Virus record (IMG/VR): IMGVR_UViG_3300033143_002031
Location: 120,745-184,744 of that record
Source of the DNA: a virus
Direction: 5' to 3' (one strand)
DNA length: 64,000 nucleotides
Position 1 is the stretch's first letter, and every line of letters begins with the position of its first letter. The translations under genes were made by a program, and so were the position numbers. A model generated the notes under the pieces. That model was not told the DNA's origin, did no database searches, and saw only the letters and a program-made list of their open reading frames with translations. Shown here in pieces: positions 1 to 64,000 of this stretch.

Positions 1-201
1 GGGACGGAGGCTGCCGAGCGCGACCGGCTCGCCCTTCGAGACTTGGAATTCCCTGGGCGGCCGTTCGACCCTCCAGGCAAGGGTGGGAACACCTTCCGAA
101 TCGAACAGATCGACATCGTTGACCTACCTGGCAAGGGGGACATCGACGCTCGAAAACCCGAGGAAGTGCAGTCACTTCTAGGGCCACGAAATACCGCTTG
201 A
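1..201 (+). CDS. 3' end of an unknown gene (partial)
   Basis: The frame is open from base 1 to a TGA at 199-201, giving the last 66 residues of a protein whose start lies outside the window. The visible part is polar, with a glycine-rich stretch (residues 26-31) and no motif I recognise. It ends just where the promoter-like sequence for the next gene begins, so the stop codon overlaps the -35 box. Its frame agrees with the codon use of neighbouring genes, which is the main reason to call it. Confidence 0.5.
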   Translation, partial: GTEAAERDRLALRDLEFPGRPFDPPGKGGNTFRIEQIDIVDLPGKGDIDARKPEEVQSLLGPRNTA

Positions 202-226
202 CAATCGGATCGCTATTAGGTAGTTT
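198..226 (+). promoter_or_regulatory. Promoter, TTGACA / TAGTTT, 17-bp spacer
   Basis: TTGACA lies at 198-203 and TAGTTT at 221-226 with a 17-bp spacer, upstream of the gene at 276. The string TTGACAATCGG followed by CTATT-N-GGTAG is nearly repeated at 5107, upstream of another gene. That repetition supports a phage promoter family recognised by a sigma-70-type polymerase. Confidence 0.6.
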
Positions 227-275
227 TCGAGTTGCCGTGTAGGCAATTGATGGCCTTGGGCCAGGAGGAAGTAGC

Positions 276-974
276 ATGACTGTCCGGACGAATTCGGTCC
301 AAACCTGCGACCGATGTGAGAAGCCTTTCAACGAAAAGCACCTGAAAGCGGCCGACGTCGTGCCGACTTTCAAACAGCATGGTCTCGTCGTCACGGAGAC
401 CAAGGGGACGAACAAGGACCCGGAGCCGAAGTTCACTGTGGTCATTTCCTTTGACGACATGTGCCCCGACTGCCAGAAGGCGATCGACAACCTGATCGCG
501 AAGATGCGTTTGGACGGGAAGAAGAAGCGCGGCCCGGCGAAGAAGCGCGGCGAGAAGAAGCCCGAGGAGAAGAAGCCTCCGAAGACCCCGGAGTACTCCG
601 AGAACCCGGAGGACGACCCAGCGAAGGCCGAGGGCGAGACCGTGAAGGAGACGGCAGAGAAGGTCGAGAAGGCCGCCGAAAAGGCGACCGAGACCGGAGA
701 GCCGCAGGTTACGGCGGTGCAGGGTGAGGAGGAGCCCGAGAACCCGGAGGAGCCCCCAGCCGATGCGCCCGCCGAAAACTCCGAGCCCGAGGAACCAGAA
801 CTCGCGAATGAGCCAGGCGAGACCTCGGATGGGGACAACGGTGCGGAAGCGACTTCCGAGACCGATGACGGGCTCGTGGAAGACCCCTTGACGGGCGACA
901 GGTACGACCCAGAGACGGGGGAGGTCAAGGTGCGGGGGAACAAGGGACAGAACGGGGAGAAGCACCCCTTCTAG
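276..974 (+). CDS. Zinc-ribbon protein with long acidic, disordered tail
   Basis: This 232-residue protein has two Cys pairs, CDRC (residues 11-14) and CPDC (about 63-66), which would form a small zinc-binding domain. From residue 80 onward it is almost entirely Lys, Glu, Pro and Ala: first a basic stretch, then a strongly acidic one, ending HPF. The following gene also ends in an acidic tail closing with PF, like the C-terminal tip of single-strand binding proteins. A strong AGGAGG ribosome site precedes the ATG. It is first in a small operon behind the promoter at 198. I do not recognise the family; a role in the replication complex is only a guess from context. Confidence 0.75.
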   Translation: MTVRTNSVQTCDRCEKPFNEKHLKAADVVPTFKQHGLVVTETKGTNKDPEPKFTVVISFDDMCPDCQKAIDNLIAKMRLDGKKKRGPAKKRGEKKPEEKKPPKTPEYSENPEDDPAKAEGETVKETAEKVEKAAEKATETGEPQVTAVQGEEEPENPEEPPADAPAENSEPEEPELANEPGETSDGDNGAEATSETDDGLVEDPLTGDRYDPETGEVKVRGNKGQNGEKHPF

Positions 975-1019
975 GCCGGATGGCCACATAACGATCATGT
1001 AGATCGAGAGGAGAGAATC

Positions 1020-1820
1020 ATGGGCGACGGATCATGGTACGACACTGGGTTTGAGGGGATCAGCGGCGAAGAGGCCGCACTCGACGCCGCGCAGGGACCG
1101 CACCGCTTGTGGATTCCCGGTGGGGCATCCAAGGACACCGTGTGGGTTGATGACGAGCCGGTTTGCGTGCACGAGCACAACCCCAAGATGAACGGCAACT
1201 ACCGCAACTGGCTCACCTGTCAGCAGGGAGTTTACGACGAGGTGGTGTGCTGCCAGAAGCTCGGTCCGAGGGGCCGCTACTACGTCGGGTACCTCACGGC
1301 GGTGGACTGCTCCGAGTGGACGGATCAGCGTGGGAACAAGCACCAGTACGAGATGCGGCTGGTGCCGATGAAGCTGCGCTCCCTGAAGAAGTTCCGCCGG
1401 AAGAAGGAAGACCGGGGCTCGATGGTCGGGACGATGTGGAAGATGAACCGCGAGGACGACAACGCGGCGAGCATCGGCGACGACTGGGACTTCCAGCGCG
1501 ATATCGACATGGAGAAGATGTTCGATTTCGTGAACTACCGTGGCACCAAGTTGTCCGAACTCTGGGAGCAGGCCGAGGCCGACCCGGAGGTCATGGCACG
1601 GGTCACGCGGACCTTCCAGGTCAAGCCGGATGAGGAGGGCAAACTCCCTCGTGTCGTCCCGGCGTTCAACTACATGGAGGTCTTGAAGCCGAAGACCCCG
1701 AAGGATCTGCGTCTGCTCCTCGGCGCCGTCCAAGAGGACGACGAAGACAACAAGCGAGGCGCGTCGGGTGGCGGGGGTGGCGGGGGTGGAGCCTCGAAGG
1801 AGGACAAGGTTCCGTTCTAA
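1020..1820 (+). CDS. Probable phage single-stranded DNA-binding protein (gp32-like)
   Basis: The 266-residue product has the layout of zinc-containing phage ssDNA-binding proteins. An N-terminal strand region RLWIPGG is followed by an EHN...NWLTC segment with nearby CC residues (a likely metal site, about residues 50-80). Next comes a core with a WTDQRGNKHQYEMRL stretch and a basic patch. A Gly-only linker leads to an acidic tail ending EDKVPF, the type of tip that recruits other replication proteins. GAGGAGAG precedes the ATG. It lies in the same operon as the acidic-tailed protein at 276. A second, OB-fold SSB is encoded at 10122, so the two may have separate roles. The family call rests on remembered motif resemblance, not on a search. 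Confidence 0.55.
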   Translation: MGDGSWYDTGFEGISGEEAALDAAQGPHRLWIPGGASKDTVWVDDEPVCVHEHNPKMNGNYRNWLTCQQGVYDEVVCCQKLGPRGRYYVGYLTAVDCSEWTDQRGNKHQYEMRLVPMKLRSLKKFRRKKEDRGSMVGTMWKMNREDDNAASIGDDWDFQRDIDMEKMFDFVNYRGTKLSELWEQAEADPEVMARVTRTFQVKPDEEGKLPRVVPAFNYMEVLKPKTPKDLRLLLGAVQEDDEDNKRGASGGGGGGGGASKEDKVPF

Positions 1821-1828
1821 AAGGGTAC

Positions 1829-1857
1829 TTGTAGTCTCGTCGGGAGGGCGCTAGTCT
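1829..1857 (+). promoter_or_regulatory. Promoter with leaderless start (TTGTAG / TAGTCT)
   Basis: TTGTAG at 1829-1834 and TAGTCT at 1852-1857 are 17 bp apart. The next gene starts at 1864, seven bases after the -10 box and close to where transcription would begin. No Shine-Dalgarno sequence can fit, so the mRNA is probably leaderless. Confidence 0.55.
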
Positions 1858-1863
1858 GGTTGC

Positions 1864-2295
1864 ATGGAAGAGCAGAAAACATGCTTCAAGTGCGGCCGGG
1901 CGAGGCCCCTCGACGAGTTCTACCAGCACCCGGAGACGGCCGACGGACGTCTCAACAAGTGTAAGGAGTGCGCGAAGGCTGATGTTCGAGGCAACTACAG
2001 GAAGACTCGTAAGAAGCGGCAGGGGTACGAGCGGAAGCGCGAACAGTCCCCTGAGCGGCGAGCGAAGAAGCGGGAGTACGCCAGGAGAGCCCGGCAAGCT
2101 CACCCTGAGAAGTACAGGGCGAACACAGCCATCAACAATGCAATCCGAGACGGCAAGGTGGTGCGGGGGTCTTGTGAAGCGGAAGGGTGCGAACGACCGG
2201 CCGAGGCACATCATGAGGACTACTCGAAGCCCTTGGAGGTGCGGTGGCTTTGTCGGAAGCACCATCGAGCGGAGCATGGACAGGTAGCGGATTGA
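1864..2295 (+). CDS. HNH endonuclease-like protein
   Basis: This 143-residue protein starts with a zinc motif (CFKCG at 8-12 and CKEC near 36-39) of the kind found on free-standing phage HNH proteins. A very basic, Arg/Lys-rich helix region follows. The C-terminal nuclease part has a Cys pair (CEAEGC), the AHHEDY core, and a LCRKHHRAEH end, which together fit the HNH beta-beta-alpha metal fold. It likely nicks or cuts DNA as a mobile nuclease or in DNA processing. It sits alone behind a leaderless promoter, between the ssDNA-binding protein and the helicase operon. That placement suggests an inserted, self-contained gene. Confidence 0.75.
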   Translation: MEEQKTCFKCGRARPLDEFYQHPETADGRLNKCKECAKADVRGNYRKTRKKRQGYERKREQSPERRAKKREYARRARQAHPEKYRANTAINNAIRDGKVVRGSCEAEGCERPAEAHHEDYSKPLEVRWLCRKHHRAEHGQVAD

Positions 2296-2497
2296 CGGGC
2301 CTACGCCCCCGGGCCTTCCTCGGTTCGACCATCCGAGGAGAAGCAGGATGCTGTAGGGGGCACTTGATCGGGTTGGAGTCGAGGGCAGGGAACAGTGGTG
2401 GGGCAACCGCGCCATGGAGCGGCCACTCGGCCCCCCTGCTAGCGGCGATCAGTGGGCGACTCCTGCTGCGGGTCCGGGTGGAGGCGCAGCACCCCTA

Positions 2498-2514
2498 GCG
2501 ACCATTGGTCGCAG
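2498..2514 (+). repeat. Palindromic 17-bp repeat, copy 1 (candidate operator)
   Basis: GCGACCATTGGTCGC at 2498-2512 is a near-perfect palindrome. With the next two bases it matches, in reverse orientation, the 17 bp at 36640-36656. It touches the ribosome site of the gene at 2522. A protein bound here, or an RNA hairpin, could control that gene. The 225-bp gap 2296-2521 holds nothing else I can support apart from a weak CCTCGG/CCGAGG hairpin near 2320-2339. Confidence 0.45.
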
Positions 2515-2521
2515 GAGAATG

Positions 2522-2761
2522 ATGGACGACACGACCCCCAAACTCCGATTCGTCCGGCTCTATCTGGGCAAGAGCAAGATGGATGTTGCTCTGGACGACC
2601 CGCTCTCGGAGAAGCCTCGACTGGTGAAATACAACTGGAAAGCCCTGGAGGCCAAGGACGTGCCTCCGGACATCTGGCACGAGGCTGTGCTCCGGGAGGT
2701 CCAGCACCAGCGGGGGTTGGAGCACAGGCGGCGGACGGGGCGAGCGTTGCCCGGGGAGTAG
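2522..2761 (+). CDS. Hypothetical small protein upstream of helicase
   Basis: This unknown 79-residue protein is charged, with a Trp-containing segment YNWKALE and a basic C-terminus. An upstream ATG at 2519 is in frame, but AGGAG at 2513-2517 leaves only one base before it, so 2522 is the better start. The frame is open further upstream, but that part runs through the palindrome and looks non-coding. It ends three bases before the GTG of the helicase gene, so the two are probably co-transcribed. Confidence 0.6.
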   Translation: MDDTTPKLRFVRLYLGKSKMDVALDDPLSEKPRLVKYNWKALEAKDVPPDIWHEAVLREVQHQRGLEHRRRTGRALPGE

Positions 2762-2764
2762 ACC

Positions 2765-5110
2765 GTGGATGTGACAGTCACAGGGTGGGCGTGGTTGCCC
2801 AAGGCGGACCTGACGCCAGACCAGATCGTGAACATGGAGCGCATGCTCACGGTTCACCCGCAGAAGATCGGGGACTACCCGGGCGACGAGCCCCTGCCGA
2901 TCCACCTGTATGCGAACGAGAGTGACCGCTTCGGCGTCCCCCGCGAGTTCTTTTTCAGCAATCGGCGTGCGACTCACAACATCGACCTCCAGGTCACAGA
3001 AGGATCTAAGGACTGGTGGCCGGCGGAGTTTGTCGGCCTCCTTCGGACGGAGCAGAAGACCGCTCTGAACGAGGTGGTGGCGATGTTCCGGGCCGGGCGG
3101 ATGGGCGGGATCATCCAAGCCAAGCCGGGCTGGGGGAAGTGCCTGGGTATCGGAACTCCCGTGCTCATGTTCGATGGAGCGATAAAGCCTGTCGAGGACA
3201 TTCAAGATGGCGATCTTCTCATGGGGCCGGACAGCCGACCCCGCCGCGTTTTGTCTACGACACGCGGCACCGGACCGCTATACGAGATCGTTCCGTTGCG
3301 TGGAGAGTCCTGGGTGTGCAACGACGCTCACATCTTGACTCTGGTTCACTCCCTGACAGGAGAAGTACAGGATATTGAGGTGGGGGAGTACCTGAAGCTA
3401 TCGAAGACGGAGCGGCATTACCTCAAGCAGTTTGCTCCGGAGCAAGGGGTCGACTTTCTCTCAGCCGAGCCACTTCTGCTGGACCCGTACTTTTTGGGGG
3501 TGTGGTTCGGGGACGGTACGAAGGGTGCGGACGAGGGGGTCTTGAGGAAGGTAGCGGTCACTAAGCGGGACGAAGAGATCAAGAAGCTGTGCGAGGATGT
3601 GGCGTCGAGGTACGGTCTCCATGTCCGCGTGGAAACTTCTGGAGGTACGCGGTGCCCTACCTACCATCTCACAACTGGCAGGACGGGAGGAGGCCGGAAC
3701 GCGCTTCTCGATCTTTTGCGTCGTGTCGTGGGGGACGCATCTGAGGTCCCTCGTCAGTATCTCACCGCGTCCAGGTCGGATCGAAGGGCACTGCTCGCGG
3801 GTTTTTTGGACTCGGACGGCCACCTCAATAACGGTTATTTCGACATCGTGCAGAAGCGGCGCTCTTATGCGGAGGCCGTCATGTTCCTCGCCCGATCTCT
3901 TGGGTTTCGGGCGAGGGTGTCGGAGAAAATTGTACACGGGGAGGTCTACTGGCGCATGGGTCTGTCCGGCGATTTCTCTACACTTCCCCTGCGTGTGTCC
4001 CGAAAGAAGGCCCCTCCCCGGCGACAGAAAAAGGTGCCTACTCGGACAGGGTTCGATGTTCGTTTTGCGGGGACCGGGGCGTATGCGGGGTTTACGTTGG
4101 ACGGGGACGGGCGGTTCCTCCTCGGAGATTTCACCGTGACTCACAACACGGTCGTGGCGCTGGCTATCGCTGCCGAGCTAGGTGTGCCTACCCTCGTCGT
4201 AGTCCACAAGGAATTTCTGATGGACCAGTGGACGGAGCGGATCGAGAAGTTCCTTCCGGCGGCGAAGATAGGTCGCGTCCAGCAAGACACCTGCGACTTC
4301 CGGGGCAAGACTGTGGTCATGGGCATGGTTCACTCCCTTGGAGGAGAGCAGCCCTACCCTGAAGACCTGTGGGAGTGGCCGGGTTTGGTCATCGTGGACG
4401 AGGTGCACCGTATCGGAGCCCGCACGTGGGCTCCTGTTCCTCCGAGGTTCCAAGCCAAGTACCGCCTCGGATTCACGGCGACGCCCCGGCGCAAGGATGG
4501 CGCCGACGACGTGTTCTGGCAGCACATCGGTCCGATTATCTTCGCGGGGAAAGAGGAGCGATTGAAGCCCGTCGTCAAGCGAGTGTGGACCAAGTTCAAA
4601 CTCGTGAAGACGGACCGCTTCAATCCGAATCTGGCCCCGAAGGCGCTCATCACTCGGTTCCTGGTCAAGAGCCGCTACCGCAACGATCTGATCGCGGAGC
4701 AACTCGTCTCAGCCTTGGAGGCGGGGAGGAAGATCCTTGTGCTGAGTGAGCGCTTGCAGCACCTACAGGACATGGAGTCGCAGCTTCGGAATATGTGGCC
4801 AGCGGTGGCCGGAGACGTTTCGATCGGTCAGTACGTCGGAGGTCGAACCAAGGTCCAACTCGAACGGTCGGCGCAGGCTAAGGTCATCTTCGCCACGTCT
4901 CAGTACGCGGCCGAGGGTCTGGACATCCCGGCGCTGGACACGCTGTTCCTGACCACGCCAATGAGCGACGTGGAGCAGGCGGTGGGTCGTATTCAGAGGC
5001 CGCACCCGGACAAGAAAGATCCTATCGTGGTGGACTTCCGCGATGACTCGATTCCTATGTTCGAGGCGATGGGTAGGAAACGAGAGAAGTTCTACACGAG
5101 GATAGCTTGA
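2765..5110 (+). CDS. Superfamily 2 DNA helicase (UvsW/XPB-like) interrupted by an intein
   Basis: The 781-residue precursor is a helicase of about 445 residues plus a 336-residue intein. The helicase has Walker A (KPGWGK then T after splicing), a DEVH box in IVDEVHRIGA, motif III GFTATPRR, and a C-terminal helicase half with the arginine motif VGRIQRP. This order fits UvsW/RadD-type helicases that remodel forks and recombination intermediates. The intein splits Walker A between Lys125 and Thr462, so ATPase activity needs splicing. The start is a GTG three bases after the preceding gene. A TTGACA promoter for the next gene overlaps the stop codon. The RecA-like and RuvC-like genes nearby fit a recombination-dependent replication role. 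Confidence 0.9.
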   Translation: MDVTVTGWAWLPKADLTPDQIVNMERMLTVHPQKIGDYPGDEPLPIHLYANESDRFGVPREFFFSNRRATHNIDLQVTEGSKDWWPAEFVGLLRTEQKTALNEVVAMFRAGRMGGIIQAKPGWGKCLGIGTPVLMFDGAIKPVEDIQDGDLLMGPDSRPRRVLSTTRGTGPLYEIVPLRGESWVCNDAHILTLVHSLTGEVQDIEVGEYLKLSKTERHYLKQFAPEQGVDFLSAEPLLLDPYFLGVWFGDGTKGADEGVLRKVAVTKRDEEIKKLCEDVASRYGLHVRVETSGGTRCPTYHLTTGRTGGGRNALLDLLRRVVGDASEVPRQYLTASRSDRRALLAGFLDSDGHLNNGYFDIVQKRRSYAEAVMFLARSLGFRARVSEKIVHGEVYWRMGLSGDFSTLPLRVSRKKAPPRRQKKVPTRTGFDVRFAGTGAYAGFTLDGDGRFLLGDFTVTHNTVVALAIAAELGVPTLVVVHKEFLMDQWTERIEKFLPAAKIGRVQQDTCDFRGKTVVMGMVHSLGGEQPYPEDLWEWPGLVIVDEVHRIGARTWAPVPPRFQAKYRLGFTATPRRKDGADDVFWQHIGPIIFAGKEERLKPVVKRVWTKFKLVKTDRFNPNLAPKALITRFLVKSRYRNDLIAEQLVSALEAGRKILVLSERLQHLQDMESQLRNMWPAVAGDVSIGQYVGGRTKVQLERSAQAKVIFATSQYAAEGLDIPALDTLFLTTPMSDVEQAVGRIQRPHPDKKDPIVVDFRDDSIPMFEAMGRKREKFYTRIA
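3140..4147 (+). mobile_element. LAGLIDADG intein in helicase Walker A
   Basis: The intein covers helicase residues 126-461. It opens with Cys (CLGIGTPVLMFDG) and ends TVTHN, followed by Thr as the first residue of the C-extein, so all splicing residues are present. Block B has NDAHIL. Two LAGLIDADG-type helices appear as YFLGVWFGDGT and LLAGFLDSDGHL, each with an acidic Gly-Asp-Gly or Asp-Ser-Asp-Gly end. The homing endonuclease therefore looks intact. Codons here are less GC-rich (for example GGG TTT TTT GGA) than in the flanking helicase, a sign of transfer. Interruption of a Walker A motif is typical of intein insertion at invariant sites. Confidence 0.92.
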
Positions 5111-5134
5111 CAATCGGGGCCTATTTGGTAGAGG
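5107..5134 (+). promoter_or_regulatory. Promoter, TTGACA / TAGAGG, close to start codon
   Basis: TTGACAATCGG at 5107 is identical over 11 bases to the promoter at 198, and the CTATT-N-GGTAG element also recurs. The -10 box would be TAGAGG at 5129-5134 with a 16-bp spacer. The ATG at 5142 is seven bases downstream, again pointing to a leaderless or nearly leaderless message. Confidence 0.5.
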
Positions 5135-5141
5135 TAGGGGG

Positions 5142-5942
5142 ATGCCCAGAGCCCCGAAAGCTCAGGACTACTTCCAGAAGTGGTATGACGACAATCGAGA
5201 CGATCTGAATGAGCGTCGGCGTGAGAAGTACGCTAGTGACCCTATGTACCGAGCGAAGGTGCAGAAGTGGAACCGGGACGCCAGGGCACGCCGCCGGAAG
5301 GACGTCGAGAAAGAGGGGCTCCGAGCGAAGCGGGCTGTGAAGATGCAGACATCCGGGGCATGGAAGACGGTGCAGGTCGAGGTGGATGGCGTCATGGTAC
5401 GCATGTTCACCATTGGGGCTCTTGCTCGTGCTATCGGAAAAGGCATCTCTACCATCCGCGTCTGGGAGCGCAACGGCACGCTCCCCCAGACCCCCTACAG
5501 GTCAAAGAAGGGGGACAGGCTCTACACCCTGGAGATGGTTGAGTCGATTCAGGTTGCGCTTCGCAAGGCAGGAAAACTCGAAATCGGTGCGCTGAAAGAG
5601 AAGAAGCGTCCGACCTACGTGGAGAAGGATGTCCGGTTCAAACGGCTAAAGACGCCGATCCGGATGAGGCTCTACAAGATCGGAACGCTCGCCAAGGCTG
5701 TGAACAGGACGGTGGTGGCTCTCACGCAGATGGAGAAGCGTGAGGTGCTGCCCAAAACACCGCTCGTGTCGTCCTCCCTGTCGTACCGACTCTATACGCT
5801 CGACATGATCGAGGTCGTGCAAGGGGCGTTCGACAGGAGGGGAGGAGCGATCCGAGGGCAGTCCGAGTGGGAAGATTTCTACGACGAGATCGTGGATGGA
5901 TGGACGAGGTTAGGAGTCATGGACGCGAGGTTGGAAGAATGA
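5142..5942 (+). CDS. Tandem MerR-like helix-turn-helix protein
   Basis: The product has 266 residues: a very basic N-terminal third, then two copies of a MerR-like DNA-binding unit. Copy one (about residues 88-138) reads FTIGALARAIGKG then VWERNG and ends RLYTLEMVESIQ. Copy two (about 178-230) reads YKIGTLAKAVNRT and ends RLYTLDMIEVVQ. In MerR proteins this unit holds a helix-turn-helix and a wing. There is no coiled coil or Cys effector domain, so a single chain may bind DNA as a pseudo-dimer. It has its own promoter and directly precedes the recombination genes, so it may regulate phage transcription. The target is unknown. Confidence 0.7.
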   Translation: MPRAPKAQDYFQKWYDDNRDDLNERRREKYASDPMYRAKVQKWNRDARARRRKDVEKEGLRAKRAVKMQTSGAWKTVQVEVDGVMVRMFTIGALARAIGKGISTIRVWERNGTLPQTPYRSKKGDRLYTLEMVESIQVALRKAGKLEIGALKEKKRPTYVEKDVRFKRLKTPIRMRLYKIGTLAKAVNRTVVALTQMEKREVLPKTPLVSSSLSYRLYTLDMIEVVQGAFDRRGGAIRGQSEWEDFYDEIVDGWTRLGVMDARLEE

Positions 5943-6394
5943 AAACGAGTCCAGTCGAGGATGCTCACCCGACCCTTGAAAAGCAGGTCGAGGCGGACAT
6001 GGAGCAGGTCGAGGAGGCCCTGACGGAGACGGTGGAGCCGGGAGGCATCGTCGCCATGAAGCCCATCGTGATGCGAGTGCGCCGGCAGTACAAGGAGAGC
6101 GGTGACCTCGTGATCGACCCTGAAGAGGCGGTGGAGGAGATCCTGGTGCAGGACTTCCACACGGACCCCGCTCACGCGGGTCTGCGTGTGAACCACACGC
6201 TCAACCTCGGCAACTTCTGGTCTCTGTCGGTGCAGGTCTCGCTCGACGTACCGTGCTACCGCGAGGAGTACGCCGAGGCTCTGGAGTTTGTGGCCAAGAC
6301 GGTCGGTGAGCGACTGGCCACGGAGATCGAGACCGGCCAGGAACGTGCTGCCGAGCTACGCAAATCCAAGGGCTCCGGGAAGCATCTGTTTTAG
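5939..6394 (+). CDS. Hypothetical protein upstream of recombinase
   Basis: This 151-residue protein starts at an ATG overlapping the stop of the MerR-like gene (ATGA), which decides the start over a GTG further upstream. The N-terminus is acidic and helical, the middle has alternating strands (LRVNHTLNLGNFWSLSVQVSLDVPCY, split here: about residues 82-106), and the end is a charged helix with a basic tail. I know no family. It lies nine bases before the recA-like gene, so a link to recombination or ssDNA handling is possible but unproved. Confidence 0.65.
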   Translation: MKTSPVEDAHPTLEKQVEADMEQVEEALTETVEPGGIVAMKPIVMRVRRQYKESGDLVIDPEEAVEEILVQDFHTDPAHAGLRVNHTLNLGNFWSLSVQVSLDVPCYREEYAEALEFVAKTVGERLATEIETGQERAAELRKSKGSGKHLF

Positions 6395-6402
6395 GGGGAC
6401 TC

Positions 6403-7512
6403 ATGGCGAAGTCGAAAGAGGACCGATTCAAAGCGCTTATGGCGAGCGAGTTGATCGCCAAGATCAAGAAGAAGCACGGCAAGAACATCCTCACGCCGGC
6501 CGACGAGTTCCGGATCAAGAAGATCCCGCGCATCCCCACTGGCATCTTTTTCTATGACTACGCCCTCGGGGGCGGGGGTTTCCCCGGGGGGCGGACGAAC
6601 ATCGTCTGGGGGCACAAGAGCACCGGCAAGACGGTTATCTGCCTGCGAGCCATGGGCAATGCTCAGAAGCTATGTGCCAATTGCTACACGTTCCCGGACG
6701 AGGAGACGGGGGAGTGCCAGTGCGGGAAGTTCCGCGAGACCATCTGTTGCTTCCTCGATGTCGAGGGTTCGTGGGATCACGAGTGGGCCAGGCTACACGG
6801 GGTGAACCCTGACCGGGTGCTTCTGTCCGTTCCCGAGTACGCAGAGCAAACTCTGGACATCGCCGAGGCGCTGCTTCGGTCGGGTGACGTGGACTTTCTT
6901 GTCATCGACTCGTTGGCTTTCCTCACGCCCGCGAAGGAGATCGAGGAGAGTGCCGGCAAGGCTCTCCAGGCGGAGCAGGCGCGTGTTCTCGGCCGAGGCA
7001 TCCGCAAGTTCGGCGCGGCTCTAAACCACATGGGCAACGTCACCGGGCGCCGACCCACCTTGCTCTTCACGAACCAGATTCGGATGAAGGTCGGGCTGCT
7101 CTTTGGCAATCCAGAGACGCAACCGGGCGGCTACGCTCCGGGCTTCTCTGCGACGACCGAGACCAAGACCTACGGCGGCAAGTACGTGATGGACGAGGTG
7201 ACCGGGCGACCCCTTCACGTGGATATGTCGTTCCGGGTCGAGAAGAACAAGTCGTCCGGGGCGAAGATCGAAGGGGAGTGGCGGCTCATGCTGGCCGACA
7301 CGACCATCAAAAAGAAGGGCGAGGTCTACGAGGAGCCCCCTATGGTTGACATGGGGATCAAGATCGGGCTCGTCGAGAAGTCTGGGAACGGTTGGACATG
7401 CCTCGGAGAGAAGTACAAGTCGAAATCTCTTCTGGTCACAGCGATGGTGGAGAACGCGGCCCTGAAGAAGCAGTTCGGGGAGACGCTGATGGGCGTGTTG
7501 ACGGCGGCGTAG
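6403..7512 (+). CDS. recA: RecA/UvsX-family recombinase
   Basis: A 369-residue RecA-fold ATPase that would coat ssDNA and carry out strand exchange. Walker A is GHKSTGKT (residues 70-77), the catalytic Glu lies in FLDVEGSWD, Walker B is VDFLVIDSLAFLTP, and the NQIRMKVG segment followed by FGNPETQPGG matches RecA loop L2. Between Walker A and the Glu lies an insertion with CANC and CQC plus a CC pair, which could bind zinc; standard RecA lacks this. The C-terminus is short. It is followed immediately by a nuclease gene that overlaps its end, then by further repair genes, so the locus is a recombination operon. Confidence 0.9.
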   Translation: MAKSKEDRFKALMASELIAKIKKKHGKNILTPADEFRIKKIPRIPTGIFFYDYALGGGGFPGGRTNIVWGHKSTGKTVICLRAMGNAQKLCANCYTFPDEETGECQCGKFRETICCFLDVEGSWDHEWARLHGVNPDRVLLSVPEYAEQTLDIAEALLRSGDVDFLVIDSLAFLTPAKEIEESAGKALQAEQARVLGRGIRKFGAALNHMGNVTGRRPTLLFTNQIRMKVGLLFGNPETQPGGYAPGFSATTETKTYGGKYVMDEVTGRPLHVDMSFRVEKNKSSGAKIEGEWRLMLADTTIKKKGEVYEEPPMVDMGIKIGLVEKSGNGWTCLGEKYKSKSLLVTAMVENAALKKQFGETLMGVLTAA

Positions 7513-7904
7513 ACGGCCCCAGACCCAAGGCGTTCGATGCCAACTATGACCGGGCGAAGAAGTCCTCTCGGGAAGAGAAGAAGGTCGCCAAGCGACTTGG
7601 AGGGCGCACCCACGCCCGCTCTGGTGGGCTCCCTTGGTCGAAGAGCGACCCCACCACGGTCTGCGGGGACATCACCACCCCCGACCTCCATATAGAGCAC
7701 AAGCGGATTGAGCCCAACACCAAGTCGATCGGTGTCAAGCGCGACTGGCTTCGGAAGGTCACGGTCGGGGCCAAGCGTCGGATGAAGATCCCGGCGATGG
7801 TGTTCCACTACGAGGGGGCGTCAGGCTATGCCGAGGACTGGCTCATGTTGCCGATGGACGTGGCCGAGCGGTTGTTGGCCATGATGCGAGAGGGTGACGA
7901 GTGA
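7398..7904 (+). CDS. Putative PD-(D/E)XK nuclease (resolvase-like)
   Basis: The recognisable domain begins near 7515 with a basic helix, then RTHARSGGLPWSKSD, GDITTPDLHIEHKR and a C-terminal strand-helix. The D...E-x-K order in DLHIEHKR fits a PD-(D/E)XK active site, as in archaeal-type resolvases and related phage nucleases. The start is uncertain: ATG 7398 would overlap recA by 115 bases, there is a TTG at 7392, and no better in-frame ATG or GTG lies nearer the domain. Translational coupling to recA is likely. It ends GTGA, overlapping the next gene. The nuclease call is inferred from motif order only. Confidence 0.6.
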   Translation: MPRREVQVEISSGHSDGGERGPEEAVRGDADGRVDGGVDGPRPKAFDANYDRAKKSSREEKKVAKRLGGRTHARSGGLPWSKSDPTTVCGDITTPDLHIEHKRIEPNTKSIGVKRDWLRKVTVGAKRRMKIPAMVFHYEGASGYAEDWLMLPMDVAERLLAMMREGDE

Positions 7905-8266
7905 CTGGCAAGCCGATGCTCCTAAAAGACCTCGAACGCATGCGGCCGTATCTCCATGTGTCAGCCTTCGATCGTGTGCGAGTGATCATAGGAAGAGGGG
8001 ACCGCAATCTCCAACTGGACCTGGAGTGCGTCGCCTGTGAAGACCTGCTAGAATGGGACGCCTCTAAGGGCTGGTGGGTCTGTCCAGGCTGCCAGCAAGA
8101 GACGACGGACCGGGAGGGCGCCGACCTGCTCCGGGCCTGCTACAAAGGGCTCGGAGAGGTGCTAGGCGAGACGGATGACGAGGTGGCTCACACCTGCGAG
8201 CCAAAGGACGCTGGAAGGGGTATAGGACGATGGGTACGGAGGCTCACGGGGATCTCAAGCCGCTGA
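7901..8266 (+). CDS. Hypothetical zinc-ribbon protein
   Basis: This 121-residue protein starts at a GTG that overlaps the preceding stop (GTGA). The middle has CVACEDLLEWDASKGWWVCPGC, a compact four-Cys zinc ribbon at about residues 43-65 (shown here as CVAC and CPGC). The C-terminus is basic. The last 37 bases overlap the Cas4-like nuclease gene in another frame. No family recognised; its place between two nuclease genes suggests a DNA-processing accessory. Confidence 0.65.
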   Translation: MTGKPMLLKDLERMRPYLHVSAFDRVRVIIGRGDRNLQLDLECVACEDLLEWDASKGWWVCPGCQQETTDREGADLLRACYKGLGEVLGETDDEVAHTCEPKDAGRGIGRWVRRLTGISSR

Positions 8267-9120
8267 TTCGTAGCTCCATTCCGGAAGAGCGAGAGAAGCC
8301 GCCACTAACCGAGGACTCGTGGATCAGAGTCTCCGGTCTCGCAATGATGTGTGCTCGGGAGGAGGTGCTCGCTGTCCGGGGCGAGATCATCCGAGCCGAC
8401 AACGTGGGTGCCGACCTCATGCTCATCTTCGAGCACGGTAATGGGCTCCACTGGGACCTCCAGAACCGCATCCTGCCGCAGACGAAAACTCTGTTCGGGC
8501 GCTGGCTCTGCGCGGTGTGCGGAACCCACCACGGAGGTCGGTCGCTATGGGGCGAGCCTGACCCCGAGGAGACGTACCCGATCTTTCCGGACGAGCCCGA
8601 AAGGGACCACACGTTCGAGGATTCTCAGATACTCCGCCCCGAGGTGTGTCCGAAGTGTGGGAGCGTCCTCACGTCCGACAACAGCATCTTCGAGGAGCAG
8701 TGGATCAAGGACCCGGAGTACCGCCTAGCGGGCCACCCAGATGGCTTTCTGCGCTTGGAAGGCATGCCAGGGCTTGGGGTCCTAGAGGTCAAGTCGATCA
8801 GCCCACGAGGGGCCTACGAGGTCCGCACCTGCGCGAAGCTGGACCATGTGACGCAGGCGCAATGCTACATGTGGATGACCGGCTGCCAGTGGGGCAAGGT
8901 GCTCTACTGGGACAAGGGTACGGGCGGTATGAAGGGCCTGATCGAGCACACGGTCGAGTACGACGAGGACCACGTGGAGGCCATGCAGAACCTCGTTCGT
9001 GACATCTGGACCGGCGTCAAGGACGAGACCAGCAAACTCCCCGAGCGCATCTGCGCGTCTTCGGACTGCAAGCGGGCGGACCTCTGTGCCTGCGTCGAGC
9101 CTTGTTTCGAGGCCGACTGA
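8230..9120 (+). CDS. Cas4/RecB-like exonuclease with Cys cluster
   Basis: The 296-residue product has the plan of Cas4/AddB-type nucleases, which resect DNA ends and carry an iron-sulfur cluster. An early Cys occurs in AMMCARE. The PD-(D/E)XK core is GHPDGFLRL (Asp) followed by GLGVLEVKSIS (Glu-x-Lys) and the QxxxY-like QAQCYMWM. The C-terminus has a four-Cys cluster CASSDCKRADLCACVEPC. Between the early Cys and the core is an extra insertion with CAVC and CPKC, which may bind zinc and is not usual in Cas4. The gene overlaps both neighbours. It probably makes recombinogenic ends for the RecA-like protein. Confidence 0.75.
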   Translation: MGTEAHGDLKPLIRSSIPEEREKPPLTEDSWIRVSGLAMMCAREEVLAVRGEIIRADNVGADLMLIFEHGNGLHWDLQNRILPQTKTLFGRWLCAVCGTHHGGRSLWGEPDPEETYPIFPDEPERDHTFEDSQILRPEVCPKCGSVLTSDNSIFEEQWIKDPEYRLAGHPDGFLRLEGMPGLGVLEVKSISPRGAYEVRTCAKLDHVTQAQCYMWMTGCQWGKVLYWDKGTGGMKGLIEHTVEYDEDHVEAMQNLVRDIWTGVKDETSKLPERICASSDCKRADLCACVEPCFEAD

Positions 9121-9554
9121 TGGGGCACGACACGATCATCGACGACCCTGCATTCCTCCAGGTCGCCTCTCCCAAGTTCGTCTTCCTCGATCCAAAGGTG
9201 CTCCGTCCCCTCCCCCAGTCGCTCTGGAACATCTCATGCGAGGAGTGCGACAAGCGCCAGTCGGTCTGGGAACATTTCCCACCGGAACTTCCTTCTGGGG
9301 TTCGGAAGGGTACCCCCGTGTGCTCCCTGTGCTGGCTCTATGAGTCGGCGTGGGGGAAGGAGAACCGGGAGGCTGTCGACTGCATGATTCGCGCCGTGGA
9401 GGTCCAGAAGGAAGAGATCTTCCGCAAGGCGGGCGACGGCTGTCTCTGGTCCTGTAGGGATGCAGATCGTATCCTCGGAGCGATCGGTGTGACGTCAAGG
9501 ATTGCAGAGCACCATGCACGAATGGCGATGTTCGGGGGAGACGATGGATCGTGA
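9120..9554 (+). CDS. Hypothetical protein
   Basis: This unknown 144-residue protein starts at an ATG overlapping the previous stop (TGATG). It has a CEECDKRQSVWEHF segment near residue 40 and CSLCWLYE near 70, which may be a four-Cys zinc site. Its last 11 bases overlap the ruvC start. Context is the nuclease/resolvase operon. Confidence 0.65.
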   Translation: MGHDTIIDDPAFLQVASPKFVFLDPKVLRPLPQSLWNISCEECDKRQSVWEHFPPELPSGVRKGTPVCSLCWLYESAWGKENREAVDCMIRAVEVQKEEIFRKAGDGCLWSCRDADRILGAIGVTSRIAEHHARMAMFGGDDGS

Positions 9555-10134
9555 AGTTTACATTCTTGGGTTGGACCCCGGGTTTGCATCGTTTGGTTTC
9601 GGGATCGTGCGGCTATCCTCCTCGTCTGAGAAGGTGATGACGACTGATGTCATCCGCACTCAGAAGTCCGAGAAGAAGAAGGGCGTCAAGGCTGCCGACG
9701 ACAATTTTCACAGAGGTCAGGCTATCTCGGCTGTGCTCCATGAAACCGTGAAGGAGTGGAAGCCTATGGCCATTGCAGCGGAGGCTGCATCGTGGCCCCG
9801 GAACGCCGGAGCCGCTACGAAAGTTGCCCTGTCGTGGGGCATCATTATCGACCTCTGCTACATCTACCAGTTGCCGATGGTCCAGGCGAGCCCGCAGGAG
9901 ATCAAGAAAGCTCTCTGCAACAACAAGTCGGCTACGAAAGAGGACGTCCGGCGTGTCCTAGAGGCTCGCTACCCGTGCCAGTTCGACGGGTTCAAGGCAC
10001 GCTTCCCGGCCAGGAAGCCTCCCCAGCCCAACGGTCAGTGGGAGCACGGCTTCGATGCGGTAGGCGCCGTGGTCACATGTCTGGACAGCGACGTCATCCG
10101 CATGGCAAGAGGGATGGCATCATGCGAGGAATAA
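9544..10134 (+). CDS. ruvC: RuvC-like Holliday junction resolvase
   Basis: A 196-residue RNase H-fold nuclease. The first acid is in LGLDPGFASFGFG (Asp11), the second in AIAAEAAS (Glu80), and the C-terminal acid in HGFDAVGAV (Asp171), the usual RuvC pattern. A conserved QASPQEIKKAL segment with an alternating pattern before the last motif also fits. It would cut four-way junctions, either to resolve recombination or to debranch DNA before packaging. I chose ATG 9544 because it directly precedes the family's N-terminal strand; an upstream frame extension runs inside the previous gene. The stop region overlaps the ssb start. Confidence 0.88.
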   Translation: MDREVYILGLDPGFASFGFGIVRLSSSSEKVMTTDVIRTQKSEKKKGVKAADDNFHRGQAISAVLHETVKEWKPMAIAAEAASWPRNAGAATKVALSWGIIIDLCYIYQLPMVQASPQEIKKALCNNKSATKEDVRRVLEARYPCQFDGFKARFPARKPPQPNGQWEHGFDAVGAVVTCLDSDVIRMARGMASCEE

Positions 10135-10433
10135 ACAAGGTGATCGTCTCGGGCAACGTGTCTCGCGAGATCAACTATGGCACCCTGCCGGACGATTCGC
10201 CGGTCCTATCGTTCACGATGGCGTCGGACCGCGCTGCCAACGGTGCCACCATCACGGCATGGGCGAAGATCAACGTCTACATCGACATCCTGGTTGAGCA
10301 GTGTCGCACGCATCTCTTTTGCGGGGGGTATGTCATCGTGGAGGGCGAACTCATGAACCGTGAGGGGCGCCATGGAAAACTCATGGAGGTGCGAGCGAAG
10401 GAGATCATCTTCGTGAAGGAGGGTAGGAAGTGA
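10122..10433 (+). CDS. ssb: Single-stranded DNA-binding protein, OB fold
   Basis: The 103-residue protein starts with NKVIVSGNVSREINYG, the usual first OB strand of bacterial SSB. It follows with LSFTMASDR, then a short loop and the AKINVYIDILVE and GGYVIVEGEL strands, ending in KEIIFV. It covers only the OB core; the long acidic tail of bacterial SSB is absent, unlike the protein at 1020. The ATG overlaps ruvC by 13 bases, and the gene ends GTGA, sharing bases with the next start. It would protect ssDNA during replication or recombination. Confidence 0.85.
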   Translation: MRGINKVIVSGNVSREINYGTLPDDSPVLSFTMASDRAANGATITAWAKINVYIDILVEQCRTHLFCGGYVIVEGELMNREGRHGKLMEVRAKEIIFVKEGRK

Positions 10434-11296
10434 GCAACGTGGCGGCGATTGCGGAACTTCCGGGATCGGAAGCGTGGGGCGCGAAGATACGAAAGCGAGC
10501 GCGAGCACTGGTCAAGACCATCGACCAGGGCTATATGGAGTTGGCGGAGATCCTCCATACTGTCTGGGCCACCCCGATCAACAACGAGTCCCACAATGCC
10601 TGCGTCACCGTGGCGTGGGGTTACGAGAGCTACGTCCAGTGGGGCGAGGAGGAGCTAGGTCTCCACAAGCGCAAGATCGAGCGCTTGAAGGCCATATGGC
10701 ACCACTTCCACATCACGCTGGGCGGAAAACTCGATCGCCCGACTCGGAAGAAGATCATCGCGCTCGGATGGACTAAGGTCCGAGAGTTGATCCGCGTCAT
10801 TGACGCGGATAACGCGGAGAAGTGGGTCGAAGTGGCAGAGCACCTGAACTACGACGAGTTGTGTGAGGCCATCCGTCGCGCGCTGGAAGCCCGAGAGAAG
10901 CACGACCAGGCGAGGGCGGTGGGCACCGCCGACGACGAGGACGACGACGAGTTCAAGGGGGCTCCCCCACCGGACGACGCGGACCGCTTCAAAAAGATGT
11001 GGTTCAACCTCACGCCCGAGCAGAAGGCCAACATCGAGATGGCCATCGGGCGCGCGAAGCAACTGGCAAACTCGGACAGGCCGGGGCACTGTCTGGACCT
11101 CATCTGTACCGACTTCCTGAGCACGAACGACTTCCGGAAGGCCGACGACCCCAACAGACACCTTATCTTCCTCGCCAAGTTCGAGCGACTGCTGGGCAAG
11201 AGACTCGTCGTGATCGACGCGGCGACGTGGGTGATCGAGTACGGCATGGATGCCCTGTCGAGGGCTGCCGAGGTCTTGGAGGCGAACGATGAGTGA
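10430..11296 (+). CDS. Hypothetical helical protein next to ssb
   Basis: This 288-residue protein starts at a GTG sharing bases with the ssb stop. The sequence is mostly helical, with a conserved-looking middle (YESYVQWGEEELGLHKRKIE then WTKVRELIRVI, about residues 65-125), an acidic linker EDEDDDEF near 170, and a C-terminal helical domain. The first half has the feel of a DNA-binding helix bundle, but I cannot name a family. Tight coupling with ssb and the ParB-like gene suggests a DNA-metabolism role. Confidence 0.65.
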   Translation: MSNVAAIAELPGSEAWGAKIRKRARALVKTIDQGYMELAEILHTVWATPINNESHNACVTVAWGYESYVQWGEEELGLHKRKIERLKAIWHHFHITLGGKLDRPTRKKIIALGWTKVRELIRVIDADNAEKWVEVAEHLNYDELCEAIRRALEAREKHDQARAVGTADDEDDDEFKGAPPPDDADRFKKMWFNLTPEQKANIEMAIGRAKQLANSDRPGHCLDLICTDFLSTNDFRKADDPNRHLIFLAKFERLLGKRLVVIDAATWVIEYGMDALSRAAEVLEANDE

Positions 11297-11528
11297 TCTG
11301 AATCTGGTGCTACCCATAACCCCAGACAACCTGCACACCGAGTTGGAGCACATCGAGGCGACCGTCAAGAAGTGGCGGGAGTACATTGGCCAGGGCATTG
11401 TCGGGATCGACAAGCCGGCTCCGGACTCTGACGAGAAGCTGGACGCCTTCCTCCGGCAGTTTACCGGCGAGATGTTCTTTGTCGCTGGCAAGTGCCAGAA
11501 CATGGCTGTCGTGCTGTCCGAGCGATGA
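11289..11528 (+). CDS. Hypothetical small helical protein
   Basis: A 79-residue protein starting at ATG 11289, which overlaps the previous stop (ATGA). It is acidic and helical with no recognisable motif. Its stop TGA overlaps the ParB-like start in turn, so it is part of a tightly packed operon. No function can be assigned. Confidence 0.65.
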   Translation: MSDLNLVLPITPDNLHTELEHIEATVKKWREYIGQGIVGIDKPAPDSDEKLDAFLRQFTGEMFFVAGKCQNMAVVLSER

Positions 11529-12346
11529 CCCATAAGAAGAAGCTAGAAGGCAGAACGATCTTTGAGATGCTGGACCCGACCCTTCTGGACAACAACCCTT
11601 GGAATCCGAACACGCTGGATCAGGACGACTTCAATCGGCTTGTGAGCGAGATCGAGGACGTAGGATTTATAGCTCCTGTGCAGGTCATCCCAGTCGATGG
11701 TGGGAGGTATCGGATCATCGGAGGAGAGCACCGCGTCGCGGCGGCTGTGGACCTACGTCTTCCTTCTATTCCGGCCATGGTGCTCGATGGACCACGCTGG
11801 AAGGATGAAGACCTCCAGAAGCTCGTCACGGTGCGCCTGAATGTCCTGAGAGGGAAGCTCAACCCGGACAAGATGGCGCTGCTCTATCACCAGATGGCGA
11901 AGAGGTACGGAGAGGACGCTCTCCAGAGCCTCTTCGCCTACACGGACACGCACGGCTGGGACAAGTTGGTCAGCGGGATCAAGCAGGGCCTCTCGAAGGC
12001 GGCGCTGCCGAAGGACAAGCAGAAGGAGTTTGCTGAGAAGGCGAAGGAAGCCAAGACCCTGAAAGACCTCGAACGCATCCTCAACGAACTGTGGTCGAGC
12101 TACGGGGACACGGTGCAGCTATCCTTCATGGTCTTCACCTACGGCAAGCGGGAGCACTTCTACATCGCCATGGATAAGAAGACCCGGGAGGCGGTCAGGC
12201 GCATCGGAGACCACTGCAAGGGCCACGCGAAAGACATCAACACCGTCCTCGGTCCGGCACTCCAAGCGCTCGCTGACGTCCTCGACAAGAGCGAGTCGAA
12301 GAAGACCTCCAAGGCGAAGCCCCAGCAAGATGACGTCGGCTTCTGA
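11525..12346 (+). CDS. ParB-like N-terminal domain protein
   Basis: The 273-residue protein starts with the ParB/sulfiredoxin-like fold. LDNNPWNPNTLD is followed by helices, then the strand-loop PVQVIPVDGGRYRIIGGEHRVAAA, which carries the GEHR motif (near residue 70) where ParB-type proteins bind nucleotide. The rest is helical and ends in a Lys-rich, probably flexible tail. Phage members of this family act as nucleases, DNA-modification partners or regulators; there is no ParA here, so partitioning is unlikely. It is the last gene of the operon, 49 bases before the giant protein. Confidence 0.8.
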   Translation: MTHKKKLEGRTIFEMLDPTLLDNNPWNPNTLDQDDFNRLVSEIEDVGFIAPVQVIPVDGGRYRIIGGEHRVAAAVDLRLPSIPAMVLDGPRWKDEDLQKLVTVRLNVLRGKLNPDKMALLYHQMAKRYGEDALQSLFAYTDTHGWDKLVSGIKQGLSKAALPKDKQKEFAEKAKEAKTLKDLERILNELWSSYGDTVQLSFMVFTYGKREHFYIAMDKKTREAVRRIGDHCKGHAKDINTVLGPALQALADVLDKSESKKTSKAKPQQDDVGF

Positions 12347-12395
12347 CCTGTGGTACTCCTAAACTCGGCCGAGAGATCGGTAGGGGTAGACGACC

Positions 12396-15300
12396 ATGGG
12401 CATGTTGAGCGAGGCCATTCCGCACACTTCAGGGCTCCTCGTAGAGGCCCCGAAGGCGCCGAACCCGGAGAAGTTCGTTCCGGTGTTCTCGTGGACCATG
12501 AAGCGTGTCTGGGTGTGGGTGAAGAAGGGCGGCAAGGTCTTTGGCCCCACAGAGATCCCTCACGGCCAGGTCAAGAAGTACAAGGGAAAGCTCGGGTGGC
12601 TCCCGACAAAGACTGAGTACGTAGCGCTCTTGGACCCGAGCGCCTACACCGGCCCAGACGACCTGTACCCCCCGGGCTGGAAGTACGGGGATTCACTGGA
12701 CACGTCCACGTTCGTGGGCAAGCCTGTGGACATTCCGATCCTGGCGAAATTTGAACCGCTGGTGAAGCCCAAGGCGAAGAAGAAGGCCCCGAAGCTACCA
12801 CCTGAGTTCACCCTCACGGGCAAAAAGGACCCCCATGGATTCCCCACGGTCGACGACGACACCTCCGGAGATGTGTTTTCGATCCTCCCTGACGGACGTG
12901 TCATGGAGTTCGACCCTGACGACGGGCTCTACTACGAGGTGAAGAAGGAGGGAGCCACCTGGTTCACTCAGGCCGCCCCCACCTACTCGCCCGCCGACCT
13001 GAAGCCGGGGCCAGCCATAAAGCCAAAGGCGAAGCCGCAGCCGATGGAGCCTCCGGAGGACTTCGAGCTACCTCCGAACTACACGATCAAGAAAGTCACG
13101 CCGTCGCATGTGGTCGCCATAACGCCGGACGGCACGGACGTGAAGTGGATCAAGGTCACGAACCATTGGGTCCACGCTGACGACCCCACAAAGGACCACG
13201 AGCCCCTTCAGTCCGCGACTCTCAAGACCAAGACCAAGACCAAGGCCAAGGCCAAATCCAAGGCCCAGTCAAAGAACCCGTTCAAGGTCACCACGAAGAA
13301 GAAGCCCGGGGCGCCGTCGAAGAAGTACAGCACCAAGAAGGGCAAGCCCTCCACGAAAGCTCCGGAGCAGGAGAAGGTCGTTGCGCCTCACGCCGAACTG
13401 GCGCCTCACCTCACCAAGTACACGGGTCAGGTCGATGTGAACGGCCTCCCGCTCGTGGACGAAGTGATGGAGGTGGCTTCCGACGATGAGCAGGTGGCGA
13501 AGGGCCTGACGCTCATGCCGGACGACCGTGTGGCCCGATGGCGCCCGGACAGTGGCGTCTACCTGCTCTACGACTACGATCCCTACTACGGGTTTATGTT
13601 CTCGAAGTCGGGGGAGACCGTCTCCCCGGACGAGGCCAAGAAACTCATGACGGTCTTGTCCCTGACGGTCAAGAACGGCCGCTATCACCAGTTCCAGAAC
13701 GTGGGGGCGGACAAGGCCCAGCCGTCCACCTACAGCGTGCCCTTGCCGAACGACTGCAAGTCGATCTCGCAGAAGGACACGAACGGCCTTCCCATGGTGG
13801 AGTCGATCCCAACCGACGATATGGACGACAACCACAAGTTGACGCTCCTCCCCGACAGCCGCCTGGCCAGGTGGGACCCGCTGTCGATTCAGTACCTCGT
13901 GTGGGAATGGAGGGACATCCTCGGGGACTACAACTACTACCCGACCCACCCGACCGTGTACGTCACCTTGAAGGAGGTCAAGAAACTCCAGGCTCAGGTG
14001 CCCTCTGTGCCCGTCAGCACCCCCGTGGAGCCTCCGGAGTGGAAGCCCAAGGCGAAGCCCAAGGCGAAGCCCAAGGCGAAGCCTACGGGCGCCCTGGAGC
14101 CCGCAAACGCCAAGGACCCCAGGGGCTACCCTGTCGGGCTGTACAAGGGCAGCACGTATGCCATTCTGCCGGACGGCAAGGTCGGCGTCTGGTCCAAAGC
14201 GAACGGCGCCTACGTGCTCCACCAGTATGACGCGCTCGGGGACAGCTACTACAACTCGGGCTACATGTGGACTCCCCCGGGGATGCACCAAGCCCTGGCC
14301 CCGGACCACGGTACTTTCAGTGCTACCTTGGCCCATGTCGTGGACCACGACGGGAAGTCGGTCCTGGTGCTCCCGAACGGGAAGTTTGCCGAGCACAAGT
14401 ACATCGACGGCAAGTCCAAGATCGTCATCTACAAGGCCGACCCGGCGCAGGGGAAGAAGTTCGTTCCGACCGGAGAGATACTCGACCCATCGGACCTGAA
14501 GGACGTGATAGGGGAGCCTGACTACAAGACCCTGAAGCCCACGGGTGAGGTGGATGACAACGGCCTCCCAACCTACAAGGTTGTGCAGGGAGACTCCAAG
14601 CACCTGAAGCCCTTGGCGATGCTCCCGAACGGCTCCATGGCGGCGTGGAACCCCAAGGCGAAGACATACCGCCTGATGGAGTTTGACCCGCAGTTCGCGG
14701 TGTGGGAATTGTCCTTCCCGAAGGAGACATTCGATCTCAGCGACATCGACGCGATGTATCTGAAGTCCGGGGTCACCCCGATATCTGAGCCGCCGGCCCC
14801 CGCGAAGGCGATGACCCCTCTGGTGCCGGCGAAGGCAGTGAAGTCGGACGAGCCCGAGGCACCAAAGAAGCCCCCGAAGATGCCGGCAGCGGCGGCGTTC
14901 GTCACTCCGCAGGCCGACCTCCCCGACCCCGACACGCTGGAGGACATCGGGTCGGCCGGGATGAAGGGTGCCGGAGCCAAGACGCGACTCAAGGACCCGG
15001 ACACAGGCAAGCTCTATCTGTTCAAGCCGTCGATACCGAAGAGCGGCCCGAAGAAGACGCAGGCGTTCCGCGCCAAGTCGCAGGAGGGTTTCGCCGCCGT
15101 GGCGGCCGTAGCTCGCCCGGATGCCTATGTCCCTGTCGAGACGGTGAAGTACAAGGGGCAACTCGGGACGCTCCAACCGATGTTGGACCTGGACCCGAAT
15201 CAGGAAGACCTCGCGGGCGTGGCGCCCGAGGAGTTGACGGAGCAGCAGAAGCAGGACGTCGCCGAAGAGCACCTGCTCGATTGGCTCATGTCCCAGCACG

Positions 15301-17459
15301 ATTCCTTCGCCGCAAACTTCGTCATCACGAAGGAGGGCCGCGTCGTCGGGATCGACAAGGAACAGGGCTGGAAGTACGTCGGTCACAAGTCCCACCCCGA
15401 CGAGTTGAGTACGGAGTACCGACCCAACAGCGACCTCTACGGCGAGCAGGAGCCCTACTACAACAAGTTCTGGCGGGCGTTCGGCGGCGGCACGATGGAC
15501 TTCGATCCGAAGTCCATGAACAGCGCCCTCAAAAAGCTGGAACAGATGCCCGTCGAGACCTTGACCAAGGCCCTGGAGGGGTACGCGGCCACGAACAAAA
15601 AGATGCTCGGAGCGGACAAGGAATACGAGCGCTACGCTTTCGTGAAGAAGATGGTCTCTCGCCGGGCGACGCTGCGTCGGGACTTCGAGGAGTTCATCAC
15701 GGAGAAGTACGTGAAGCGCGAGGGCGAGACCGGGAAGTTTACGTTCGCGGCGGGGTGGGTGAGCGACGCCTCGGAGGCGGCCGGGCCGCAGTCCACATTC
15801 CAGGAGGTCTCGGACACCCTCCGAGGGCTCATCCTGAAGCATCTCGGCTCGAACGCCCTGAAGCCGCACAAGTCGGACCCGGACCTCACGGTCGTGCGTG
15901 TCCAGAATATGGAGCCGATCACAAAGGTCACGGAGTACCTCCAAGAACTAGGTGTCGAGGTGGTGGGAGAGCCGAAGATGGGCTCGAACTACAACATGGT
16001 GTTCGTGAAGAGCGGTGACCTCGACAAGACGATCACCAAGACGATCGAGATCAAGTCCGAACCAGGGCAGAAGTACCAGGACTTCAAGGGCTCCCCGACG
16101 TACCAGTCTGAGGCGTTCGCGCCCCAAGAGGCTCCTGCCAACATCGACGAGATCATCACGGTCGAGCAGGACCACCTGGGCCACGTCGGGAAGCAGTTCA
16201 CCCTGGACGGCAAGGCTGTGGAAGGGCAGTCAGCTAGCATTCAGAGGGTCATCCTCACGAACGGGAAGAAGGCCCACGTCGTCCACTTCAAACTCCGGAA
16301 GCCCTACTGGAAGGACATCACCGGGGGCGAGCCTGGCGAGTACAAGTGGCACCTCGGCGCCTACGACGAGGGCGAGGACGCGGTGCGTTACTCGTCGAGC
16401 GGGGGGCACTCTGAGAAGGCGCTCGTCTTCAAGGGGCCGAAAGGTTCGGAGATGTTCGTGCTCGGGCCGAAGGTGGACCACTCACACTACGGCAACAAAG
16501 CCAGTTACTCCTTCCAGGGGTCGGTGTACGCGATCATCCCTGAAGGGGCTGGGAAGGTGAAGACGGTTCTGAAGAAGCTGCTCGATGAGATCGGACTCGC
16601 GAAGGAGGTTCTGAAGAAGCCGAGCAAGTCGGACGTCGAACTGTTCCATCTATCGCAGGCGCTCTGGTCGGTCTCCCCGAAGGTCCACGACAAACTCATC
16701 GAGGATGACGTTGAGTTGACGATCCCCCTTCTGAAGAAGAAGCTGAAGGGCAAGTTGAAGAAGGACGAGATCGAGGCCATTCGCACAGTCCAAGGCCCAC
16801 TCGGAAGGGCGTCGGCGATCATCCCAGGTCGGTGGAAGACGCTCGGAGGCGGGACCGAGGACGACCCGGTGGTCCGGTTCCCGTTCTGGCAGGTGGACAA
16901 CCCTAGCAAGGTGGCCAACATACTCAAGACCGGAGGCGTAGGCGCTCACGAGCGGATGCGGATGGGGCTTGGTACTGGGGGCTCGTCGGTCCACTCCGAC
17001 ATGGAGACCGGCGGCTCGGACAACGTGACCACGCGGATCGCGATGAAGGACCACTACGGCTCGATGGACCAGGGAAATGTCCAGGGCGCTATCAAACTCG
17101 TCATCGCACCGGAACTCCTGGACCGGCTTGACGTTCACCTTGCGCGGGGGGACTCCTACGGGGCCACCAAGCCTGGGCATTCGTCGTTCTACGACAACCG
17201 GAAGGGGCTGAGCAGCGCGGTCAAGGCGGAGAACGCAAGCAAGCACTCGAACACGGAACTGGTCTTGCGGCGTGGGTTCCCGGCCTCCATGATCAAGCGC
17301 ATTGCGACGGGGGGCGAGAGCACGCGGAAGAAGGTTCTGGCAGCCCTGGATAACGCCGGCATCACCGAGCACAATGGGGTGCCCATCGAGGATTTCGTGG
17401 TCGTTGAAACGGATCAGAAGGCTATGTACACCAAGTACCTGAAGCCGCTGGGGTACTGA
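12396..17459 (+). CDS. Giant multidomain protein: repeats, kinase-like domain, ART-like C-terminus
   Basis: The largest gene in the window (1,687 residues). Residues about 140-790 hold six divergent modules. Each starts near D-x-N/H-G-L/F-P, continues to LPDGR/LPNGK and an aromatic A-x-W-x-P...Y...Y-D pattern, and several are separated by Lys-Ala-Lys-Pro linkers. Residues about 850-1090 resemble a HipA/PI3-kinase-like phosphotransferase: LLDWLMSQHDSFAANFV gives a catalytic D-x5-N (near 966-971) and VVGIDKEQGWKY a metal-binding Asp (near 986). Residues about 1480-1687 (FWQVDNPSKVANILKTGG, then SDMETGGSDNVTTRI) look like an ADP-ribosyltransferase-type toxin domain; this is the least certain part. 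The RelA-domain gene follows after one base. It may be a virion-injected polyvalent protein, which is inference. Confidence 0.8.
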   Translation: MGMLSEAIPHTSGLLVEAPKAPNPEKFVPVFSWTMKRVWVWVKKGGKVFGPTEIPHGQVKKYKGKLGWLPTKTEYVALLDPSAYTGPDDLYPPGWKYGDSLDTSTFVGKPVDIPILAKFEPLVKPKAKKKAPKLPPEFTLTGKKDPHGFPTVDDDTSGDVFSILPDGRVMEFDPDDGLYYEVKKEGATWFTQAAPTYSPADLKPGPAIKPKAKPQPMEPPEDFELPPNYTIKKVTPSHVVAITPDGTDVKWIKVTNHWVHADDPTKDHEPLQSATLKTKTKTKAKAKSKAQSKNPFKVTTKKKPGAPSKKYSTKKGKPSTKAPEQEKVVAPHAELAPHLTKYTGQVDVNGLPLVDEVMEVASDDEQVAKGLTLMPDDRVARWRPDSGVYLLYDYDPYYGFMFSKSGETVSPDEAKKLMTVLSLTVKNGRYHQFQNVGADKAQPSTYSVPLPNDCKSISQKDTNGLPMVESIPTDDMDDNHKLTLLPDSRLARWDPLSIQYLVWEWRDILGDYNYYPTHPTVYVTLKEVKKLQAQVPSVPVSTPVEPPEWKPKAKPKAKPKAKPTGALEPANAKDPRGYPVGLYKGSTYAILPDGKVGVWSKANGAYVLHQYDALGDSYYNSGYMWTPPGMHQALAPDHGTFSATLAHVVDHDGKSVLVLPNGKFAEHKYIDGKSKIVIYKADPAQGKKFVPTGEILDPSDLKDVIGEPDYKTLKPTGEVDDNGLPTYKVVQGDSKHLKPLAMLPNGSMAAWNPKAKTYRLMEFDPQFAVWELSFPKETFDLSDIDAMYLKSGVTPISEPPAPAKAMTPLVPAKAVKSDEPEAPKKPPKMPAAAAFVTPQADLPDPDTLEDIGSAGMKGAGAKTRLKDPDTGKLYLFKPSIPKSGPKKTQAFRAKSQEGFAAVAAVARPDAYVPVETVKYKGQLGTLQPMLDLDPNQEDLAGVAPEELTEQQKQDVAEEHLLDWLMSQHDSFAANFVITKEGRVVGIDKEQGWKYVGHKSHPDELSTEYRPNSDLYGEQEPYYNKFWRAFGGGTMDFDPKSMNSALKKLEQMPVETLTKALEGYAATNKKMLGADKEYERYAFVKKMVSRRATLRRDFEEFITEKYVKREGETGKFTFAAGWVSDASEAAGPQSTFQEVSDTLRGLILKHLGSNALKPHKSDPDLTVVRVQNMEPITKVTEYLQELGVEVVGEPKMGSNYNMVFVKSGDLDKTITKTIEIKSEPGQKYQDFKGSPTYQSEAFAPQEAPANIDEIITVEQDHLGHVGKQFTLDGKAVEGQSASIQRVILTNGKKAHVVHFKLRKPYWKDITGGEPGEYKWHLGAYDEGEDAVRYSSSGGHSEKALVFKGPKGSEMFVLGPKVDHSHYGNKASYSFQGSVYAIIPEGAGKVKTVLKKLLDEIGLAKEVLKKPSKSDVELFHLSQALWSVSPKVHDKLIEDDVELTIPLLKKKLKGKLKKDEIEAIRTVQGPLGRASAIIPGRWKTLGGGTEDDPVVRFPFWQVDNPSKVANILKTGGVGAHERMRMGLGTGGSSVHSDMETGGSDNVTTRIAMKDHYGSMDQGNVQGAIKLVIAPELLDRLDVHLARGDSYGATKPGHSSFYDNRKGLSSAVKAENASKHSNTELVLRRGFPASMIKRIATGGESTRKKVLAALDNAGITEHNGVPIEDFVVVETDQKAMYTKYLKPLGY

Positions 17460-17460
17460 C

Positions 17461-18654
17461 ATGTCACTGGACTTCAACACCGTCTACAAACTCAGGCTCG
17501 GGAGCGACCCGGCTCACCCCGAGATCGTCATGGCTCCTGTGCCGCTCCCTGCGGGGAAGGGGTGGTGGGTCCGTCGCACCTCTCCAGACCATCCGGAACG
17601 CATCCTCCGAGGCGACACGTTCGAGGGGGAGGGTGGGAAGGTCGTCGTGGTGACTAAGGACGGCCCAGCCACCTTCGAGCCTCTGACGCTGGACCTGTGG
17701 AAGGGGATGAACCCTTCCGATTCCTCCCACCTGCCGTTCGACTCGGATGGCGATTTGCAGGAGTTTTACTGGCACGATTGGATGACGGCCTCGGAGGAGA
17801 CCGGGGTGGGGGACATCGACTCGATCTCCAAGGCCCTCGCCATTCAGTACGGGGCTGAGATACAGGAGGGCCGTAAAGCCAAGCCTGGCGAGGTCCACCA
17901 GTGGAGCGACGGCTCCTACCTGAAGCTGCGCGATGGCACCTGGCAGAAGATACCCGGCACGGAGCCCGCCGCCGAGGGCGCGGAGATAATGGCCGAGACG
18001 ATCACGCGACTGAATGGGATGGTCGGAAGCGGCGAGTTGGCTCCCGGGATGGACATTCAGGACCACATCGACCAGGCCCGTGGCGTCGTGGACGCGCATA
18101 GGAAGGGTGTGGTCGCGTTCGGCGCGAAGCTGGAGGAGATGGCCGGGGGTGGCGCGAATGTCCAGGGCCGGGTGAAAACTCTCGGCTCGGTCCTCGGGAA
18201 GATCGCTACCAAGCCGCACTGGTTCAAAAAGGCGGATGACGTGCAGGACGGCACAGGCTACCGGATCATCCACGACAGCCTAGACGACGTGACGCGCTCC
18301 GTCGGGAAGATCAAGAAACAGTTCAAGGTGAAGGCGGAGCGGGACTACATCTCGAACCCGCAGGGCAGCTACCGATCGCACCACCTGATCGTGGAGGACG
18401 AAGACGGCCTGGAGAAAGAGATCCAGGTCCGGACGCGCCGGCAGCACGAGATGGCGGAGTGGTCGCACGACGTGTTCAAGCCACGGACGTCAGAGCAGAA
18501 GAAGAAGGTCGACGCCAACCGCAAAGAGATCGAGAAGACCCAGGCGAAGATTGCCGAGTGGGCATACGAGAAAGACAAGGGCAAGGACCCCGGCCCCCAG
18601 CCGGAGTGCCCCGAGCAGGTGTCCAACGCAGTCGGGTGCCGATCACTAGGGTGA
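17461..18654 (+). CDS. RelA/SpoT-domain protein (alarmone synthetase-like)
   Basis: A 397-residue protein. Residues 141-163 hold a small hook-like motif (GEVHQWSDGSYLKL then DGTWQKI). Residues about 215-345 match the RelA/SpoT nucleotidyltransferase domain: RVKTLGSVLGKI (basic G-loop, 237-248), QDGTGYRII with the metal-binding Asp263, DYISNPQGSYRSHH with the stacking Tyr304, and KEIQVRT with the catalytic Glu320. The key residues appear present, so it could make (p)ppGpp-like or related nucleotides, or pyrophosphorylate another target as toxSAS enzymes do. There is no hydrolase, TGS or ACT domain. It lies one base after the giant kinase-like gene, so the two are co-translated partners. The role in infection is unknown. 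Confidence 0.75.
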   Translation: MSLDFNTVYKLRLGSDPAHPEIVMAPVPLPAGKGWWVRRTSPDHPERILRGDTFEGEGGKVVVVTKDGPATFEPLTLDLWKGMNPSDSSHLPFDSDGDLQEFYWHDWMTASEETGVGDIDSISKALAIQYGAEIQEGRKAKPGEVHQWSDGSYLKLRDGTWQKIPGTEPAAEGAEIMAETITRLNGMVGSGELAPGMDIQDHIDQARGVVDAHRKGVVAFGAKLEEMAGGGANVQGRVKTLGSVLGKIATKPHWFKKADDVQDGTGYRIIHDSLDDVTRSVGKIKKQFKVKAERDYISNPQGSYRSHHLIVEDEDGLEKEIQVRTRRQHEMAEWSHDVFKPRTSEQKKKVDANRKEIEKTQAKIAEWAYEKDKGKDPGPQPECPEQVSNAVGCRSLG

Positions 18655-18659
18655 GGACG

Positions 18660-18884
18660 ATGGCGAAGAAGACAGACATGGAGAAGCGGCTCGAAGCGAA
18701 GGCGAAGATGATCCCGAAGGAGGGGTTCAACCTCGTCGGGTTCGACGACTTCGAGGAGCCTGGAGATGAGCTACACCTGGCGGCGCGATTCGACACGCAC
18801 GAAGAGGCCGACGCCGCCATGAAGAAGCGGATGAAAGACGACCCGAGCCAGCGCTTCTTCATCTACGGCCCCGACGACCACTAG
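18660..18884 (+). CDS. Small acidic protein downstream of RelA-domain gene
   Basis: A 74-residue protein starting at ATG 18660, five bases after the RelA-domain stop. It has a basic N-terminal helix (residues 1-18), then an acidic segment FDDFEEPGDELHL, a helix with DTHEEADAAMKKRMK and ends in FFIYGPDDH. The compact alpha/beta pattern is typical of small phage proteins of unknown role. It could be an immunity partner for the two large genes upstream, but only the position suggests this. Confidence 0.6.
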   Translation: MAKKTDMEKRLEAKAKMIPKEGFNLVGFDDFEEPGDELHLAARFDTHEEADAAMKKRMKDDPSQRFFIYGPDDH

Positions 18885-18930
18885 CCATGCCTGGCACGTC
18901 CGTGTTGGCTGCGATCGTCCCTCCTCGCGT

Positions 18931-19170
18931 GTGGCTGCGACGGAGTTTGTGACCGCCCTCACCGACAACGGTATCGAGGCTCGCGTCGTCGGGCTGTGGG
19001 CTGCCAAAGTGATGACTCCGCTGGGGCGTGAGAGCAGGGTTGCGGGTGCGCTCGTAGCTGCTATTCTGTCGGTCGATCTGAGGCGTACTCGCGCGCACGC
19101 GAAACTGCTCGGGGTGCGCCTGCTAGCCCTTGAAATAAACGGATGCCCTTCAAGAGCAAACGTGGTATAG
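18931..19170 (+). CDS. Doubtful small ORF in intergenic stretch
   Basis: A 79-codon frame starting at GTG with no ribosome site. The first 35 residues (TEFVTALTDNGIEARVVGLW and on) look protein-like with alternating hydrophobics, but the second half is Arg-rich and non-descript, and the frame ends inside the -10 box of the next promoter. It may be a decaying gene remnant. Kept only as a low-confidence possibility. Confidence 0.2.
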   Translation: MAATEFVTALTDNGIEARVVGLWAAKVMTPLGRESRVAGALVAAILSVDLRRTRAHAKLLGVRLLALEINGCPSRANVV

Positions 19171-19205
19171 TCCCAACTATGGATGTTGGGAGCGATCACT
19201 CCCAA
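19163..19205 (+). promoter_or_regulatory. Extended -10 promoter with three TTGGGA operator half-sites
   Basis: TGGTATAGT (19163-19171) gives a TGn-extended -10 box TATAGT at 19166-19171. Three half-sites follow: TCCCAAC (19171-19177), GTTGGGAG (19185-19192) and CTCCCAA (19199-19205). The middle one can pair with either flank, so it forms two alternative 7-bp inverted repeats. The arrangement overlaps the transcription start and fits a repressor operator. The left half-site lies mostly upstream of +1, so a two-hairpin RNA switch is less likely. Confidence 0.5.
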
Positions 19206-19223
19206 GGATAAGGAGATCGGACG

Positions 19224-19685
19224 ATGGCTGATTCAAAAGTCGCAGGTGTCGCCGCAGCCGTGAAGAAGGCCAAGGGGAAGCCAGTGAAGAAGCGCGGCGA
19301 GGCAAAGGCGAAGCCCCACAAGGTGACCAAGCCGAGGAAGAAGAAGGCCGCCGCGAAGAAGGCGCCCCCGAAGAAGACTGCTGAGAAGAAGACCCCGACG
19401 AGCGGTCAGAGCGCTCCGTCCATAGAGCTTTCCACGGACGGTCTCAACACGAAGGAGGACAAGGTCTTCGCCGCGCTCAACGGCCCCGGTTCGGGCGTGC
19501 GGACGATCCTGACCATCGCGGAACTGTCGGAGACGTGCTTCAAGTCGCGCGGGAGGCGGCAGGCCAACTCGTGGACCCGGAACTCGCTTCGGCGCCTCGT
19601 GCAGGCCGGGCTCGTGGAGAAGGTCGCACGTGGCAAGTACCGCGTGTCGGAAGCCGGCCGTAAGAAGCTGGCCCGCGCCGCGTAG
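19224..19685 (+). CDS. Histone H1-like protein with winged-helix domain
   Basis: The 153-residue protein has an N-terminal tail of about 65 residues made mostly of Lys, Ala and Pro (KKRGEAKAKPHKVTKPRKKK region), like the tails of eukaryotic H1 and of bacterial H1-like proteins. The C-terminal part (about 75-150) is a winged helix: TILTIAELSETCF, then SWTRNSLRRLVQAGLVEKV and a GKYRVSEAG wing. It probably binds DNA non-specifically through the tail and more specifically through the wing. It has its own promoter and operator, and it precedes the polymerase gene by two bases, so it may control or package DNA for replication. AAGGAG precedes the ATG. Confidence 0.7.
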   Translation: MADSKVAGVAAAVKKAKGKPVKKRGEAKAKPHKVTKPRKKKAAAKKAPPKKTAEKKTPTSGQSAPSIELSTDGLNTKEDKVFAALNGPGSGVRTILTIAELSETCFKSRGRRQANSWTRNSLRRLVQAGLVEKVARGKYRVSEAGRKKLARAA

Positions 19686-19687
19686 TC

Positions 19688-21484
19688 GTGCTGGACTACG
19701 ACTTCATCACGCGAGCGGACGACCTGAACCGCGTCGCGCAGGACGTCCTACAGGCCGACGTCCTCGGCCTTGATATCGAGACCACCTCCCTAGACCCTCG
19801 CTACGGAGACATCCGTCTGGTCCAGTTGGTCGTGCCCGGGGTGGAGAACGACGGGCGCGGTCGCATCTACGTCATCGACCTCTTTCAGACCAAGACTCTC
19901 GGCCCTGTGCTCGAAGCCATGCGGGAGACCTCCGCAATCTTCGTGATCCACAACGCCAAGTTCGAGCAGAAGTGGATGTGGTGGAAGTTCCGCCTTCGCA
20001 TCTGGCCGGTGTTCTGCACGTTCCGGTCGAGCGCGATCACGTACAACGGGAAGAAGGGGCTCAGGCACAACCTTGACTCCGTGATCATCCGCGAGTTGGA
20101 CGAGCACCCGGTGAACGTCGGGCAAGGGAAGTCGAACTGGTCCGGGACGCTCAACCAACAGCAGAAGGACTACGCAGCCGAGGATGTTTTGCGTTTGCTC
20201 CCCCTTCGGGTGGCTCTGAAGAAGAAGCTGACGGAGTACGGGCTGCTCACCACCGCGCTTGTGGAGTTTGGCGTGGTGTTCGCGGAGTGCCGGACCGAGT
20301 TGAATGGCTTCGCCCTCGATGAGGAGAAGTGGACCACCCTCGCGAAAGCCAACGCGGCAGCGCGATTCAAGTCCCGCGAGGAGCTACTCTACGAGCTACC
20401 GCACCCGAAGGACCAGATGGCGCTGCCGGGGATGAGCGGGCAGTGGAACGTGGACTCGCCGCAGCAGATGCTCGCTTCCCTGAAACGGCTCGGCCTGAAG
20501 ATCGAGAACACGCCGGAGATCGTCCTCGCGCAGCACGCGGGTAAGTATCCCCTCGTGAAGAAGGTGCTCGACTACCGCCACATCGCACAGCGCGTCAAGA
20601 CGTTCGGAATGACCTTCTTGCGCCATCTAGACGAGGACTCCCGTGTCCACACGGAGTACTTCGGGCTGCTCATTACGGGCCGCTACAGCGCGAACAAGAG
20701 CATGCACCAGATCCCACGGGCGCTGGAGTTCCGGGACTGCTTCGAGGCGCCAGAGGGGCGTAGGCTCACGGGAGCGGACTACTCAGGGATCGAGATGCGC
20801 CTGTGTGCTGAAATCTCCGGGGACCCAGCGCTGACGCAGGTGTTCATCAACGGGGAGGACGCGCACAGGGCGACAGCGGCAGTCATCATGGACATGGACC
20901 CCGACAAGGTGTCCAAGGCCCAGCGGCAGAACGCGAAGCCAGTGAACTTCGGGTTCATCTACGGAATGATGCCAGACAAGTTGGTCCTCTACGCCATGTC
21001 GAACTACGGTGTGGCGTTGACGCCCTACCAGGCGAAGACCTACCGCAAGCGTTACTTCGAGCGCTACGCAGGGGTCGAGCAGTGGCACCGACGAGTGCTA
21101 CGAGACGGGCAGCGCAACGGCTTCTCTCGGACGCTCTGTGGGCGCATCCGCTACCTGGACCCGCATGAGGCGTTCAATGAGTTCTACAACACCCCGGTGC
21201 AGGGCTCCGGAGCAGACGCCCTGAAGACCTCGCTGGCGATCGTGCAGGACGCCATCGACAAGCGCTTTGGGGTCACCTCACCGGAAACTCCTGATGGTCC
21301 CGTGAAGATCGTCCACCACGTCCACGATGAGATCATCCTGGAAACGGACGACACCCATGAGATGGTCGCGGAGGCCGAGAGCCTGCTCAGTGAGGGCATG
21401 GTCGAGGGCATGGAGAAGTTCGTTCACCACGTGCCTGTGGTCGTAGACGCCTCCAACGGAAAGTCATGGGCAGACATTCACTGA
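19688..21484 (+). CDS. polA: DNA polymerase I (family A) with 3'-5' exonuclease
   Basis: A 598-residue replicative-type polymerase without the 5' nuclease. The exonuclease has Exo I GLDIETTSLD (Asp29, Glu31), Exo II VIHNAKFEQKW (Glu in place of the commoner Asp) and Exo III DYAAEDVLRL. Polymerase motif A is GADYSGIEMRL (Asp364), motif B is RQNAKPVNFGFIYGM (the O helix with Arg, Lys and Tyr), and motif C is HHVHDEII (Asp547, Glu548). All catalytic residues are present. In motif B, the position that sets dideoxynucleotide sensitivity is Phe. The gene starts at GTG, two bases after the histone-like gene. It would replicate the phage genome. Confidence 0.95.
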   Translation: MLDYDFITRADDLNRVAQDVLQADVLGLDIETTSLDPRYGDIRLVQLVVPGVENDGRGRIYVIDLFQTKTLGPVLEAMRETSAIFVIHNAKFEQKWMWWKFRLRIWPVFCTFRSSAITYNGKKGLRHNLDSVIIRELDEHPVNVGQGKSNWSGTLNQQQKDYAAEDVLRLLPLRVALKKKLTEYGLLTTALVEFGVVFAECRTELNGFALDEEKWTTLAKANAAARFKSREELLYELPHPKDQMALPGMSGQWNVDSPQQMLASLKRLGLKIENTPEIVLAQHAGKYPLVKKVLDYRHIAQRVKTFGMTFLRHLDEDSRVHTEYFGLLITGRYSANKSMHQIPRALEFRDCFEAPEGRRLTGADYSGIEMRLCAEISGDPALTQVFINGEDAHRATAAVIMDMDPDKVSKAQRQNAKPVNFGFIYGMMPDKLVLYAMSNYGVALTPYQAKTYRKRYFERYAGVEQWHRRVLRDGQRNGFSRTLCGRIRYLDPHEAFNEFYNTPVQGSGADALKTSLAIVQDAIDKRFGVTSPETPDGPVKIVHHVHDEIILETDDTHEMVAEAESLLSEGMVEGMEKFVHHVPVVVDASNGKSWADIH

Positions 21485-21499
21485 CCAGGAAGTTTGCCA

Positions 21500-21528
21500 T
21501 TGACTATCCTCCACCTTGCTGGTAGTGT
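21500..21528 (+). promoter_or_regulatory. Promoter, TTGACT / TAGTGT, 17-bp spacer
   Basis: TTGACT (21500-21505) and TAGTGT (21523-21528) are 17 bp apart, upstream of thyX. The GGTAGTGT end matches other promoters of this phage. Here a leader of about 14 bases with GGGAGGG precedes the ATG at 21549, so this message carries a ribosome site. Confidence 0.65.
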
Positions 21529-21548
21529 CGCGTGCTTGGGAGGGAAAC

Positions 21549-22196
21549 ATGCCTGAGTTGATTGCCCCGCAATACGTCATCCTGGAGTACCCCGAGGACG
21601 CGCACTTGCGAATCGAGCGAGCGGCGCGCATCTGCTACAAGTCCGAGGACAAGATCACGGAAGGGTCGGCCGAGAAGCTGACGCGCGGGCTCATTGAACG
21701 ACGGCACTACGCGATGGTCGAGTTCGGTGGCTGGATCGTGGTCAAGTTCTTCTCCAACCGGGGCTTCACCCACGAACTGGTTCGGCACCGGCTATCCTCG
21801 CTGGCGCAGGAGTCAACGCGCTACTGCAACTACTCGAAGGGGAAGTTTTCCGGAGCGATCACCTGTGTCGATCCCTCGGCCATGCTGGAGATGAAGGTCT
21901 CCGATCCAGGGAAGCGGGCTGAGTTCAAGGCCGACATGATAGAGTCCTGGGCTCAGTGCGAAGCGAAGTACATGAGCATGGTCGAGTGTGGGTGCCCGGC
22001 GGAGATCGCGCGAGAGGTGCTCCCCATCGGCTTGAAGGCGGAGATCGTCATCGGCGCCAACGTGCGCGAGTGGCGGCACATCTTCTCGCTACGGTGCTCG
22101 AAGAAGGCCCACCCCCGCATGCGCGAACTGATGCTCCCGCTCCGTGAGGAGCTACAGAGCCTCGTCCCCGTTGTGTTCGATGACCTCGGAGAATAG
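21549..22196 (+). CDS. thyX: Flavin-dependent thymidylate synthase
   Basis: A 215-residue ThyX. The signature RHR-x7-S is present as RHRLSSLAQES (residues 79-89), followed by TRY. The GLKAEIVIGANVREWRHIF segment and the AHPRMREL helix near the end match the dUMP- and FAD-binding parts of ThyX. The enzyme makes dTMP from dUMP with methylene-tetrahydrofolate, FAD and NADPH, feeding phage DNA synthesis. It has its own promoter and is followed without a gap by the bS21-like gene. Confidence 0.95.
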   Translation: MPELIAPQYVILEYPEDAHLRIERAARICYKSEDKITEGSAEKLTRGLIERRHYAMVEFGGWIVVKFFSNRGFTHELVRHRLSSLAQESTRYCNYSKGKFSGAITCVDPSAMLEMKVSDPGKRAEFKADMIESWAQCEAKYMSMVECGCPAEIAREVLPIGLKAEIVIGANVREWRHIFSLRCSKKAHPRMRELMLPLREELQSLVPVVFDDLGE

Positions 22197-22478
22197 ATGA
22201 GTTACGACGATCAGTACCCCCGTGCGGTTCGAGAACCATCTCCACCCCACGGCGAGCGCGATCCTGTCATCCTGAAGCCGGTGGAGGTGCTGGTCACTGA
22301 CGGCAAGTTGGACAAGGCCCTCCGCAAACTCACGAAGAAGATGGCTGCCGAGGGGGTCCTGAAGGAACTGAAGAAGCGCCGCCGGGCTACCAAGCCAAGC
22401 GATCGGAAGCGGCGCAAGCGAGTGGACGCGGCTCGACGACGCAGGAAGCGCGCACGGGCTGCTGAGAAGAAGGGGTAA
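22197..22478 (+). CDS. rpsU: Ribosomal protein bS21-like
   Basis: A 93-residue protein. Residues about 28-93 match bS21: a strand VEVLVTDGKLDKALRKL, then KKMAAEGVLKELKKRRR, the KPS motif in ATKPSDRKRRKR, and an Arg/Lys-rich C-terminal helix. The usual bS21 is about 70 residues; the extra N-terminal 27 residues are polar and Pro-rich. In bacteria bS21 sits near the anti-Shine-Dalgarno end of 16S rRNA and aids initiation, so the phage protein may shift host ribosomes towards phage mRNA. The ATG follows the thyX stop directly. Other basic phage proteins could mimic this pattern, so I keep some doubt. Confidence 0.7.
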   Translation: MSYDDQYPRAVREPSPPHGERDPVILKPVEVLVTDGKLDKALRKLTKKMAAEGVLKELKKRRRATKPSDRKRRKRVDAARRRRKRARAAEKKG

Positions 22479-22484
22479 GTCGCG

Positions 22485-22964
22485 ATGGATAACGACAGGA
22501 AGGGCAACGACAGGCCGCGCAATCCCATCGACCACTGGGAGACGGTGGAGATGTTGCACAGCGATCTCCAGAACGTGGGTAAGGATGCCCTTGGACTCGT
22601 GATCGAGGTCCAGCGACCTGTGTTCGAGGGCGGACGCACGGGTCACGTGGCGATGGGTGTCGTCCTGAAGCGGGGAGAGCGCATGCTGCGGTTGAAGTGT
22701 CATGGCGGAGAGACCACGGAAATCTCCGCTCTCCGCGAGATGCTCAACCGCCTGGACGACGCGAAGCTGGACGAGACCAAGGATCGCTTTGCGGAACTGC
22801 GGAAGGAGCACGACCCGCCCCCGCGCCCGCAGCGACAGGAACGAGGTTCCGGGCCGAGTAGGGTGGGCGGCGGGGCCGGCGGTCTCGGCCAGTTCTCGGC
22901 GCCTGGCAAGACGGCGCGGAAGCGCGAGAACAAGGCGAAGCGGGCCAGGGGCGAGACGGTATGA
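22485..22964 (+). CDS. Hypothetical protein
   Basis: An unknown 159-residue protein. The first 100 residues look folded (LGLVIEVQRP and HVAMGVVLKRGERML strands, then a helix ALREMLNRLDDAKLDE). The rest is Pro, Arg and Gly-rich and probably disordered, ending in a basic KTARKRENKAKRARGE tail that could bind nucleic acid. It lies six bases after the bS21-like gene and its stop overlaps the next start (ATGA). Confidence 0.65.
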   Translation: MDNDRKGNDRPRNPIDHWETVEMLHSDLQNVGKDALGLVIEVQRPVFEGGRTGHVAMGVVLKRGERMLRLKCHGGETTEISALREMLNRLDDAKLDETKDRFAELRKEHDPPPRPQRQERGSGPSRVGGGAGGLGQFSAPGKTARKRENKAKRARGETV

Positions 22965-23254
22965 AGGAGCACGACCTCAAGACCTGGCCCCGGGAGTTTG
23001 CTGCCGTCGCTGGCTGCGCCAAGCGGTTCGAGTATCGGAAGGACGACCGAGGCTTCGAGGTCGAGGACGTGCTCATCTTGCACGAGTGGGATCCAGCCGC
23101 CGGGGCGCAGTTCGGTACTGGCGGCGAGTACACCGGGAGGGTTCTGCGAGCGCACGTGACCTACATTCTCCATGGTCCGGACTTCGGTGTACCTACGGGC
23201 TACGTGGTCATGTCCATCCTGCCTGACCCGCTGGGGGAGCCGTGGGTAACATAG
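22961..23254 (+). CDS. DUF3850 / ASCH-PUA-like protein
   Basis: A 97-residue protein matching DUF3850. It starts MKEHDLKTWPREFAAV, goes on with KRFEYRKDDRGFEVEDVLILHEWDP (broken here at residue 22 onward), and ends with YTGRVL, VTYILHGPDFGVPTGYVVMSI. The family has a PUA-like fold and is expected to bind RNA or modified nucleotides. No catalytic function is established for phage members. The ATG overlaps the previous stop, and the next GTG overlaps its own stop region. Confidence 0.75.
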   Translation: MKEHDLKTWPREFAAVAGCAKRFEYRKDDRGFEVEDVLILHEWDPAAGAQFGTGGEYTGRVLRAHVTYILHGPDFGVPTGYVVMSILPDPLGEPWVT

Positions 23255-23484
23255 GCGAGGACGTCACTCTGGCTGAGATGCACCGCCAGCACGCCGACGC
23301 CCTCCGGATCATTGCCGAGCTACGTGAGCGTGCGGAGAGGGCCGAGCGCAAGGCGGCACGCTGGAAGGAACTGTACGAATCCTCTCTGGCGATCGTCCGC
23401 TGCTACCAGGCCGAGCGGGAGAGTTTGCTGGCTCGCGTGCAGGCCGCGCTCCTCGGAATCGCCTCCGCCTCCGACTCTGACTGA
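23242..23484 (+). CDS. Small coiled-coil protein
   Basis: An 80-residue protein starting at GTG inside the end of the DUF3850 gene. Residues 8-70 form one long helix with heptad spacing (LAEMHRQHADALRIIAELRE and on), rich in Arg, Glu and Ala, so it is likely a coiled coil. Function unknown. Confidence 0.55.
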   Translation: MGNIGEDVTLAEMHRQHADALRIIAELRERAERAERKAARWKELYESSLAIVRCYQAERESLLARVQAALLGIASASDSD

Positions 23485-23538
23485 CACCTACACTTCTCCA
23501 CAAATCGACAGAGCGCCGATCTTTTTTCACGTTTGCTC

Positions 23539-23567
23539 TTGACGCCGTCGGCTGGCTCGTGCATGAT
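23539..23567 (+). promoter_or_regulatory. Promoter, TTGACG / CATGAT, 17-bp spacer
   Basis: TTGACG (23539-23544) and CATGAT (23562-23567) have a 17-bp spacer, 45 bases before the gene at 23612. A run CTTTTTT just upstream (23521-23527) may end the previous transcript, though no stable hairpin precedes it. Confidence 0.5.
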
Positions 23568-23611
23568 GGGGTTATCAGGTCGCGGTTGCTACCGCGAAGG
23601 AGGAAGCGCAG

Positions 23612-24286
23612 ATGAGTCTCAGTAACTACACCGCTCTCAAGAACGTCGACATCCACGCCGCGCCCCCGTGGGCAGCCCTCATGTTGGGGGCGATCCCGCG
23701 CATCGAGGCCGACGCGAAACGCTGGCGCCAGGCCGCGCACGACGTGGCAGTCGCGAACGGTGTCGGCCCGAATGACTCCGTGTGCAGACCCTACTTCAAG
23801 CGTGCGGGTCGGCTCGACAAGCGTGCGAGCATGTTGGCCATGGGCGCGGCTCTCGAAATCGCCGGGCGCGACGTGGCGAACCTGGACGCGGAGATCCTGT
23901 CCTGCTTCACCAAGAAGGGGCGCCACAAGAGCGAGACGATCATACGGCGCCTCTTCAAGGTGTCTTGCTGGCTCGAATATGAATGGGAGCGCACGATCGA
24001 GAAGCGCCTCCGTCGTCTGGTGAACGAGGGTCGGCTCTGGACGGACTACGGCCGCACGAGCGACACCCTTTACCTGCTTCCGACTCCCGAGCGCGTCGCG
24101 GCGGAGGCGGCGGAGAAGGCGACCCATGCGAAGCACGACGCACTCGTGAAGGTGCGCAAGGCCAGGCAGGCGGCCGTGATCGATCTGCTCAAGTCGAAGG
24201 GCTGCGAGAGCCCGACGAAGCACCGCTACGACGACGAGCGCGTGACCATGAGCGTGAGCGACCTGGAGAAATTGCTGGGCCTGTAG
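23612..24286 (+). CDS. Hypothetical basic helical protein
   Basis: A 224-residue protein rich in Arg, Lys and Ala. The middle contains ETIIRRLFKVSCWLEYEWE and KRLRRLVNEGRLWTDYGRT followed by TLYLLPTPE, a pattern that would suit a winged helix at about residues 108-152. The C-terminus has a conserved-looking KSKGCESPTKHRYDD. It may be a DNA-binding regulator, but the family is not recognised. It has its own promoter, and an AGGAGG-type site precedes the ATG. Confidence 0.6.
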   Translation: MSLSNYTALKNVDIHAAPPWAALMLGAIPRIEADAKRWRQAAHDVAVANGVGPNDSVCRPYFKRAGRLDKRASMLAMGAALEIAGRDVANLDAEILSCFTKKGRHKSETIIRRLFKVSCWLEYEWERTIEKRLRRLVNEGRLWTDYGRTSDTLYLLPTPERVAAEAAEKATHAKHDALVKVRKARQAAVIDLLKSKGCESPTKHRYDDERVTMSVSDLEKLLGL

Positions 24287-24298
24287 AAGGAGGGTAGG

Positions 24299-24976
24299 AT
24301 GCCGAGAGTCAACCAAGTGAAGCGGAGCCAGAAGGACCAGGGGGCGTGCGGGCGCTGCGGGAAGGCGCTTCCGAAGGGCTCGCCCTACGTGTGGATCAAG
24401 TTCCGCCACGGTGGCCGGCGTATCCGCTGCACCGACTCGGCCTGCCGGTTCCGTCCGAGCGACCTCACGCAGTCGAAGATGAGCGGTGTCTACGCGGCGC
24501 AGGAGAACGCCGAGGACAGCATCGGCGACCTGTGCAGCGTCGAGGGTATCAAGGGCCTCGCCGAAGAGACGGCCGACTCGATCGTGGAGGTCGCCGAGGA
24601 GTACCAGGAGAGCGCGGACAGCATTCACGACTCCTTCTCCGAGTCGACCACGGCGGATGAGTGTGAAGAGAAGGCCGAGGGCTTGAATGACTGGGCCGAG
24701 ACGATCCGCGACTCCGTGAGCGACTTCGCGGACGAGTTCGAGCCCACCAACAGCTTCAATGCGGATGGGGACCGCGTGTGCTCCGAGTGCGGCAGCGAGG
24801 TCGAGGCGGACGCCACTTATTGGATGTGCTGCGACACCATAGGGTGCGGCGCGCACGACGACATCGACCCGAACGAGGACACGGAGCCGCGCGACGACGA
24901 GGAGCGCACCCACGAGGAGTGGGTCGAGGCCGCGCGGGATGCCCTCAACGACACCCTCGGCGAGTGCCCCTGCTAG
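24299..24976 (+). CDS. Zinc-ribbon protein with acidic helical middle
   Basis: A 225-residue protein. The N-terminus has CGRCGKALPKGSPYVWI and a C...C pair in RCTDSACRF, a likely zinc ribbon related to poly-zinc phage proteins. The middle (about 65-155) is a strongly acidic helix repeated around AEETADSIVEVAEEY. The C-terminus has CSECGSEVEAD and a CC...C set, a second zinc site. It lies 12 bases after the previous gene and ends the early block. Function unknown. Confidence 0.6.
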   Translation: MPRVNQVKRSQKDQGACGRCGKALPKGSPYVWIKFRHGGRRIRCTDSACRFRPSDLTQSKMSGVYAAQENAEDSIGDLCSVEGIKGLAEETADSIVEVAEEYQESADSIHDSFSESTTADECEEKAEGLNDWAETIRDSVSDFADEFEPTNSFNADGDRVCSECGSEVEADATYWMCCDTIGCGAHDDIDPNEDTEPRDDEERTHEEWVEAARDALNDTLGECPC

Positions 24977-25060
24977 CCCCTCCCCCGCGCGCCCGCGCAA
25001 CCCCCTCTCCCTGACCCCCTGACAGCCCCTCTAAGCCCCGCAAGCCCGGACAGCCCCTTG

Positions 25061-25078
25061 GTAGGGCCGGAGCCCTAC
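25061..25078 (+). terminator. Hairpin in C-rich gap between early and packaging genes
   Basis: GTAGGGC-CGGA-GCCCTAC makes a perfect 7-bp stem with a four-base loop. No T run follows, so it would be a weak intrinsic terminator at best. The 170-base gap 24977-25146 is otherwise C-rich on this strand (many CCCCT runs) and lies directly before the terminase genes. It could hold a packaging site, which is only a suggestion from position. Confidence 0.3.
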
Positions 25079-25133
25079 GAGGCCCCGGAGCCCCTCAGAG
25101 CGCTGCTAGCTGGCTCTCCCTGCCAGGTTGCCC

Positions 25134-25139
25134 TATGAT
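25134..25139 (+). promoter_or_regulatory. -10 box TATGAT before terminase genes (leaderless start)
   Basis: TATGAT lies eight bases before ATG 25147. No good -35 box is seen 17 bp upstream, only a CTGGC/GCCAG inverted repeat near 25110-25125 that may bind an activator. No ribosome site precedes any in-frame ATG, so a leaderless message is the simplest reading. Confidence 0.35.
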
Positions 25140-25146
25140 GGTCAAG

Positions 25147-25812
25147 ATGGGTAGAAAACGATCCAGCGGGAAGCCCCCCGGCCGGAGCACCCGATTCAAG
25201 AAGCTGCGAGCCCTCGCGTGCTACCAAGAGGTCTACGAGCGCATTTGCGCTGGGTGGCCTCTCGCGCAGGTGGCGCGGTTCGTCCAGGAGGAGCGGCGCG
25301 AGTACACCGCAATCTCTTGCCACGGGCTCGAACAGCAGTTGGCCGAGTTCCGGAAGGAGATGCCTCCAGGGGACCTTGTGCAGAAGCGGTTTCCGGAGGT
25401 CTTCGACGAGGCGAAGAAGAAGGTCGAAGAGGGCATCGACGAACTGGTCGAACTGGAGGAGCTATACCGAATCCAGATGCACCGTGTTGGAGTGGACTTC
25501 GCCACTGAGAAGGGGATCGGAAAACTCATGCCGTCGATGACGGGAGAGATCCGAGAGGCCCGGAACATCTTGAAGGACATGGCCGACCTGAAGCTGGAGA
25601 TGGGCGTCCTCGGTCGTGCGCCTCGGGGTGTGGATGTCAACGTCGGTGTCGAGGTGGAGGCTACGCTCTCCGAGAGCGTCCTAGCCAAGTTCGGTGACGG
25701 GGCTGTCGCGAAGGTGTTGGAGGACCCCGAATCACGCCGGAAGGTCATGGGGGTCATGGAGCGGTTTCTGCGGTTGCCAGAGGGCACCAAGCCTCCCGAA
25801 GGGTCCAACTAG
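25147..25812 (+). CDS. Putative terminase small subunit
   Basis: A 221-residue protein (225 if the ATG at 25135 is used). The N-terminus is basic with RSTRFKKLRALACYQEVYER and a region that could be a helix-turn-helix (WPLAQVARFVQEE, about 35-50). A long acidic helix region then follows (AKKKVEEGIDELVELEELY), and after it strand-like VDVNVGVEVEATL. Small terminases bind DNA and guide the large subunit; the call rests mostly on position just before terL and on this layout. It is preceded by a TATGAT box and not by a ribosome site, which favours the leaderless start chosen here. Confidence 0.6.
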   Translation: MGRKRSSGKPPGRSTRFKKLRALACYQEVYERICAGWPLAQVARFVQEERREYTAISCHGLEQQLAEFRKEMPPGDLVQKRFPEVFDEAKKKVEEGIDELVELEELYRIQMHRVGVDFATEKGIGKLMPSMTGEIREARNILKDMADLKLEMGVLGRAPRGVDVNVGVEVEATLSESVLAKFGDGAVAKVLEDPESRRKVMGVMERFLRLPEGTKPPEGSN

Positions 25813-25821
25813 GACCACCGC

Positions 25822-28800
25822 ATGATCGAGTACGAGAATGGCCACTGGCGGTCAGTGCGGACGCCGCAGGAGGGGACCGGGCTCCTGGAGAGAGACCTGG
25901 AGACCCTCACCTCCGAGGAGCGCGAGACGATCGGGGTTCTCATGGCCGAGCTAGCGGACCCCGCCGCGTCTGCCGGGCTCCTCCAGACCATCGGCAACCT
26001 GGAGTGGCTACGCACCCCGGTGGACATGCAAACTTTCTGCATGGACCCGTACTACCTCGGGAACACCTGCGACAACCTGTACCCGAGGCTCCTGGAGGAC
26101 ATCACCGCGCTGTTCGAGGAGGGCTATCGGGAGGCGGTCCTCACGGGCGCGATCGGGTGGGGGAAGACCTTCGCTGCGTCCATCGGCATCTGCCGGCTTC
26201 TGTACATCCTGAGTTGCATGCGGGACCCCCACCGTTCTTTCGGAATCGCAGCCAACTCGAACATCTCGATCGTCTGCCTCTCGGTCAACGAGATCCTGGC
26301 CACCAAGGTCGCCTACGAGAACATCGCTACCAAGATCGAGGCGAGCCCCTACTTTCAGGAAAACTTCCCGTTCGAGAAGACAAAGAAGGAACTTCGCTTC
26401 CCACGCAAGGTGTGGGTGGCCGCGCGTGCGAGCAACGACGGCTCGGTCTTGGGGCTAAATGTTATTGGAGGCTTGCTGGATGAATGTGTGCCAGTCGGGT
26501 CGCTGGTGCTGCTCGGGGATGGTAAACAGGCTCGTGTGGAGACGTTGGTCGGTCGGACCGATGTGGTGGTCGAGACGTTCGACTTCGAGCTAGGTCACGC
26601 TGTGCCAGCACAGGCGTTCGTGAAATGGTCGTCGGAGCAGCCGTGTTACGAGTTGGAGTTGGATAACGGTGGAGTGATGCGCGGGTCGGCCGATCACCCT
26701 GTTGCAGTTCGACAGGTTGACGGCACCTTCACTTTCAACGTAATGGGCGCTATCCTGGACGGGCAGGAGGTTGTGGTTCATGCCCCGATGGACGGAGGAG
26801 CGCCGGAAAGCTCATTCGGAGCGGATGAAGGCTCTGTGGGCGGAGGGACGATACAAGGACCGGGAGATGTCACCCGAGGGTCGCGAGAGGCAGGTTTCGG
26901 CGGTGCGGCAGATGCACGCGGAGGGACGGGGCTTTGTTCCGCCTCCGATGGAGGGGACCGACAACCCGATGTATGGGAAGCGGCTCTCCGACTCGCAGAA
27001 AGAGCGCATAGGCGAAGTGAGCAGAGGCAGGCGGTGGTCGGACGAGGACCGCAAGCGCATGTCCGAGCAGCGGACCGGGAAGCCGGTCCACTCACAAGAG
27101 TTCAAGGACGCGCTGGCCGAACGCAACCGGGAGCGCAAGGGCAAGTTCAAGCACACCGAGGAGACCAAACAGAAGATCTCCGAATCGAACATCTGGAAAC
27201 TCCGCAAGGGGGACTTCCGCTACTTGGGTTGGGCGCAGACGACCAAGGCAGGGCGTGTCGGTTTCCGCAGTCTGTACGAATTGAGAGCCATCGAGTTGTT
27301 GGAGGCGGACTCCTCTGTGACGCGGTTCGAGTACGAGAAGCTGGCGGTCTCCTACTCGTTGAACGGGACGACCCGCCGCACGGTGCCGGACTTTCGAGTC
27401 TGGGGCGACAGGGATCGTGTGATCGAGGTCAAGCCCCGGGGCTTCACCTACCATTGGAAGGAGAAGCTCAAGATGGGTGCCGCGCGGCGCTACTGCGAGG
27501 AGCACGGCTTGGAGTACGTAGTCTGGGACGAGAGCTTTCTGTGGCCCGCGTCGTGTCCAAGAGAGACGTGGGAGTGCAGCCTACCTACGACGTTTCGGTC
27601 CCAGGGTACGAGTGCTTCGTCGTAGACGGGGTTCTCGTCCACAACACCAACTTCATGCCCAAGGCGAGCAAGGGGCAGGACCCGAGGTTCAACCTTCAGG
27701 ACCGGGCCGAGGTGCTGTACAACGCCATGCAGCGCCGGATGAAGTCCAGGTTCGAGCGCAAGGGACGGCTGCCCGGCATTCTGTTCGTCGTCTCCTCGAA
27801 GCAGACCAACGATGACTTCACGGCCAAGCGGGTCAAAGAGTCGATTCTCGACCCGACAGTGTTCGTGCGGGATTACGCTCTTTGGGACGTCAAGCCGGAC
27901 ATCTACTACTCTGACGACTGGTTCCATGTGGTGGTGGGGAACGAGCAAGCTCCCAGTCGAATCATCGAGGTCGATGAAGACCTCGATGAGGTGAGGGTGC
28001 TGCTCCCCGAGGACTGCGTTGTGATCGAAGTTCCGGAGGACTTCCGAGTAGACTTCGAGAAAGACTTGGAAGGGGCCATCCGGGACCTTGCGGGCGTGGC
28101 CACCGTCTCCGTGAGCCCCTACATCCAACGCCGTACCAAGATCGTTGAAGCCATCCGTCCGGGCATGAAGCACCCTTTCAGCGTGGAGGTGTACGACCCC
28201 TCGCAGCCGGGGAGGTTCTACTGGCACAAGATGCTGCGGGCTGCTTCGGACGCCGAGGGCGGCAACAGGCCCATCCTGAGCCCCTACGCTCCCCGACACA
28301 TCCACATCGACCCGTCGATGACAGGCGACTCCACAGGCTTCGCCATGGGGCACATCTCAGGCTGGCGTGAGGTCGTCCGGAGGGACGACGAGGGGAACAA
28401 GTACCCCGAGCGTGCTCCGGAGATCACGTTCGACGTGCTCTTGAAGATCGTCCCGCCTATCGGAGGGGAGATCGTCCTCGGCGAGATACGAAAACTCGTC
28501 TACCAGTTGAGCAAGCACGGGTACATGATCACCTGCGTGTCGATCGACTCGTGGAACTCCGCCGACGCGATCCAGAAGTTGAATCAGCGAGGCTTCAACG
28601 CGATCCAGTTGTCGATCGACAGGACGATGGGACCCTACGACCTTCTGAAGACGGGCCTCTACGAGGACCGCATCTACTACTACGAATACGAGCCTCTCCT
28701 TCGGGAGCTACGCGAGGTCGAGCACGACCGCATGAAGCACAAGGTGGACCACCCGCTGCGTGGCTCGAAGGATATTTCAGACGCAGCGGCCGGGGTCATG

Positions 28801-28998
28801 TGGACGCTCACTGAAAACTCCTCCGCACTGCCTCTCCCCATCCTCCGCAGCGTTCCGCAGAACGGGGATGCGTGGATGCAGGAGCACCAGCAAGCGGCGA
28901 TGGCGAGGAGCTACGGGAGCGAGGACACCTCGGATATGTCGGAGAGTACGGCTTTGCCTCCGTTTCTGGTAGGCTCTGGAAGCGATTGGGGCGACTGA
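25822..28998 (+). CDS. terL: Terminase large subunit interrupted by an intein
   Basis: The 1,058-residue precursor is a 671-residue terminase plus a 387-residue intein. Walker A is GAIGWGKT (109-116) and Walker B is NVIGGLLDE (214-221). The intein begins right after this acid pair. The C-terminal nuclease shows three acids in IHIDPSMTGD, ITCVSIDSWNS and KDISDAAAGVMW, the RNase H-like pattern of phage terminases. It would cut concatemers and pump DNA into the head. The start is ATG 25822, nine bases after the small-subunit gene. Splicing is needed for a working ATPase. Portal and head genes follow. Confidence 0.93.
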   Translation: MIEYENGHWRSVRTPQEGTGLLERDLETLTSEERETIGVLMAELADPAASAGLLQTIGNLEWLRTPVDMQTFCMDPYYLGNTCDNLYPRLLEDITALFEEGYREAVLTGAIGWGKTFAASIGICRLLYILSCMRDPHRSFGIAANSNISIVCLSVNEILATKVAYENIATKIEASPYFQENFPFEKTKKELRFPRKVWVAARASNDGSVLGLNVIGGLLDECVPVGSLVLLGDGKQARVETLVGRTDVVVETFDFELGHAVPAQAFVKWSSEQPCYELELDNGGVMRGSADHPVAVRQVDGTFTFNVMGAILDGQEVVVHAPMDGGAPESSFGADEGSVGGGTIQGPGDVTRGSREAGFGGAADARGGTGLCSASDGGDRQPDVWEAALRLAERAHRRSEQRQAVVGRGPQAHVRAADREAGPLTRVQGRAGRTQPGAQGQVQAHRGDQTEDLRIEHLETPQGGLPLLGLGADDQGRACRFPQSVRIESHRVVGGGLLCDAVRVREAGGLLLVERDDPPHGAGLSSLGRQGSCDRGQAPGLHLPLEGEAQDGCRAALLRGARLGVRSLGRELSVARVVSKRDVGVQPTYDVSVPGYECFVVDGVLVHNTNFMPKASKGQDPRFNLQDRAEVLYNAMQRRMKSRFERKGRLPGILFVVSSKQTNDDFTAKRVKESILDPTVFVRDYALWDVKPDIYYSDDWFHVVVGNEQAPSRIIEVDEDLDEVRVLLPEDCVVIEVPEDFRVDFEKDLEGAIRDLAGVATVSVSPYIQRRTKIVEAIRPGMKHPFSVEVYDPSQPGRFYWHKMLRAASDAEGGNRPILSPYAPRHIHIDPSMTGDSTGFAMGHISGWREVVRRDDEGNKYPERAPEITFDVLLKIVPPIGGEIVLGEIRKLVYQLSKHGYMITCVSIDSWNSADAIQKLNQRGFNAIQLSIDRTMGPYDLLKTGLYEDRIYYYEYEPLLRELREVEHDRMKHKVDHPLRGSKDISDAAAGVMWTLTENSSALPLPILRSVPQNGDAWMQEHQQAAMARSYGSEDTSDMSESTALPPFLVGSGSDWGD
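26485..27645 (+). mobile_element. Intein in terminase Walker B with an out-of-frame endonuclease gene inside
   Basis: The intein covers terL residues 222-608. It starts with Cys (CVPVGSLVLLGDG), has block B GSADHPVAV with its His, and ends YDVSVPGYECFVVDGVLVHN before Thr of the C-extein, so the splicing residues are present. Unlike a normal intein, the middle (about 26785-27545) in the terL frame is a Gly/Arg-rich shadow translation of the endonuclease gene at 26780, which lies in the +1 frame. There is no stop in the terL frame across this stretch. The full-length precursor can therefore be made while the nuclease is translated separately. Confidence 0.9.
26780..27625 (+). CDS. Homing endonuclease (NUMOD3 + PD-(D/E)XK) nested in intein, other frame
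   Basis: A 281-residue protein in the +1 frame relative to terL. It starts at ATG 26780 with AGGAGG at 26765-26770, nine bases upstream. The N-terminal half has repeated NUMOD3-like DNA-binding helices (RRKAHSERMKALWAEG, RLSDSQKERIGEVSRG, RWSDEDRKRMSEQRTGK, EETKQKISESN). The C-terminal half is a PD-(D/E)XK nuclease with Glu in SLYELRAIELL, TVPDFRVWGD and VIEVKPRG, then a helix and EYVVWDES. All catalytic residues are present. The last 30 residues or so overlap the C-terminal splicing blocks in another frame and end at TAG. It probably cuts intein-free terL alleles. Confidence 0.85.
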   Translation: MPRWTEERRKAHSERMKALWAEGRYKDREMSPEGRERQVSAVRQMHAEGRGFVPPPMEGTDNPMYGKRLSDSQKERIGEVSRGRRWSDEDRKRMSEQRTGKPVHSQEFKDALAERNRERKGKFKHTEETKQKISESNIWKLRKGDFRYLGWAQTTKAGRVGFRSLYELRAIELLEADSSVTRFEYEKLAVSYSLNGTTRRTVPDFRVWGDRDRVIEVKPRGFTYHWKEKLKMGAARRYCEEHGLEYVVWDESFLWPASCPRETWECSLPTTFRSQGTSASS

Positions 28999-29037
28999 TC
29001 GGTTTCCACGCTCGGTCGCACGTGGTATTAGAGCAGC

Positions 29038-29379
29038 ATGGACAGCGAACTCAGGCGGCAACTGGAGGAGATCTTCGGAGGCGACATGAACGTCGCACCC
29101 GGGGGTACAGGAGCCGTGCTCATTCGCCCATCGAAGTTGTCTTTGGAGGTCGCGCAGCAAGCCGTCAGGGCTATGCCGATAGACGGGTTGTATCGAGACG
29201 TAGGTGCTGTCGCAGCGCGTGTCCTAGCGGATGAACTGGAGAGGCAGTCTCTCCGGCCGGCGGACTACGCTAACCTCCCCGATCTTCCGAAGGCAGCAGC
29301 GAAGCGAATCGTTGGCTACCTTCTCCGGTCGGAGGAGTTTGCTCGGTCGTTCTCCGAGCACCTGGCCGCGAGGGGATAG
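29038..29379 (+). CDS. Hypothetical protein between terL and portal
   Basis: A 113-residue protein, mixed helical, with an N-terminal LRRQLEEIFGG helix, a Gly-rich loop and a C-terminal set of helices (PKAAAKRIVGYLLRSEEFARS). I do not recognise it; small proteins here in T4-like phages assist head assembly. TATTAG at about 29024-29029 and TTTCCA 17 bases before could be a weak promoter. No clear ribosome site is present before the ATG. The stop TAG overlaps the GTG of the portal gene. Confidence 0.55.
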   Translation: MDSELRRQLEEIFGGDMNVAPGGTGAVLIRPSKLSLEVAQQAVRAMPIDGLYRDVGAVAARVLADELERQSLRPADYANLPDLPKAAAKRIVGYLLRSEEFARSFSEHLAARG

Positions 29380-31175
29380 TGGGCGCTGTACAGAATGTTG
29401 TTGATCGCCTGCGTGGTGCGTTTGTCTCGGATAAGGAACGGGGAGGGCAACTACTCGCCAAGGGCAGCACCTCTCCAACGTATCCGGACTCTGGGTACGA
29501 CCTGCTTCAAGCCTACGGCTACGATGCTCTGTCGGACTATCTCCGGTTGGAGCACGATCTCCTCAGTCGCTATGTCGACTACGAGGAGATGGACGACTAC
29601 CCCGAGGTCTCGTCGGCCATCGACATCTACGCGGACGACGCCTCACAGCCGGACACGCAACTCCAGCGCACCGTGTGGGTGTCCAGTCCGGACAAGACCC
29701 TTCAGGGCGTGCTCGACGATCTGTTCCATAAGCGGCTCCGCCTGGACGAGGAAATCTGGGAAATCGTGCGCTCCCTGGTGAAGTACGGGAACGACTACGA
29801 AGAGTTGCTCGTCAATCAGGATGGCGTGGTCGGCTTGAACTTCCTTCCGGCGCCGACTGTGCGCCGGGTGGAAGGCCCTCGTGGGGAACTGTACGGGTTC
29901 GTCCAGGACTTCAAAGGCCGGTTCGGCTACTCTCCGCAGGAGTTTCAGAAGATCCTAACCCAGCGCACGGACGCTATCCGTCAGGTCACGCAGCCGGGCG
30001 CCGCTCGACCCCCGGGCAACATGCTACAGCGCGTCTCTGCGCTGGAGCCTTGGGAGGTGTCGCACTTCCGCTTGCGCGGGAAGCACCGCCGGAGCGTGTA
30101 CGGCTACTCGGTCCTCGAATCGTCACGGTGGATATGGAAGCGGCTCATGCTGCTCGAAGATGCCGCGATGATTTATCGACTCCAGCGAGCGCCCGAGCGC
30201 TTCGCCTTCTATGTCGACGTCGGCGATCTACCTCCGGCCGAGGCGTTGGCGTTCGTCAACAAGATCCGGCAGCAGCACAAGAAGAAGCGGTTCGTCAACC
30301 CGTCTACCGGCAAACTCGATATGAAATTCGAGCCGCTGTCCCAGGATGACGACTTCTGGGTTCCGGTGCGTAAGGGTGTGGAGGGTACGCGGATCGAGGT
30401 ACTCGGCGGCCCGTCCTGGCAGCACATGGACGACGTAGAGTATTTCCAGACGAAGCTGTTCACCGCAATGAAGGTGCCCAAGGCGTACCTGGCTCAGGAC
30501 GACAACACGGCAAGAGCGGTCCTCTCTAGCGAGGATGTCCGGTTCGCACGGTCTGTCTTGCGAGTCCAGCGGGAGGTCCGCAACGGTCTTCGCAAGGTGG
30601 CCCGGACGCACCTGGCGGCGCTCAATATCGACCCCTACGCGAGCGACTACACCATCCACATGACCGTGCCTTCGGCCATCTTCGAGTTGGCTCAGTTGGA
30701 GGTACGGAACGCGCGGGCTGACTTGGCTTCGCGTATGCGCGAGCATGTCTCGCTGCGGTGGGTGTTGGAGAACATCTACCAGCTATCGGACGAGGACATC
30801 AAACTCATCATTCAAGAGCGGTCCGAGGATGTGATCCGAGAGGGCAAGGCTCAGGCCGAGGTCGAGAAGATGAGCGCCATGGCGCAGGCTTCGGTAGAGC
30901 AGGCATCGGGTGGAGGTGGAGGTGGTGGCGGTGGCGTGGAGTCGCTCGCAGCCCCTTCGGGTATGCGGAGGCTCGAACGCAAGATCGCTGCGATACCCCG
31001 TCAGTTGCGTGGGGCTATCACCGAGAAGGAGCTTCTAAGAGGGAATCGCGAGGCCGAGAAGCGGGCCGAGGGAAAGTTGGACAGCATCCTCCGGTCGAAC
31101 AGTGCGAACAGCCAACGCTTGCGGGAGAGCGTGGCGCTTCTCCGAGAGGTCGTGGCAGCGGCGCATGGCCGCTGA
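29379..31175 (+). CDS. Portal protein (T4 gp20-like)
   Basis: A 598-residue portal. It forms the dodecameric ring at one capsid vertex through which DNA passes and to which the terminase and neck dock. Typical segments are YPEVSSAIDIYADDAS near residue 70, RSLVKYGNDYEELLV near 140, the EPWEVSHFRLRGKHRRSVYGYSVLE stretch (about 222-247) and VEYFQTKLFTAMKVPKAYLAQDDNTARAVLSSEDVRFAR (about 350-388, quoted in part). A Gly-only run near 507-515 links to a helical, basic C-terminal tail. The start GTG overlaps the previous stop. Confidence 0.9.
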   Translation: MGAVQNVVDRLRGAFVSDKERGGQLLAKGSTSPTYPDSGYDLLQAYGYDALSDYLRLEHDLLSRYVDYEEMDDYPEVSSAIDIYADDASQPDTQLQRTVWVSSPDKTLQGVLDDLFHKRLRLDEEIWEIVRSLVKYGNDYEELLVNQDGVVGLNFLPAPTVRRVEGPRGELYGFVQDFKGRFGYSPQEFQKILTQRTDAIRQVTQPGAARPPGNMLQRVSALEPWEVSHFRLRGKHRRSVYGYSVLESSRWIWKRLMLLEDAAMIYRLQRAPERFAFYVDVGDLPPAEALAFVNKIRQQHKKKRFVNPSTGKLDMKFEPLSQDDDFWVPVRKGVEGTRIEVLGGPSWQHMDDVEYFQTKLFTAMKVPKAYLAQDDNTARAVLSSEDVRFARSVLRVQREVRNGLRKVARTHLAALNIDPYASDYTIHMTVPSAIFELAQLEVRNARADLASRMREHVSLRWVLENIYQLSDEDIKLIIQERSEDVIREGKAQAEVEKMSAMAQASVEQASGGGGGGGGGVESLAAPSGMRRLERKIAAIPRQLRGAITEKELLRGNREAEKRAEGKLDSILRSNSANSQRLRESVALLREVVAAAHGR

Positions 31176-31188
31176 GTCTACCTTTCGT

Positions 31189-31218
31189 TTGACAGACGGT
31201 TCGAGGAACAGCTAGTGT
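31189..31218 (+). promoter_or_regulatory. Promoter, TTGACA / TAGTGT, 18-bp spacer, leaderless
   Basis: TTGACA (31189-31194) and TAGTGT (31213-31218) are separated by 18 bp. ATG 31227 is nine bases after the -10 box with no ribosome site. A GTG at 31215 lies inside the -10 box and is not a credible start. Confidence 0.6.
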
Positions 31219-31226
31219 CGCCCAAG

Positions 31227-32108
31227 ATGATCGAGAGCCCCAACAAACTCCTACCGGATGCCGAATTGCGGCGTCTTCGGTCAGGGAGCTACGAGGTAAA
31301 GATCGAGGAGGTCGCCCGAGCGGTCCGTGCGGGCCTTGGGGACGTTCCTTTCGAGGTGGTGGCGACGCAGGAGTACGGGGCTGTGGTGTACTCCGGTGGG
31401 AAGTACGTTCGCGTGGAGTTGACCGAGGATGGCCCGACGCTCTCGGACCTCGATGTCGAGGTATTCGACATGACAAGCATGCACGGTTTCGTGGGGAGGG
31501 AGGCCGGCGTTGTTGTCGACCTGTTCCTTCGTGGCGAGATGAAATCCGCTGTGTCCCGATTGGAGAATCTAGTTCCGAAGACCCGTGTCTCGGGCGGCAA
31601 GGTTGCAAAGATCGAGGGCATGATAGCGGCCCCGCGACCGTGGAGGCGGCTCTTCGAGGCGCGTGAGGACCACATTCTCGGCTTCATCGAGGGCGATGTG
31701 GAGGCTCTCGAAGAAGGCCGGTTGCGCCAGAAGTTCGGTAAGTTGTATGATGGGGCGATCGAAGAGGGCAAACTCAGTGCCTACGAGGATCGCGTGACAG
31801 AAGGTCTGAGGATCGTGATTGACAGGCTGGGTCAGATTCGAGACGAGGTAGGGACAGCGTTGGCAGTAGCGACCACTACCCTTTCCGAGTCCACCGGGCC
31901 TATCGCTGATATGTTTGCTCGATTTGCTGACGATCTGTTCGCCGACCTCTGTGCGATCCATGAATCAGGCTCCCACGCAATTGAGGCGGTAGACGATATC
32001 CGCTCCCGTGGTAGACTCTGCGACACGCTCGTCGGAGGGTTGCACGATCGGGAGGTCGCTGGCCGCTTCGTCGTGGTGGTGGCCAATAGAATGGTCGAGG
32101 CCAGCTAG
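31227..32108 (+). CDS. Hypothetical protein after portal
   Basis: A 293-residue protein. The first 95 residues form a mixed strand region (FEVVATQEYGAVVYSGGKYVRVEL), the rest is helical with a long amphipathic stretch (VTEGLRIVIDRLGQIRDEVG). I do not recognise it. Its place between the portal and the scaffold/protease genes in a T4-like head block suggests a prohead core or head-associated role. It starts leaderless behind the promoter at 31189. Confidence 0.6.
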   Translation: MIESPNKLLPDAELRRLRSGSYEVKIEEVARAVRAGLGDVPFEVVATQEYGAVVYSGGKYVRVELTEDGPTLSDLDVEVFDMTSMHGFVGREAGVVVDLFLRGEMKSAVSRLENLVPKTRVSGGKVAKIEGMIAAPRPWRRLFEAREDHILGFIEGDVEALEEGRLRQKFGKLYDGAIEEGKLSAYEDRVTEGLRIVIDRLGQIRDEVGTALAVATTTLSESTGPIADMFARFADDLFADLCAIHESGSHAIEAVDDIRSRGRLCDTLVGGLHDREVAGRFVVVVANRMVEAS

Positions 32109-32118
32109 GAGGAATGGT

Positions 32119-33030
32119 ATGACTTTGCTCAGGCACGCGGTGGTAATCACCTCCCTGGAGGAGGACTTCCGGCGCATTGGCCTCATCAAGGAAGATCACC
32201 CCGGCGAGGGAGAGGACGTCCTTGCGGAGTCCGAGTCCGAGGAGACCGACGAGTCCGATTACGACGTGGACTTCGACGACGACGAGGACGAGGCAATCTC
32301 CAAGGCCCGCCCCGACTCCGACGAGGCCGACGAGGCCGACGAGGCCGACGAGTCCGACGAGTCCGACGAGGATGTCGCTATGGCCGAGGCCGTTGCTTTC
32401 CACGAGAGTGCGAAGGCGATGTGGCAGGAGTTCGGTGAGGATGGCATCGAGACGATCGATCTCGACTCGGGGCAGATGTCCGCTCTGGAGGGCATGGGGG
32501 ATACCACCACGCTCCCCGGCGGTGTCATCGACGAGACCATCGACGCTGACGACGAGGACGAGGCCATCGACGAGGACGACGACGAGGATGAGGGCGAAGA
32601 CGCCCCCAACCCGTTCGAGTCCGTGTCCGAGGCCATGAGCGCCATCGAGGCCATCCTGGACGAGGACGCGCGGCCGACCGACTCTCTGGAGGAGGCCACC
32701 CCAGCGTTCGCCAACCTCGCGCTCATCTCGGAGAAGCTGTACGGTTTCTTCACCGAGACCGCCGAGGCTCAGGACGATGCCGAGTACGCGGAGATTGCCG
32801 AGGCGTACAAGAGCATCGCGCAGTACTCGGCAGCGATCGTGGACACGCTCAAGACCGAGAGTGCCGACACGATCAACTTCGAGGCCCTCACGGAGACGTT
32901 CCAGGACTACCTGGCGACGGTCCTCCAGGGCTTGGAGACCTTCGCCATCCTCCGGGAGGCCGATGAGGACGAGGACGAGGACGAGGACGACGGTGAGGAG
33001 CAGGACGAGGGCGATGAGGGAAACGGGTAA
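32119..33030 (+). CDS. Very acidic protein, possible scaffold/core protein
   Basis: A 303-residue protein, extremely acidic. Runs of Asp and Glu include a nine-base tandem repeat encoding D-E-A and D-E-S (EADEADEADESDESDED, about residues 68-84), another run near 150-165, and the C-terminus (DEDEDEDEDDGEEQDEGDEG). Helical parts lie between (AMSAIEAILDED, IAEAYKSIAQYSAAIVDTL). AGGAGG precedes ATG 32119. It sits directly before the protease, where T4-like phages encode prohead core proteins, and such acidic proteins fit a disposable scaffold. The assignment is by context. Confidence 0.55.
   Translation: MTLLRHAVVITSLEEDFRRIGLIKEDHPGEGEDVLAESESEETDESDYDVDFDDDEDEAISKARPDSDEADEADEADESDESDEDVAMAEAVAFHESAKAMWQEFGEDGIETIDLDSGQMSALEGMGDTTTLPGGVIDETIDADDEDEAIDEDDDEDEGEDAPNPFESVSEAMSAIEAILDEDARPTDSLEEATPAFANLALISEKLYGFFTETAEAQDDAEYAEIAEAYKSIAQYSAAIVDTLKTESADTINFEALTETFQDYLATVLQGLETFAILREADEDEDEDEDDGEEQDEGDEGNG
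32320..32370 (+). repeat. Nine-base tandem repeat (GACGAGGCC / GACGAGTCC)
   Basis: GACGAGGCC occurs three times in a row (32320-32346), then GACGAGTCC twice, then a partial copy. Each unit encodes Asp-Glu-Ala or Asp-Glu-Ser inside the acidic protein. Copy number is prone to slip, so this is a likely variable site between strains. Confidence 0.85.
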
Positions 33031-33122
33031 GGCGACGACTCCGCGCGCTGGCCCTCCGTAAGGGGCGTACAACACGGCGTCGTCGCACAGCGTATTCCTC
33101 GGGGAGACGGGAAGTGGTAGGG

Positions 33123-33278
33123 ATGGAGAAGAGTCCAGTGAAGCGTCAGACTCGAAGCGTAGGAGGATCGCGTTCGGGGCTGGATTTCACTGTCGACCTT
33201 CCCAAGACGAGCATACGGTCCGACGCCAGTCTGGACCGTGGGCCGTTCCGGTCCAACTTCCGCTGGAAGGTGTCATGA
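33123..33278 (+). CDS. Small basic protein overlapping prohead protease start
   Basis: A 51-residue protein, basic at the N-terminus (MEKSPVKRQTRSVGGSRSG) and ending FRSNFRWKVS. The stop TGA overlaps the ATG of the protease gene (ATGA), which is the joining style used throughout this phage and is the main support for it being real. A GGTAGGG precedes the ATG closely. No function known. The 92 bases before it hold no gene I can support. Confidence 0.5.
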   Translation: MEKSPVKRQTRSVGGSRSGLDFTVDLPKTSIRSDASLDRGPFRSNFRWKVS

Positions 33279-34978
33279 TGGGACAATTGACTGCGACTTC
33301 CCCATCCACCGAGAACCAGTTGATCGACGAGCAGGTTCACCCCTGCAAGCTCGAACTGGTCGAGGGGGAAGGCGAGAAGAAGGGCCGCGTGTTTGCACGT
33401 GGGGAGTTCGGCCATGCGGTCAACCCCACAGCGAACGGACGCCGATACCGGCACAACATCTGGGAGAACAATTTCTCTCGCCTCCAGTCGAACCTGGAGT
33501 CCAAAAAGGTGCTGGGCGAACTCGACCACCCCACGGATGGGCGCACGGCACTGCAACGCGCTTCGCACGTTATCACCGGCCTCCGCTTGGAGGACGACAA
33601 GGTGATGGGTGAGGCCGAGATCCTCGACACGGCCAAGGGCCGAGACCTGAAGGCGATCCTCGCGGCGGGTGTTCCGGTGGGCATCAGTTCCCGTGGTTTC
33701 GGGAGCACCAAGCCGGGCAAGGACGGCATCGAGGAAGTCCAGGAGGACTACAAACTCGTCACCTTCGATTTCGTGGCTGAACCAGCCGACCCGTCGGCCT
33801 ATCCCGAGGTGGTCTTCGAGAGCGCCGAAGAGGGCGCGGCCATGATGTTCGAGGGTGTGGCCTTCGAGACGGCCGAGCCGGAAGGTGCTTCTGAGGGTGA
33901 GGACGAGGGCGATGACGAAAACGTCGCTCCTGTCGTAGGTTCAGCACCTCCGGGCGAGGCAGAGATGGCCAAGCGCTTCGGAGAGAAGGTGGCTGCCGAG
34001 GCTGCCGCTGCGCCGAAGTCCGCCGAGGCAGAGATGGCCGCGCGGTTCGCCGCGAAGGTTCTGTCCGACGCCGAGGGAAACGATGTCTCGGTCGAAGACC
34101 TCCGGCAGGAGTTTGCGGACCAGATCGTAGATCGTATCGCTGCCCTCCGGGGTGACGTCGAGAAGCAGGTTCGCGCTGAGATGGCAGCGGACCCCGCAGT
34201 TGCAGGTGCGAGAGCGGCCTTGGAAGACGTGCAGCGGGCGTTGCTCCCGTTCGCCCTGACCGAGGATGCCCACGCGCTGGTCGCAGAGCGCGACGATGAG
34301 ATACACGCGCTCCGGTCCAAGCTCGAAGAGGTGGAGCAGACGATCGAGCAGCACGAGACGCTGATCGAAACGCTCACCGAGGCGGCTCGGGAGGCAGGCT
34401 ACAGGTACCACCTGGAGTGCTTGCTCCATGAGGATGACGCAGAGATCGAGCGGCTTCGCGTGATCGTTGGGGATGTCTCGCAGTACGACTCCCCGGATGC
34501 GCTTCGCACTCGTGTCGAAGAGGCGTATCAGGAGATGCAGACGTTCCGTATCGAAGAGGAGCGTGTGCAGCAACAACGGTCGGAGGAATCTGATCGTCTA
34601 CGCGGCAAGAACCAGGCATTGGCGGAGGGGCTGGAGAAAGCCCTCGTCGCCAACCGGGACCTGGCTCTACAGGTCTACGCATCCAAGAGGTTGCAAACTC
34701 ACCCTCAAGGTGCGAAGATCCTCCGCATGCTCGAACGATCAGGGCTTCAGTCCCAGGAGCAAGTGGATGCACTGATCGAGGACTTCCGTGAGCCGAAGCG
34801 CGACGCGGACGACCTCGAAGCAGTGCGTGCTCGCGTTCGTGCTCAACTGCATGGTGGGGCGGAGTATCTCGAAGAAGACACGCAACCCTCTGGGCCGCGT
34901 GGTAGTGGATCGAAGGACTACAATGGTCTCGGAGCGTCCCTGGCTGACTTGAAACACCTGGCAGGACTGCGAGACTGA
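33275..34978 (+). CDS. Prohead protease (T4 gp21-like) fused to a coiled-coil scaffold-like region
   Basis: A 567-residue protein. Residues about 20-190 match the phage prohead protease fold: GRRYRHNIWE, then VLGELDHPTDGR with the catalytic His (about 84), and GVPVGISSRGFGS with the catalytic Ser (about 138). The remaining two thirds are acidic and helical with long heptad stretches (ALRSKLEEVEQTIEQHE and on), like a scaffolding protein. The enzyme would mature the head by cutting core and capsid proteins and itself. A protease-scaffold fusion resembles herpesvirus assemblin and some phage proteins. The gene is followed by the capsid gene. Confidence 0.85.
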   Translation: MMGQLTATSPSTENQLIDEQVHPCKLELVEGEGEKKGRVFARGEFGHAVNPTANGRRYRHNIWENNFSRLQSNLESKKVLGELDHPTDGRTALQRASHVITGLRLEDDKVMGEAEILDTAKGRDLKAILAAGVPVGISSRGFGSTKPGKDGIEEVQEDYKLVTFDFVAEPADPSAYPEVVFESAEEGAAMMFEGVAFETAEPEGASEGEDEGDDENVAPVVGSAPPGEAEMAKRFGEKVAAEAAAAPKSAEAEMAARFAAKVLSDAEGNDVSVEDLRQEFADQIVDRIAALRGDVEKQVRAEMAADPAVAGARAALEDVQRALLPFALTEDAHALVAERDDEIHALRSKLEEVEQTIEQHETLIETLTEAAREAGYRYHLECLLHEDDAEIERLRVIVGDVSQYDSPDALRTRVEEAYQEMQTFRIEEERVQQQRSEESDRLRGKNQALAEGLEKALVANRDLALQVYASKRLQTHPQGAKILRMLERSGLQSQEQVDALIEDFREPKRDADDLEAVRARVRAQLHGGAEYLEEDTQPSGPRGSGSKDYNGLGASLADLKHLAGLRD

Positions 34979-35036
34979 GAAAGAACTTCTGGCGGGCGAC
35001 GACGATCCGCCGTGGGAAAGACTAAGGAGGCAAGCC

Positions 35037-36545
35037 GTGGAAGCTCGACAGATGCTTCAGGAAGAGGGTCGTCGAACGATCGCCGACCAGAGCTACGTCG
35101 GGGCCTTGATCCGGAAGTGGGGAGACTTCCTGGAGGGCCTCGCCGATCGATCCGAGCAGGACAGGTACATCCTCGGATGCACCGCCATGCTCATGGAGAA
35201 CGAGAGCCTCTGGCTCCAGTCTCTCACGGAGGAGACGCGCACGGTGAACGTCGGTTCGTTCACCAAGTTCATCTTCCCCGTTTTGAGGCGAGTTTTCCCG
35301 AACCTCATCGCCAACGAGATCGTCTCGGTCCAGCCGATGACGGCCCCGATCGGTGCTGTCTTCTTCCTCGACTACGTGTACGGTTCGACCAAGGGCGGCA
35401 CGACCGAGGGGAACGTGTTCCCACGTGACTTCGATCGTGACTACTCCAGCGAGTACGTCAACGGCGAGTCGATGGTGACCGGCGATGGCGTCAACTTCGG
35501 TGGTGGTGGTGGTGCGCTCGACCTCACCGGGACCCTCGCGTGGACCCCGGTTCGGCCCCTCGATGCTGCTCGTGAGTTCTCGTGCGCCATCCGGGAGGTT
35601 TCGGCGGCGGACGGGTCGACCGTGCAGGAGGCCGTCGACGATGGGGCGGGCGGCTTCACGTTCACCCCGGCCGGTGGACTCACTTCAGGCTCGATCAACT
35701 ACGCGAACGGCGCGGTGACTGGGTTCCAGTTCCAGAACATCCCCGCCCTCGGGAACCAGGTCAAGGCGTACTACTACTTCGACGGGGAACTCAACACCAA
35801 GGTTCCCGAGATCAAGCTCGACATCAAGAAGGCGCCGGTCGAGGCCAAGCCGCGTCGACTCAAGGCCCTGTGGTCGAGCGAGGCGGCGGAAGACCTCCGT
35901 GCGTTCCACGGTCTCGACGCCGAGACCGAGATCGTGTCGATCATCGCTCAGGAGATCGCGCTGGAGATCGACCGCGAGATCATCAACGACCTCTTCCTGG
36001 CTTCGACGGGGACCACCGGCACGTTCGACCGCATCCCGCCCGGTGGCATCTCGGAGATCGACCACATCCGAGCGCTGATCACGCAGATCAGCACCGTCTC
36101 GAACCTCATCCACAAGAAAACCCTCCGCGCCCCGGCGAACTGGATCATCACGAGCCCCGAAATCTCGGCGCTCCTGACCCAGTTGACCACGCACGGCGAC
36201 TTCAAGCCGATCTGGTCGTCGGACATGAACCCGAACTCGCCGACCGACGTACCTCGGCCGCGCACGGCGCATGGGCAGTTCTCGATCTACAAGACCGGGA
36301 CGCTCATGAACAAGTGGGTCGTCTACGAAGATCCCTTCTTCACGACCAACAAGATGATGGTCGGTCTGAAGGGCGGCAGCTTCCTGGAGTCCGGCTACTG
36401 CTGGGCGCCCTACGTGCCCCTCCAGGTCACGCCGACCTTCCTCGATCCGAGCGACTTCAGCTTCCGCAAGGGCCTCCGGACCCGCTACGCGAAGAAGCTG
36501 CTTCGCCCGGACTTCTACGGCCAGTTGACGATCAACAACCTGTAG
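35037..36545 (+). CDS. Major capsid protein (T4 gp23-like)
   Basis: A 502-residue capsid protein. It forms the HK97-fold shell. The region PVLRRVFPNLIANEIVSVQPMTAPIGAVFFLDYVYG (about 82-117, quoted in part elsewhere) is the hallmark of T4-like capsid proteins. Later segments NWIITSPEISALL and MVGLKGGSFLESGYCWAPYVPL are also typical of the fold. AAGGAGG precedes the GTG start. A strong hairpin terminator follows, as expected for a highly expressed gene. The N-terminal 60 residues may be removed by the prohead protease. Confidence 0.9.
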   Translation: MEARQMLQEEGRRTIADQSYVGALIRKWGDFLEGLADRSEQDRYILGCTAMLMENESLWLQSLTEETRTVNVGSFTKFIFPVLRRVFPNLIANEIVSVQPMTAPIGAVFFLDYVYGSTKGGTTEGNVFPRDFDRDYSSEYVNGESMVTGDGVNFGGGGGALDLTGTLAWTPVRPLDAAREFSCAIREVSAADGSTVQEAVDDGAGGFTFTPAGGLTSGSINYANGAVTGFQFQNIPALGNQVKAYYYFDGELNTKVPEIKLDIKKAPVEAKPRRLKALWSSEAAEDLRAFHGLDAETEIVSIIAQEIALEIDREIINDLFLASTGTTGTFDRIPPGGISEIDHIRALITQISTVSNLIHKKTLRAPANWIITSPEISALLTQLTTHGDFKPIWSSDMNPNSPTDVPRPRTAHGQFSIYKTGTLMNKWVVYEDPFFTTNKMMVGLKGGSFLESGYCWAPYVPLQVTPTFLDPSDFSFRKGLRTRYAKKLLRPDFYGQLTINNL

Positions 36546-36593
36546 GCGTACCGCCTGCGGCGCTGGTCTGAGACTGACCCCGGTTCGTTCATG

Positions 36594-36633
36594 ACGGCCG
36601 CTGGCTCCCAAGGGGCCGGCGGCCGTTTGCTTT
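36594..36633 (+). terminator. Rho-independent terminator after capsid gene
   Basis: ACGGCCGC (36594-36601) pairs with GCGGCCGT (36619-36626), with further pairing inside the loop, and TTTGCTTTG follows. It lies 49 bases after the capsid stop and would end or attenuate the head transcript. Confidence 0.8.
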
Positions 36634-36639
36634 GAGAGG

Positions 36640-36656
36640 CTGCGACCAATGGTCGC
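36640..36656 (+). repeat. Palindromic 17-bp repeat, copy 2 (candidate operator)
   Basis: CTGCGACCAATGGTCGC is the reverse complement of the 17 bp at 2498-2514. The palindrome core GCGACCAATGGTCGC lies between the capsid terminator and the gene at 36677. A shared binding site for a phage or host regulator is the simplest reading. Confidence 0.5.
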
Positions 36657-36676
36657 ACCTGGTAAGGTAGAGGACG

Positions 36677-36871
36677 ATGGCGAAGACGAGCACGGACGAT
36701 GTGTTGGCCGACTTGAAGCGAGTCGGCGCGGTTGGGGGCGCCCTGAAAGCTCCTATACTCCCTGAGAGTGTGGTCACCGAGGTGGAGGTCGAGCAGGGGC
36801 CTCCAAGCGTGGTCCTTCGGGACCTCCGAGGGACGAAGGCAGCCGAGGCCATAGATGACGCGGTGCGCTAA
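36677..36871 (+). CDS. Hypothetical small protein
   Basis: A 64-residue protein starting at ATG 36677 with AGAGGA just upstream. It has an N-terminal helix and a strand ESVVTEVEVEQ. No family recognised. It is the first gene after the capsid terminator and may be controlled from the palindrome at 36640. Confidence 0.55.
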   Translation: MAKTSTDDVLADLKRVGAVGGALKAPILPESVVTEVEVEQGPPSVVLRDLRGTKAAEAIDDAVR

Positions 36872-36883
36872 ACAGACGACGCC

Positions 36884-37294
36884 GTGAGGGCGTTCGAGGG
36901 ACTCCGGGAGGCGCTGACGCGACTCCGAGAGGTCTGGGCGCCTGTCGATGACGTCGATGAGGGGCTGGAGACAGTCCTGGAGACGCCTGAGACGCCTCTG
37001 GAGAGCGCAGAAGCGACGGAAGCACCTTCCACACCCCTGAGCCCCCCGAAGCCGTCAGAGGGCACCCAGGAGCCTCCGATTCCTGACGAGGAGGCCCTAG
37101 CCCGCGCCCGAGAGGCCGCGCGAAGGAAGATCCTCGGAGAGGACATCCCCGAAGGAGAGCGCGAGGGAGACGAAGCAGAAGAGAACGTCCCGTTCGTCGG
37201 GATGGAGCGGGCGATGCCACCGGGGCAGGAGCCCGAGGAGATAACGATCGGTACGGTCGGCAAGATCAAGCCGAGTTTTCCAGCGGAGGGATGA
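36884..37294 (+). CDS. Hypothetical acidic protein
   Basis: A 136-residue protein starting at GTG. An N-terminal helix (AFEGLREALTRLREVW) is followed by a Glu/Pro/Thr-rich disordered part, a charged helix EEALARAREAARRKILGED and a short C-terminal strand. No recognised family; it lies in the head-neck gene run. The stop TGA lies two bases before the next ATG. Confidence 0.55.
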   Translation: MRAFEGLREALTRLREVWAPVDDVDEGLETVLETPETPLESAEATEAPSTPLSPPKPSEGTQEPPIPDEEALARAREAARRKILGEDIPEGEREGDEAEENVPFVGMERAMPPGQEPEEITIGTVGKIKPSFPAEG

Positions 37295-37295
37295 T

Positions 37296-37676
37296 ATGGC
37301 ACGTAGGTTCAGGAAGAAGGCAGGACTGGGGGCTTTGTGCCTCCCTGGTGTCGGTGGCATCGGCAACGACTCGATCGTGGAGGGCGACGAATACGCCCGC
37401 TTCTGCCCGGCCGTACTCGAAGAGGTCTTCGACGAGGCCCCTGTCGTGCCCAAGCCAGTCGCGAAGAAGGTAGCGGCGACACCGCCACCGCCTCCTCCTC
37501 CGGCTCCTCCGGCCGATGACGAAGAGCCCGAAGGCGAGGATGAGGAGCCCGAGCCCCCGAACATGGACTGGCTCAAGTCTGAACTCGTCGAGTATGCCAG
37601 GGGGCTCGACCTCGATGTGGACGGGATGACCAAGCGGCAGATCCTCGGTGCAATCGAGGAAGAAGAGGGAGAGTGA
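37296..37676 (+). CDS. Head-region protein with C-terminal HeH/SAP-like motif
   Basis: A 126-residue protein. The N-terminus is basic with a Gly-rich loop, the middle is a Pro run then Asp/Glu-rich linker, and the C-terminus (about 90-124) forms a helix-extension-helix-like motif: WLKSELVEYARGLDLDVDG then TKRQILGAIEEEE. Such motifs bind DNA or partner proteins. A closely similar ending occurs in the protein at 41618, so the two share a module. Possibly a virion decoration or connector accessory. Confidence 0.6.
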   Translation: MARRFRKKAGLGALCLPGVGGIGNDSIVEGDEYARFCPAVLEEVFDEAPVVPKPVAKKVAATPPPPPPPAPPADDEEPEGEDEEPEPPNMDWLKSELVEYARGLDLDVDGMTKRQILGAIEEEEGE

Positions 37677-37677
37677 T

Positions 37678-37842
37678 ATGGACTGCCCAAAGTGTGGGAG
37701 CCCAGAAGCCCTTGTCGAAAGCAAGCCGAACGGGGACAGGCGCGTGAAGTGTGAGAAGTGCGGCCTGGACGAGGTTAGGGACAGCCAGGGACGAAAACTG
37801 CTCCTCGATACTGTGGGTGGTGGCGACGTCCTGCTATCCTGA
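37678..37842 (+). CDS. Small zinc-ribbon protein
   Basis: A 54-residue protein with CPKCGSPEALVE and CEKCGLDEVRD, a classical four-Cys zinc ribbon. ATG 37678 follows the previous stop with one base between. Function unknown. Confidence 0.65.
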   Translation: MDCPKCGSPEALVESKPNGDRRVKCEKCGLDEVRDSQGRKLLLDTVGGGDVLLS

Positions 37843-37861
37843 TCAGTGAGAGGTGACGCCG

Positions 37862-38599
37862 ATGGCCCGTCCGCCTGGAAACAAACTGATGAACCGGGAG
37901 GAGTTGGGGGAGTGGATTCTCCGCCGCCTCGGCGCCCCTTTCTGGGACATCGAACTCTGCAAAGACCACGTCAAGGATGCGGTGGAGAACTCCGTTCGGT
38001 GGTTCGCTGGGAAGAAGGGCGTCATGAAGCTCTTCCCGATCCAGGCGCAGTCTGGCGTTGTAGAGTACCAACTCGACTCGGAGATCGACCGCGTGATCGA
38101 CGTGGCCTACGAGACGAACAAGTTGGACCTCTCCCTCATCTTTTCGCCCTTCACACTGCTCGAAGAGAAGATCCCGTATGACGTGTTCGCCTCGGGGGGT
38201 TCGGGCGGTCTCTATTCCAGCTACGTCCAGGCTCTCCAGTACATCGAGACGGCGAAGCGGATTTTGAGCGCCGAGTTCGAGTGGACTGAGATCAATGACA
38301 AGCTCTTCATCGCCCCTCCGCCAGCGAACTCTCGCCGCATCATTATCCTGGCCAAGATCAACTTCACGCAGATCGAAGACCTGGAGGAGCGCGACCACGA
38401 ACTGATCAAGCGGTACGCCCTGGCAAAGGCCCGGGAAGACCTCGCGTGGGTGCGAGGGAAGTACGGCGACTACCCGAGCGCGCAGGGGTCCACGACCTTG
38501 AACTGGGACCGGCTGCTCGACGCAGCAACTACTGAGATCGAGAAGCTCGAAGAGGAGATCATGGGCGCTGGCTATCCAATGGGATTTTGCTCCGGGTAG
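37862..38599 (+). CDS. Neck / head completion protein (T4 gp13-like)
   Basis: A 245-residue protein. The N-terminal ELGEWILRRLGAPFWDIEL followed by a helix with HVKDAVENSVRWF is typical of the T4 gp13-like neck family; a YQLDSEIDRVIDVAYETN strand and the C-terminal helix also fit. These proteins seal the portal after packaging and form the head-tail joint. The ATG 37862 is preferred to GTG 37853 because GAGGTGA is placed well before it. Confidence 0.65.
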   Translation: MARPPGNKLMNREELGEWILRRLGAPFWDIELCKDHVKDAVENSVRWFAGKKGVMKLFPIQAQSGVVEYQLDSEIDRVIDVAYETNKLDLSLIFSPFTLLEEKIPYDVFASGGSGGLYSSYVQALQYIETAKRILSAEFEWTEINDKLFIAPPPANSRRIIILAKINFTQIEDLEERDHELIKRYALAKAREDLAWVRGKYGDYPSAQGSTTLNWDRLLDAATTEIEKLEEEIMGAGYPMGFCSG

Positions 38600-38614
38600 C
38601 CAGGGAGGTGTGGA

Positions 38615-39199
38615 GTGCCTATCACGAAGAAGTGCGATGGCATCGTCAGTTGCGAGTTTGCTCGACTGGAGAAGAGTGGCCCGCAGACGTGCGGACCGTT
38701 CGAGTTGGATGGCCGCGATGCAGCCATGTATGACCACTTCGCGCAGGAGCACGTGGATGCAGTCGGCACAGACATGCTGCTCTGGCACCAGAACCTCGAA
38801 GAGACCCTCCGCGACCCGCTCTACGACGAGCCCATCGACCGTGAGTGGCTCGGGCCGTTCAAATTCAAGGCGTTCGTGGAGTACATCGCCGGGACGCCTC
38901 AGATGACCGAGAACGGGATGACGGTCCGCTGGCAGGGGAGCCTCTGGGTCGCTCGGAAGACCTTGGAGGACGCTGGAGTGCCGGCTCCTCTCGAAGGGGA
39001 CGTGATCAAGTACTGGGACAACAAATTCTTCGCGGAGCACGGCGTCAACGCGGAGCACGGCGTCCACGGAGGCTACTACTACGACGTGATCAACGTGGAC
39101 GATGAGGGGCACGTACAGGACTCAGGCCATTTCGTAGGTCTCACGATCAATATCCTCCGCCGCACGGAGTTTACGCCTGAGCGACGCCTCAACGGCTAA
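38615..39199 (+). CDS. Probable neck/head-tail connector protein
   Basis: A 194-residue protein starting at GTG. The first 35 residues carry a Cys set (C8, C13, C26) that could bind zinc. The C-terminal half has VIKYWDNKFF, a Gly-His loop, YYYDVINVDDEGHVQDSG and LRRTEFTPERR, an arrangement seen in T4-like neck proteins. It follows the gp13-like gene by 15 bases, which supports the neck role. The exact family is not certain. Confidence 0.5.
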   Translation: MPITKKCDGIVSCEFARLEKSGPQTCGPFELDGRDAAMYDHFAQEHVDAVGTDMLLWHQNLEETLRDPLYDEPIDREWLGPFKFKAFVEYIAGTPQMTENGMTVRWQGSLWVARKTLEDAGVPAPLEGDVIKYWDNKFFAEHGVNAEHGVHGGYYYDVINVDDEGHVQDSGHFVGLTINILRRTEFTPERRLNG

Positions 39200-39216
39200 C
39201 GGACAAGGGTGAGGAC

Positions 39217-39675
39217 ATGGACTTGGTGAAGATCGGGCTCGCTGTGAAGAGCGGCGTGTCCATCGTGTGTGCGACCTGCTCTCGGTACTGGGAAGGTCGA
39301 GAGCAGGGGCTTCCGGAACCGAAGTGTACCGTGGTGAGGCCCTGCGGCTCCCCATTCGCCTCGCTCACGTTTCCGGAGTACGCCGGACCCATTACGGACT
39401 TCACGCGGTTCTGCTTCGTGTGCGGGGCTCTAGCGACCAAGGGGGTGAAGGTCCGCGAGGAGCCACGGGTCATCGGCATGTGCGATGCCCACGTGCAGAT
39501 GCTCGGGAAGATCGAGCCTATCGGTCTGAAGCTCAACGGGGAGGCCGTAGCTGACATCATAGACCACCACATGGGTCGCGTATCCCAACAGCAGTTCTTC
39601 GGGAAGCCGAAGAAAACTCTCGTTCAGACCATGGTCGAGACGGAAGCCGAGTGGGCTGACGAGGAGAAGCGTTGA
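39217..39675 (+). CDS. Hypothetical Cys-rich protein
   Basis: A 152-residue protein. It has CATCSRYW near 18-25, a further Cys pair in KCTVVRPCGS, and CFVCGA near 66, a total that could hold two zinc ions. The C-terminus is a polar helix. The family is not recognised. Its stop TGA overlaps the TTG start of the next gene. Confidence 0.6.
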   Translation: MDLVKIGLAVKSGVSIVCATCSRYWEGREQGLPEPKCTVVRPCGSPFASLTFPEYAGPITDFTRFCFVCGALATKGVKVREEPRVIGMCDAHVQMLGKIEPIGLKLNGEAVADIIDHHMGRVSQQQFFGKPKKTLVQTMVETEAEWADEEKR

Positions 39676-40496
39676 AGATCGAGTTCGACACCAATTTCAG
39701 CGAAGTTCGTGCGCTGGTCGCGGAGTGGCAGAGACGCGCCATCGCGGTCAGAAGGCAGTTCCTATTCCTAGCCGTGGCGGGGGTCTACGACGACGTTATC
39801 GGCCTTCTACCTTCGGACAGGAAGCAGCTTCGGCGCTCTCTGAAGATGCAGCAGATACGAGGGCTCCCTGATTCAGTGGACGGCTACGTCATCCGGTCCA
39901 TTCCGATGGGCCGCGCAGTGTCTAAGTCCGAGAGCGACACGACGGTTGTTTACGTGGCGGCGAAGACTGGCCTCATGAGGTCCATCCCAAAGGAGACAGT
40001 GCTCCTCGAACAGTACAGCCCGTGGACGACGGAAACTCTTCCTTACGCCCCTGACCCCAAGACAGCCGACGTCATCACCAGACGTGTGAGCCCGAGGGAG
40101 GTGGTGCGGGTCCGTTTGCTACGGAAGCGGGACAAGGTGAAGTGGAAGCGCCAGATGATCGAGGAGGGTATCAAGGCGGCTGGTATCGGGCTGGAACCGC
40201 AGGCTCGTGAGACCTTGGCAATCCCAGACACGGCGTTTGAGTCTCTGAGGCTGGAGTTCGGTCTTGGGGGAGCCCCAGCAAAGCCTCACTGGCGCAAGGC
40301 GATCACCAAGTTGGCTCTGCGGGGTGGAACTGGTATGATCGCCAGAAAACGAGAGTTTACAAGGGCGATGACCGACCTATCCTTCAAGTCTTGGGAGCGA
40401 TGGCCGCGACGTACCGCTGGCTTCGCGACGGTGGCGGAAGCCAAGCGCTACGTGCCGTTCCAGAAGAGGCTTGGCCTACGATTGGCGCGACCATGA
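39672..40496 (+). CDS. Hypothetical neck/tail-completion protein (TTG start)
   Basis: A 274-residue basic protein. A TTG start at 39672 fits because AGGAG lies six bases upstream and TTGA joins it to the previous stop, although TTG is rare in this phage. It has an N-terminal strand-helix (KIEFDTNFSEVRALVAEWQRRA) and a basic C-terminus. The position before the sheath gene suggests a role in head-tail joining. No family identified. Confidence 0.5.
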   Translation: MKIEFDTNFSEVRALVAEWQRRAIAVRRQFLFLAVAGVYDDVIGLLPSDRKQLRRSLKMQQIRGLPDSVDGYVIRSIPMGRAVSKSESDTTVVYVAAKTGLMRSIPKETVLLEQYSPWTTETLPYAPDPKTADVITRRVSPREVVRVRLLRKRDKVKWKRQMIEEGIKAAGIGLEPQARETLAIPDTAFESLRLEFGLGGAPAKPHWRKAITKLALRGGTGMIARKREFTRAMTDLSFKSWERWPRRTAGFATVAEAKRYVPFQKRLGLRLARP

Positions 40497-40783
40497 GGCC
40501 GGCTGCTCGTAGGCGAGCGCGCGAGGGGCGCAGGCGCGAGGGGTTGGTCCAGGCGGCGTTTGAGGGCTACCTGGACATCACGGTAGCTCGCCTCGGAGAG
40601 GTGGGGGTTGAGGGTCCGGTGGCGATGGACGCCGTATTCAACACTGTGGAGTACCTCGGAGGGGAAGGCATTCTTCCCGCGTTCCCTGAAGGGGAAGTCA
40701 GCTACCAGGCGATGGGGAGGTGGCTCATCGCGGCCGTAGACTTCGGGTTCACGGACTTCATGGTAGAGGCAGCGCAAGAATGA
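40493..40783 (+). CDS. Hypothetical protein
   Basis: A 96-residue protein with an Arg-rich first 15 residues and a helical remainder (MDAVFNTVEYLGG, YQAMGRWLIAAVDFGF). ATG 40493 overlaps the previous stop (ATGA), which fixes the start. No recognised family. Confidence 0.55.
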   Translation: MRPAARRRAREGRRREGLVQAAFEGYLDITVARLGEVGVEGPVAMDAVFNTVEYLGGEGILPAFPEGEVSYQAMGRWLIAAVDFGFTDFMVEAAQE

Positions 40784-41604
40784 CGCACGACCCACAGATC
40801 GCGGTAGGGGACGTTGAATCGCGTGAGGCTGGTACGGCTCCGTCCGGAATCGTCGGGCTTCGGAACTTCGATGCAGGGGTCGTGGAAACTCTGGGTGCCG
40901 AGGTCCACGAGGTGAGCACCGGCAAGGGGCCGCACTCGAACTACTACATCCTCCCGAGCGCGACCTTCCCTGTCGAGCCTGCACCGGGCCTCCCTGGCAT
41001 CCCGGTCACGTTCTCGCACCCCGAGGACATCTACGCCAGGTACCGTCAGCCCGTGATCGTCGTTCGCCGGGACGACATCTCACCGGCCATGAACCGCTGG
41101 CACCCGGGACAGAAGTCGTGGAAAGCTCCGGCCCAGACAGCGAGGCCGGTCTCGGTCACATTCGATCCAGGTACGTTCGGAGAGACCACAGTCCACGGGT
41201 TCGATCGCTACGAGACCAAGGACACCGGGGTACCCTTCGACATCACCTACTCGATCCAGATCTTCGCGAGGCATCGCGGCAAGGGACCGCTCCCGAAGAA
41301 GGGTGTCCCTACAGGATTCACTGGGGCGGCAGGCTCGCCTCGTAACCAGGTGAACGCGGTTCTGGACTACGTTCTGCGACGGTACGCGCCCTACTGCCAG
41401 GTCATCCTGGAGGACAGTCTCGGGGACAAGCGCAAATACTCGGCCTTCATGGAAGCAGTTTCTCATTTAGATGAGGTTCCCGAAGTCACCGAGCGTGTGC
41501 TAGGATTCGCCGTGACACTACGGGTGGAAGCAGAACTCGATCTGTCTGATCCTGTGGTACAGCGCGCGGCTACGGCATTGACGCTTAGGACTGAAGTGCT
41601 GTAA
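40780..41604 (+). CDS. Tail-completion-like structural protein
   Basis: A 274-residue protein starting at ATG overlapping the previous stop. A Pro-rich strand region (YYILPSATFPVEP) leads to a mixed central domain (ITYSIQIFARHR) and a C-terminal helix with LRRYAPYCQVILEDSLGDKRKYS. Such layouts are typical of tail terminator or tail-completion proteins in contractile phages, but I cannot place it precisely. It is the last larger gene before the sheath. Confidence 0.45.
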   Translation: MTHDPQIAVGDVESREAGTAPSGIVGLRNFDAGVVETLGAEVHEVSTGKGPHSNYYILPSATFPVEPAPGLPGIPVTFSHPEDIYARYRQPVIVVRRDDISPAMNRWHPGQKSWKAPAQTARPVSVTFDPGTFGETTVHGFDRYETKDTGVPFDITYSIQIFARHRGKGPLPKKGVPTGFTGAAGSPRNQVNAVLDYVLRRYAPYCQVILEDSLGDKRKYSAFMEAVSHLDEVPEVTERVLGFAVTLRVEAELDLSDPVVQRAATALTLRTEVL

Positions 41605-41617
41605 AGGATGGTGGAAT

Positions 41618-41977
41618 ATGGCTAGCTATTTCAATAAAACTCGTGGCCTGGTCACCGTCTCTCTCAAAGACGGGGCGTCGTCGGTCGTCGGACCGAAGCA
41701 GACGATGATCGTCTCGCCGGAACAGGACGGGTCGGCTAGCCTCCACGCGATGGTGCGCCGGGGACTGCTCATTCGGCTCAAGGAAAAGCCCCCGAAGGTC
41801 GTTCTCGCGCCCGAGCCGGCACCCGCCCCGAAGCCTTTGGTCTCCGAGGAGCCGGAAGTACCTTCCCTGAAGTGGAGCAAACCCCAACTGATGGATCACT
41901 CCGAAGCCATGGGCTTGGAAGTTCCGTCTAGCTGGACTAAGGTGGAGATCCTGGAGGCGATCGAGGAGGCGGGTTGA
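41618..41977 (+). CDS. Structural protein with C-terminal HeH/SAP-like motif
   Basis: A 119-residue protein. The first 60 residues form strands (RGLVTVSLKDG, QTMIVSPEQDG), the middle is Pro/Ala-rich linker, and the C-terminus (about 85-119) is LKWSKPQLMDHSEAMGLEVP then WTKVEILEAIEEAG. That ending is very similar to the end of the protein at 37296. It may be a virion protein tied to DNA or a partner through this module. Confidence 0.6.
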   Translation: MASYFNKTRGLVTVSLKDGASSVVGPKQTMIVSPEQDGSASLHAMVRRGLLIRLKEKPPKVVLAPEPAPAPKPLVSEEPEVPSLKWSKPQLMDHSEAMGLEVPSSWTKVEILEAIEEAG

Positions 41978-42036
41978 TGACGATCACGATCAAGAAAACT
42001 TCGAGGCGCAACGGTCGCCAACAGAGGAGGAACTAG
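41977..42036 (+). CDS. Possible 19-residue basic peptide
   Basis: An ATG at 41977 overlaps the previous stop (ATGA) and gives MTITIKKTSRRNGRQQRRN. It is Arg-rich. It ends four bases before the sheath ATG and includes the sheath gene's AGGAGG. It might be a translational coupler more than a functional protein. Confidence 0.3.
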   Translation: MTITIKKTSRRNGRQQRRN

Positions 42037-42039
42037 GCC

Positions 42040-44631
42040 ATGGCTGAAATTCTGTCGCCAGGCGTGTTCATCGAGGAGGTTCCGAGCGCCGTTCAGGTCG
42101 TGCAGCCGGTCTCCACGTCGAACATGGGTATCGTCGGTGCGACTCAGAGAGGCCCCACGGATGAGGCGACTCTGGTCACGTCGTTCGCGCAGTTCACACG
42201 TGTCTTTGGCGAGTTGATCGCCTATTCGAGGACCGGCCTCTCCATGGCCGCGTACTTCTCGAACGGTGGTCGGAGGGCCTACGTCGTTCGGGTCATGCCC
42301 GGCGATGCTGTCGAAGCCGGAACGGATCAGTCCGCTCCCTCGGCCTACGACAAGGGCCAGGTCACGAGTGCTCGGAGAGATTTCCAGTGCAACATCGGCG
42401 ATGGCGTTACGGCGGCGGTCACCGAACTGGTGCTCACCCCGACCGCGCTCATCACCGACCTCGTGGCGGAGCCCGGCGTGGCCGGGATCACCTTCCGGTG
42501 GCGCTCGGATGACGTCCCCGTCGTGGCAGAGCCCCTGTTCGATCGAGACGGCATCACTCCTCTCATACAGGATACGATCGGCCACCCGGACGATGCGGTC
42601 CCGTCGTCGCACTACGAGGGCCTTGTCGTCACGTCCATGCCGACTGACGGGGTGGACTCCGCACTGCCGAGCATTTCACCGCAGGGCACGATCACGCTCA
42701 ACTGGTTGAATCAGGTCAGTGGGGCGGTGACCCTGACCCTGTTGCAGGTAGGTACGACGATGCGTGCGACGGGTGCGACGGGGGCTGGATCGACTGCATA
42801 CCTGGACCTCGTGACAGGCTTCCTCACCATGACGTTCGTCGGGGCGGACCGGCCCATCGTGGGTGACGACGGGAACCCGATCACCCTCGACTTCACGCCC
42901 GAGACGGTCGTGCGGTCAATCTCCGATGACGGCAGCGGGACCATCCTGGACACCGGGGCGATCCTCACGGCGGCCGGTTCGGTCGATTACGTCGGCGTGA
43001 CGGCGGGGGCCTATGCCTTCACCGCAGACGCCGGCTACGAGCCCGGGGATGGTTGCCCGATCCTCTGCAACTACGATGTCCAGGCGTGGGATGTTAGCCC
43101 GGTGTCGGTCGGGACGTGGGCCAACGACATGCTCGTGGAGTGCATCGGCAACGATGACTACTACGACGTCCTGACGGACACGTACACCCGCTACAACGTC
43201 AACATCCGTCTCCTCAACTCCTCGACTGGCCTCTACGACATCGTGGAGACCTACGAGGAGATTACCTTCACCGATGCCACGTCGGCGCAGTACTTCCCCG
43301 ACGTGCTCAACGACCTGTCCGACCTCATCGACGTCGTGGAGCCCGCGCTCAACGGCGAGGGGCCGACGCAACTCGACGGTGAAGCGCGGAGTCAGGTCGT
43401 CGCAGGCGGCGACAACCTCATCAGCAACAGGTACATCGGCACCGTGCTCCTGGACGTCCCGGTCGTGCCCCGCTCCTTCCAGTTGGACTGGACGGACGAC
43501 ACGAGTACGGCCCGGAGAATCACAGATGACGGTGCAGGAAACCTCATCGGCGATGTGGACGGTGCGGGCAACAACACCATCACCTACGCCACGGGTGTGA
43601 TCGATGTTCTGCTCTCGAATCCGATCGCACAGTACCAACTTGTGTCGGCGGTGTTCCGGACGACCTCCGAAGAGGACAGCCACCTTGACGGGTTCGCTGG
43701 CGGAACGGACGGCACGTTCGATGCCACGAACTACGGCCGGAGCCAGTTCACGTCGATCATCCTGGAACCAAACTTCCAGGGTCTCTACGCTCTGAACAAG
43801 ATCGAGGAACTGATGCAGGTCTGCATCCCGGACTTCGCCGGGGACGTGCAGATCACGAAAGACCTGATCGACTACGTGGACAGCCGCGAGGTGCTGCCTT
43901 CGGGCGGCGACCGCTTCGCTCTCCTCATGGTCCCGCAGGGCTCCTCGGCGCAAGAGGCGGTGGACTTCCTGCGGATCGACGTCGGGCAGTACTCGAAGTT
44001 CGCGGCCATGTACTGGCCGTGGGTCAAGGTCGCCGATCCGCTCGCGGACAACCGCCCGGTCGTCTTCCCGCCCCTCGGTCACCTCGCGGGCATCTACGCG
44101 AGGACGGATTCGACTCGCAACGTGGGCAAGGTCCCGGCTGGCACCGTGGACGGCGCTCTGAGTTTCCTCGTCGGGCTGGAGATCGACTCGATCAGCCAGG
44201 GCGAGCGCGATGTCGTGTACCCGGCGCGGATCAACCCGCTGGTGTCCGGCCCGCAGACCGGCCTCGCCGTGTGGGGTGCCAGGACGATCTCTCTCCAGTC
44301 GGAGTGGAGGTACATCAACGCCCGGCGGCTCTTCATGTTCGTGGAGAAGTCGGTCTACAACGCCACGCACTGGATCGTCTTCGAGAACAACGGTCCGGGA
44401 CTGTGGGCGAGGGTCAAGGCCCAGATTCAGGGCTTCCTCACCAATCTCTTCAACGATGGGCTCTTCGCGGGTACCACGCCTTCGCAGGCATTCTTCGTCA
44501 CCGTGGACGAGTCGAACAACGACGCCGCCTCGATCGACGCGGGTCAGGTGATCATCGACGTAGGGATCGCGCCGAACAAGCCCGCCGAGTTCGTCCGGTT
44601 CCGCTTCCAGCAGAAGACGCTGGATAGCTAG
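42040..44631 (+). CDS. Tail sheath protein
   Basis: An 863-residue contractile sheath. The N-terminus EILSPGVFIEEVPSAVQ and the following GIVGATQRGP are the hallmark of sheath proteins, and the C-terminal YINARRLFMFVEKSV segment is also typical. It is longer than the T4 sheath (about 660 residues), with insertions between about 90 and 470 that are mostly strands and could lie on the tail surface. It contracts to drive the tube through the cell envelope and defines this phage as a myovirus. AGGAGG precedes the ATG. Confidence 0.93.
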   Translation: MAEILSPGVFIEEVPSAVQVVQPVSTSNMGIVGATQRGPTDEATLVTSFAQFTRVFGELIAYSRTGLSMAAYFSNGGRRAYVVRVMPGDAVEAGTDQSAPSAYDKGQVTSARRDFQCNIGDGVTAAVTELVLTPTALITDLVAEPGVAGITFRWRSDDVPVVAEPLFDRDGITPLIQDTIGHPDDAVPSSHYEGLVVTSMPTDGVDSALPSISPQGTITLNWLNQVSGAVTLTLLQVGTTMRATGATGAGSTAYLDLVTGFLTMTFVGADRPIVGDDGNPITLDFTPETVVRSISDDGSGTILDTGAILTAAGSVDYVGVTAGAYAFTADAGYEPGDGCPILCNYDVQAWDVSPVSVGTWANDMLVECIGNDDYYDVLTDTYTRYNVNIRLLNSSTGLYDIVETYEEITFTDATSAQYFPDVLNDLSDLIDVVEPALNGEGPTQLDGEARSQVVAGGDNLISNRYIGTVLLDVPVVPRSFQLDWTDDTSTARRITDDGAGNLIGDVDGAGNNTITYATGVIDVLLSNPIAQYQLVSAVFRTTSEEDSHLDGFAGGTDGTFDATNYGRSQFTSIILEPNFQGLYALNKIEELMQVCIPDFAGDVQITKDLIDYVDSREVLPSGGDRFALLMVPQGSSAQEAVDFLRIDVGQYSKFAAMYWPWVKVADPLADNRPVVFPPLGHLAGIYARTDSTRNVGKVPAGTVDGALSFLVGLEIDSISQGERDVVYPARINPLVSGPQTGLAVWGARTISLQSEWRYINARRLFMFVEKSVYNATHWIVFENNGPGLWARVKAQIQGFLTNLFNDGLFAGTTPSQAFFVTVDESNNDAASIDAGQVIIDVGIAPNKPAEFVRFRFQQKTLDS

Positions 44632-44651
44632 GAGTACGAGGGAGGAATCCG

Positions 44652-44999
44652 ATGCTGGTAACTTTCACGAACGCAGGCACCGAGGAAATCTTCATCAGCC
44701 TGCTCTACAAGCAACTCGCGGTTGGCGAGGCTGTCACGGTCTCCAAGTCCAGGTCGGAACTCGACCAGGAGCAACCCCTGAAGTCGCTGATCCAGGCTGG
44801 CACGATCGTCCTCGCCTTCACGGAGGAGGACGGCGACGATGCGCAGGTCGGCACCGAGCCGAACCCGGAGTTCTCGGACGCATCGCGGCCGGCGGCGACG
44901 GCGTGGCCGATCTTCGCGGCCATCTGGAACACGTCGGACAACGCGCTCAACTGGTCCGACGGGGCTGCGTGGCGCGACGCGGCTGGCGTCATCACCTGA
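44652..44999 (+). CDS. Small structural protein after sheath
   Basis: A 115-residue protein. N-terminal strands, then an acidic middle, and a C-terminal WNTSDNALNWSDGAAWRDAAG segment that occurs often in phage virion proteins. The GGAGG site precedes the ATG. It probably belongs to the tail. The exact role is unknown. The 102 bases after it hold an imperfect ACGACC/GGTCGT inverted repeat. Confidence 0.55.
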   Translation: MLVTFTNAGTEEIFISLLYKQLAVGEAVTVSKSRSELDQEQPLKSLIQAGTIVLAFTEEDGDDAQVGTEPNPEFSDASRPAATAWPIFAAIWNTSDNALNWSDGAAWRDAAGVIT

Positions 45000-45101
45000 T
45001 AGGTGAGGACGACCGTGGTACTCCCTGCCGGTAGGTCGTGAAAACTCGACTGGACCAACAGGGGGATCGTACTGTAGGTTTGAGGTAAGGGAGGCTGTCA
45101 C

Positions 45102-45632
45102 ATGGCGCGGCCAGTTGCAGAAGACTTTCTCCACTCGATGCGGTTTCACGTCGAGGTTGTCGACGGGTCCCGGCCGGACGCGAGCTTCGGTCCCCCGGAG
45201 GCCGGCTTCTCCATGTGCTCGGTTCCCGAGGCCACTGCGGAAGCGGTCGAGTACAAGGAAGGCACGTACATCTACACCAGGAAGCAGCCGGGCAACACCA
45301 CGTTTGCGGACATCTCGATGTCCCGTGGCGTGGCGATCACCGACTCCGCCTTCTGGCAGTGGATGAAGATCGTCATCGAGGGCGCAGGGGAGTACCGGCA
45401 GGACATCCGGATCAAGCACTATCACCGGGAGGAGGCACTCACCGGGGATGTGGCAGGGAACTTGACGGCGATCCCGATCGAACGTGAGGCGGCGCGTACC
45501 TACGTGATCTTCAACGCCTTCCCGTCCCGTCACAAGGTGGCTGGTGATCTCGACGCCACGGCGTCCGAAATCTCCATCATGGAACTCGATCTGGCGTTCG
45601 AGTACTACAACCTGGTCATCCACACCGGCTAG
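45102..45632 (+). CDS. Tail tube protein (T4 gp19-like)
   Basis: A 176-residue tail tube protein. The gp19 pattern is clear: FHVEVVDGSRPDASFG, SVPEATAEAVEYKEGT, NTTFADISMSRG, FWQWM and PSRHKVAGDLDATASEISIMELDLAFE. Stacked hexamers of this protein form the inner tube. A strong terminator follows the gene. The gene at 45705 is a paralogue. GGGAGG precedes the ATG. Confidence 0.88.
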   Translation: MARPVAEDFLHSMRFHVEVVDGSRPDASFGPPEAGFSMCSVPEATAEAVEYKEGTYIYTRKQPGNTTFADISMSRGVAITDSAFWQWMKIVIEGAGEYRQDIRIKHYHREEALTGDVAGNLTAIPIEREAARTYVIFNAFPSRHKVAGDLDATASEISIMELDLAFEYYNLVIHTG

Positions 45633-45637
45633 TAGAG

Positions 45638-45675
45638 AGGCCGTGGTGCCGCTTCGGCGGGGCTGCGGCCTTTTC
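45638..45675 (+). terminator. Rho-independent terminator with TTCG loop
   Basis: A 15-bp stem (one mismatch) runs from 45638 to 45671 with a TTCG tetraloop near its centre, followed by TTTTC. It lies directly after the tube stop codon and before the second tube gene, which would then be expressed less. Confidence 0.85.
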
Positions 45676-45704
45676 TGCGTAGGGGCTTACCTAAGAGTTG
45701 ACAG

Positions 45705-46499
45705 ATGACGCGATCGAACCTGACCGACTATTTGCAGAACTACCCGTTCTGGCTTATGGACATCGCGCCGATCGAGCCCCTTTCGTATCCTCTCTTCACG
45801 CCCCTGCTCGGTTTTTCTGCGATCACGGCACCTGAGATCAACGTCGAGATACAGGACATCACCGAGGCAAACTGGTTCTTCAAGCGCAAGGTGGTCAAGG
45901 GTGGCGACGTCTCCAACATGACCCTCATGCGCGCCTCGAAGTGGTACGACGGGGACTTCTACAAGTGGGTGCTGGCGGCCCTCGCTGGGAACACGGGCGG
46001 CCGAGGGGCCATTCACGCGCTGGCGGTGGGTGGAGCTACCCCCCGTCGTGACCTGCTCTTGGTTCACTTCATGTCCAGGAGCCCTCTTCCGGCGGGGGCG
46101 GCCGTCTCATCGGTAGCGGCTGCTGGCGTGCTGGCGCTACAAGGCACCTCTACGGCCCTTACCGCCGGGGGCGCCTCGTCCTTACTGTCTGGGGCTGCTA
46201 TCGGTGGAGCAGCCGCCATAGCAAGCTCTATCGCGTCTTCTGGGGTAGGTGCCCCGCTCGGTCCCTTCGAGTTCGCTCCTCGTGTCCCAGCCAAGGCGTG
46301 GGTGCTCTACGGGTGCGTACCGGCCCGCTACAAGGCCGCAGGGGACTTCGATGCTACAGACGGCGGCATCTCGCTTCAGGAGTTGGAGATTGCCGTGGAG
46401 TCCTGGGATGAACTATCGCTCGGTAGCGACGTGACTACCGCTGCCGTTGCCATGGGCGTTGCGATTGCGGATGCGGTGCGAACGCCGAGGGCGGAGTAG
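45705..46499 (+). CDS. Second tube-family protein with hydrophobic insertion
   Basis: A 264-residue paralogue of the tube protein. It shares the core: VEIQDITEANWFFKRKVVKGG, FYKWVLAALAG and PARYKAAGDFDATDGGISLQELEIAVESW. Between the two halves it has an insertion of about 60 residues (about 128-188) made of Ala, Gly, Ser and Leu with no charge over long stretches. This part could be a surface or membrane-contacting loop. Such a paralogue may start the tube at the baseplate or end it. It has no ribosome site of note. It lies after the terminator. Confidence 0.7.
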   Translation: MTRSNLTDYLQNYPFWLMDIAPIEPLSYPLFTPLLGFSAITAPEINVEIQDITEANWFFKRKVVKGGDVSNMTLMRASKWYDGDFYKWVLAALAGNTGGRGAIHALAVGGATPRRDLLLVHFMSRSPLPAGAAVSSVAAAGVLALQGTSTALTAGGASSLLSGAAIGGAAAIASSIASSGVGAPLGPFEFAPRVPAKAWVLYGCVPARYKAAGDFDATDGGISLQELEIAVESWDELSLGSDVTTAAVAMGVAIADAVRTPRAE

Positions 46500-46502
46500 A
46501 CC

Positions 46503-46694
46503 ATGGGCAACGACTGGGAAGACCTGGACACTGAGAAGCTACTTCGCAAGAACCGGGAGCAGCGCGAGCAGACCACCTCGGGCGGCGTGGGAGGCTACGA
46601 GAGGCCGCTCGGAGGCCCGCTCCGTCCCGCTGTCCCTGTACCGCCCTACGAGCCCGTCGAGACACTGAAGAAGAAGAAGGCGAAGAAGCGGTAG
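46503..46694 (+). CDS. Small protein, possible tail accessory
   Basis: A 63-residue protein, polar, with NDWEDLDTEKLLRKNREQRE then a Gly/Pro-rich part and a KKKKAKK tail. ATG 46503 is three bases after the previous stop. Function unknown. Confidence 0.5.
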   Translation: MGNDWEDLDTEKLLRKNREQREQTTSGGVGGYERPLGGPLRPAVPVPPYEPVETLKKKKAKKR

Positions 46695-46718
46695 GGGCCG
46701 AGGGCCTTGCGCTGAGAG

Positions 46719-46748
46719 TTTGATGCGATTGGCTTTACATCAAATATG
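46719..46748 (+). promoter_or_regulatory. Promoter with TTTGATG/CATCAAA inverted repeat
   Basis: TTTGATG (46719-46725) and CATCAAA (46738-46744) form a 7-bp inverted repeat with a 12-bp spacer. The left arm overlaps a -35-like TTGATG, and AATATG at 46743-46748 could be the -10 box (17-bp spacer). The stretch is much more AT-rich than its surroundings. The gene it precedes encodes a ribbon-helix-helix-like protein, so it may be autoregulated. Confidence 0.5.
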
Positions 46749-46763
46749 CAGTAAAAGGAGTGC

Positions 46764-47348
46764 ATGATGGACGATAGAGCGGAGATCCTGAAGGCGACGG
46801 CGGCTGACAGGGAGGAGGCGTGGGCCACGCGGGTGCATGATGCCTGCGGAGGTCACTGCTCCAACTGCGGCTCGACCGAGCGCCTGAAGGTGGGGATGAT
46901 CGTTCCGAAGGAGTCTGGAGGGCGGGAGGTCGTGAGCAACGGGACGCTCCTTTGCCGGACGTGTGAGTTGGCCCGGGAGATCAGCCTGAAGGTTCCCCAG
47001 CCCGCGTCAGGGGAGCACACGAGGCCGATCAACTTTTTCGTAAGCCAGGAACTCCACGCGAAACTCCAGAACGGGCTGGCCACCGACTACGGGTTCCGTA
47101 GCGTGTCGGCGCTGGTGCGCTTTCTGATGGCGAAGTTCGTGGGGGACGCTGACCAGTTCGATGACCTCGGCCTCTACCAGGACGGCGGCTCGGACGTGAA
47201 GGTCAACGTCTGGGTAGGGCGCGACGTGTACGCCTCCTTCAAGGCGATCACGGATAGGAACGGGATGACGGTGACAGAGACCCTGAAGGGCCTTATCCGG
47301 ATGTACGAGTCGGAGGCCCGGAGCATCGTAGGGAGGACGAGAGCATGA
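46764..47348 (+). CDS. HNH-like zinc finger plus ribbon-helix-helix-like protein
   Basis: A 194-residue protein. Residues about 25-70 resemble a degenerate HNH/zinc domain (CGGHCSNCGS and LLCRTCE), but the His core of the nuclease is not obvious. Two ribbon-helix-helix-like parts follow: NFFVSQELHAKLQNG with VSALVRFLMAKFV, and VNVWVGRDVYASFKAITDRNG with VTETLKGLIRMYESE. It probably binds DNA, perhaps the inverted repeat at 46719 upstream of its own gene. Sitting within the tail genes with its own promoter suggests an insertion. The ATG at 46767 is an equal alternative start. Confidence 0.6.
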   Translation: MMDDRAEILKATAADREEAWATRVHDACGGHCSNCGSTERLKVGMIVPKESGGREVVSNGTLLCRTCELAREISLKVPQPASGEHTRPINFFVSQELHAKLQNGLATDYGFRSVSALVRFLMAKFVGDADQFDDLGLYQDGGSDVKVNVWVGRDVYASFKAITDRNGMTVTETLKGLIRMYESEARSIVGRTRA

Positions 47349-48199
47349 GCGGCGAAGAGCATCTCCAAGACGAACTCGACGACGAGCCCCCGCAAGCTCC
47401 GGTAGGTGGTGCGATCGAGCGCATCCACACCGTGAACCAGATGGAGACCGCGAAGGGCTCGAACGGCATCTTCGAGTTGCCTTGTGGCTACCTCGATCCT
47501 CGAACGCAGGAACTCCACACCGAAGTGCAGGTCCAGGAGATCACGGGTAACGAGGAGGACATGCTGGCCTCTCAGCAAGTGCCCTCGGCTCTGAAGATCT
47601 CGAACCTGCTCGCTGGGTGTGTGGTGCGTATCGGAACCGAGACGGACAAGGGACTCATCTCCGGCATGGTGCAGAACCTCACGGTAGGGGATCGAGTTTT
47701 CCTCGTCTTCGCCATCCGTCGTGTGACGCTCGGCGACGAACTGCCGGTCCGGGAGAAGTGTCCCGAGTGCAAGACCACGACGCTCTTCATGGTGGACCTC
47801 GCCGAAGACCTCACCTCGCGGCCCATGAAGGACCCGACCAAGCGTATCTTCGACGTCACGCTTCCCTCGGGCACGCCGGCCAGGTTCCGCGTCTCGACAG
47901 GGCACGACGAGGCGGCCCTCGCGAAGCTCGTGAAGCGGCAGAAGCACAAGTCCGACGCGCTGTCGCAGTCGCTCCTCATGAGGCTGGAGATGCTGGGGGA
48001 TGAAAAGCCCACCCTCAAGATGGTAAAGTCCCTGGGGATGCGAGATCGGAACTTCCTCCGAGACCAGTTCCAGGAGGTGGAGGGAGGCGTAGACACGGCG
48101 TTGGAGTTGGAGTGCCCGTCGTGTGGACACGAGTGGGAGAAAGATCTGGACCTGAGCGCGGCAAATTTTTTCTTCCCTGGGGGTCGGCGGAAGCCTTAG
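47345..48199 (+). CDS. Tail assembly chaperone/baseplate protein (T4 gp26-like), short form
   Basis: A 284-residue protein with a strand IFELPCGYLDP at the start, a long helix with VPSALKISNLLAGCV, GDRVFLVFAIRRVTLG and a zinc site (CPEC and CPSC). It matches the T4 baseplate/tail assembly chaperone-type family placed before tape measure genes. Near its end is the slippery A AAT TTT at 48163, and the short form stops after AANFFFPGGRRKP. The ATG overlaps the previous stop (ATGA). In such phages the short and frameshifted forms coat the tape measure during assembly. Confidence 0.7.
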   Translation: MSGEEHLQDELDDEPPQAPVGGAIERIHTVNQMETAKGSNGIFELPCGYLDPRTQELHTEVQVQEITGNEEDMLASQQVPSALKISNLLAGCVVRIGTETDKGLISGMVQNLTVGDRVFLVFAIRRVTLGDELPVREKCPECKTTTLFMVDLAEDLTSRPMKDPTKRIFDVTLPSGTPARFRVSTGHDEAALAKLVKRQKHKSDALSQSLLMRLEMLGDEKPTLKMVKSLGMRDRNFLRDQFQEVEGGVDTALELECPSCGHEWEKDLDLSAANFFFPGGRRKP

Positions 48200-48378
48200 A
48201 GAAGGAAATCTTCTTTCTGATGGAGTGCTGGACAGGTCTCTCCTACGAGTCGATCATGGGTATGCCGGTGACCCGGCGCCACCGCCTCATGCTCGAAAAG
48301 AGCAACTTGGAGCGGAGGCGGCAGCAGGACCACCAGGCAGCGATGCAACGGGCGAAGTCGCGGTCCCGTCGCAGGTAG
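47345..48378 (+). CDS. Tail assembly chaperone, long form by -1 frameshift
   Basis: A -1 shift at A AAT TTT (48163-48169) joins the upstream frame to a second open frame ending at TAG 48376-48378. The extra part is about 70 residues (ALEKEIFFLMECWTGLSYES then MGMPVTRRHRLMLEKSNLERR). The helix and MPVxRR signature is what T4-like families carry at their C-terminus, so the fused product resembles the full-length family better than the short form. The downstream frame has no ribosome site of its own. The tape measure gene follows beyond an HNH gene, the usual place for this cassette. Confidence 0.65.
48163..48169 (+). other. Programmed -1 ribosomal frameshift site A AAT TTT
   Basis: The heptamer A AAT TTT, in frame gcA AAT TTT, has the X XXY YYZ form and is followed by two more T residues. 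Slipping back one base reads AAA TTT and continues in the frame of the chaperone extension. A CCTGGGGG...CGGCGG stretch follows closely and could form structure. Confidence 0.65.
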
Positions 48379-48408
48379 GAGGGCGCAGTGGGCTTGAACT
48401 GGGCAGTG

Positions 48409-49107
48409 CTACTCGTGGTTGCGGAACTTACCGCGAACCCAGTTCAGGATGGTTACGTCCGACACTTGGAACTCCTCGGCCAGGGCTCGGCTGCTCTCAC
48501 CGTTTCTGTGTCGTTGGATGACGTGTTGAACGGCGTCGTCTCCGATGCGCCTCAGAACGTCGTTCCTGGTCTGGTGGTAGGTCTGAGAAGGGGTGATCGG
48601 CCCTCCAGCGTGTTTCCATGTCTTCCCTGTGCATACGGACGAGATGCAGGTGGGTGTAACACCGTGCTCTTTTGCCAGCGTCGTCAGGTGCTCTCCTTCG
48701 GCCCGGTGTTTTCGGATACTGACGACGTCTTCGGCGCAGAGCTTTTCTCCCGGCCTGGTGCGTCCGAGGGTCTGGAAAGCGTGGAGGGTGTTTTCCCGAC
48801 AGGTGATGGCCTCCAGGTTTTCCAGGTGGTTGTCGTCCTTGATCCCGTTGATGTGGTTGATTACGTATCCTGTTGGGATAGGCCCCTCGAAGGCTTCCCA
48901 AACGAGTCGATGAACGCGGCGTCCTATGGGATTGGTGCCTGGTCGCGACAACCCTACTTGGTGGTACCCGTCCCTGGAGTGGGTGAGTTTCAAGAGTCGC
49001 CCTGCTTTGGTTCGAGTGACCGAGGTGAGGCGGCGCACACGCCCTCGATCGGAGACCTCGTAGGTGTCAGGCAACTCAGGAACGGGCTTCCAGGTCTCTG
49101 TAGTCAT
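48409..49107 (-). CDS. HNH homing endonuclease with NUMOD4 and HTH (minus strand)
   Basis: The only convincing minus-strand gene; 232 residues. It starts with a NUMOD4-type motif (ETWKPVPELPDTYEVSDRGR), continues with the HNH_3 core (HRLVWEAFEGPIPTGYVINH, NGIKDDNHLENLEAITCREN), and ends with two helix-turn-helix-like DNA-binding parts (LAKEHGVTPTCISSVCTG and LAEEFQVSDVTILNWV). All HNH residues appear intact. It stands alone between the tail chaperone and the tape measure, in opposite orientation, as free-standing homing genes often do. The start at 49107 is chosen because NUMOD4 begins there; an upstream ATG is in frame. Confidence 0.85.
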   Translation of the reverse strand: MTTETWKPVPELPDTYEVSDRGRVRRLTSVTRTKAGRLLKLTHSRDGYHQVGLSRPGTNPIGRRVHRLVWEAFEGPIPTGYVINHINGIKDDNHLENLEAITCRENTLHAFQTLGRTRPGEKLCAEDVVSIRKHRAEGEHLTTLAKEHGVTPTCISSVCTGKTWKHAGGPITPSQTYHQTRNDVLRRIGDDAVQHVIQRHRNGESSRALAEEFQVSDVTILNWVRGKFRNHE

Positions 49108-49142
49108 GAGCCCAGTGTATCGCAAAACAGAAAGGGATGCAC

Positions 49143-52100
49143 ATGGGTTTGAACTTCTTAGGCCTTGGATTTTCGTTCGGCGCCAAGGATGCCGGGCTCG
49201 ATGCAGCCCTGTCCGGCGTCAACAACCAGTTCAAGCAACTGGACGACTCGGTCAAGAGTTTCCAAGCCACGGCCGCCGAAGGACTCTCCCCTGCCGAAGG
49301 GATCGCCGACTCCCTTCAAAGCCAACTCGAAGACCTTCAAGCCGGAGCTACCGAGGGCATAGACCTATCGGACGCCATCGACCTTGGTGGCGCCGAGTCG
49401 GACGCTGAGAAGGCTGCGAGTGGCCTTGCCGACGCTCTCGACCTTGGTGGGGCAGGAGAGAAGGCGGAGGAAGAGGTTGGGGGTCTCGGGAACGCAGTAG
49501 CCGGTATGGCGAGTGAGGCAGCGCTCGGTGGAACTGGCTTTGGTCGGATGGCAAACTCGGTCCTCGGCGGTGCCGGGAAGATCACCGGAGCCATGGGGTG
49601 GGTTGGGCTTGCCCTCGGGCCGGTCATTTCGGGCTTCGGTCAGGCGGCTGAGTCGGCTGGAGGTATGGTCGATGCTGTCACTGGGCTCCCTCGGCGCGCA
49701 GGGGATGCGATCCATCGTATTGCTACCGAAGGGGTCAATCTCAGCCACAGCCTCGAAGATGAGGCACTCGCCCTGAGCGTGACGGCCCGGCAGGTCGGCG
49801 CGAACATGGGCTACGTCGGTGCGGAACTCAATCGGTTCGTCGGGCGCTCGACCGGCATGGCGATGGGGTTGAATATCGGTGCAGACGAGGCGGCCCGCGC
49901 TGTCCGTGGGGCGACAGAGGCGGCGAGTGAGCTAGCGGCTATGGGCCTCGAAAGCGCTCGTGACGTGGCTCGGTTCTCGGCAGGCTTCGGGGTGAATGCG
50001 GACCTCCTTCGTAACGCTGGCCTCGGCATGCGACGCGAACTCGGGATGGCGGACGAGCAGATCGGCCAGCTTACGTCCAGCATCGTCGACATGGGGCAGG
50101 AGACAGGCGACGTCGCAGGGGCTCTGAACGAGCTTCCCCAGGTCATGGCGCTCCTGCGTCGGCGTAGGGCTCTTGGTGACACGCCAGAGCAGCTACAGCA
50201 GTTTGCGTCGGACACGGCAGCGGCGGCGCGTGGGATGTTCATGTTCGGTGAGGACTCGGACCTCGCACGAAGCACTTCGGCGGCACTCGCCCAGCAGTTG
50301 ACTGAGAGCCGCGAGACGTTCCGGAACATGTTCTCAGGTGTAGGGGCAGAGCTACCTGGCCTTGTGACGGAGATTTCGATCGTTAGTGGCAGCGTAGACC
50401 AGGCGTTCGAGGCGATGACGCAGGGGCCTGGTCAGTTCATGGAGGCCATGGGCGGGATCGTTCAACAGGTGCGTGACGCGGAAGGGGACGTGGGAGGGAC
50501 GCTGGAGTTTATGCGTGCTCGTCTCCAGGAAACCTTCGGCGTCGACCAAACGGCGTCGATGATCAACTTCTGGCGTGGTATGGACGACGAAACCCGCACG
50601 GCCATGCAGGCTGTCCGTGGGGCTAGGGAGGATCTTGGGGCACTCGGAGAGATGACCCACCGCACAGGGCGGTCGATGAGTGAGGTCATGGATCGGATGC
50701 GAGGGGCCTTCCAAGTTCGGATGCGCCGAGGCGGGAGGGGGTCTGTCGGGCAGTTGCTCCAGAACACCCGAGAGAGTCTTGACGCTGTTGGCGACACGAT
50801 GCAGCGGATGGCCAGGTCGGAAGGACCCCTCCGAGGTGTGATGGGTGTGCTCTCGGACACTCAGGTTCTAGGAGCGTTGGCGCTTTTGCCTGCGGGTATG
50901 CGGGGGTCGGCTATAGCGGCGGACGAGCTTCAGCAGCAGCTAAGACCGCTGGTGGATGCTTTCACCTCGTGGGGAGGGGTGCTCGATACTGCTTTGGTAG
51001 GTGTGTCGTTGTTCGCTACGGAGGTAATGGCGGAACTCGACACGATAGCAGAGGAGGTCGGTGAGGAGGACTTCAACCTGTTCGAGTCGCTCGGGCCTGC
51101 GATCGACCGTGTAGCTGATCGGTGGGCTACGGAGCTTGGCGACTTGCTCAAAAACATCGAGGGGTGGGTAGTCGCGGTTGCAAACACTTTCGCTGAACTC
51201 GATTTCAGCACTCTCTTCGCGACGACTGGGGAAGGCGAAGAGGCCACTGGTGTCATGGGGGCCATCCGTCGCATCGCTGACCAGATCGGTAACATTGATT
51301 GGGACACCATCTGGAACGGCTTCCGGGACGGGTTCAACCACCTCTTCGAGGCTCTGCGGCCCTGGCTCGAAGAGAAGATGACGCAGATTCGAGATGTCAT
51401 CTACAACCGTGTGAACGACTGGTGGAACAGCATCGACTGGGGCGAGGTTTTCAGCACGGTTAGGGGCATGGGTGCGGCACTGTGGGGGGTCTTTAGGCCC
51501 GCCCTAGTCGAACTCGGGAGCCTGATCGGTGACTGGTTCTCAGAGCACTGGGAAGAGGTACTAGGGGGGTCTGTTCTGGCCTTGGGTGTTGTTGGCCTAA
51601 TTCTAGGCGCAGCCCTGATCGTTGGCTTCCTCGCGGCTTTTGTTCTCTTGCCTATAGCTCTCGGGGTGATAATAGGTGGCGTTATCATCCTTATCATCGA
51701 GTACTTCATAAGTCTCGGACCAGCGATTGCTGAGATCTGGCAGTTCGTTGTCAACTCGGTGAAGGATAAGTGGGATGACTTCACCGAGTGGTTTAGAACT
51801 TCACTGGTAACGGTCAGGAGTTTTTTCACTACGGCGTGGGGGCGCATGATCGGGTGGCTCCGGACTCAATGGGATAACTTCAGATCATGGCTTGATCGTA
51901 TGTGGGATCGCGTTACTGGGCGCGTGAACCAGGTTATCGAGGACTGGCAGACGATCTTCTCAGCTATCGCTGGGATCGCTACTACTTTGGGGCAGCGCAT
52001 CCGGACCGCTATCGGTGATGCTATTGCGTGGATTAGTGGCAGGTGGGAGGTTTTCCGGGAGGGCCTGAGCGGGATATGGGAACGGCTATCTTCGGGATGG

Positions 52101-53018
52101 GATACGTTCCTAGAGGGCGCCGAAGAGGTGTGGGAAAACATTGTTGGTATACCGGCTCGCATTGAGACGGCGTGGGGCAATATCATAGCGTTCTTCCGTG
52201 GAATTTTTGCAGGCATCCGCGAGGCTGTCGGCGACGACCTGGAGTCCGCAGGGCAGTTTTTCGAGCGTTTGGCCGAGGCAGGGAGTCGGCTACTCCGATC
52301 GATCGGCCTAACAGGCGACGAGGTATTCGGTAATTCAATCCACACCGTTATCGGCGAGGACATGGCGCAGGCCGAAGCGATCATGACAGAGGCGGCTCTG
52401 CGGATCTCGGAGGTTATGCAGACGGTCCTCCACGACGCGACCGTCCGGGCGATCGTCACGGGCTTCGCGGAGGGCTTCGCTGCGGTCGTGGAGAATATGG
52501 ACGAGTTCTCTGCCGACATGGTTGGAGCCTTCACCACTATGGCCGACAGCATCTCGGAGATCATGACGGAACTCTTCGTCTCGGTCATCGCGCAGGCGGA
52601 AATCTCCATGCTGGCGGCGGAGACGGCAGTAGAGGGGATCATCGGGCGACTGCGAACGATCACGGAAGCGCAGACCGCGCTCGCGTCGGCCCGTTCGGAG
52701 GCTGTCGCTGGGCTCGCTAGGCCACAAGATGAGGAAGCCATGCGGCGCCGGCTGGCGCAGCTAGGCAGCAATGAGGTGCTCCGGGCCATCCACTACCCGG
52801 ACTGGTACAGGGGAGGCGCAGGGATCTCAGGAGGCGGGTACAGAGCGCTATTTGTTGCTCACATGACGGAGCTAAAGCGTGCCATTGACGCGCTTGGAGT
52901 GGCCCCCGCTTCAGGTTCGGTGGAGGCACGACGCCAGGCGATTCGAGAGGCGAGCGCAGCGGTCACGCGGGCGAGAGTCGGCGGCCATGCTGGCGTGCCC
53001 GGCGGAGCGGGGAGGTAG
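49143..53018 (+). CDS. Tape measure protein
   Basis: A protein of 1,291-1,293 residues (an ATG at 49137 is the alternative start). AAAGGG sits six bases before ATG 49143. It is largely helical with an N-terminal SLGF-type region, a central hydrophobic stretch of about 60 residues (LALGVVGLILGAALIVGFLA and on, about 806-866) that could cross a membrane, and Ala-rich helices at both ends. The protein sets tail length and is ejected with the DNA. Bases about 51,550-52,200 are less GC-rich than the rest. Confidence 0.85.
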   Translation: MGLNFLGLGFSFGAKDAGLDAALSGVNNQFKQLDDSVKSFQATAAEGLSPAEGIADSLQSQLEDLQAGATEGIDLSDAIDLGGAESDAEKAASGLADALDLGGAGEKAEEEVGGLGNAVAGMASEAALGGTGFGRMANSVLGGAGKITGAMGWVGLALGPVISGFGQAAESAGGMVDAVTGLPRRAGDAIHRIATEGVNLSHSLEDEALALSVTARQVGANMGYVGAELNRFVGRSTGMAMGLNIGADEAARAVRGATEAASELAAMGLESARDVARFSAGFGVNADLLRNAGLGMRRELGMADEQIGQLTSSIVDMGQETGDVAGALNELPQVMALLRRRRALGDTPEQLQQFASDTAAAARGMFMFGEDSDLARSTSAALAQQLTESRETFRNMFSGVGAELPGLVTEISIVSGSVDQAFEAMTQGPGQFMEAMGGIVQQVRDAEGDVGGTLEFMRARLQETFGVDQTASMINFWRGMDDETRTAMQAVRGAREDLGALGEMTHRTGRSMSEVMDRMRGAFQVRMRRGGRGSVGQLLQNTRESLDAVGDTMQRMARSEGPLRGVMGVLSDTQVLGALALLPAGMRGSAIAADELQQQLRPLVDAFTSWGGVLDTALVGVSLFATEVMAELDTIAEEVGEEDFNLFESLGPAIDRVADRWATELGDLLKNIEGWVVAVANTFAELDFSTLFATTGEGEEATGVMGAIRRIADQIGNIDWDTIWNGFRDGFNHLFEALRPWLEEKMTQIRDVIYNRVNDWWNSIDWGEVFSTVRGMGAALWGVFRPALVELGSLIGDWFSEHWEEVLGGSVLALGVVGLILGAALIVGFLAAFVLLPIALGVIIGGVIILIIEYFISLGPAIAEIWQFVVNSVKDKWDDFTEWFRTSLVTVRSFFTTAWGRMIGWLRTQWDNFRSWLDRMWDRVTGRVNQVIEDWQTIFSAIAGIATTLGQRIRTAIGDAIAWISGRWEVFREGLSGIWERLSSGWDTFLEGAEEVWENIVGIPARIETAWGNIIAFFRGIFAGIREAVGDDLESAGQFFERLAEAGSRLLRSIGLTGDEVFGNSIHTVIGEDMAQAEAIMTEAALRISEVMQTVLHDATVRAIVTGFAEGFAAVVENMDEFSADMVGAFTTMADSISEIMTELFVSVIAQAEISMLAAETAVEGIIGRLRTITEAQTALASARSEAVAGLARPQDEEAMRRRLAQLGSNEVLRAIHYPDWYRGGAGISGGGYRALFVAHMTELKRAIDALGVAPASGSVEARRQAIREASAAVTRARVGGHAGVPGGAGR

Positions 53019-53021
53019 CCT

Positions 53022-53342
53022 GTGACAGTCCAGGTGCAAAGGGGTAGCCGGCTCCGATTCGGCAAGTTGACCACGGTCGACGGAGTGGAGTTTTGGGAGG
53101 TGCTGGACATCCCGGGCATTCCGACCCAGCGCGATGACCTCATCCACAGGGTCATGGGGCCGGATAGGATGGACCTGCTTGCGCACCGTTTCTACAGGGA
53201 CGCGAGGCTGTGGTGGGTCATCGCAGTCGCCAATGACATGGAGGAGCTACCCACGGCGTTGAACGTAGGGGATGACATCCGCATACCCTCCCCTCGCTAC
53301 GTCACGCAGGTGCTCTTCAAGAAAGCGACAGTGCAGAGGTAG
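53022..53342 (+). CDS. LysM-like baseplate protein (gp53-like)
   Basis: A 106-residue protein starting at GTG. LLAHRFYRDARLWWVIAVAN and the later LNVGDDIRIPSP are the pattern shared by T4 gp53-like and LysM-type baseplate proteins. They sit between the hub and wedges. It follows the tape measure by three bases and ends just before the hub gene. Confidence 0.75.
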   Translation: MTVQVQRGSRLRFGKLTTVDGVEFWEVLDIPGIPTQRDDLIHRVMGPDRMDLLAHRFYRDARLWWVIAVANDMEELPTALNVGDDIRIPSPRYVTQVLFKKATVQR

Positions 53343-53346
53343 CAAC

Positions 53347-54792
53347 GTGGCGGCCTACGACTTTTCAGCGCCATTTGTGGCAGCCCGGATCGTGCTCCCC
53401 AACGGGGATGCGTATCCCCTGTGGACGAACGTTGGCGGGGCGGAGACGGTGCGGCCTACCATTCCTGGTCAGGAAGACCTGCAAGCTCTGTGTTTCGTGC
53501 AGGAGGTCCAGGTCCAGTTGGGCTTGGCTGGTCTCCCGCAACTCTCTGTCCAACTGAGTCCTCCTTTCGAGGATGGGGTCAAGTTCTTGGACTCTCCTCT
53601 CGCGGACGGTCTCCGGACTAACCGGCTCGAAGTCCAACTGGGTTACGCAGGGGGAACTGGCGACGCTGGGGCAGTCCTCACGGCGCCTTTTGTGGCTGCC
53701 CTCACGGCTCCCGAGGTGACGGTCGATGTTGAGGTGCAGATCAACCTGAAGGGCCAAGGTCTCGGCCAAAGCGCACAGCTAGAAGGTGGGCGTGTCACAG
53801 GGTGGCCCCACGAGAACCGGGAGGACATCATTCGTCGGCTGGCAGCCGGACGGCTAGGGACCAGGCGCACCTTGGAGGTGGACTTTAGTACGGCGCTGGC
53901 GAACGCCGAGTCACGCCGGCTATTGAAAGAGTCCGCAGCGGAGTACGTGCAGGGGAATCGGACGGACTGGCTGGCCCTGTGGGAGCTTGCTCAGACGACT
54001 CACTGCATCATGAACATCGTTGGGCCAACAGATGACGGCACGGCGTCGCGGCTCCTGTGGATGCCTAGAAGATCGGAGCCCTTCGCAGCTTCGGCCCCTA
54101 CTCGGCGCTATCGGCTCTACCACTACCCGGGTGGCCAGCTTCACGGAACGAGCGGGACACCTGGAATAGTTGGAGGCGCTTACGGGGCAGAGCTTCCCTT
54201 GCTGTCCTTCTCCTGCAACACAGAGGCGATCTGGAACGCCGTCACGTATCAAGACGTCATGAACAGCGGGGTAGAGCTAACGGGTGTCGATGCCGACGCT
54301 GTTGTAGCTGCCGAGACGACAGTGACCTTGGAGGAGCAGGCGGAGGCGGTAGACGGCGGAGAGGGCGCTCAGACCATCGAGGCGAGTGATACCGAGGACG
54401 CTCCCGCCGCGTCTATGAGCCTTCCCGGCGATACGGACAGCGAGGAGGCTGTAGATCGAGCCAGGACGGAGGTGTCATCTGGCGCGGCGATGACCCTACG
54501 GTGCGAGATTGAAACCATCGGGGACCCGGGCGTACTTCCTGGTGACGCTATCGCCCTGGCTGGGCTCGGAAGACGCTTCGACAACCGTGTCTACCACGTC
54601 TTGGAGTTGACGCATTCGATCGGGGTCGGAGGCTACTCCACGAACCTGGTCATTCAGTCGAATATCGACCCCGTGAGGACCGGCCGCCAGCCGACAGGTC
54701 CGAGGGCCACAGTCGACCTCCAGCAAAGGGCGGTCGGCGAGGGGTACACCGCTCGACCTCCTATCCCTCTCCAAGGGTCGAGGGGGTTCTGA
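53347..54792 (+). CDS. Baseplate hub protein (gpD/gp27-like)
   Basis: A 481-residue protein. The C-terminal TLRCEIETIGDPGVLPGDAIAL with NRVYHVLELTHSIGVGGYST is typical of late control protein D and the hub fold. The region about 340-395 is an acidic Ala/Glu-rich linker, an insertion between the tube-like domains. I chose GTG 53347 because an earlier start would overlap the previous gene and the sequence after it looks conserved. It would hold the tip spike encoded next. Confidence 0.75.
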   Translation: MAAYDFSAPFVAARIVLPNGDAYPLWTNVGGAETVRPTIPGQEDLQALCFVQEVQVQLGLAGLPQLSVQLSPPFEDGVKFLDSPLADGLRTNRLEVQLGYAGGTGDAGAVLTAPFVAALTAPEVTVDVEVQINLKGQGLGQSAQLEGGRVTGWPHENREDIIRRLAAGRLGTRRTLEVDFSTALANAESRRLLKESAAEYVQGNRTDWLALWELAQTTHCIMNIVGPTDDGTASRLLWMPRRSEPFAASAPTRRYRLYHYPGGQLHGTSGTPGIVGGAYGAELPLLSFSCNTEAIWNAVTYQDVMNSGVELTGVDADAVVAAETTVTLEEQAEAVDGGEGAQTIEASDTEDAPAASMSLPGDTDSEEAVDRARTEVSSGAAMTLRCEIETIGDPGVLPGDAIALAGLGRRFDNRVYHVLELTHSIGVGGYSTNLVIQSNIDPVRTGRQPTGPRATVDLQQRAVGEGYTARPPIPLQGSRGF

Positions 54793-54793
54793 G

Positions 54794-55663
54794 ATGCCCA
54801 TCACTGCCGAAGACATCCTCGACAACATCACTCGCTACGGGATCGAGTTTTACCGGGTGTACCCTGGGATCTACCGAGGGATCGTGGAGGCCAACGATGA
54901 TCCTCAGAAGCAGGGGCGCGTGAAGGTGCACGTACCCACCATGCAGGAGCATGCCCCGAACATCTGGGTCAAGGCCGCCATGCAAGGGTCCGGGGACGGC
55001 CGAGGGGTCTTCTGGCCCCCCGAGGTGGGGGACCCGGTGTACGTTTCCTTTGCGCAGGGGCAGCCTAGCCGGCCGGAGTGCTACTTTGGCGGCTGGTACG
55101 GTCGCCGCGACAACACCTCCGACGTACCCGAAGACCTCGGCTACTCAGGGGACCACCCTGATATCCGAGGCATGGTCACCAGGATGGGCCACAAACTCAT
55201 CTTCAGCGACGCTCCCGGTGACGAACGTGTCGAGGTCCACTGGAACAAGGCGAACGCAGAAGACGCTGCGAAGCAGGACCGGACCAAGACGGCTGGAGAA
55301 GGCGACAACACGCAGGGTGGTGGCAAGGCGTCGCTCAAGTTCACACCGGACGGCTCGATCGAGATCACGGACAACGCGAACCCGAACCAGACGATCAAGA
55401 TGAACGCCACGCAGGGCACGATCGAGGTCGCCGACAAGAGCGGGAACAAGGTCGTGCTCAGTTCCGCAGGGGCGCGGATCGAGTCCCCTTCTATCGACTT
55501 AGGGGGCAGCGCGACGAGCCCGTCGACAGAGCCAGGTGTGAAGGGGACGGCGTGGTTCAGGTGGGCCGTCGCTCACACGCATCCGACATCTATGGGGCCT
55601 TCAGGGGTGGCCGTACCACCTCCGACTCCGGACATCCTCTCTACGGTGATGAGGATGAAATGA
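54794..55663 (+). CDS. Baseplate spike protein (gp5/gpV-like)
   Basis: A 289-residue protein. It has the OB-fold start YPGIYRGIVEANDDPQKQGRVKVHV (about residues 20-44, quoted in part), followed by WVKAAMQG and WPPEVGDPVYVSF. The C-terminal half is a repeat of short strands (SLKFTPDGSIEITDNA, MNATQGTIEVADKSG, VVLSSAGARIES) that would form a triple beta-helix needle. An HTHP motif near the end (about 258-261) is like the metal-binding tip of gpV. There is no lysozyme domain, unlike T4 gp5. It pierces the outer envelope. Confidence 0.85.
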   Translation: MPITAEDILDNITRYGIEFYRVYPGIYRGIVEANDDPQKQGRVKVHVPTMQEHAPNIWVKAAMQGSGDGRGVFWPPEVGDPVYVSFAQGQPSRPECYFGGWYGRRDNTSDVPEDLGYSGDHPDIRGMVTRMGHKLIFSDAPGDERVEVHWNKANAEDAAKQDRTKTAGEGDNTQGGGKASLKFTPDGSIEITDNANPNQTIKMNATQGTIEVADKSGNKVVLSSAGARIESPSIDLGGSATSPSTEPGVKGTAWFRWAVAHTHPTSMGPSGVAVPPPTPDILSTVMRMK

Positions 55664-56229
55664 GCCTCGACGCTGGAAAGCTCTATCGCGAGTTCATCTC
55701 GTGGTTCACGGTGCCTGGGGATATCAGCACTCACCCACAGGCCGAAGCCAGGCTCGCCCGGGTCTACCACGTCTACGCACAGGACGCGGAAGACGTGTCC
55801 GGGGAGAAGCCGAACAATCTGGTCTCAAGCAAGTTCCGAACGCCGCTCTCGTTTCAGCGCAGCAAGACGGCCCAGCAGTTCGCTAGGCGGATCGAAGCGG
55901 CTTTTGTTGCGTACTGGACCGGAGTGACGTTTCCGATCCTTGTGGTGCCTCCTCCTGTCCCTCCCTGTCCGAGCGTAGGCGGGACGACTATATTTGCTTC
56001 GGAGACGACTTCGCTGGTGCTCTCAGTGACGCCGGGAGTGATGTACTCTGCAATCTTGCCGATCGTTTCGACGTGGCGTGGCACGGCGCAGTTGAAAGCG
56101 AGGCAATTGGCGGAGGCGATGGACGGAGCGACGAAAAGCGCGGTGACGGTGCTCATCACAGGGCTCGACACAACACCCGGCGGGAGTGGTGGACCGTTGC
56201 CCATAACCAACACGTGCACGGTGTTCTAA
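55660..56229 (+). CDS. Hypothetical baseplate-region protein
   Basis: A 189-residue protein starting at an ATG overlapping the previous stop. The N-terminus is helical (YREFISWFTVPGDIS, ARVYHVYAQDAE), with a Pro run VVPPPVPPCPS near 115, and a C-terminal half of strands and an amphipathic helix. Such proteins between spike and gp25 genes usually belong to the baseplate; the family is not recognised. Confidence 0.5.
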   Translation: MSLDAGKLYREFISWFTVPGDISTHPQAEARLARVYHVYAQDAEDVSGEKPNNLVSSKFRTPLSFQRSKTAQQFARRIEAAFVAYWTGVTFPILVVPPPVPPCPSVGGTTIFASETTSLVLSVTPGVMYSAILPIVSTWRGTAQLKARQLAEAMDGATKSAVTVLITGLDTTPGGSGGPLPITNTCTVF

Positions 56230-56606
56230 TGGCTGCTCCGATCGTATACAACGGGATCAGGTTCCCGTTCCAGAAGGGCGGAACCTCCTTCCCAGATGGG
56301 GCGACCAACGACGACCTCATCCGGGACTCGCTGCTTCAGTTGGTCATGACGATGAACGGAGAGCGCATCATGCGCCCGACCTTCGGGACCAACGCCATGA
56401 CGTTCGTCTTCGAGAACAACAACGAGGCGCTCAGTAATCTCCTCCGGGCGGAGGTCCAGGGTGCAATAGCGAAGTTCGAGCCGAGGATTCAGATGTCGGA
56501 CCTGGTGGTCGAGCAGCGTGGGGACGAGGTCATATTGACGATCGTGTACATTGTGCTTGCGACTCGGAAGGCAGGCGCCGCTACAATCGCGATCCCGCTT
56601 CCGTGA
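56229..56606 (+). CDS. Baseplate wedge protein gp25-like
   Basis: A 125-residue protein of the W/gp25 family. It contains IRDSLLQLVMTMNGERIMRPTFGTNAMTF (about 31-60, quoted in part), the R-P-x-F-G motif near the middle, and an EPRIQMSDLVVEQRGDEV strand. These proteins link the wedge to the sheath and are found in contractile tails. The ATG overlaps the previous TAA. Confidence 0.85.
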   Translation: MAAPIVYNGIRFPFQKGGTSFPDGATNDDLIRDSLLQLVMTMNGERIMRPTFGTNAMTFVFENNNEALSNLLRAEVQGAIAKFEPRIQMSDLVVEQRGDEVILTIVYIVLATRKAGAATIAIPLP

Positions 56607-56616
56607 GAGGTTAGCT

Positions 56617-58779
56617 ATGGCAGAACTCGCACTAGGGTCTTTGAACCGCGCTCGGTACGCTGGGCTCGACTTCGACACCCACAATGACGATCTCTTGGCC
56701 CGGTTGCAGGTGAAGTACGCGGCCGACTTCAACGACTTCGCAATCTCCAGTCTCGGCATCATGCTGTTGGACCTGACGGCCTACGGACTGGACACACTCA
56801 GCTTCTACCTCGATCGCCGGGCCACGGACACGTACCTCGCGACTGCTAGGACGCGCAAGAGCGTGTCGCGCACGAGCCGGCAACTCGGGTACAAGATGGG
56901 TGGCGCTGTGGCGTCGTCTGTGGACATCAAAACTACGGTGAACGAGGTCTTCTCGTTCAATGTGTCGGTTCCGGCTCGGTTCCAGTTCAACGGGCCGGAC
57001 GGTCTCATTTTCGAGGCAGCCGAGGAGGTACTCTTCACGATCGCAGAGCAGGGGATCGGGAACTTCAAGTTCATCCCGGCCTACGAGGGCGAGACCTTGG
57101 CGGAGAACTTTGTCTCGGACGGCACTCCGGTACAGGTGTTCGAGCTACGTCAGGTCCCAGACGATAAGTTTGTCGTCCAGGGCACGGTGGAGGTCACAGT
57201 AGACGGGGCTGCCTGGGATGTTGTGGACCTTTTGGAATACGGGGCCACGGATCAGTTCGAGGTCGGGTTCAACGACGAGCCCTCTACTCTGCGCTTCGGG
57301 GACGGCATCGCTGGAAACATCCCAACGGCCGGAGCGTCGATCGAGGTGACCTACGTAGCCTCTCGGGGGAAGGCAGGGCAGGTATCGTCCGGCACGATCC
57401 AGGAGGAGGCGACTGGGCTCGTCGTAGCGTTCACGGAGATCCCGCTCACGATCAGCAATCCGGAAGGTTCTTCTGGCGGAGATGACCGGGAGACGTTGGC
57501 CAGTGCCAAGGCGTTCGCCCCGCAGGTGTGGAAGTCGGCAGGCAAGGCCGTGACGGGGGAGGACTACTCCGGGCTCTCAGGTTCCTATGCGGACCCGCTC
57601 TTTGGCCGGGTAGCTGTGGCCAAGGCAATCTCTTCTAGGACGGCTGGTGGGGACCTCACGGTCCAGAACTACCTGACGGACATCTTGAACGGCGTGTTGG
57701 GCTTGAACACGGCCCTCGCGCTGTCGGTGACCAACCTCACGGTGGCGATGGATGCGGCCGATGTGGCTCTTCTGGCGCTCGGAACGGCGGAGGTGAAAGT
57801 CGCGACCGAGACGGCTAAGATCGAGACGAGCGCGACTGCCGCTCTTGCCGCTGCTAGGGCGATCAAGAACAACACTGGAGAGATTGCTGTTGATTCAGGG
57901 GACATCGCGGCCTACGTGGCAGCGGGCGTAGTTCTCGTGAACGCCTCCGGGGCTTCTGCCCCAGAGAAAACGGCCATCAATCAGCAGTTCAACTTGATCG
58001 ACGACGAGGCGGGCACCATAGGCGGGGCAGCGGCCAGTGCTGGGGCCTCGGCTGATACCGTGGTGGAGGAGTCGAACGCGATCCTCACATCGGTGGGTCT
58101 CATAGGGACTGACGGTGTGACGCCCGACACGTACCTGAATGACGTCGTGAACGAATTGGCGGTTCTCGTCACGCAGGGGCTCGTCATTCGTGCCGAGATC
58201 GACAGCATCGACACGGACAATGCCGATCTGCTAGATCTTGTGGATACGTCCATCACGGAGATCAACGCGCACCTCGACAGGGTGCTGGCGTCCGACTGCA
58301 AGGCGAACCTCGTGACGGTGCCCATCCTGTCCCGGGACAAGGGCGGCTTCTATACGGCCCCTTCGACCGGGCTCATCGACTCCCTCCAGAGCTACCTGGA
58401 CGCTCGGAAGGAGGTCACGCAGTCGGTCGCGGTCACCTCTGGCGAAAACTCTCTCATCCCGGCTGTCATTCGGGCGCGCGTCGGCGTTTTCAGTGGGTAC
58501 TCCGAGTCGGTGGTGAAGACCGCAGTGGAGGCGGCGATTGAAGGCGTGCTTCGGGATCGGAAGTTCGGGGTCGCTCTCTACGAGTCGGACCTGGACGATG
58601 TGATTCTGGAGGTGGAGGGAGTCGCTTTCATAAACGCAAGGATCGACGGGCACTTGGAGTCGGACGGGGTTACGATCTCGATCACAGGGCTCGACGCTGA
58701 CGGGAACCTGATTATCTCGGACAGCGAGGTCATCACCCTCGGTACCACCACGATCACCACAGAGGTCGCTACCACATAG
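56617..58779 (+). CDS. Baseplate J-like protein (gp6-like) with helical insertion
   Basis: A 720-residue protein. The N-terminal AADFNDFAISSLGIMLLDLTAYGLDTLSFYLDRRATDTYL (about 28-68, quoted in part), strand GFNDEPSTLRFGDGIAGNIPTAG and the C-terminal AIEGVLRDRKFGVALYESDLDDVI are features of baseplate J/gp6. Residues about 365-565 are an insertion of Ala, Val, Asp and Thr-rich helices, longer than usual. It dimerises to form the wedge ring. The start ATG 56617 follows gp25 by ten bases. Confidence 0.8.
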   Translation: MAELALGSLNRARYAGLDFDTHNDDLLARLQVKYAADFNDFAISSLGIMLLDLTAYGLDTLSFYLDRRATDTYLATARTRKSVSRTSRQLGYKMGGAVASSVDIKTTVNEVFSFNVSVPARFQFNGPDGLIFEAAEEVLFTIAEQGIGNFKFIPAYEGETLAENFVSDGTPVQVFELRQVPDDKFVVQGTVEVTVDGAAWDVVDLLEYGATDQFEVGFNDEPSTLRFGDGIAGNIPTAGASIEVTYVASRGKAGQVSSGTIQEEATGLVVAFTEIPLTISNPEGSSGGDDRETLASAKAFAPQVWKSAGKAVTGEDYSGLSGSYADPLFGRVAVAKAISSRTAGGDLTVQNYLTDILNGVLGLNTALALSVTNLTVAMDAADVALLALGTAEVKVATETAKIETSATAALAAARAIKNNTGEIAVDSGDIAAYVAAGVVLVNASGASAPEKTAINQQFNLIDDEAGTIGGAAASAGASADTVVEESNAILTSVGLIGTDGVTPDTYLNDVVNELAVLVTQGLVIRAEIDSIDTDNADLLDLVDTSITEINAHLDRVLASDCKANLVTVPILSRDKGGFYTAPSTGLIDSLQSYLDARKEVTQSVAVTSGENSLIPAVIRARVGVFSGYSESVVKTAVEAAIEGVLRDRKFGVALYESDLDDVILEVEGVAFINARIDGHLESDGVTISITGLDADGNLIISDSEVITLGTTTITTEVATT

Positions 58780-58835
58780 TCGCGTGATTGCTAATGAATT
58801 TCAAGGTGATCGAGTAGCGTTGCTCGCTATCGTGG

Positions 58836-58844
58836 TGGTACACT
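58836..58844 (+). promoter_or_regulatory. Extended -10 promoter TGG-TACACT
   Basis: TGGTACACT at 58836-58844 lies 45 bases before the gene at 58889 in a 109-base gap that is AT-richer than its surroundings. No clear -35 box is seen; the TG extension could compensate. Confidence 0.35.
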
Positions 58845-58888
58845 GAGTCAAGTTTTCGACCATTCCGCTGCGGGGGAGGAGAGGGTAC

Positions 58889-60871
58889 ATGACTCGCACA
58901 GCAATTCGGCAAGACGAGCAAGTCCAACCATCTGAGGTCTATGACGACACCGTAGCGCCCTCGCTCGCGAACTTCGAGACGAACACGGCCAACGCGGAGG
59001 ACGACTTCAACAACCTGCGTTCGCAGGTGAGCAACCTGAAGGACGTCCAGACCGGCAACTGGTACGACGACCTGGCTGTGCCAGCCACCTTCACGGGCGA
59101 GGGTGAGGTCAAGCGGGGCGTGGACAACGTCAACTTGGACCTCCACGAGTTGGAGCGCAAGCGCATCCTGCGGCGGCGTCAGGTCGTGGGTGCGGACGTC
59201 ACGGTCCCGGCCGCCGTCAAGGCGACGGGCAATCTCCTGATCAACTCGACTCCCGGCGCTGGTGAGACGGTCACCATCGACTCCAAGGTCTACACGTTCA
59301 CGTCGCCTGTTGGAGCGGTTGATGGGGACGTGTTCATTGGTGTGAGCGCCACGGCTGCGAGGGACAACCTCGTCAAGGCCATCATGCTGTCGGGGGTGGC
59401 TGGTGTGGACTATGCCGCCGCCACGACGCTCCACCCCACTGTAGCGGCAGCGAACGGTGCCGGTACTTCCCTGGATGCAACGGCCAAGGCATTCGGAACC
59501 GTGGGCAATCTCATCGCCACCACGGAAACCATCGTGGACGTGCTCTCGATCTGGGGCGCTGCGACCTTGACGGGTGGCGCTGGAGACGTGGTGATTCTCG
59601 ACGGTGGGGCGAACGAGCTTCCCGGCAACACCACGGCGGCTGTCGGAGCAGTCACGACTCGGGGTACGGTTGTCGCGGCTGTTGTAGCTACATTCGGCAA
59701 GGCGACGGACACGGAGGTTGCGGGTGGGGACGCCATGACCCCCAAGAACCTCTGTAAGATCGCGGACACTGCGACAGGCGACGCCATCTTGGATGCCACA
59801 GGCCGAGAGATCCACGCGCTGATTCAATCCGAGTTCGCGGCCGACGGTACGACGATCACGCTCATCACCCCGAACAGGGTGCAGCTTTCGTTCGTCGTGC
59901 ACAACGCGACCAACGACAATCTCATTCTCGCAGACGCTCAGTACATCGGTGGCCAGAGCATCGACTACTCCGCCGTCGAGCGATACGCCTTCGATGACAT
60001 GCCGGAGCACGCTTGGCTCGGTGACGACTTCATCGACGCCGGAGCCGCGACCACGAACCGGCAAGCGGTCTACGACAATCAGGGGGTCATCCCGGTCGAC
60101 CTCATCACCCACGCCTACCTCGATCTGGAGGGGGCTGGGCTCACCTGGGCGATCAGGGACGATTTGGAGGCGATCCTTTTCCGAGTCATCGAGGGGTCGG
60201 CCGGAGGCACCTCGGAGATCGAGTTCGGGACTGATGTCGATGTCTTCGACAACGATGCTGTCACGAGCGACTTCGCCAACGAACTGAAGGTGGACACGGG
60301 CGGAACGCCGATCCACATCGGTGTGACGGCGGGGCACGTCGAGACCACGGGCGCGGACGACCTGCATCTCCAGGCCGCGAACGAGATGTACCTGGACGAC
60401 GGGAACCAGACGGGTTCCACGTGGGCTCAGACGGACGGTATCAAACTCTCCGAGACCACGGCAGAGTGGGATGCCTTCGAGGCTGAGTTCGGCGAGGTGA
60501 GCCTGCTCAACGCCATCGTGCAAGCGGCTGGCAGCGGGACGACTCGTTGCAAGGCTGTGGCGCATGTGATCGTGGCGGACATCGGGTCCAACACGCTGAT
60601 CGAGGGTGCGAGCGGTCCTGGTGCTGCGAATATCTCGGCGGACCTGTGTGACTACAGGGCGCTCACGTTCGTGGACGACGTGGACATCTTCATCAACGGT
60701 CTCCTCCAGCGCAATGGCGCGGACGCGGCTGCCAACCACGACGTCTACCCGAGCGCAGTGGCAGTGGAGCGCCAGTTCGGCTGTTTCTACGCGGAGTACG
60801 AACTGAAGTTCCGGGCTGGCGTCCGACCCGACGTCATCACGATGCTCGTGTGGGGCGACCCGGTTCCGTGA
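58889..60871 (+). CDS. Large tail/virion protein, repeat-poor beta structure
   Basis: A 660-residue protein. The first 100 residues form a helical region (VAPSLANFETNTANAEDDFNNL), the next 200 are Ala/Thr/Val-rich strands and loops, and the rest has mixed strands with DLEGAGLTWAIRDDLEAILF and a C-terminal FINGLLQRNGADAA...HDVYPSAVA. Composition and position after the baseplate suggest a tail fibre or baseplate-attached fibre protein. A GGAGGAGAGG site precedes the ATG. I do not recognise a receptor-binding domain. Confidence 0.6.
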   Translation: MTRTAIRQDEQVQPSEVYDDTVAPSLANFETNTANAEDDFNNLRSQVSNLKDVQTGNWYDDLAVPATFTGEGEVKRGVDNVNLDLHELERKRILRRRQVVGADVTVPAAVKATGNLLINSTPGAGETVTIDSKVYTFTSPVGAVDGDVFIGVSATAARDNLVKAIMLSGVAGVDYAAATTLHPTVAAANGAGTSLDATAKAFGTVGNLIATTETIVDVLSIWGAATLTGGAGDVVILDGGANELPGNTTAAVGAVTTRGTVVAAVVATFGKATDTEVAGGDAMTPKNLCKIADTATGDAILDATGREIHALIQSEFAADGTTITLITPNRVQLSFVVHNATNDNLILADAQYIGGQSIDYSAVERYAFDDMPEHAWLGDDFIDAGAATTNRQAVYDNQGVIPVDLITHAYLDLEGAGLTWAIRDDLEAILFRVIEGSAGGTSEIEFGTDVDVFDNDAVTSDFANELKVDTGGTPIHIGVTAGHVETTGADDLHLQAANEMYLDDGNQTGSTWAQTDGIKLSETTAEWDAFEAEFGEVSLLNAIVQAAGSGTTRCKAVAHVIVADIGSNTLIEGASGPGAANISADLCDYRALTFVDDVDIFINGLLQRNGADAAANHDVYPSAVAVERQFGCFYAEYELKFRAGVRPDVITMLVWGDPVP

Positions 60872-60913
60872 TAGTTTTCTGATCTTCCAACGGACGAAAG
60901 GTGAGTAACTCGG

Positions 60914-61549
60914 ATGAATGTTGGGAAATCCATGGTGAAGGTGGACCTGGCGAAGACGCTAGGGTCGCAGTACTCGGAGATGGTGAGAGCGGCTGAGAAG
61001 GACCAGCTTCGTCAGGAAGGGGCCAGGGACGCTCTCAAACTCGCGGCTCGGCGCGTCGGGGACCTCGGGCTCCACGTGGACAAAGACCTCGAAGAGGGGA
61101 AGCTGTCTGCGTCGGACATGAAAGACCCGAAGAAGGTCGAGGAGTTCATAAAGAGGTTCATCAAACGTGCTGTAGGTGTCCTCGACAACTTGGCCACGAC
61201 AGCGGAAGTTGCCCGGACGGTCGCGAACGGCCGAGCGAAGGGGCTTCAGGCGGCCGAGGAGGTCGTCAAGAACATGGGGGAGGGCGAGGTCAAGAAGCTG
61301 GCCGAGCTACAACGACAGATCGAGTCCGGAGAGGTCTCGATCGAGGAGGCCACGAATCGTGAGGCCCCTCCTTCCCTGAAACACCAGCGCGAGGACGAGG
61401 AAGCAGCCGAAGTTGTAGAGGCGGAAGCTACTTCCGAGCCCGCTTCCAAGGGGACCAAGCCCCCGGTGAAGAAATCGGCGGCGAAAGCTCCGAAGAAGCG
61501 GCCGAAGAGGAAGCCGACCCCAAAGAAGGGGTCGTCGAAGAAGGGATAG
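60914..61549 (+). CDS. Hypothetical helical protein with basic tail
   Basis: A 211-residue protein, mostly helical and rich in Lys, Glu and Ala, ending in a run of Lys and Pro (KKSAAKAPKKRPKRKPTPKKG). The tail looks like those of DNA-binding or histone-like proteins, similar in flavour to the protein at 19224. It sits between fibre genes, so it may be a virion protein that contacts DNA, or a chaperone. No family is recognised. Confidence 0.55.
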   Translation: MNVGKSMVKVDLAKTLGSQYSEMVRAAEKDQLRQEGARDALKLAARRVGDLGLHVDKDLEEGKLSASDMKDPKKVEEFIKRFIKRAVGVLDNLATTAEVARTVANGRAKGLQAAEEVVKNMGEGEVKKLAELQRQIESGEVSIEEATNREAPPSLKHQREDEEAAEVVEAEATSEPASKGTKPPVKKSAAKAPKKRPKRKPTPKKGSSKKG

Positions 61550-61550
61550 G

Positions 61551-62360
61551 ATGGGCCGCACCCCGGATGCCTATGATGGGCCAAGGATCGATGAAGCGAT
61601 CATCTGGGAGGAGCAGCCCTCCGACCCAACAGAAGAGAGAACTACGCAGTTCGTCCAGAACAAGGGCCTTCTCACCCTCCTGCACGGTGTAACTCGGCCT
61701 ATTGGAGAGACCCCGAATTCCATCTGGCAGACCGAGGTGGACGACGTGTTCGTGGACACGCCGCCCGCCGGTCCAATCACAGGGTACCGTCTCATCGTCG
61801 GCCCGACCCCTGCCGGGGCGTTCGTCGGGCATGAGGGCGAGATCGCGGAGTGGGACGGCACCGCGTGGTGGTTTACGACTCCGAGGCAGGGGACTGCCAC
61901 GATGGTCCGGGCTGTGGGTGTGGAGACGCCCTACGTTCAGTCCGCTATGTCCCTGCCGTGGGTATGGGACAAACTCAACCCTGGCGGCTACTTCGGCTCG
62001 GAACTCCACTACGAGGTGGATAACACCCCTTCGACCACTTCGAGTACATCCTGGCAAACCAAGCTGACGTTGAACACGGACCCGCTGCCGCTGGGCGACT
62101 ATTTCGGGATCGCGGTTGCCGTGGTCGTTGGGTCGGTGGTCGGAACTGAGGTTGCCTCTCAGCTTCTTTTCGATGGGAGCGACCGAGGGGCCGTTCTCGT
62201 CAAGCCAGGTGTCGCGAATGGTGAAGCGTCATTCACACCGTTTTTCATCGAAGCGAATGTCTCCGGCTCTCACACCCTTTCGCTTCAGTGGCGAAAGGCG
62301 GGAGGTGGTGGCAGCGCAACGATCCGGGGCACTCGGATCGCGTGGTGGAGGCTAAAGTAG
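61551..62360 (+). CDS. Tail protein with DUF2793-like domain
   Basis: A 269-residue protein. A segment YRLIVGPTPAGAFVGHEGEI with AEWDGTAWWFTTP (about 78-112) matches DUF2793, a domain seen in phage tail proteins. A C-terminal beta domain (HTLSLQWRKAGGGGSATIRG) would form a trimeric, carbohydrate-contacting or attachment part. The ATG follows the previous stop by one base. Confidence 0.6.
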   Translation: MGRTPDAYDGPRIDEAIIWEEQPSDPTEERTTQFVQNKGLLTLLHGVTRPIGETPNSIWQTEVDDVFVDTPPAGPITGYRLIVGPTPAGAFVGHEGEIAEWDGTAWWFTTPRQGTATMVRAVGVETPYVQSAMSLPWVWDKLNPGGYFGSELHYEVDNTPSTTSSTSWQTKLTLNTDPLPLGDYFGIAVAVVVGSVVGTEVASQLLFDGSDRGAVLVKPGVANGEASFTPFFIEANVSGSHTLSLQWRKAGGGGSATIRGTRIAWWRLK

Positions 62361-62849
62361 ATGGCCGACACCCCCTACGAGTACGACGTGCTCAACGACT
62401 TCCCGAACCAGATTGTCGCTCTTGACGCCTTGGAGCAGGAGATTGCGGGCGCGGTGCCTCCGATCACCTCGGCCGCGTTTGTATCCCTCGTGACCTCGTG
62501 GATAGGGGCTCCGGCCAGGGATACGTGCACCATCACGTTCGATGACCCGCTGTCTCCGGGGGACCAGGCGACTCTCGACACTGTGGTCGCCGACCACCAA
62601 GGGATTCCCCTCCCGTCGTACAACGGGCTCGTCGGGCGGCAGGCTCTCCAGACCGAGACGGAGAAGGACACCGACGTCTACTTGGAGCGTGACGGGGCAG
62701 GGAACCTAATGTTCGGAGATCAGGCGACTACCCCGAAGACGCTTGCGGAGCTTGCCACGGCGGGGCAGCCAGACCTGTCGAAGGTGCTTCTGGAGGAGTC
62801 GGGGTCGCTCGTCTACACTGGAGATGGCGACGTCACGACGGTGGAGTAG
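62361..62849 (+). CDS. Hypothetical tail fibre-associated protein
   Basis: A 162-residue protein starting directly after the previous stop. A helical N-terminus (NQIVALDALEQEIAG) is followed by strands (RDTCTITFDDPLSP) and a C-terminal VYLERDGAGNLMFGDQATT segment seen in fibre proteins. It stands three bases before the fibre gene and may cap or join it. The family is not recognised. Confidence 0.55.
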   Translation: MADTPYEYDVLNDFPNQIVALDALEQEIAGAVPPITSAAFVSLVTSWIGAPARDTCTITFDDPLSPGDQATLDTVVADHQGIPLPSYNGLVGRQALQTETEKDTDVYLERDGAGNLMFGDQATTPKTLAELATAGQPDLSKVLLEESGSLVYTGDGDVTTVE

Positions 62850-62852
62850 AGC

Positions 62853-63599
62853 ATGGGCTTGCACAAGAACATCACGGGCACCGATCAGCACTGGACCTAC
62901 GCGGACCAGACAGCGCGATTGGCGGCGACCGGCTTCGCTGCGGCGGACGTTGGGAAGTCGGCGTACCAGGAGTCCGACAGGACGTGGTGGCTGCTGACGA
63001 ATCACTCTCCAATCGCTTGGGTGGACATCACGGCCGGTGGTTCATCTGGAAACGACGAGAAGGTCAAGGTCAGCGGCGACGACACTGTGGCTGGCTTCCT
63101 CACCGAGAAGCTCACGGCAGCGGCACCCATCACGCTCACCGAGGTCAACCCTGGTGGTGACGAAGACCTCCAGATTGGCCTCGGAGCCATCGATCACGAC
63201 AGCCTTGGTGACGTTACTGCGGACCAGCACCACGACCAGGCTCACGCTATCGACGGGTCTGACCATACGGGGTCGCTTGCTCACTCCGCACTGTCTGGGG
63301 TAGAGGCCGACGACCATCACGCTCACACGAACAAGACCGAGATTGACCTCGTGACGGATGGTGACCACGACGTTCGCACTGATAATCCGCATGGAGTGAC
63401 GGCGGGGCAGGCTGGGGCGGCATCCTCGCCACACGCCATTGACGGCGCTGAACATACGGGCACGCTGGACCACGGTGACCTCGCAGGGCTCGCTGACGAC
63501 GACCACCCAGGGTATCTGCCACTGACCGGCGTCAGGGCCATGACGGGGGACCTGGCCCTCGGGGACCACACTCTGTCTGGGGTAAAGCAAGCTCGTTAG
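62853..63599 (+). CDS. Tail fibre protein, ended early by in-frame TAG
   Basis: This 248-residue product begins with a baseplate-attachment-like region and continues with His/Asp/Gly-rich fibre repeats (HDSLGDVTADQHHDQAH, EADDHHAHTNKTEIDL, TDNPHGVTAGQAGA, EHTGTLDHGDLAGLAD), then MTGDLALGDHTLSGVKQAR. The stop TAG at 63597-63599 comes from a 12-bp tandem duplication. Beyond the stop, the same frame is open to 63920 and encodes a typical fibre C-terminal domain, so the intact gene would span 62853-63920. Without the duplicate, the frame would read on through VKQARFQTEEN. It may be a truncated fibre or be read through. Confidence 0.75.
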   Translation: MGLHKNITGTDQHWTYADQTARLAATGFAAADVGKSAYQESDRTWWLLTNHSPIAWVDITAGGSSGNDEKVKVSGDDTVAGFLTEKLTAAAPITLTEVNPGGDEDLQIGLGAIDHDSLGDVTADQHHDQAHAIDGSDHTGSLAHSALSGVEADDHHAHTNKTEIDLVTDGDHDVRTDNPHGVTAGQAGAASSPHAIDGAEHTGTLDHGDLAGLADDDHPGYLPLTGVRAMTGDLALGDHTLSGVKQAR

Positions 63600-63609
63600 C
63601 AAGCTCGTT
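63586..63609 (+). repeat. 12-bp tandem duplication creating a stop codon
   Basis: AGCAAGCTCGTT occurs twice in a row (63586-63597 and 63598-63609). The second copy shifts nothing in length (12 bases, four codons) but its junction reads TAG. Replication slippage, phase variation or an assembly error could produce it. Confidence 0.85.
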
Positions 63610-63920
63610 TCCAGACCGAGGAGAACAACGGGGATTCTGGGGCCGCGAAGACCATCGACTGGACGCAGGGGAACAAGCAACGGCTCACGCTGACGGCAGC
63701 CTGCATCCTCACCTTCACGGCCCCTGGCGGCCCCGCGAACCTCATGTTCAAGCTCATCCAGGATGCGACGGGTTCGAGGACGGTGACGTGGCCTGCGGCA
63801 GTCCTGTGGCCCGGTGGGACGGCTCCGACGCTATCAACCGGGGCAAATGCTGTCGATCTCGTGGCGCTGTACTACGACGGCACGAATTACTACGGAGTAG
63901 CGAGCCTCGCGTTCGCATAG
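63600..63920 (+). pseudogene. Tail fibre C-terminal domain after the TAG (same frame)
   Basis: The frame continues without a stop for 106 codons to TAG 63918-63920. It starts QARFQTEENNGDSGAAK and then shows the common fibre ending: KTIDWTQGNKQRLTLTA, LTFTAPGGPANLMFKLIQDA, SRTVTWPAAVLWPGG and YYDGTNYYGVASLAF. This is a conserved domain, so selection has kept it in frame. No start codon or ribosome site lies at its head, so it is expressed only by readthrough or not at all. Confidence 0.75.
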
Positions 63921-63932
63921 GAGGAGTTCGAG

Positions 63933-64000
63933 ATGTCGATGACAATCTACGCAGTGCTGATGCTTCCGAACGGCGACCTTCTCAAGCGGGAGTCGTCCCT
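63933..64000 (+). CDS. 5' end of an unknown gene (partial)
   Basis: ATG 63933 with GGAGGAG six bases upstream opens a frame that runs off the window end. The visible residues are MSMTIYAVLMLPNGDLLKRE and two or three more. The protein cannot be identified from this piece. Confidence 0.55.
   Translation, partial: MSMTIYAVLMLPNGDLLKRESS

Follow-up and report, generated by a model that had tools for sequence, protein, structure and literature searches.

Tandem duplications within phage tail-fibre genes are known from Enterococcus phage EfV12-phi1, where in-frame duplications of 1.8 kb have been tied to coevolution with the host (PMC6365445). Short sequences shared by the two ends of a genome are known from the RcD cluster of Rhodobacter phages, whose genomes end with a 12-base 5' overhang, and genome ends can also lie in the structural region, as in RcSimone-Hastad, there via a 77-bp terminal repeat (PMC8601537). 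A third kind of precedent is computational, namely the false short tandem duplications that appear at unmerged contig ends in short-read metagenomes. The locus described here, a 12-bp tandem duplication in a phage tail-fibre gene, resembles each of these in part. It shares with EfV12-phi1 its position within a tail-fibre gene, but it measures 12 bp and creates a stop, whereas the duplications of that phage are 1.8 kb long and in frame. Its length is that of the shared ends of the RcD cluster, and ends in the structural region are possible, as RcSimone-Hastad illustrates, but the site lies inside the fibre ORF of a phage whose terminase relative is a headful packager. Finally, like the computational artefacts, it is shorter than a k-mer, falls exactly at a contig end found in other datasets and is accompanied by join errors in sister contigs; it differs from them in that the same end occurs in two different phages, for which a further cause is needed.

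The window, that is, the whole stretch of 64 kb analysed here, is the last part of a 184,744-base IMG/VR virus record (record positions 120745-184744). It encodes head genes of the T4-like superfamily together with contractile-tail sheath and baseplate genes, and its source, judged by this predicted gene content, is a large myovirus-like phage. The record ends 403 bp past the first copy of the duplicated unit, within the start of the next gene. Since L111 1951-2256, close to where the record starts, holds a homologue of a gene that directly follows the fibre in the relative L004, the map of the record appears to close on itself at the fibre region, with a short gap.

The 12-mer AGCAAGCTCGTT is present in two perfect copies at 63586-63609 (Tandem Repeats Finder: 2.0 copies, 100% match), and a TAG stop is formed where they meet. 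The fibre frame opens at ATG 62853, reads ...SGVKQAR and is closed by TAG 63597-63599 after 248 aa. Past this stop the same frame stays open to 63920 and encodes a C-terminal part that matches phrog_9017, tail fiber protein (E 4.5e-13), a domain common on phage fibres, with 546 relatives in viral contigs. Because the first in-frame start of the post-stop frame is ATG 63747, with none ahead of it, the second part is not an obvious separate gene. The preliminary description had reported a tail-fibre gene cut by a TAG from a 12-bp tandem duplication and followed by a normal fibre ending in open frame, and both statements are confirmed by these results. The coordinates of the features are collected in Table 1.

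Table 1. Features of the split fibre gene and its surroundings, in window positions.
Feature	Position	Strand	Evidence
Fibre shaft part, 248 aa, DHH/collagen-like repeats, closed by TAG	62853..63599	+	Relatives L002, L003, L004
Site of 12 missing bases (residues VMHA; conserved VMHA/VNHT), no microhomology	62890..62891	+	Comparison with L002, L003, L004
Left arm of imperfect inverted repeat, CTCTGTCTGG, 9/10 with 63611-63620	63571..63580	+	
Copy 1 of AGCAAGCTCGTT; last base is the end point of contigs L002 and L003	63586..63597	+	
TAG stop formed where the two copies meet	63597..63599	+	
Copy 2 of AGCAAGCTCGTT	63598..63609	+	Tandem Repeats Finder
Post-stop frame, 106-aa C-terminal tail-fibre domain, own TAG at 63918-63920	63600..63920	+	
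Right arm of inverted repeat, CCAGACCGAG	63611..63620	+	
Start of next gene (homologue of L004 6301-6744), cut by record end	63933..64000	+	

The duplicated unit is not of low complexity and is unique in the record. Moreover, the pair is the sole exact two-copy tandem duplication with a unit of at least 12 bp in the 184.0 of 184.7 kb scanned (low-complexity arrays excluded), and adjacent identical 12-mers are expected by chance only about 0.01 times in the record (about 185,000 x 4^-12). This uniqueness, taken with the low expectation, points to a single event, biological or computational, behind the duplication. The inverted repeat that flanks the two copies is ordinary: similar pairs number 106 in the window, and with z values of -0.66 (DNA) and -0.53 (RNA) for the 9/10 match, a strong hairpin causing read dropout was rejected.

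Three relatives inform on which state is older. The contig L002, from dataset 3300033153, belongs to the same phage, differing over 26 kb by 4 substitutions once gaps are set aside, and L003, from dataset 3300033148, to a relative; the shaft part is 98% identical to that of L002, 79% to that of L003 (protein) and 49% to that of L004. In L004 the gene is intact, with 422 aa and no stop. When both parts of the window's gene are aligned to it, the QAR that ends the first part and the QAR that starts the second share the same columns, and a reading with one copy aligns gaplessly, which bears out the earlier claim that removing one copy restores the full gene. No tandem repeat is present at the equivalent point of L004, and the repeat is not conserved as a locus. 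The C-terminal domain was also compared across 80 relatives, nearly all of which have an open frame immediately ahead of it. The exceptions carry TGA (L032 and L034, where it stands at glycine-like positions, and L046) or, farther upstream, TAA (L086 and L087). Given the intact gene of L004, the gapless fit of one copy and the open frames of the relatives, the two-copy state is, on this alignment, derived.

What the preliminary description had not recorded is that two other contigs end at exactly the base where the duplication has its boundary. The shaft end is found in just two other contigs of the viral collection, L002 and L003, and both terminate precisely at the final base of copy 1 (63597), so that the sole near-identical contig, L002, terminates inside the duplication site and the fibre site is a break point in three assemblies (those of the window's record, L002 and L003). 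When the viral contigs were scanned with patterns for the left and right halves, for the end of the shaft and for the start of the C-terminal part, only L002, L003 and chance matches came back; among these contigs the right flank of the junction occurs in the window's record alone, and no other one was found to cross the junction with one or two copies. A probe with a gene from the record start did not find the contig expected downstream of L002. The final 114 bases of L003 are identical to window 63484-63597, and because the two phages are only about 72% identical in the preceding genes, this suggests a recent exchange between them at the fibre domain boundary. The window phage is also present in 3300033148, alongside the L003 phage. 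For two phages to have equal ends, the datasets must share reads, the assembly graph must fork or the DNA must physically end here.

The quality of the assemblies was assessed by setting the record against the phage's own contigs in 3300033153 and 3300033148. One sister contig, from 3300033153, lacks 58 bp in the helicase gene and 43 bp in another long ORF, the frame being broken each time, and in L002 the gene before the fibre is 51 bp short, in frame; microhomology at these losses is 0, 0 and 1 bp, respectively. L002 also shows NNNN at seven window bases (a mis-sized gap), two 3300033153 contigs have an overlap of 46 bp that was left unmerged (37367-37412), and differences from T or A to G cluster within 30-90 bp in sister contigs, clusters that look like stretches covered by a single read, i.e. 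low coverage. The window is itself affected, with 12 bases missing from the fibre gene, 0.7 kb upstream of the duplication, where L002 and L003 have VMHA and L004 has VNHT.

On balance we lean, by a little, towards the duplication being an assembly seam, in which two contig ends with a 12-bp overlap were joined without merging it. In this scheme the phage would have been assembled from low-coverage metagenomes, the left contig ending at 63597 and the right one beginning at 63586; the ends would thus overlap by 12 bp, less than the assembler's word size, and a flush join that does not merge the overlap would print the 12 bases twice and so create the TAG. We infer that the assembler of the window made such a join, and that no read has two copies. 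This reading is preferred because L002 and L003 both break off on the very last base of copy 1, because the sister contigs carry join-type errors and an unmerged overlap and their T/A-to-G clusters have the look of low coverage, because the window lacks 12 conserved bases a short way upstream with no microhomology, because the record ends so soon after copy 1 despite a map that apparently closes there, and because the gene of L004 is intact and the one-copy reading gapless. The fibre gene is then probably whole in the actual phage, and the duplication is probably not a real feature of its biology. Against this, a chance coverage gap alone leaves the identical ends of two contigs unexplained, there are no Ns at the join, and widely used short-read assemblers as a rule merge overlaps of 12 bp when read pairs back them. 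If the seam is accepted, in-frame stops in phage genes from metagenomes need checking against the contig ends of sister assemblies before switches are claimed. Of the three readings that the preliminary description had offered, assembly error is therefore the best supported, by the contig ends and the join errors in sister contigs.

The exact contig ends would also be accounted for if the 12-bp duplication were real in part of the phage population, a reading that we regard as possible but clearly less probable than a seam. The fibre would be cut to 248 aa with loss of the C-terminal domain, genomes with one and two copies would coexist, so that the assembly graph forks directly behind copy 1, one branch continuing with A and the other with T, and slippage losing one copy could restore the frame. 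This single hypothesis covers both the two copies and the ends of L002 and L003, with no second cause needed, and several observations are in keeping with it: the window phage and the L003 phage occur together in 3300033148 and share their identical 114 bp up to the fork, the unit is complex and unique in the record, and, as at a phase-variable tandem-repeat (contingency) locus, the second copy puts a TAG in frame. Tandem duplications of phage tail fibres do arise (PMC6365445), and a polymorphic duplication, if true, would add a new example to a known kind and would let a receptor-binding fibre be turned on and off simply and reversibly. However, the low-coverage stretches in the sister assemblies make a resolved fork of two alleles less likely, a further odd indel of 12 bp affects this gene in the window (62890/62891), and the viral contigs hold no other sequence that crosses the junction in either state. 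As for the slippage switching proposed earlier, coexisting alleles would explain where the contigs end, but nothing shows a switch, and neither invertase, integrase nor reverse transcriptase was found in the record. A fibre switched by a recombinase, of the Mu Gin type, is unsupported, with no PF00239 or PF00589 match in the record (the short gap between the record ends lying outside the search) and no exact inverted 12-mer; the same holds for a diversity-generating retroelement, with no PF00078 match in the record.

A physical end would be another source of equal contig ends. If the linear virion DNA ended here with 12-nt 5' cohesive overhangs that were filled in at library preparation, an end-to-end join would duplicate the 12-mer, and the fibre gene would be whole solely upon circularisation of the genome, placing a genome terminus within a fibre gene. 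Several contigs (L002 and L003, from two phages) share their end base, as at the ends of a cos phage, and the overlap is exactly 12 bp; AGCAAGCTCGTT matches its reverse complement at 8/12 positions (about 4% by chance, an estimate), some phages usually carry 5' overhangs of 11-13 bases, and termini located in the structural gene region are on record (PMC8601537). We nevertheless consider cohesive ends unlikely, as the site falls within a coding region, with the terminase gene 35 kb away, the contigs of relatives continue at least 8 kb past the baseplate gene in 6/7 cases, L004 spans the gene, the terminase relative RcDurkin (34% identity) packages by a P1-type headful, and the end of the record 403 bp further on is left unexplained. 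A contig starting exactly at AGCAAGCTCGTTTCC would be expected of a cohesive end or a fork; among the viral contigs the right half occurs in the window's record alone. The broader idea that two phage species use these 12 bp as a functional break point, as a fibre on/off switch via gain and loss of 12 bp or as a cohesive end inside a receptor-binding fibre gene, is in our judgement similarly improbable.

The open frame on both sides of the TAG would in addition fit programmed expression of two forms, with ribosomes sometimes passing the stop to give short and long fibres, and a C after the stop (TAG CAA) is a context that is leaky in some systems. We give this very little credence: the relatives have no stop at this point, a conserved readthrough site is not expected on a recent duplication, and TAG is an ordinary stop in this phage, terminating 62/158 long ORFs, neighbouring genes included, with no CTA-anticodon tRNA among those listed by ARAGORN in the record (G000 120001-120744, 744 b, left out of the scan). 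Recoding or suppression of TAG is on these grounds ruled out in practice. A target-site duplication is just as hard to credit. Here other phages of the population would carry a mobile element between the two copies, which in the window would have been lost, or dropped by the assembler; the contigs break off right at the flank, which is also how contigs behave at repeated elements, and 12 bp falls in the range of some transposon target duplications. Yet no element is seen, no viral contig besides the window's record holds the right flank, and two phages are unlikely to have received an insertion at one and the same base.

Some further features of the phage and its relatives were noted. A genome-contig scan gave only distant repeat matches, in Lokiarchaeota MAG contigs; L125 and L126 hold a short stretch resembling the DHH-type repeats of the fibre. 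In L032 (1378, 1471) and L034 (2851, 2944) in-frame TGA codons stand at glycine-like fibre positions, which suggests phages that read TGA as glycine. Within the window, a likely large terminase gene (25822-28998) has an intein-like interruption at about residues 232-608, with a Pfam score below the curated cut-off, a helicase gene (2765-5110) carries a Hint and LAGLIDADG homing endonuclease insert (intein), and an ORF at 17461-18654 has a RelA/SpoT domain. Outside it, the phage record holds about 40 tRNA genes (L115 9489-15197 and L113 6248-6407), 39 of them in one cluster; the record also has a predicted tmRNA gene (L114 1279-1687) with the tag peptide ANSDSYPEVRAAA.
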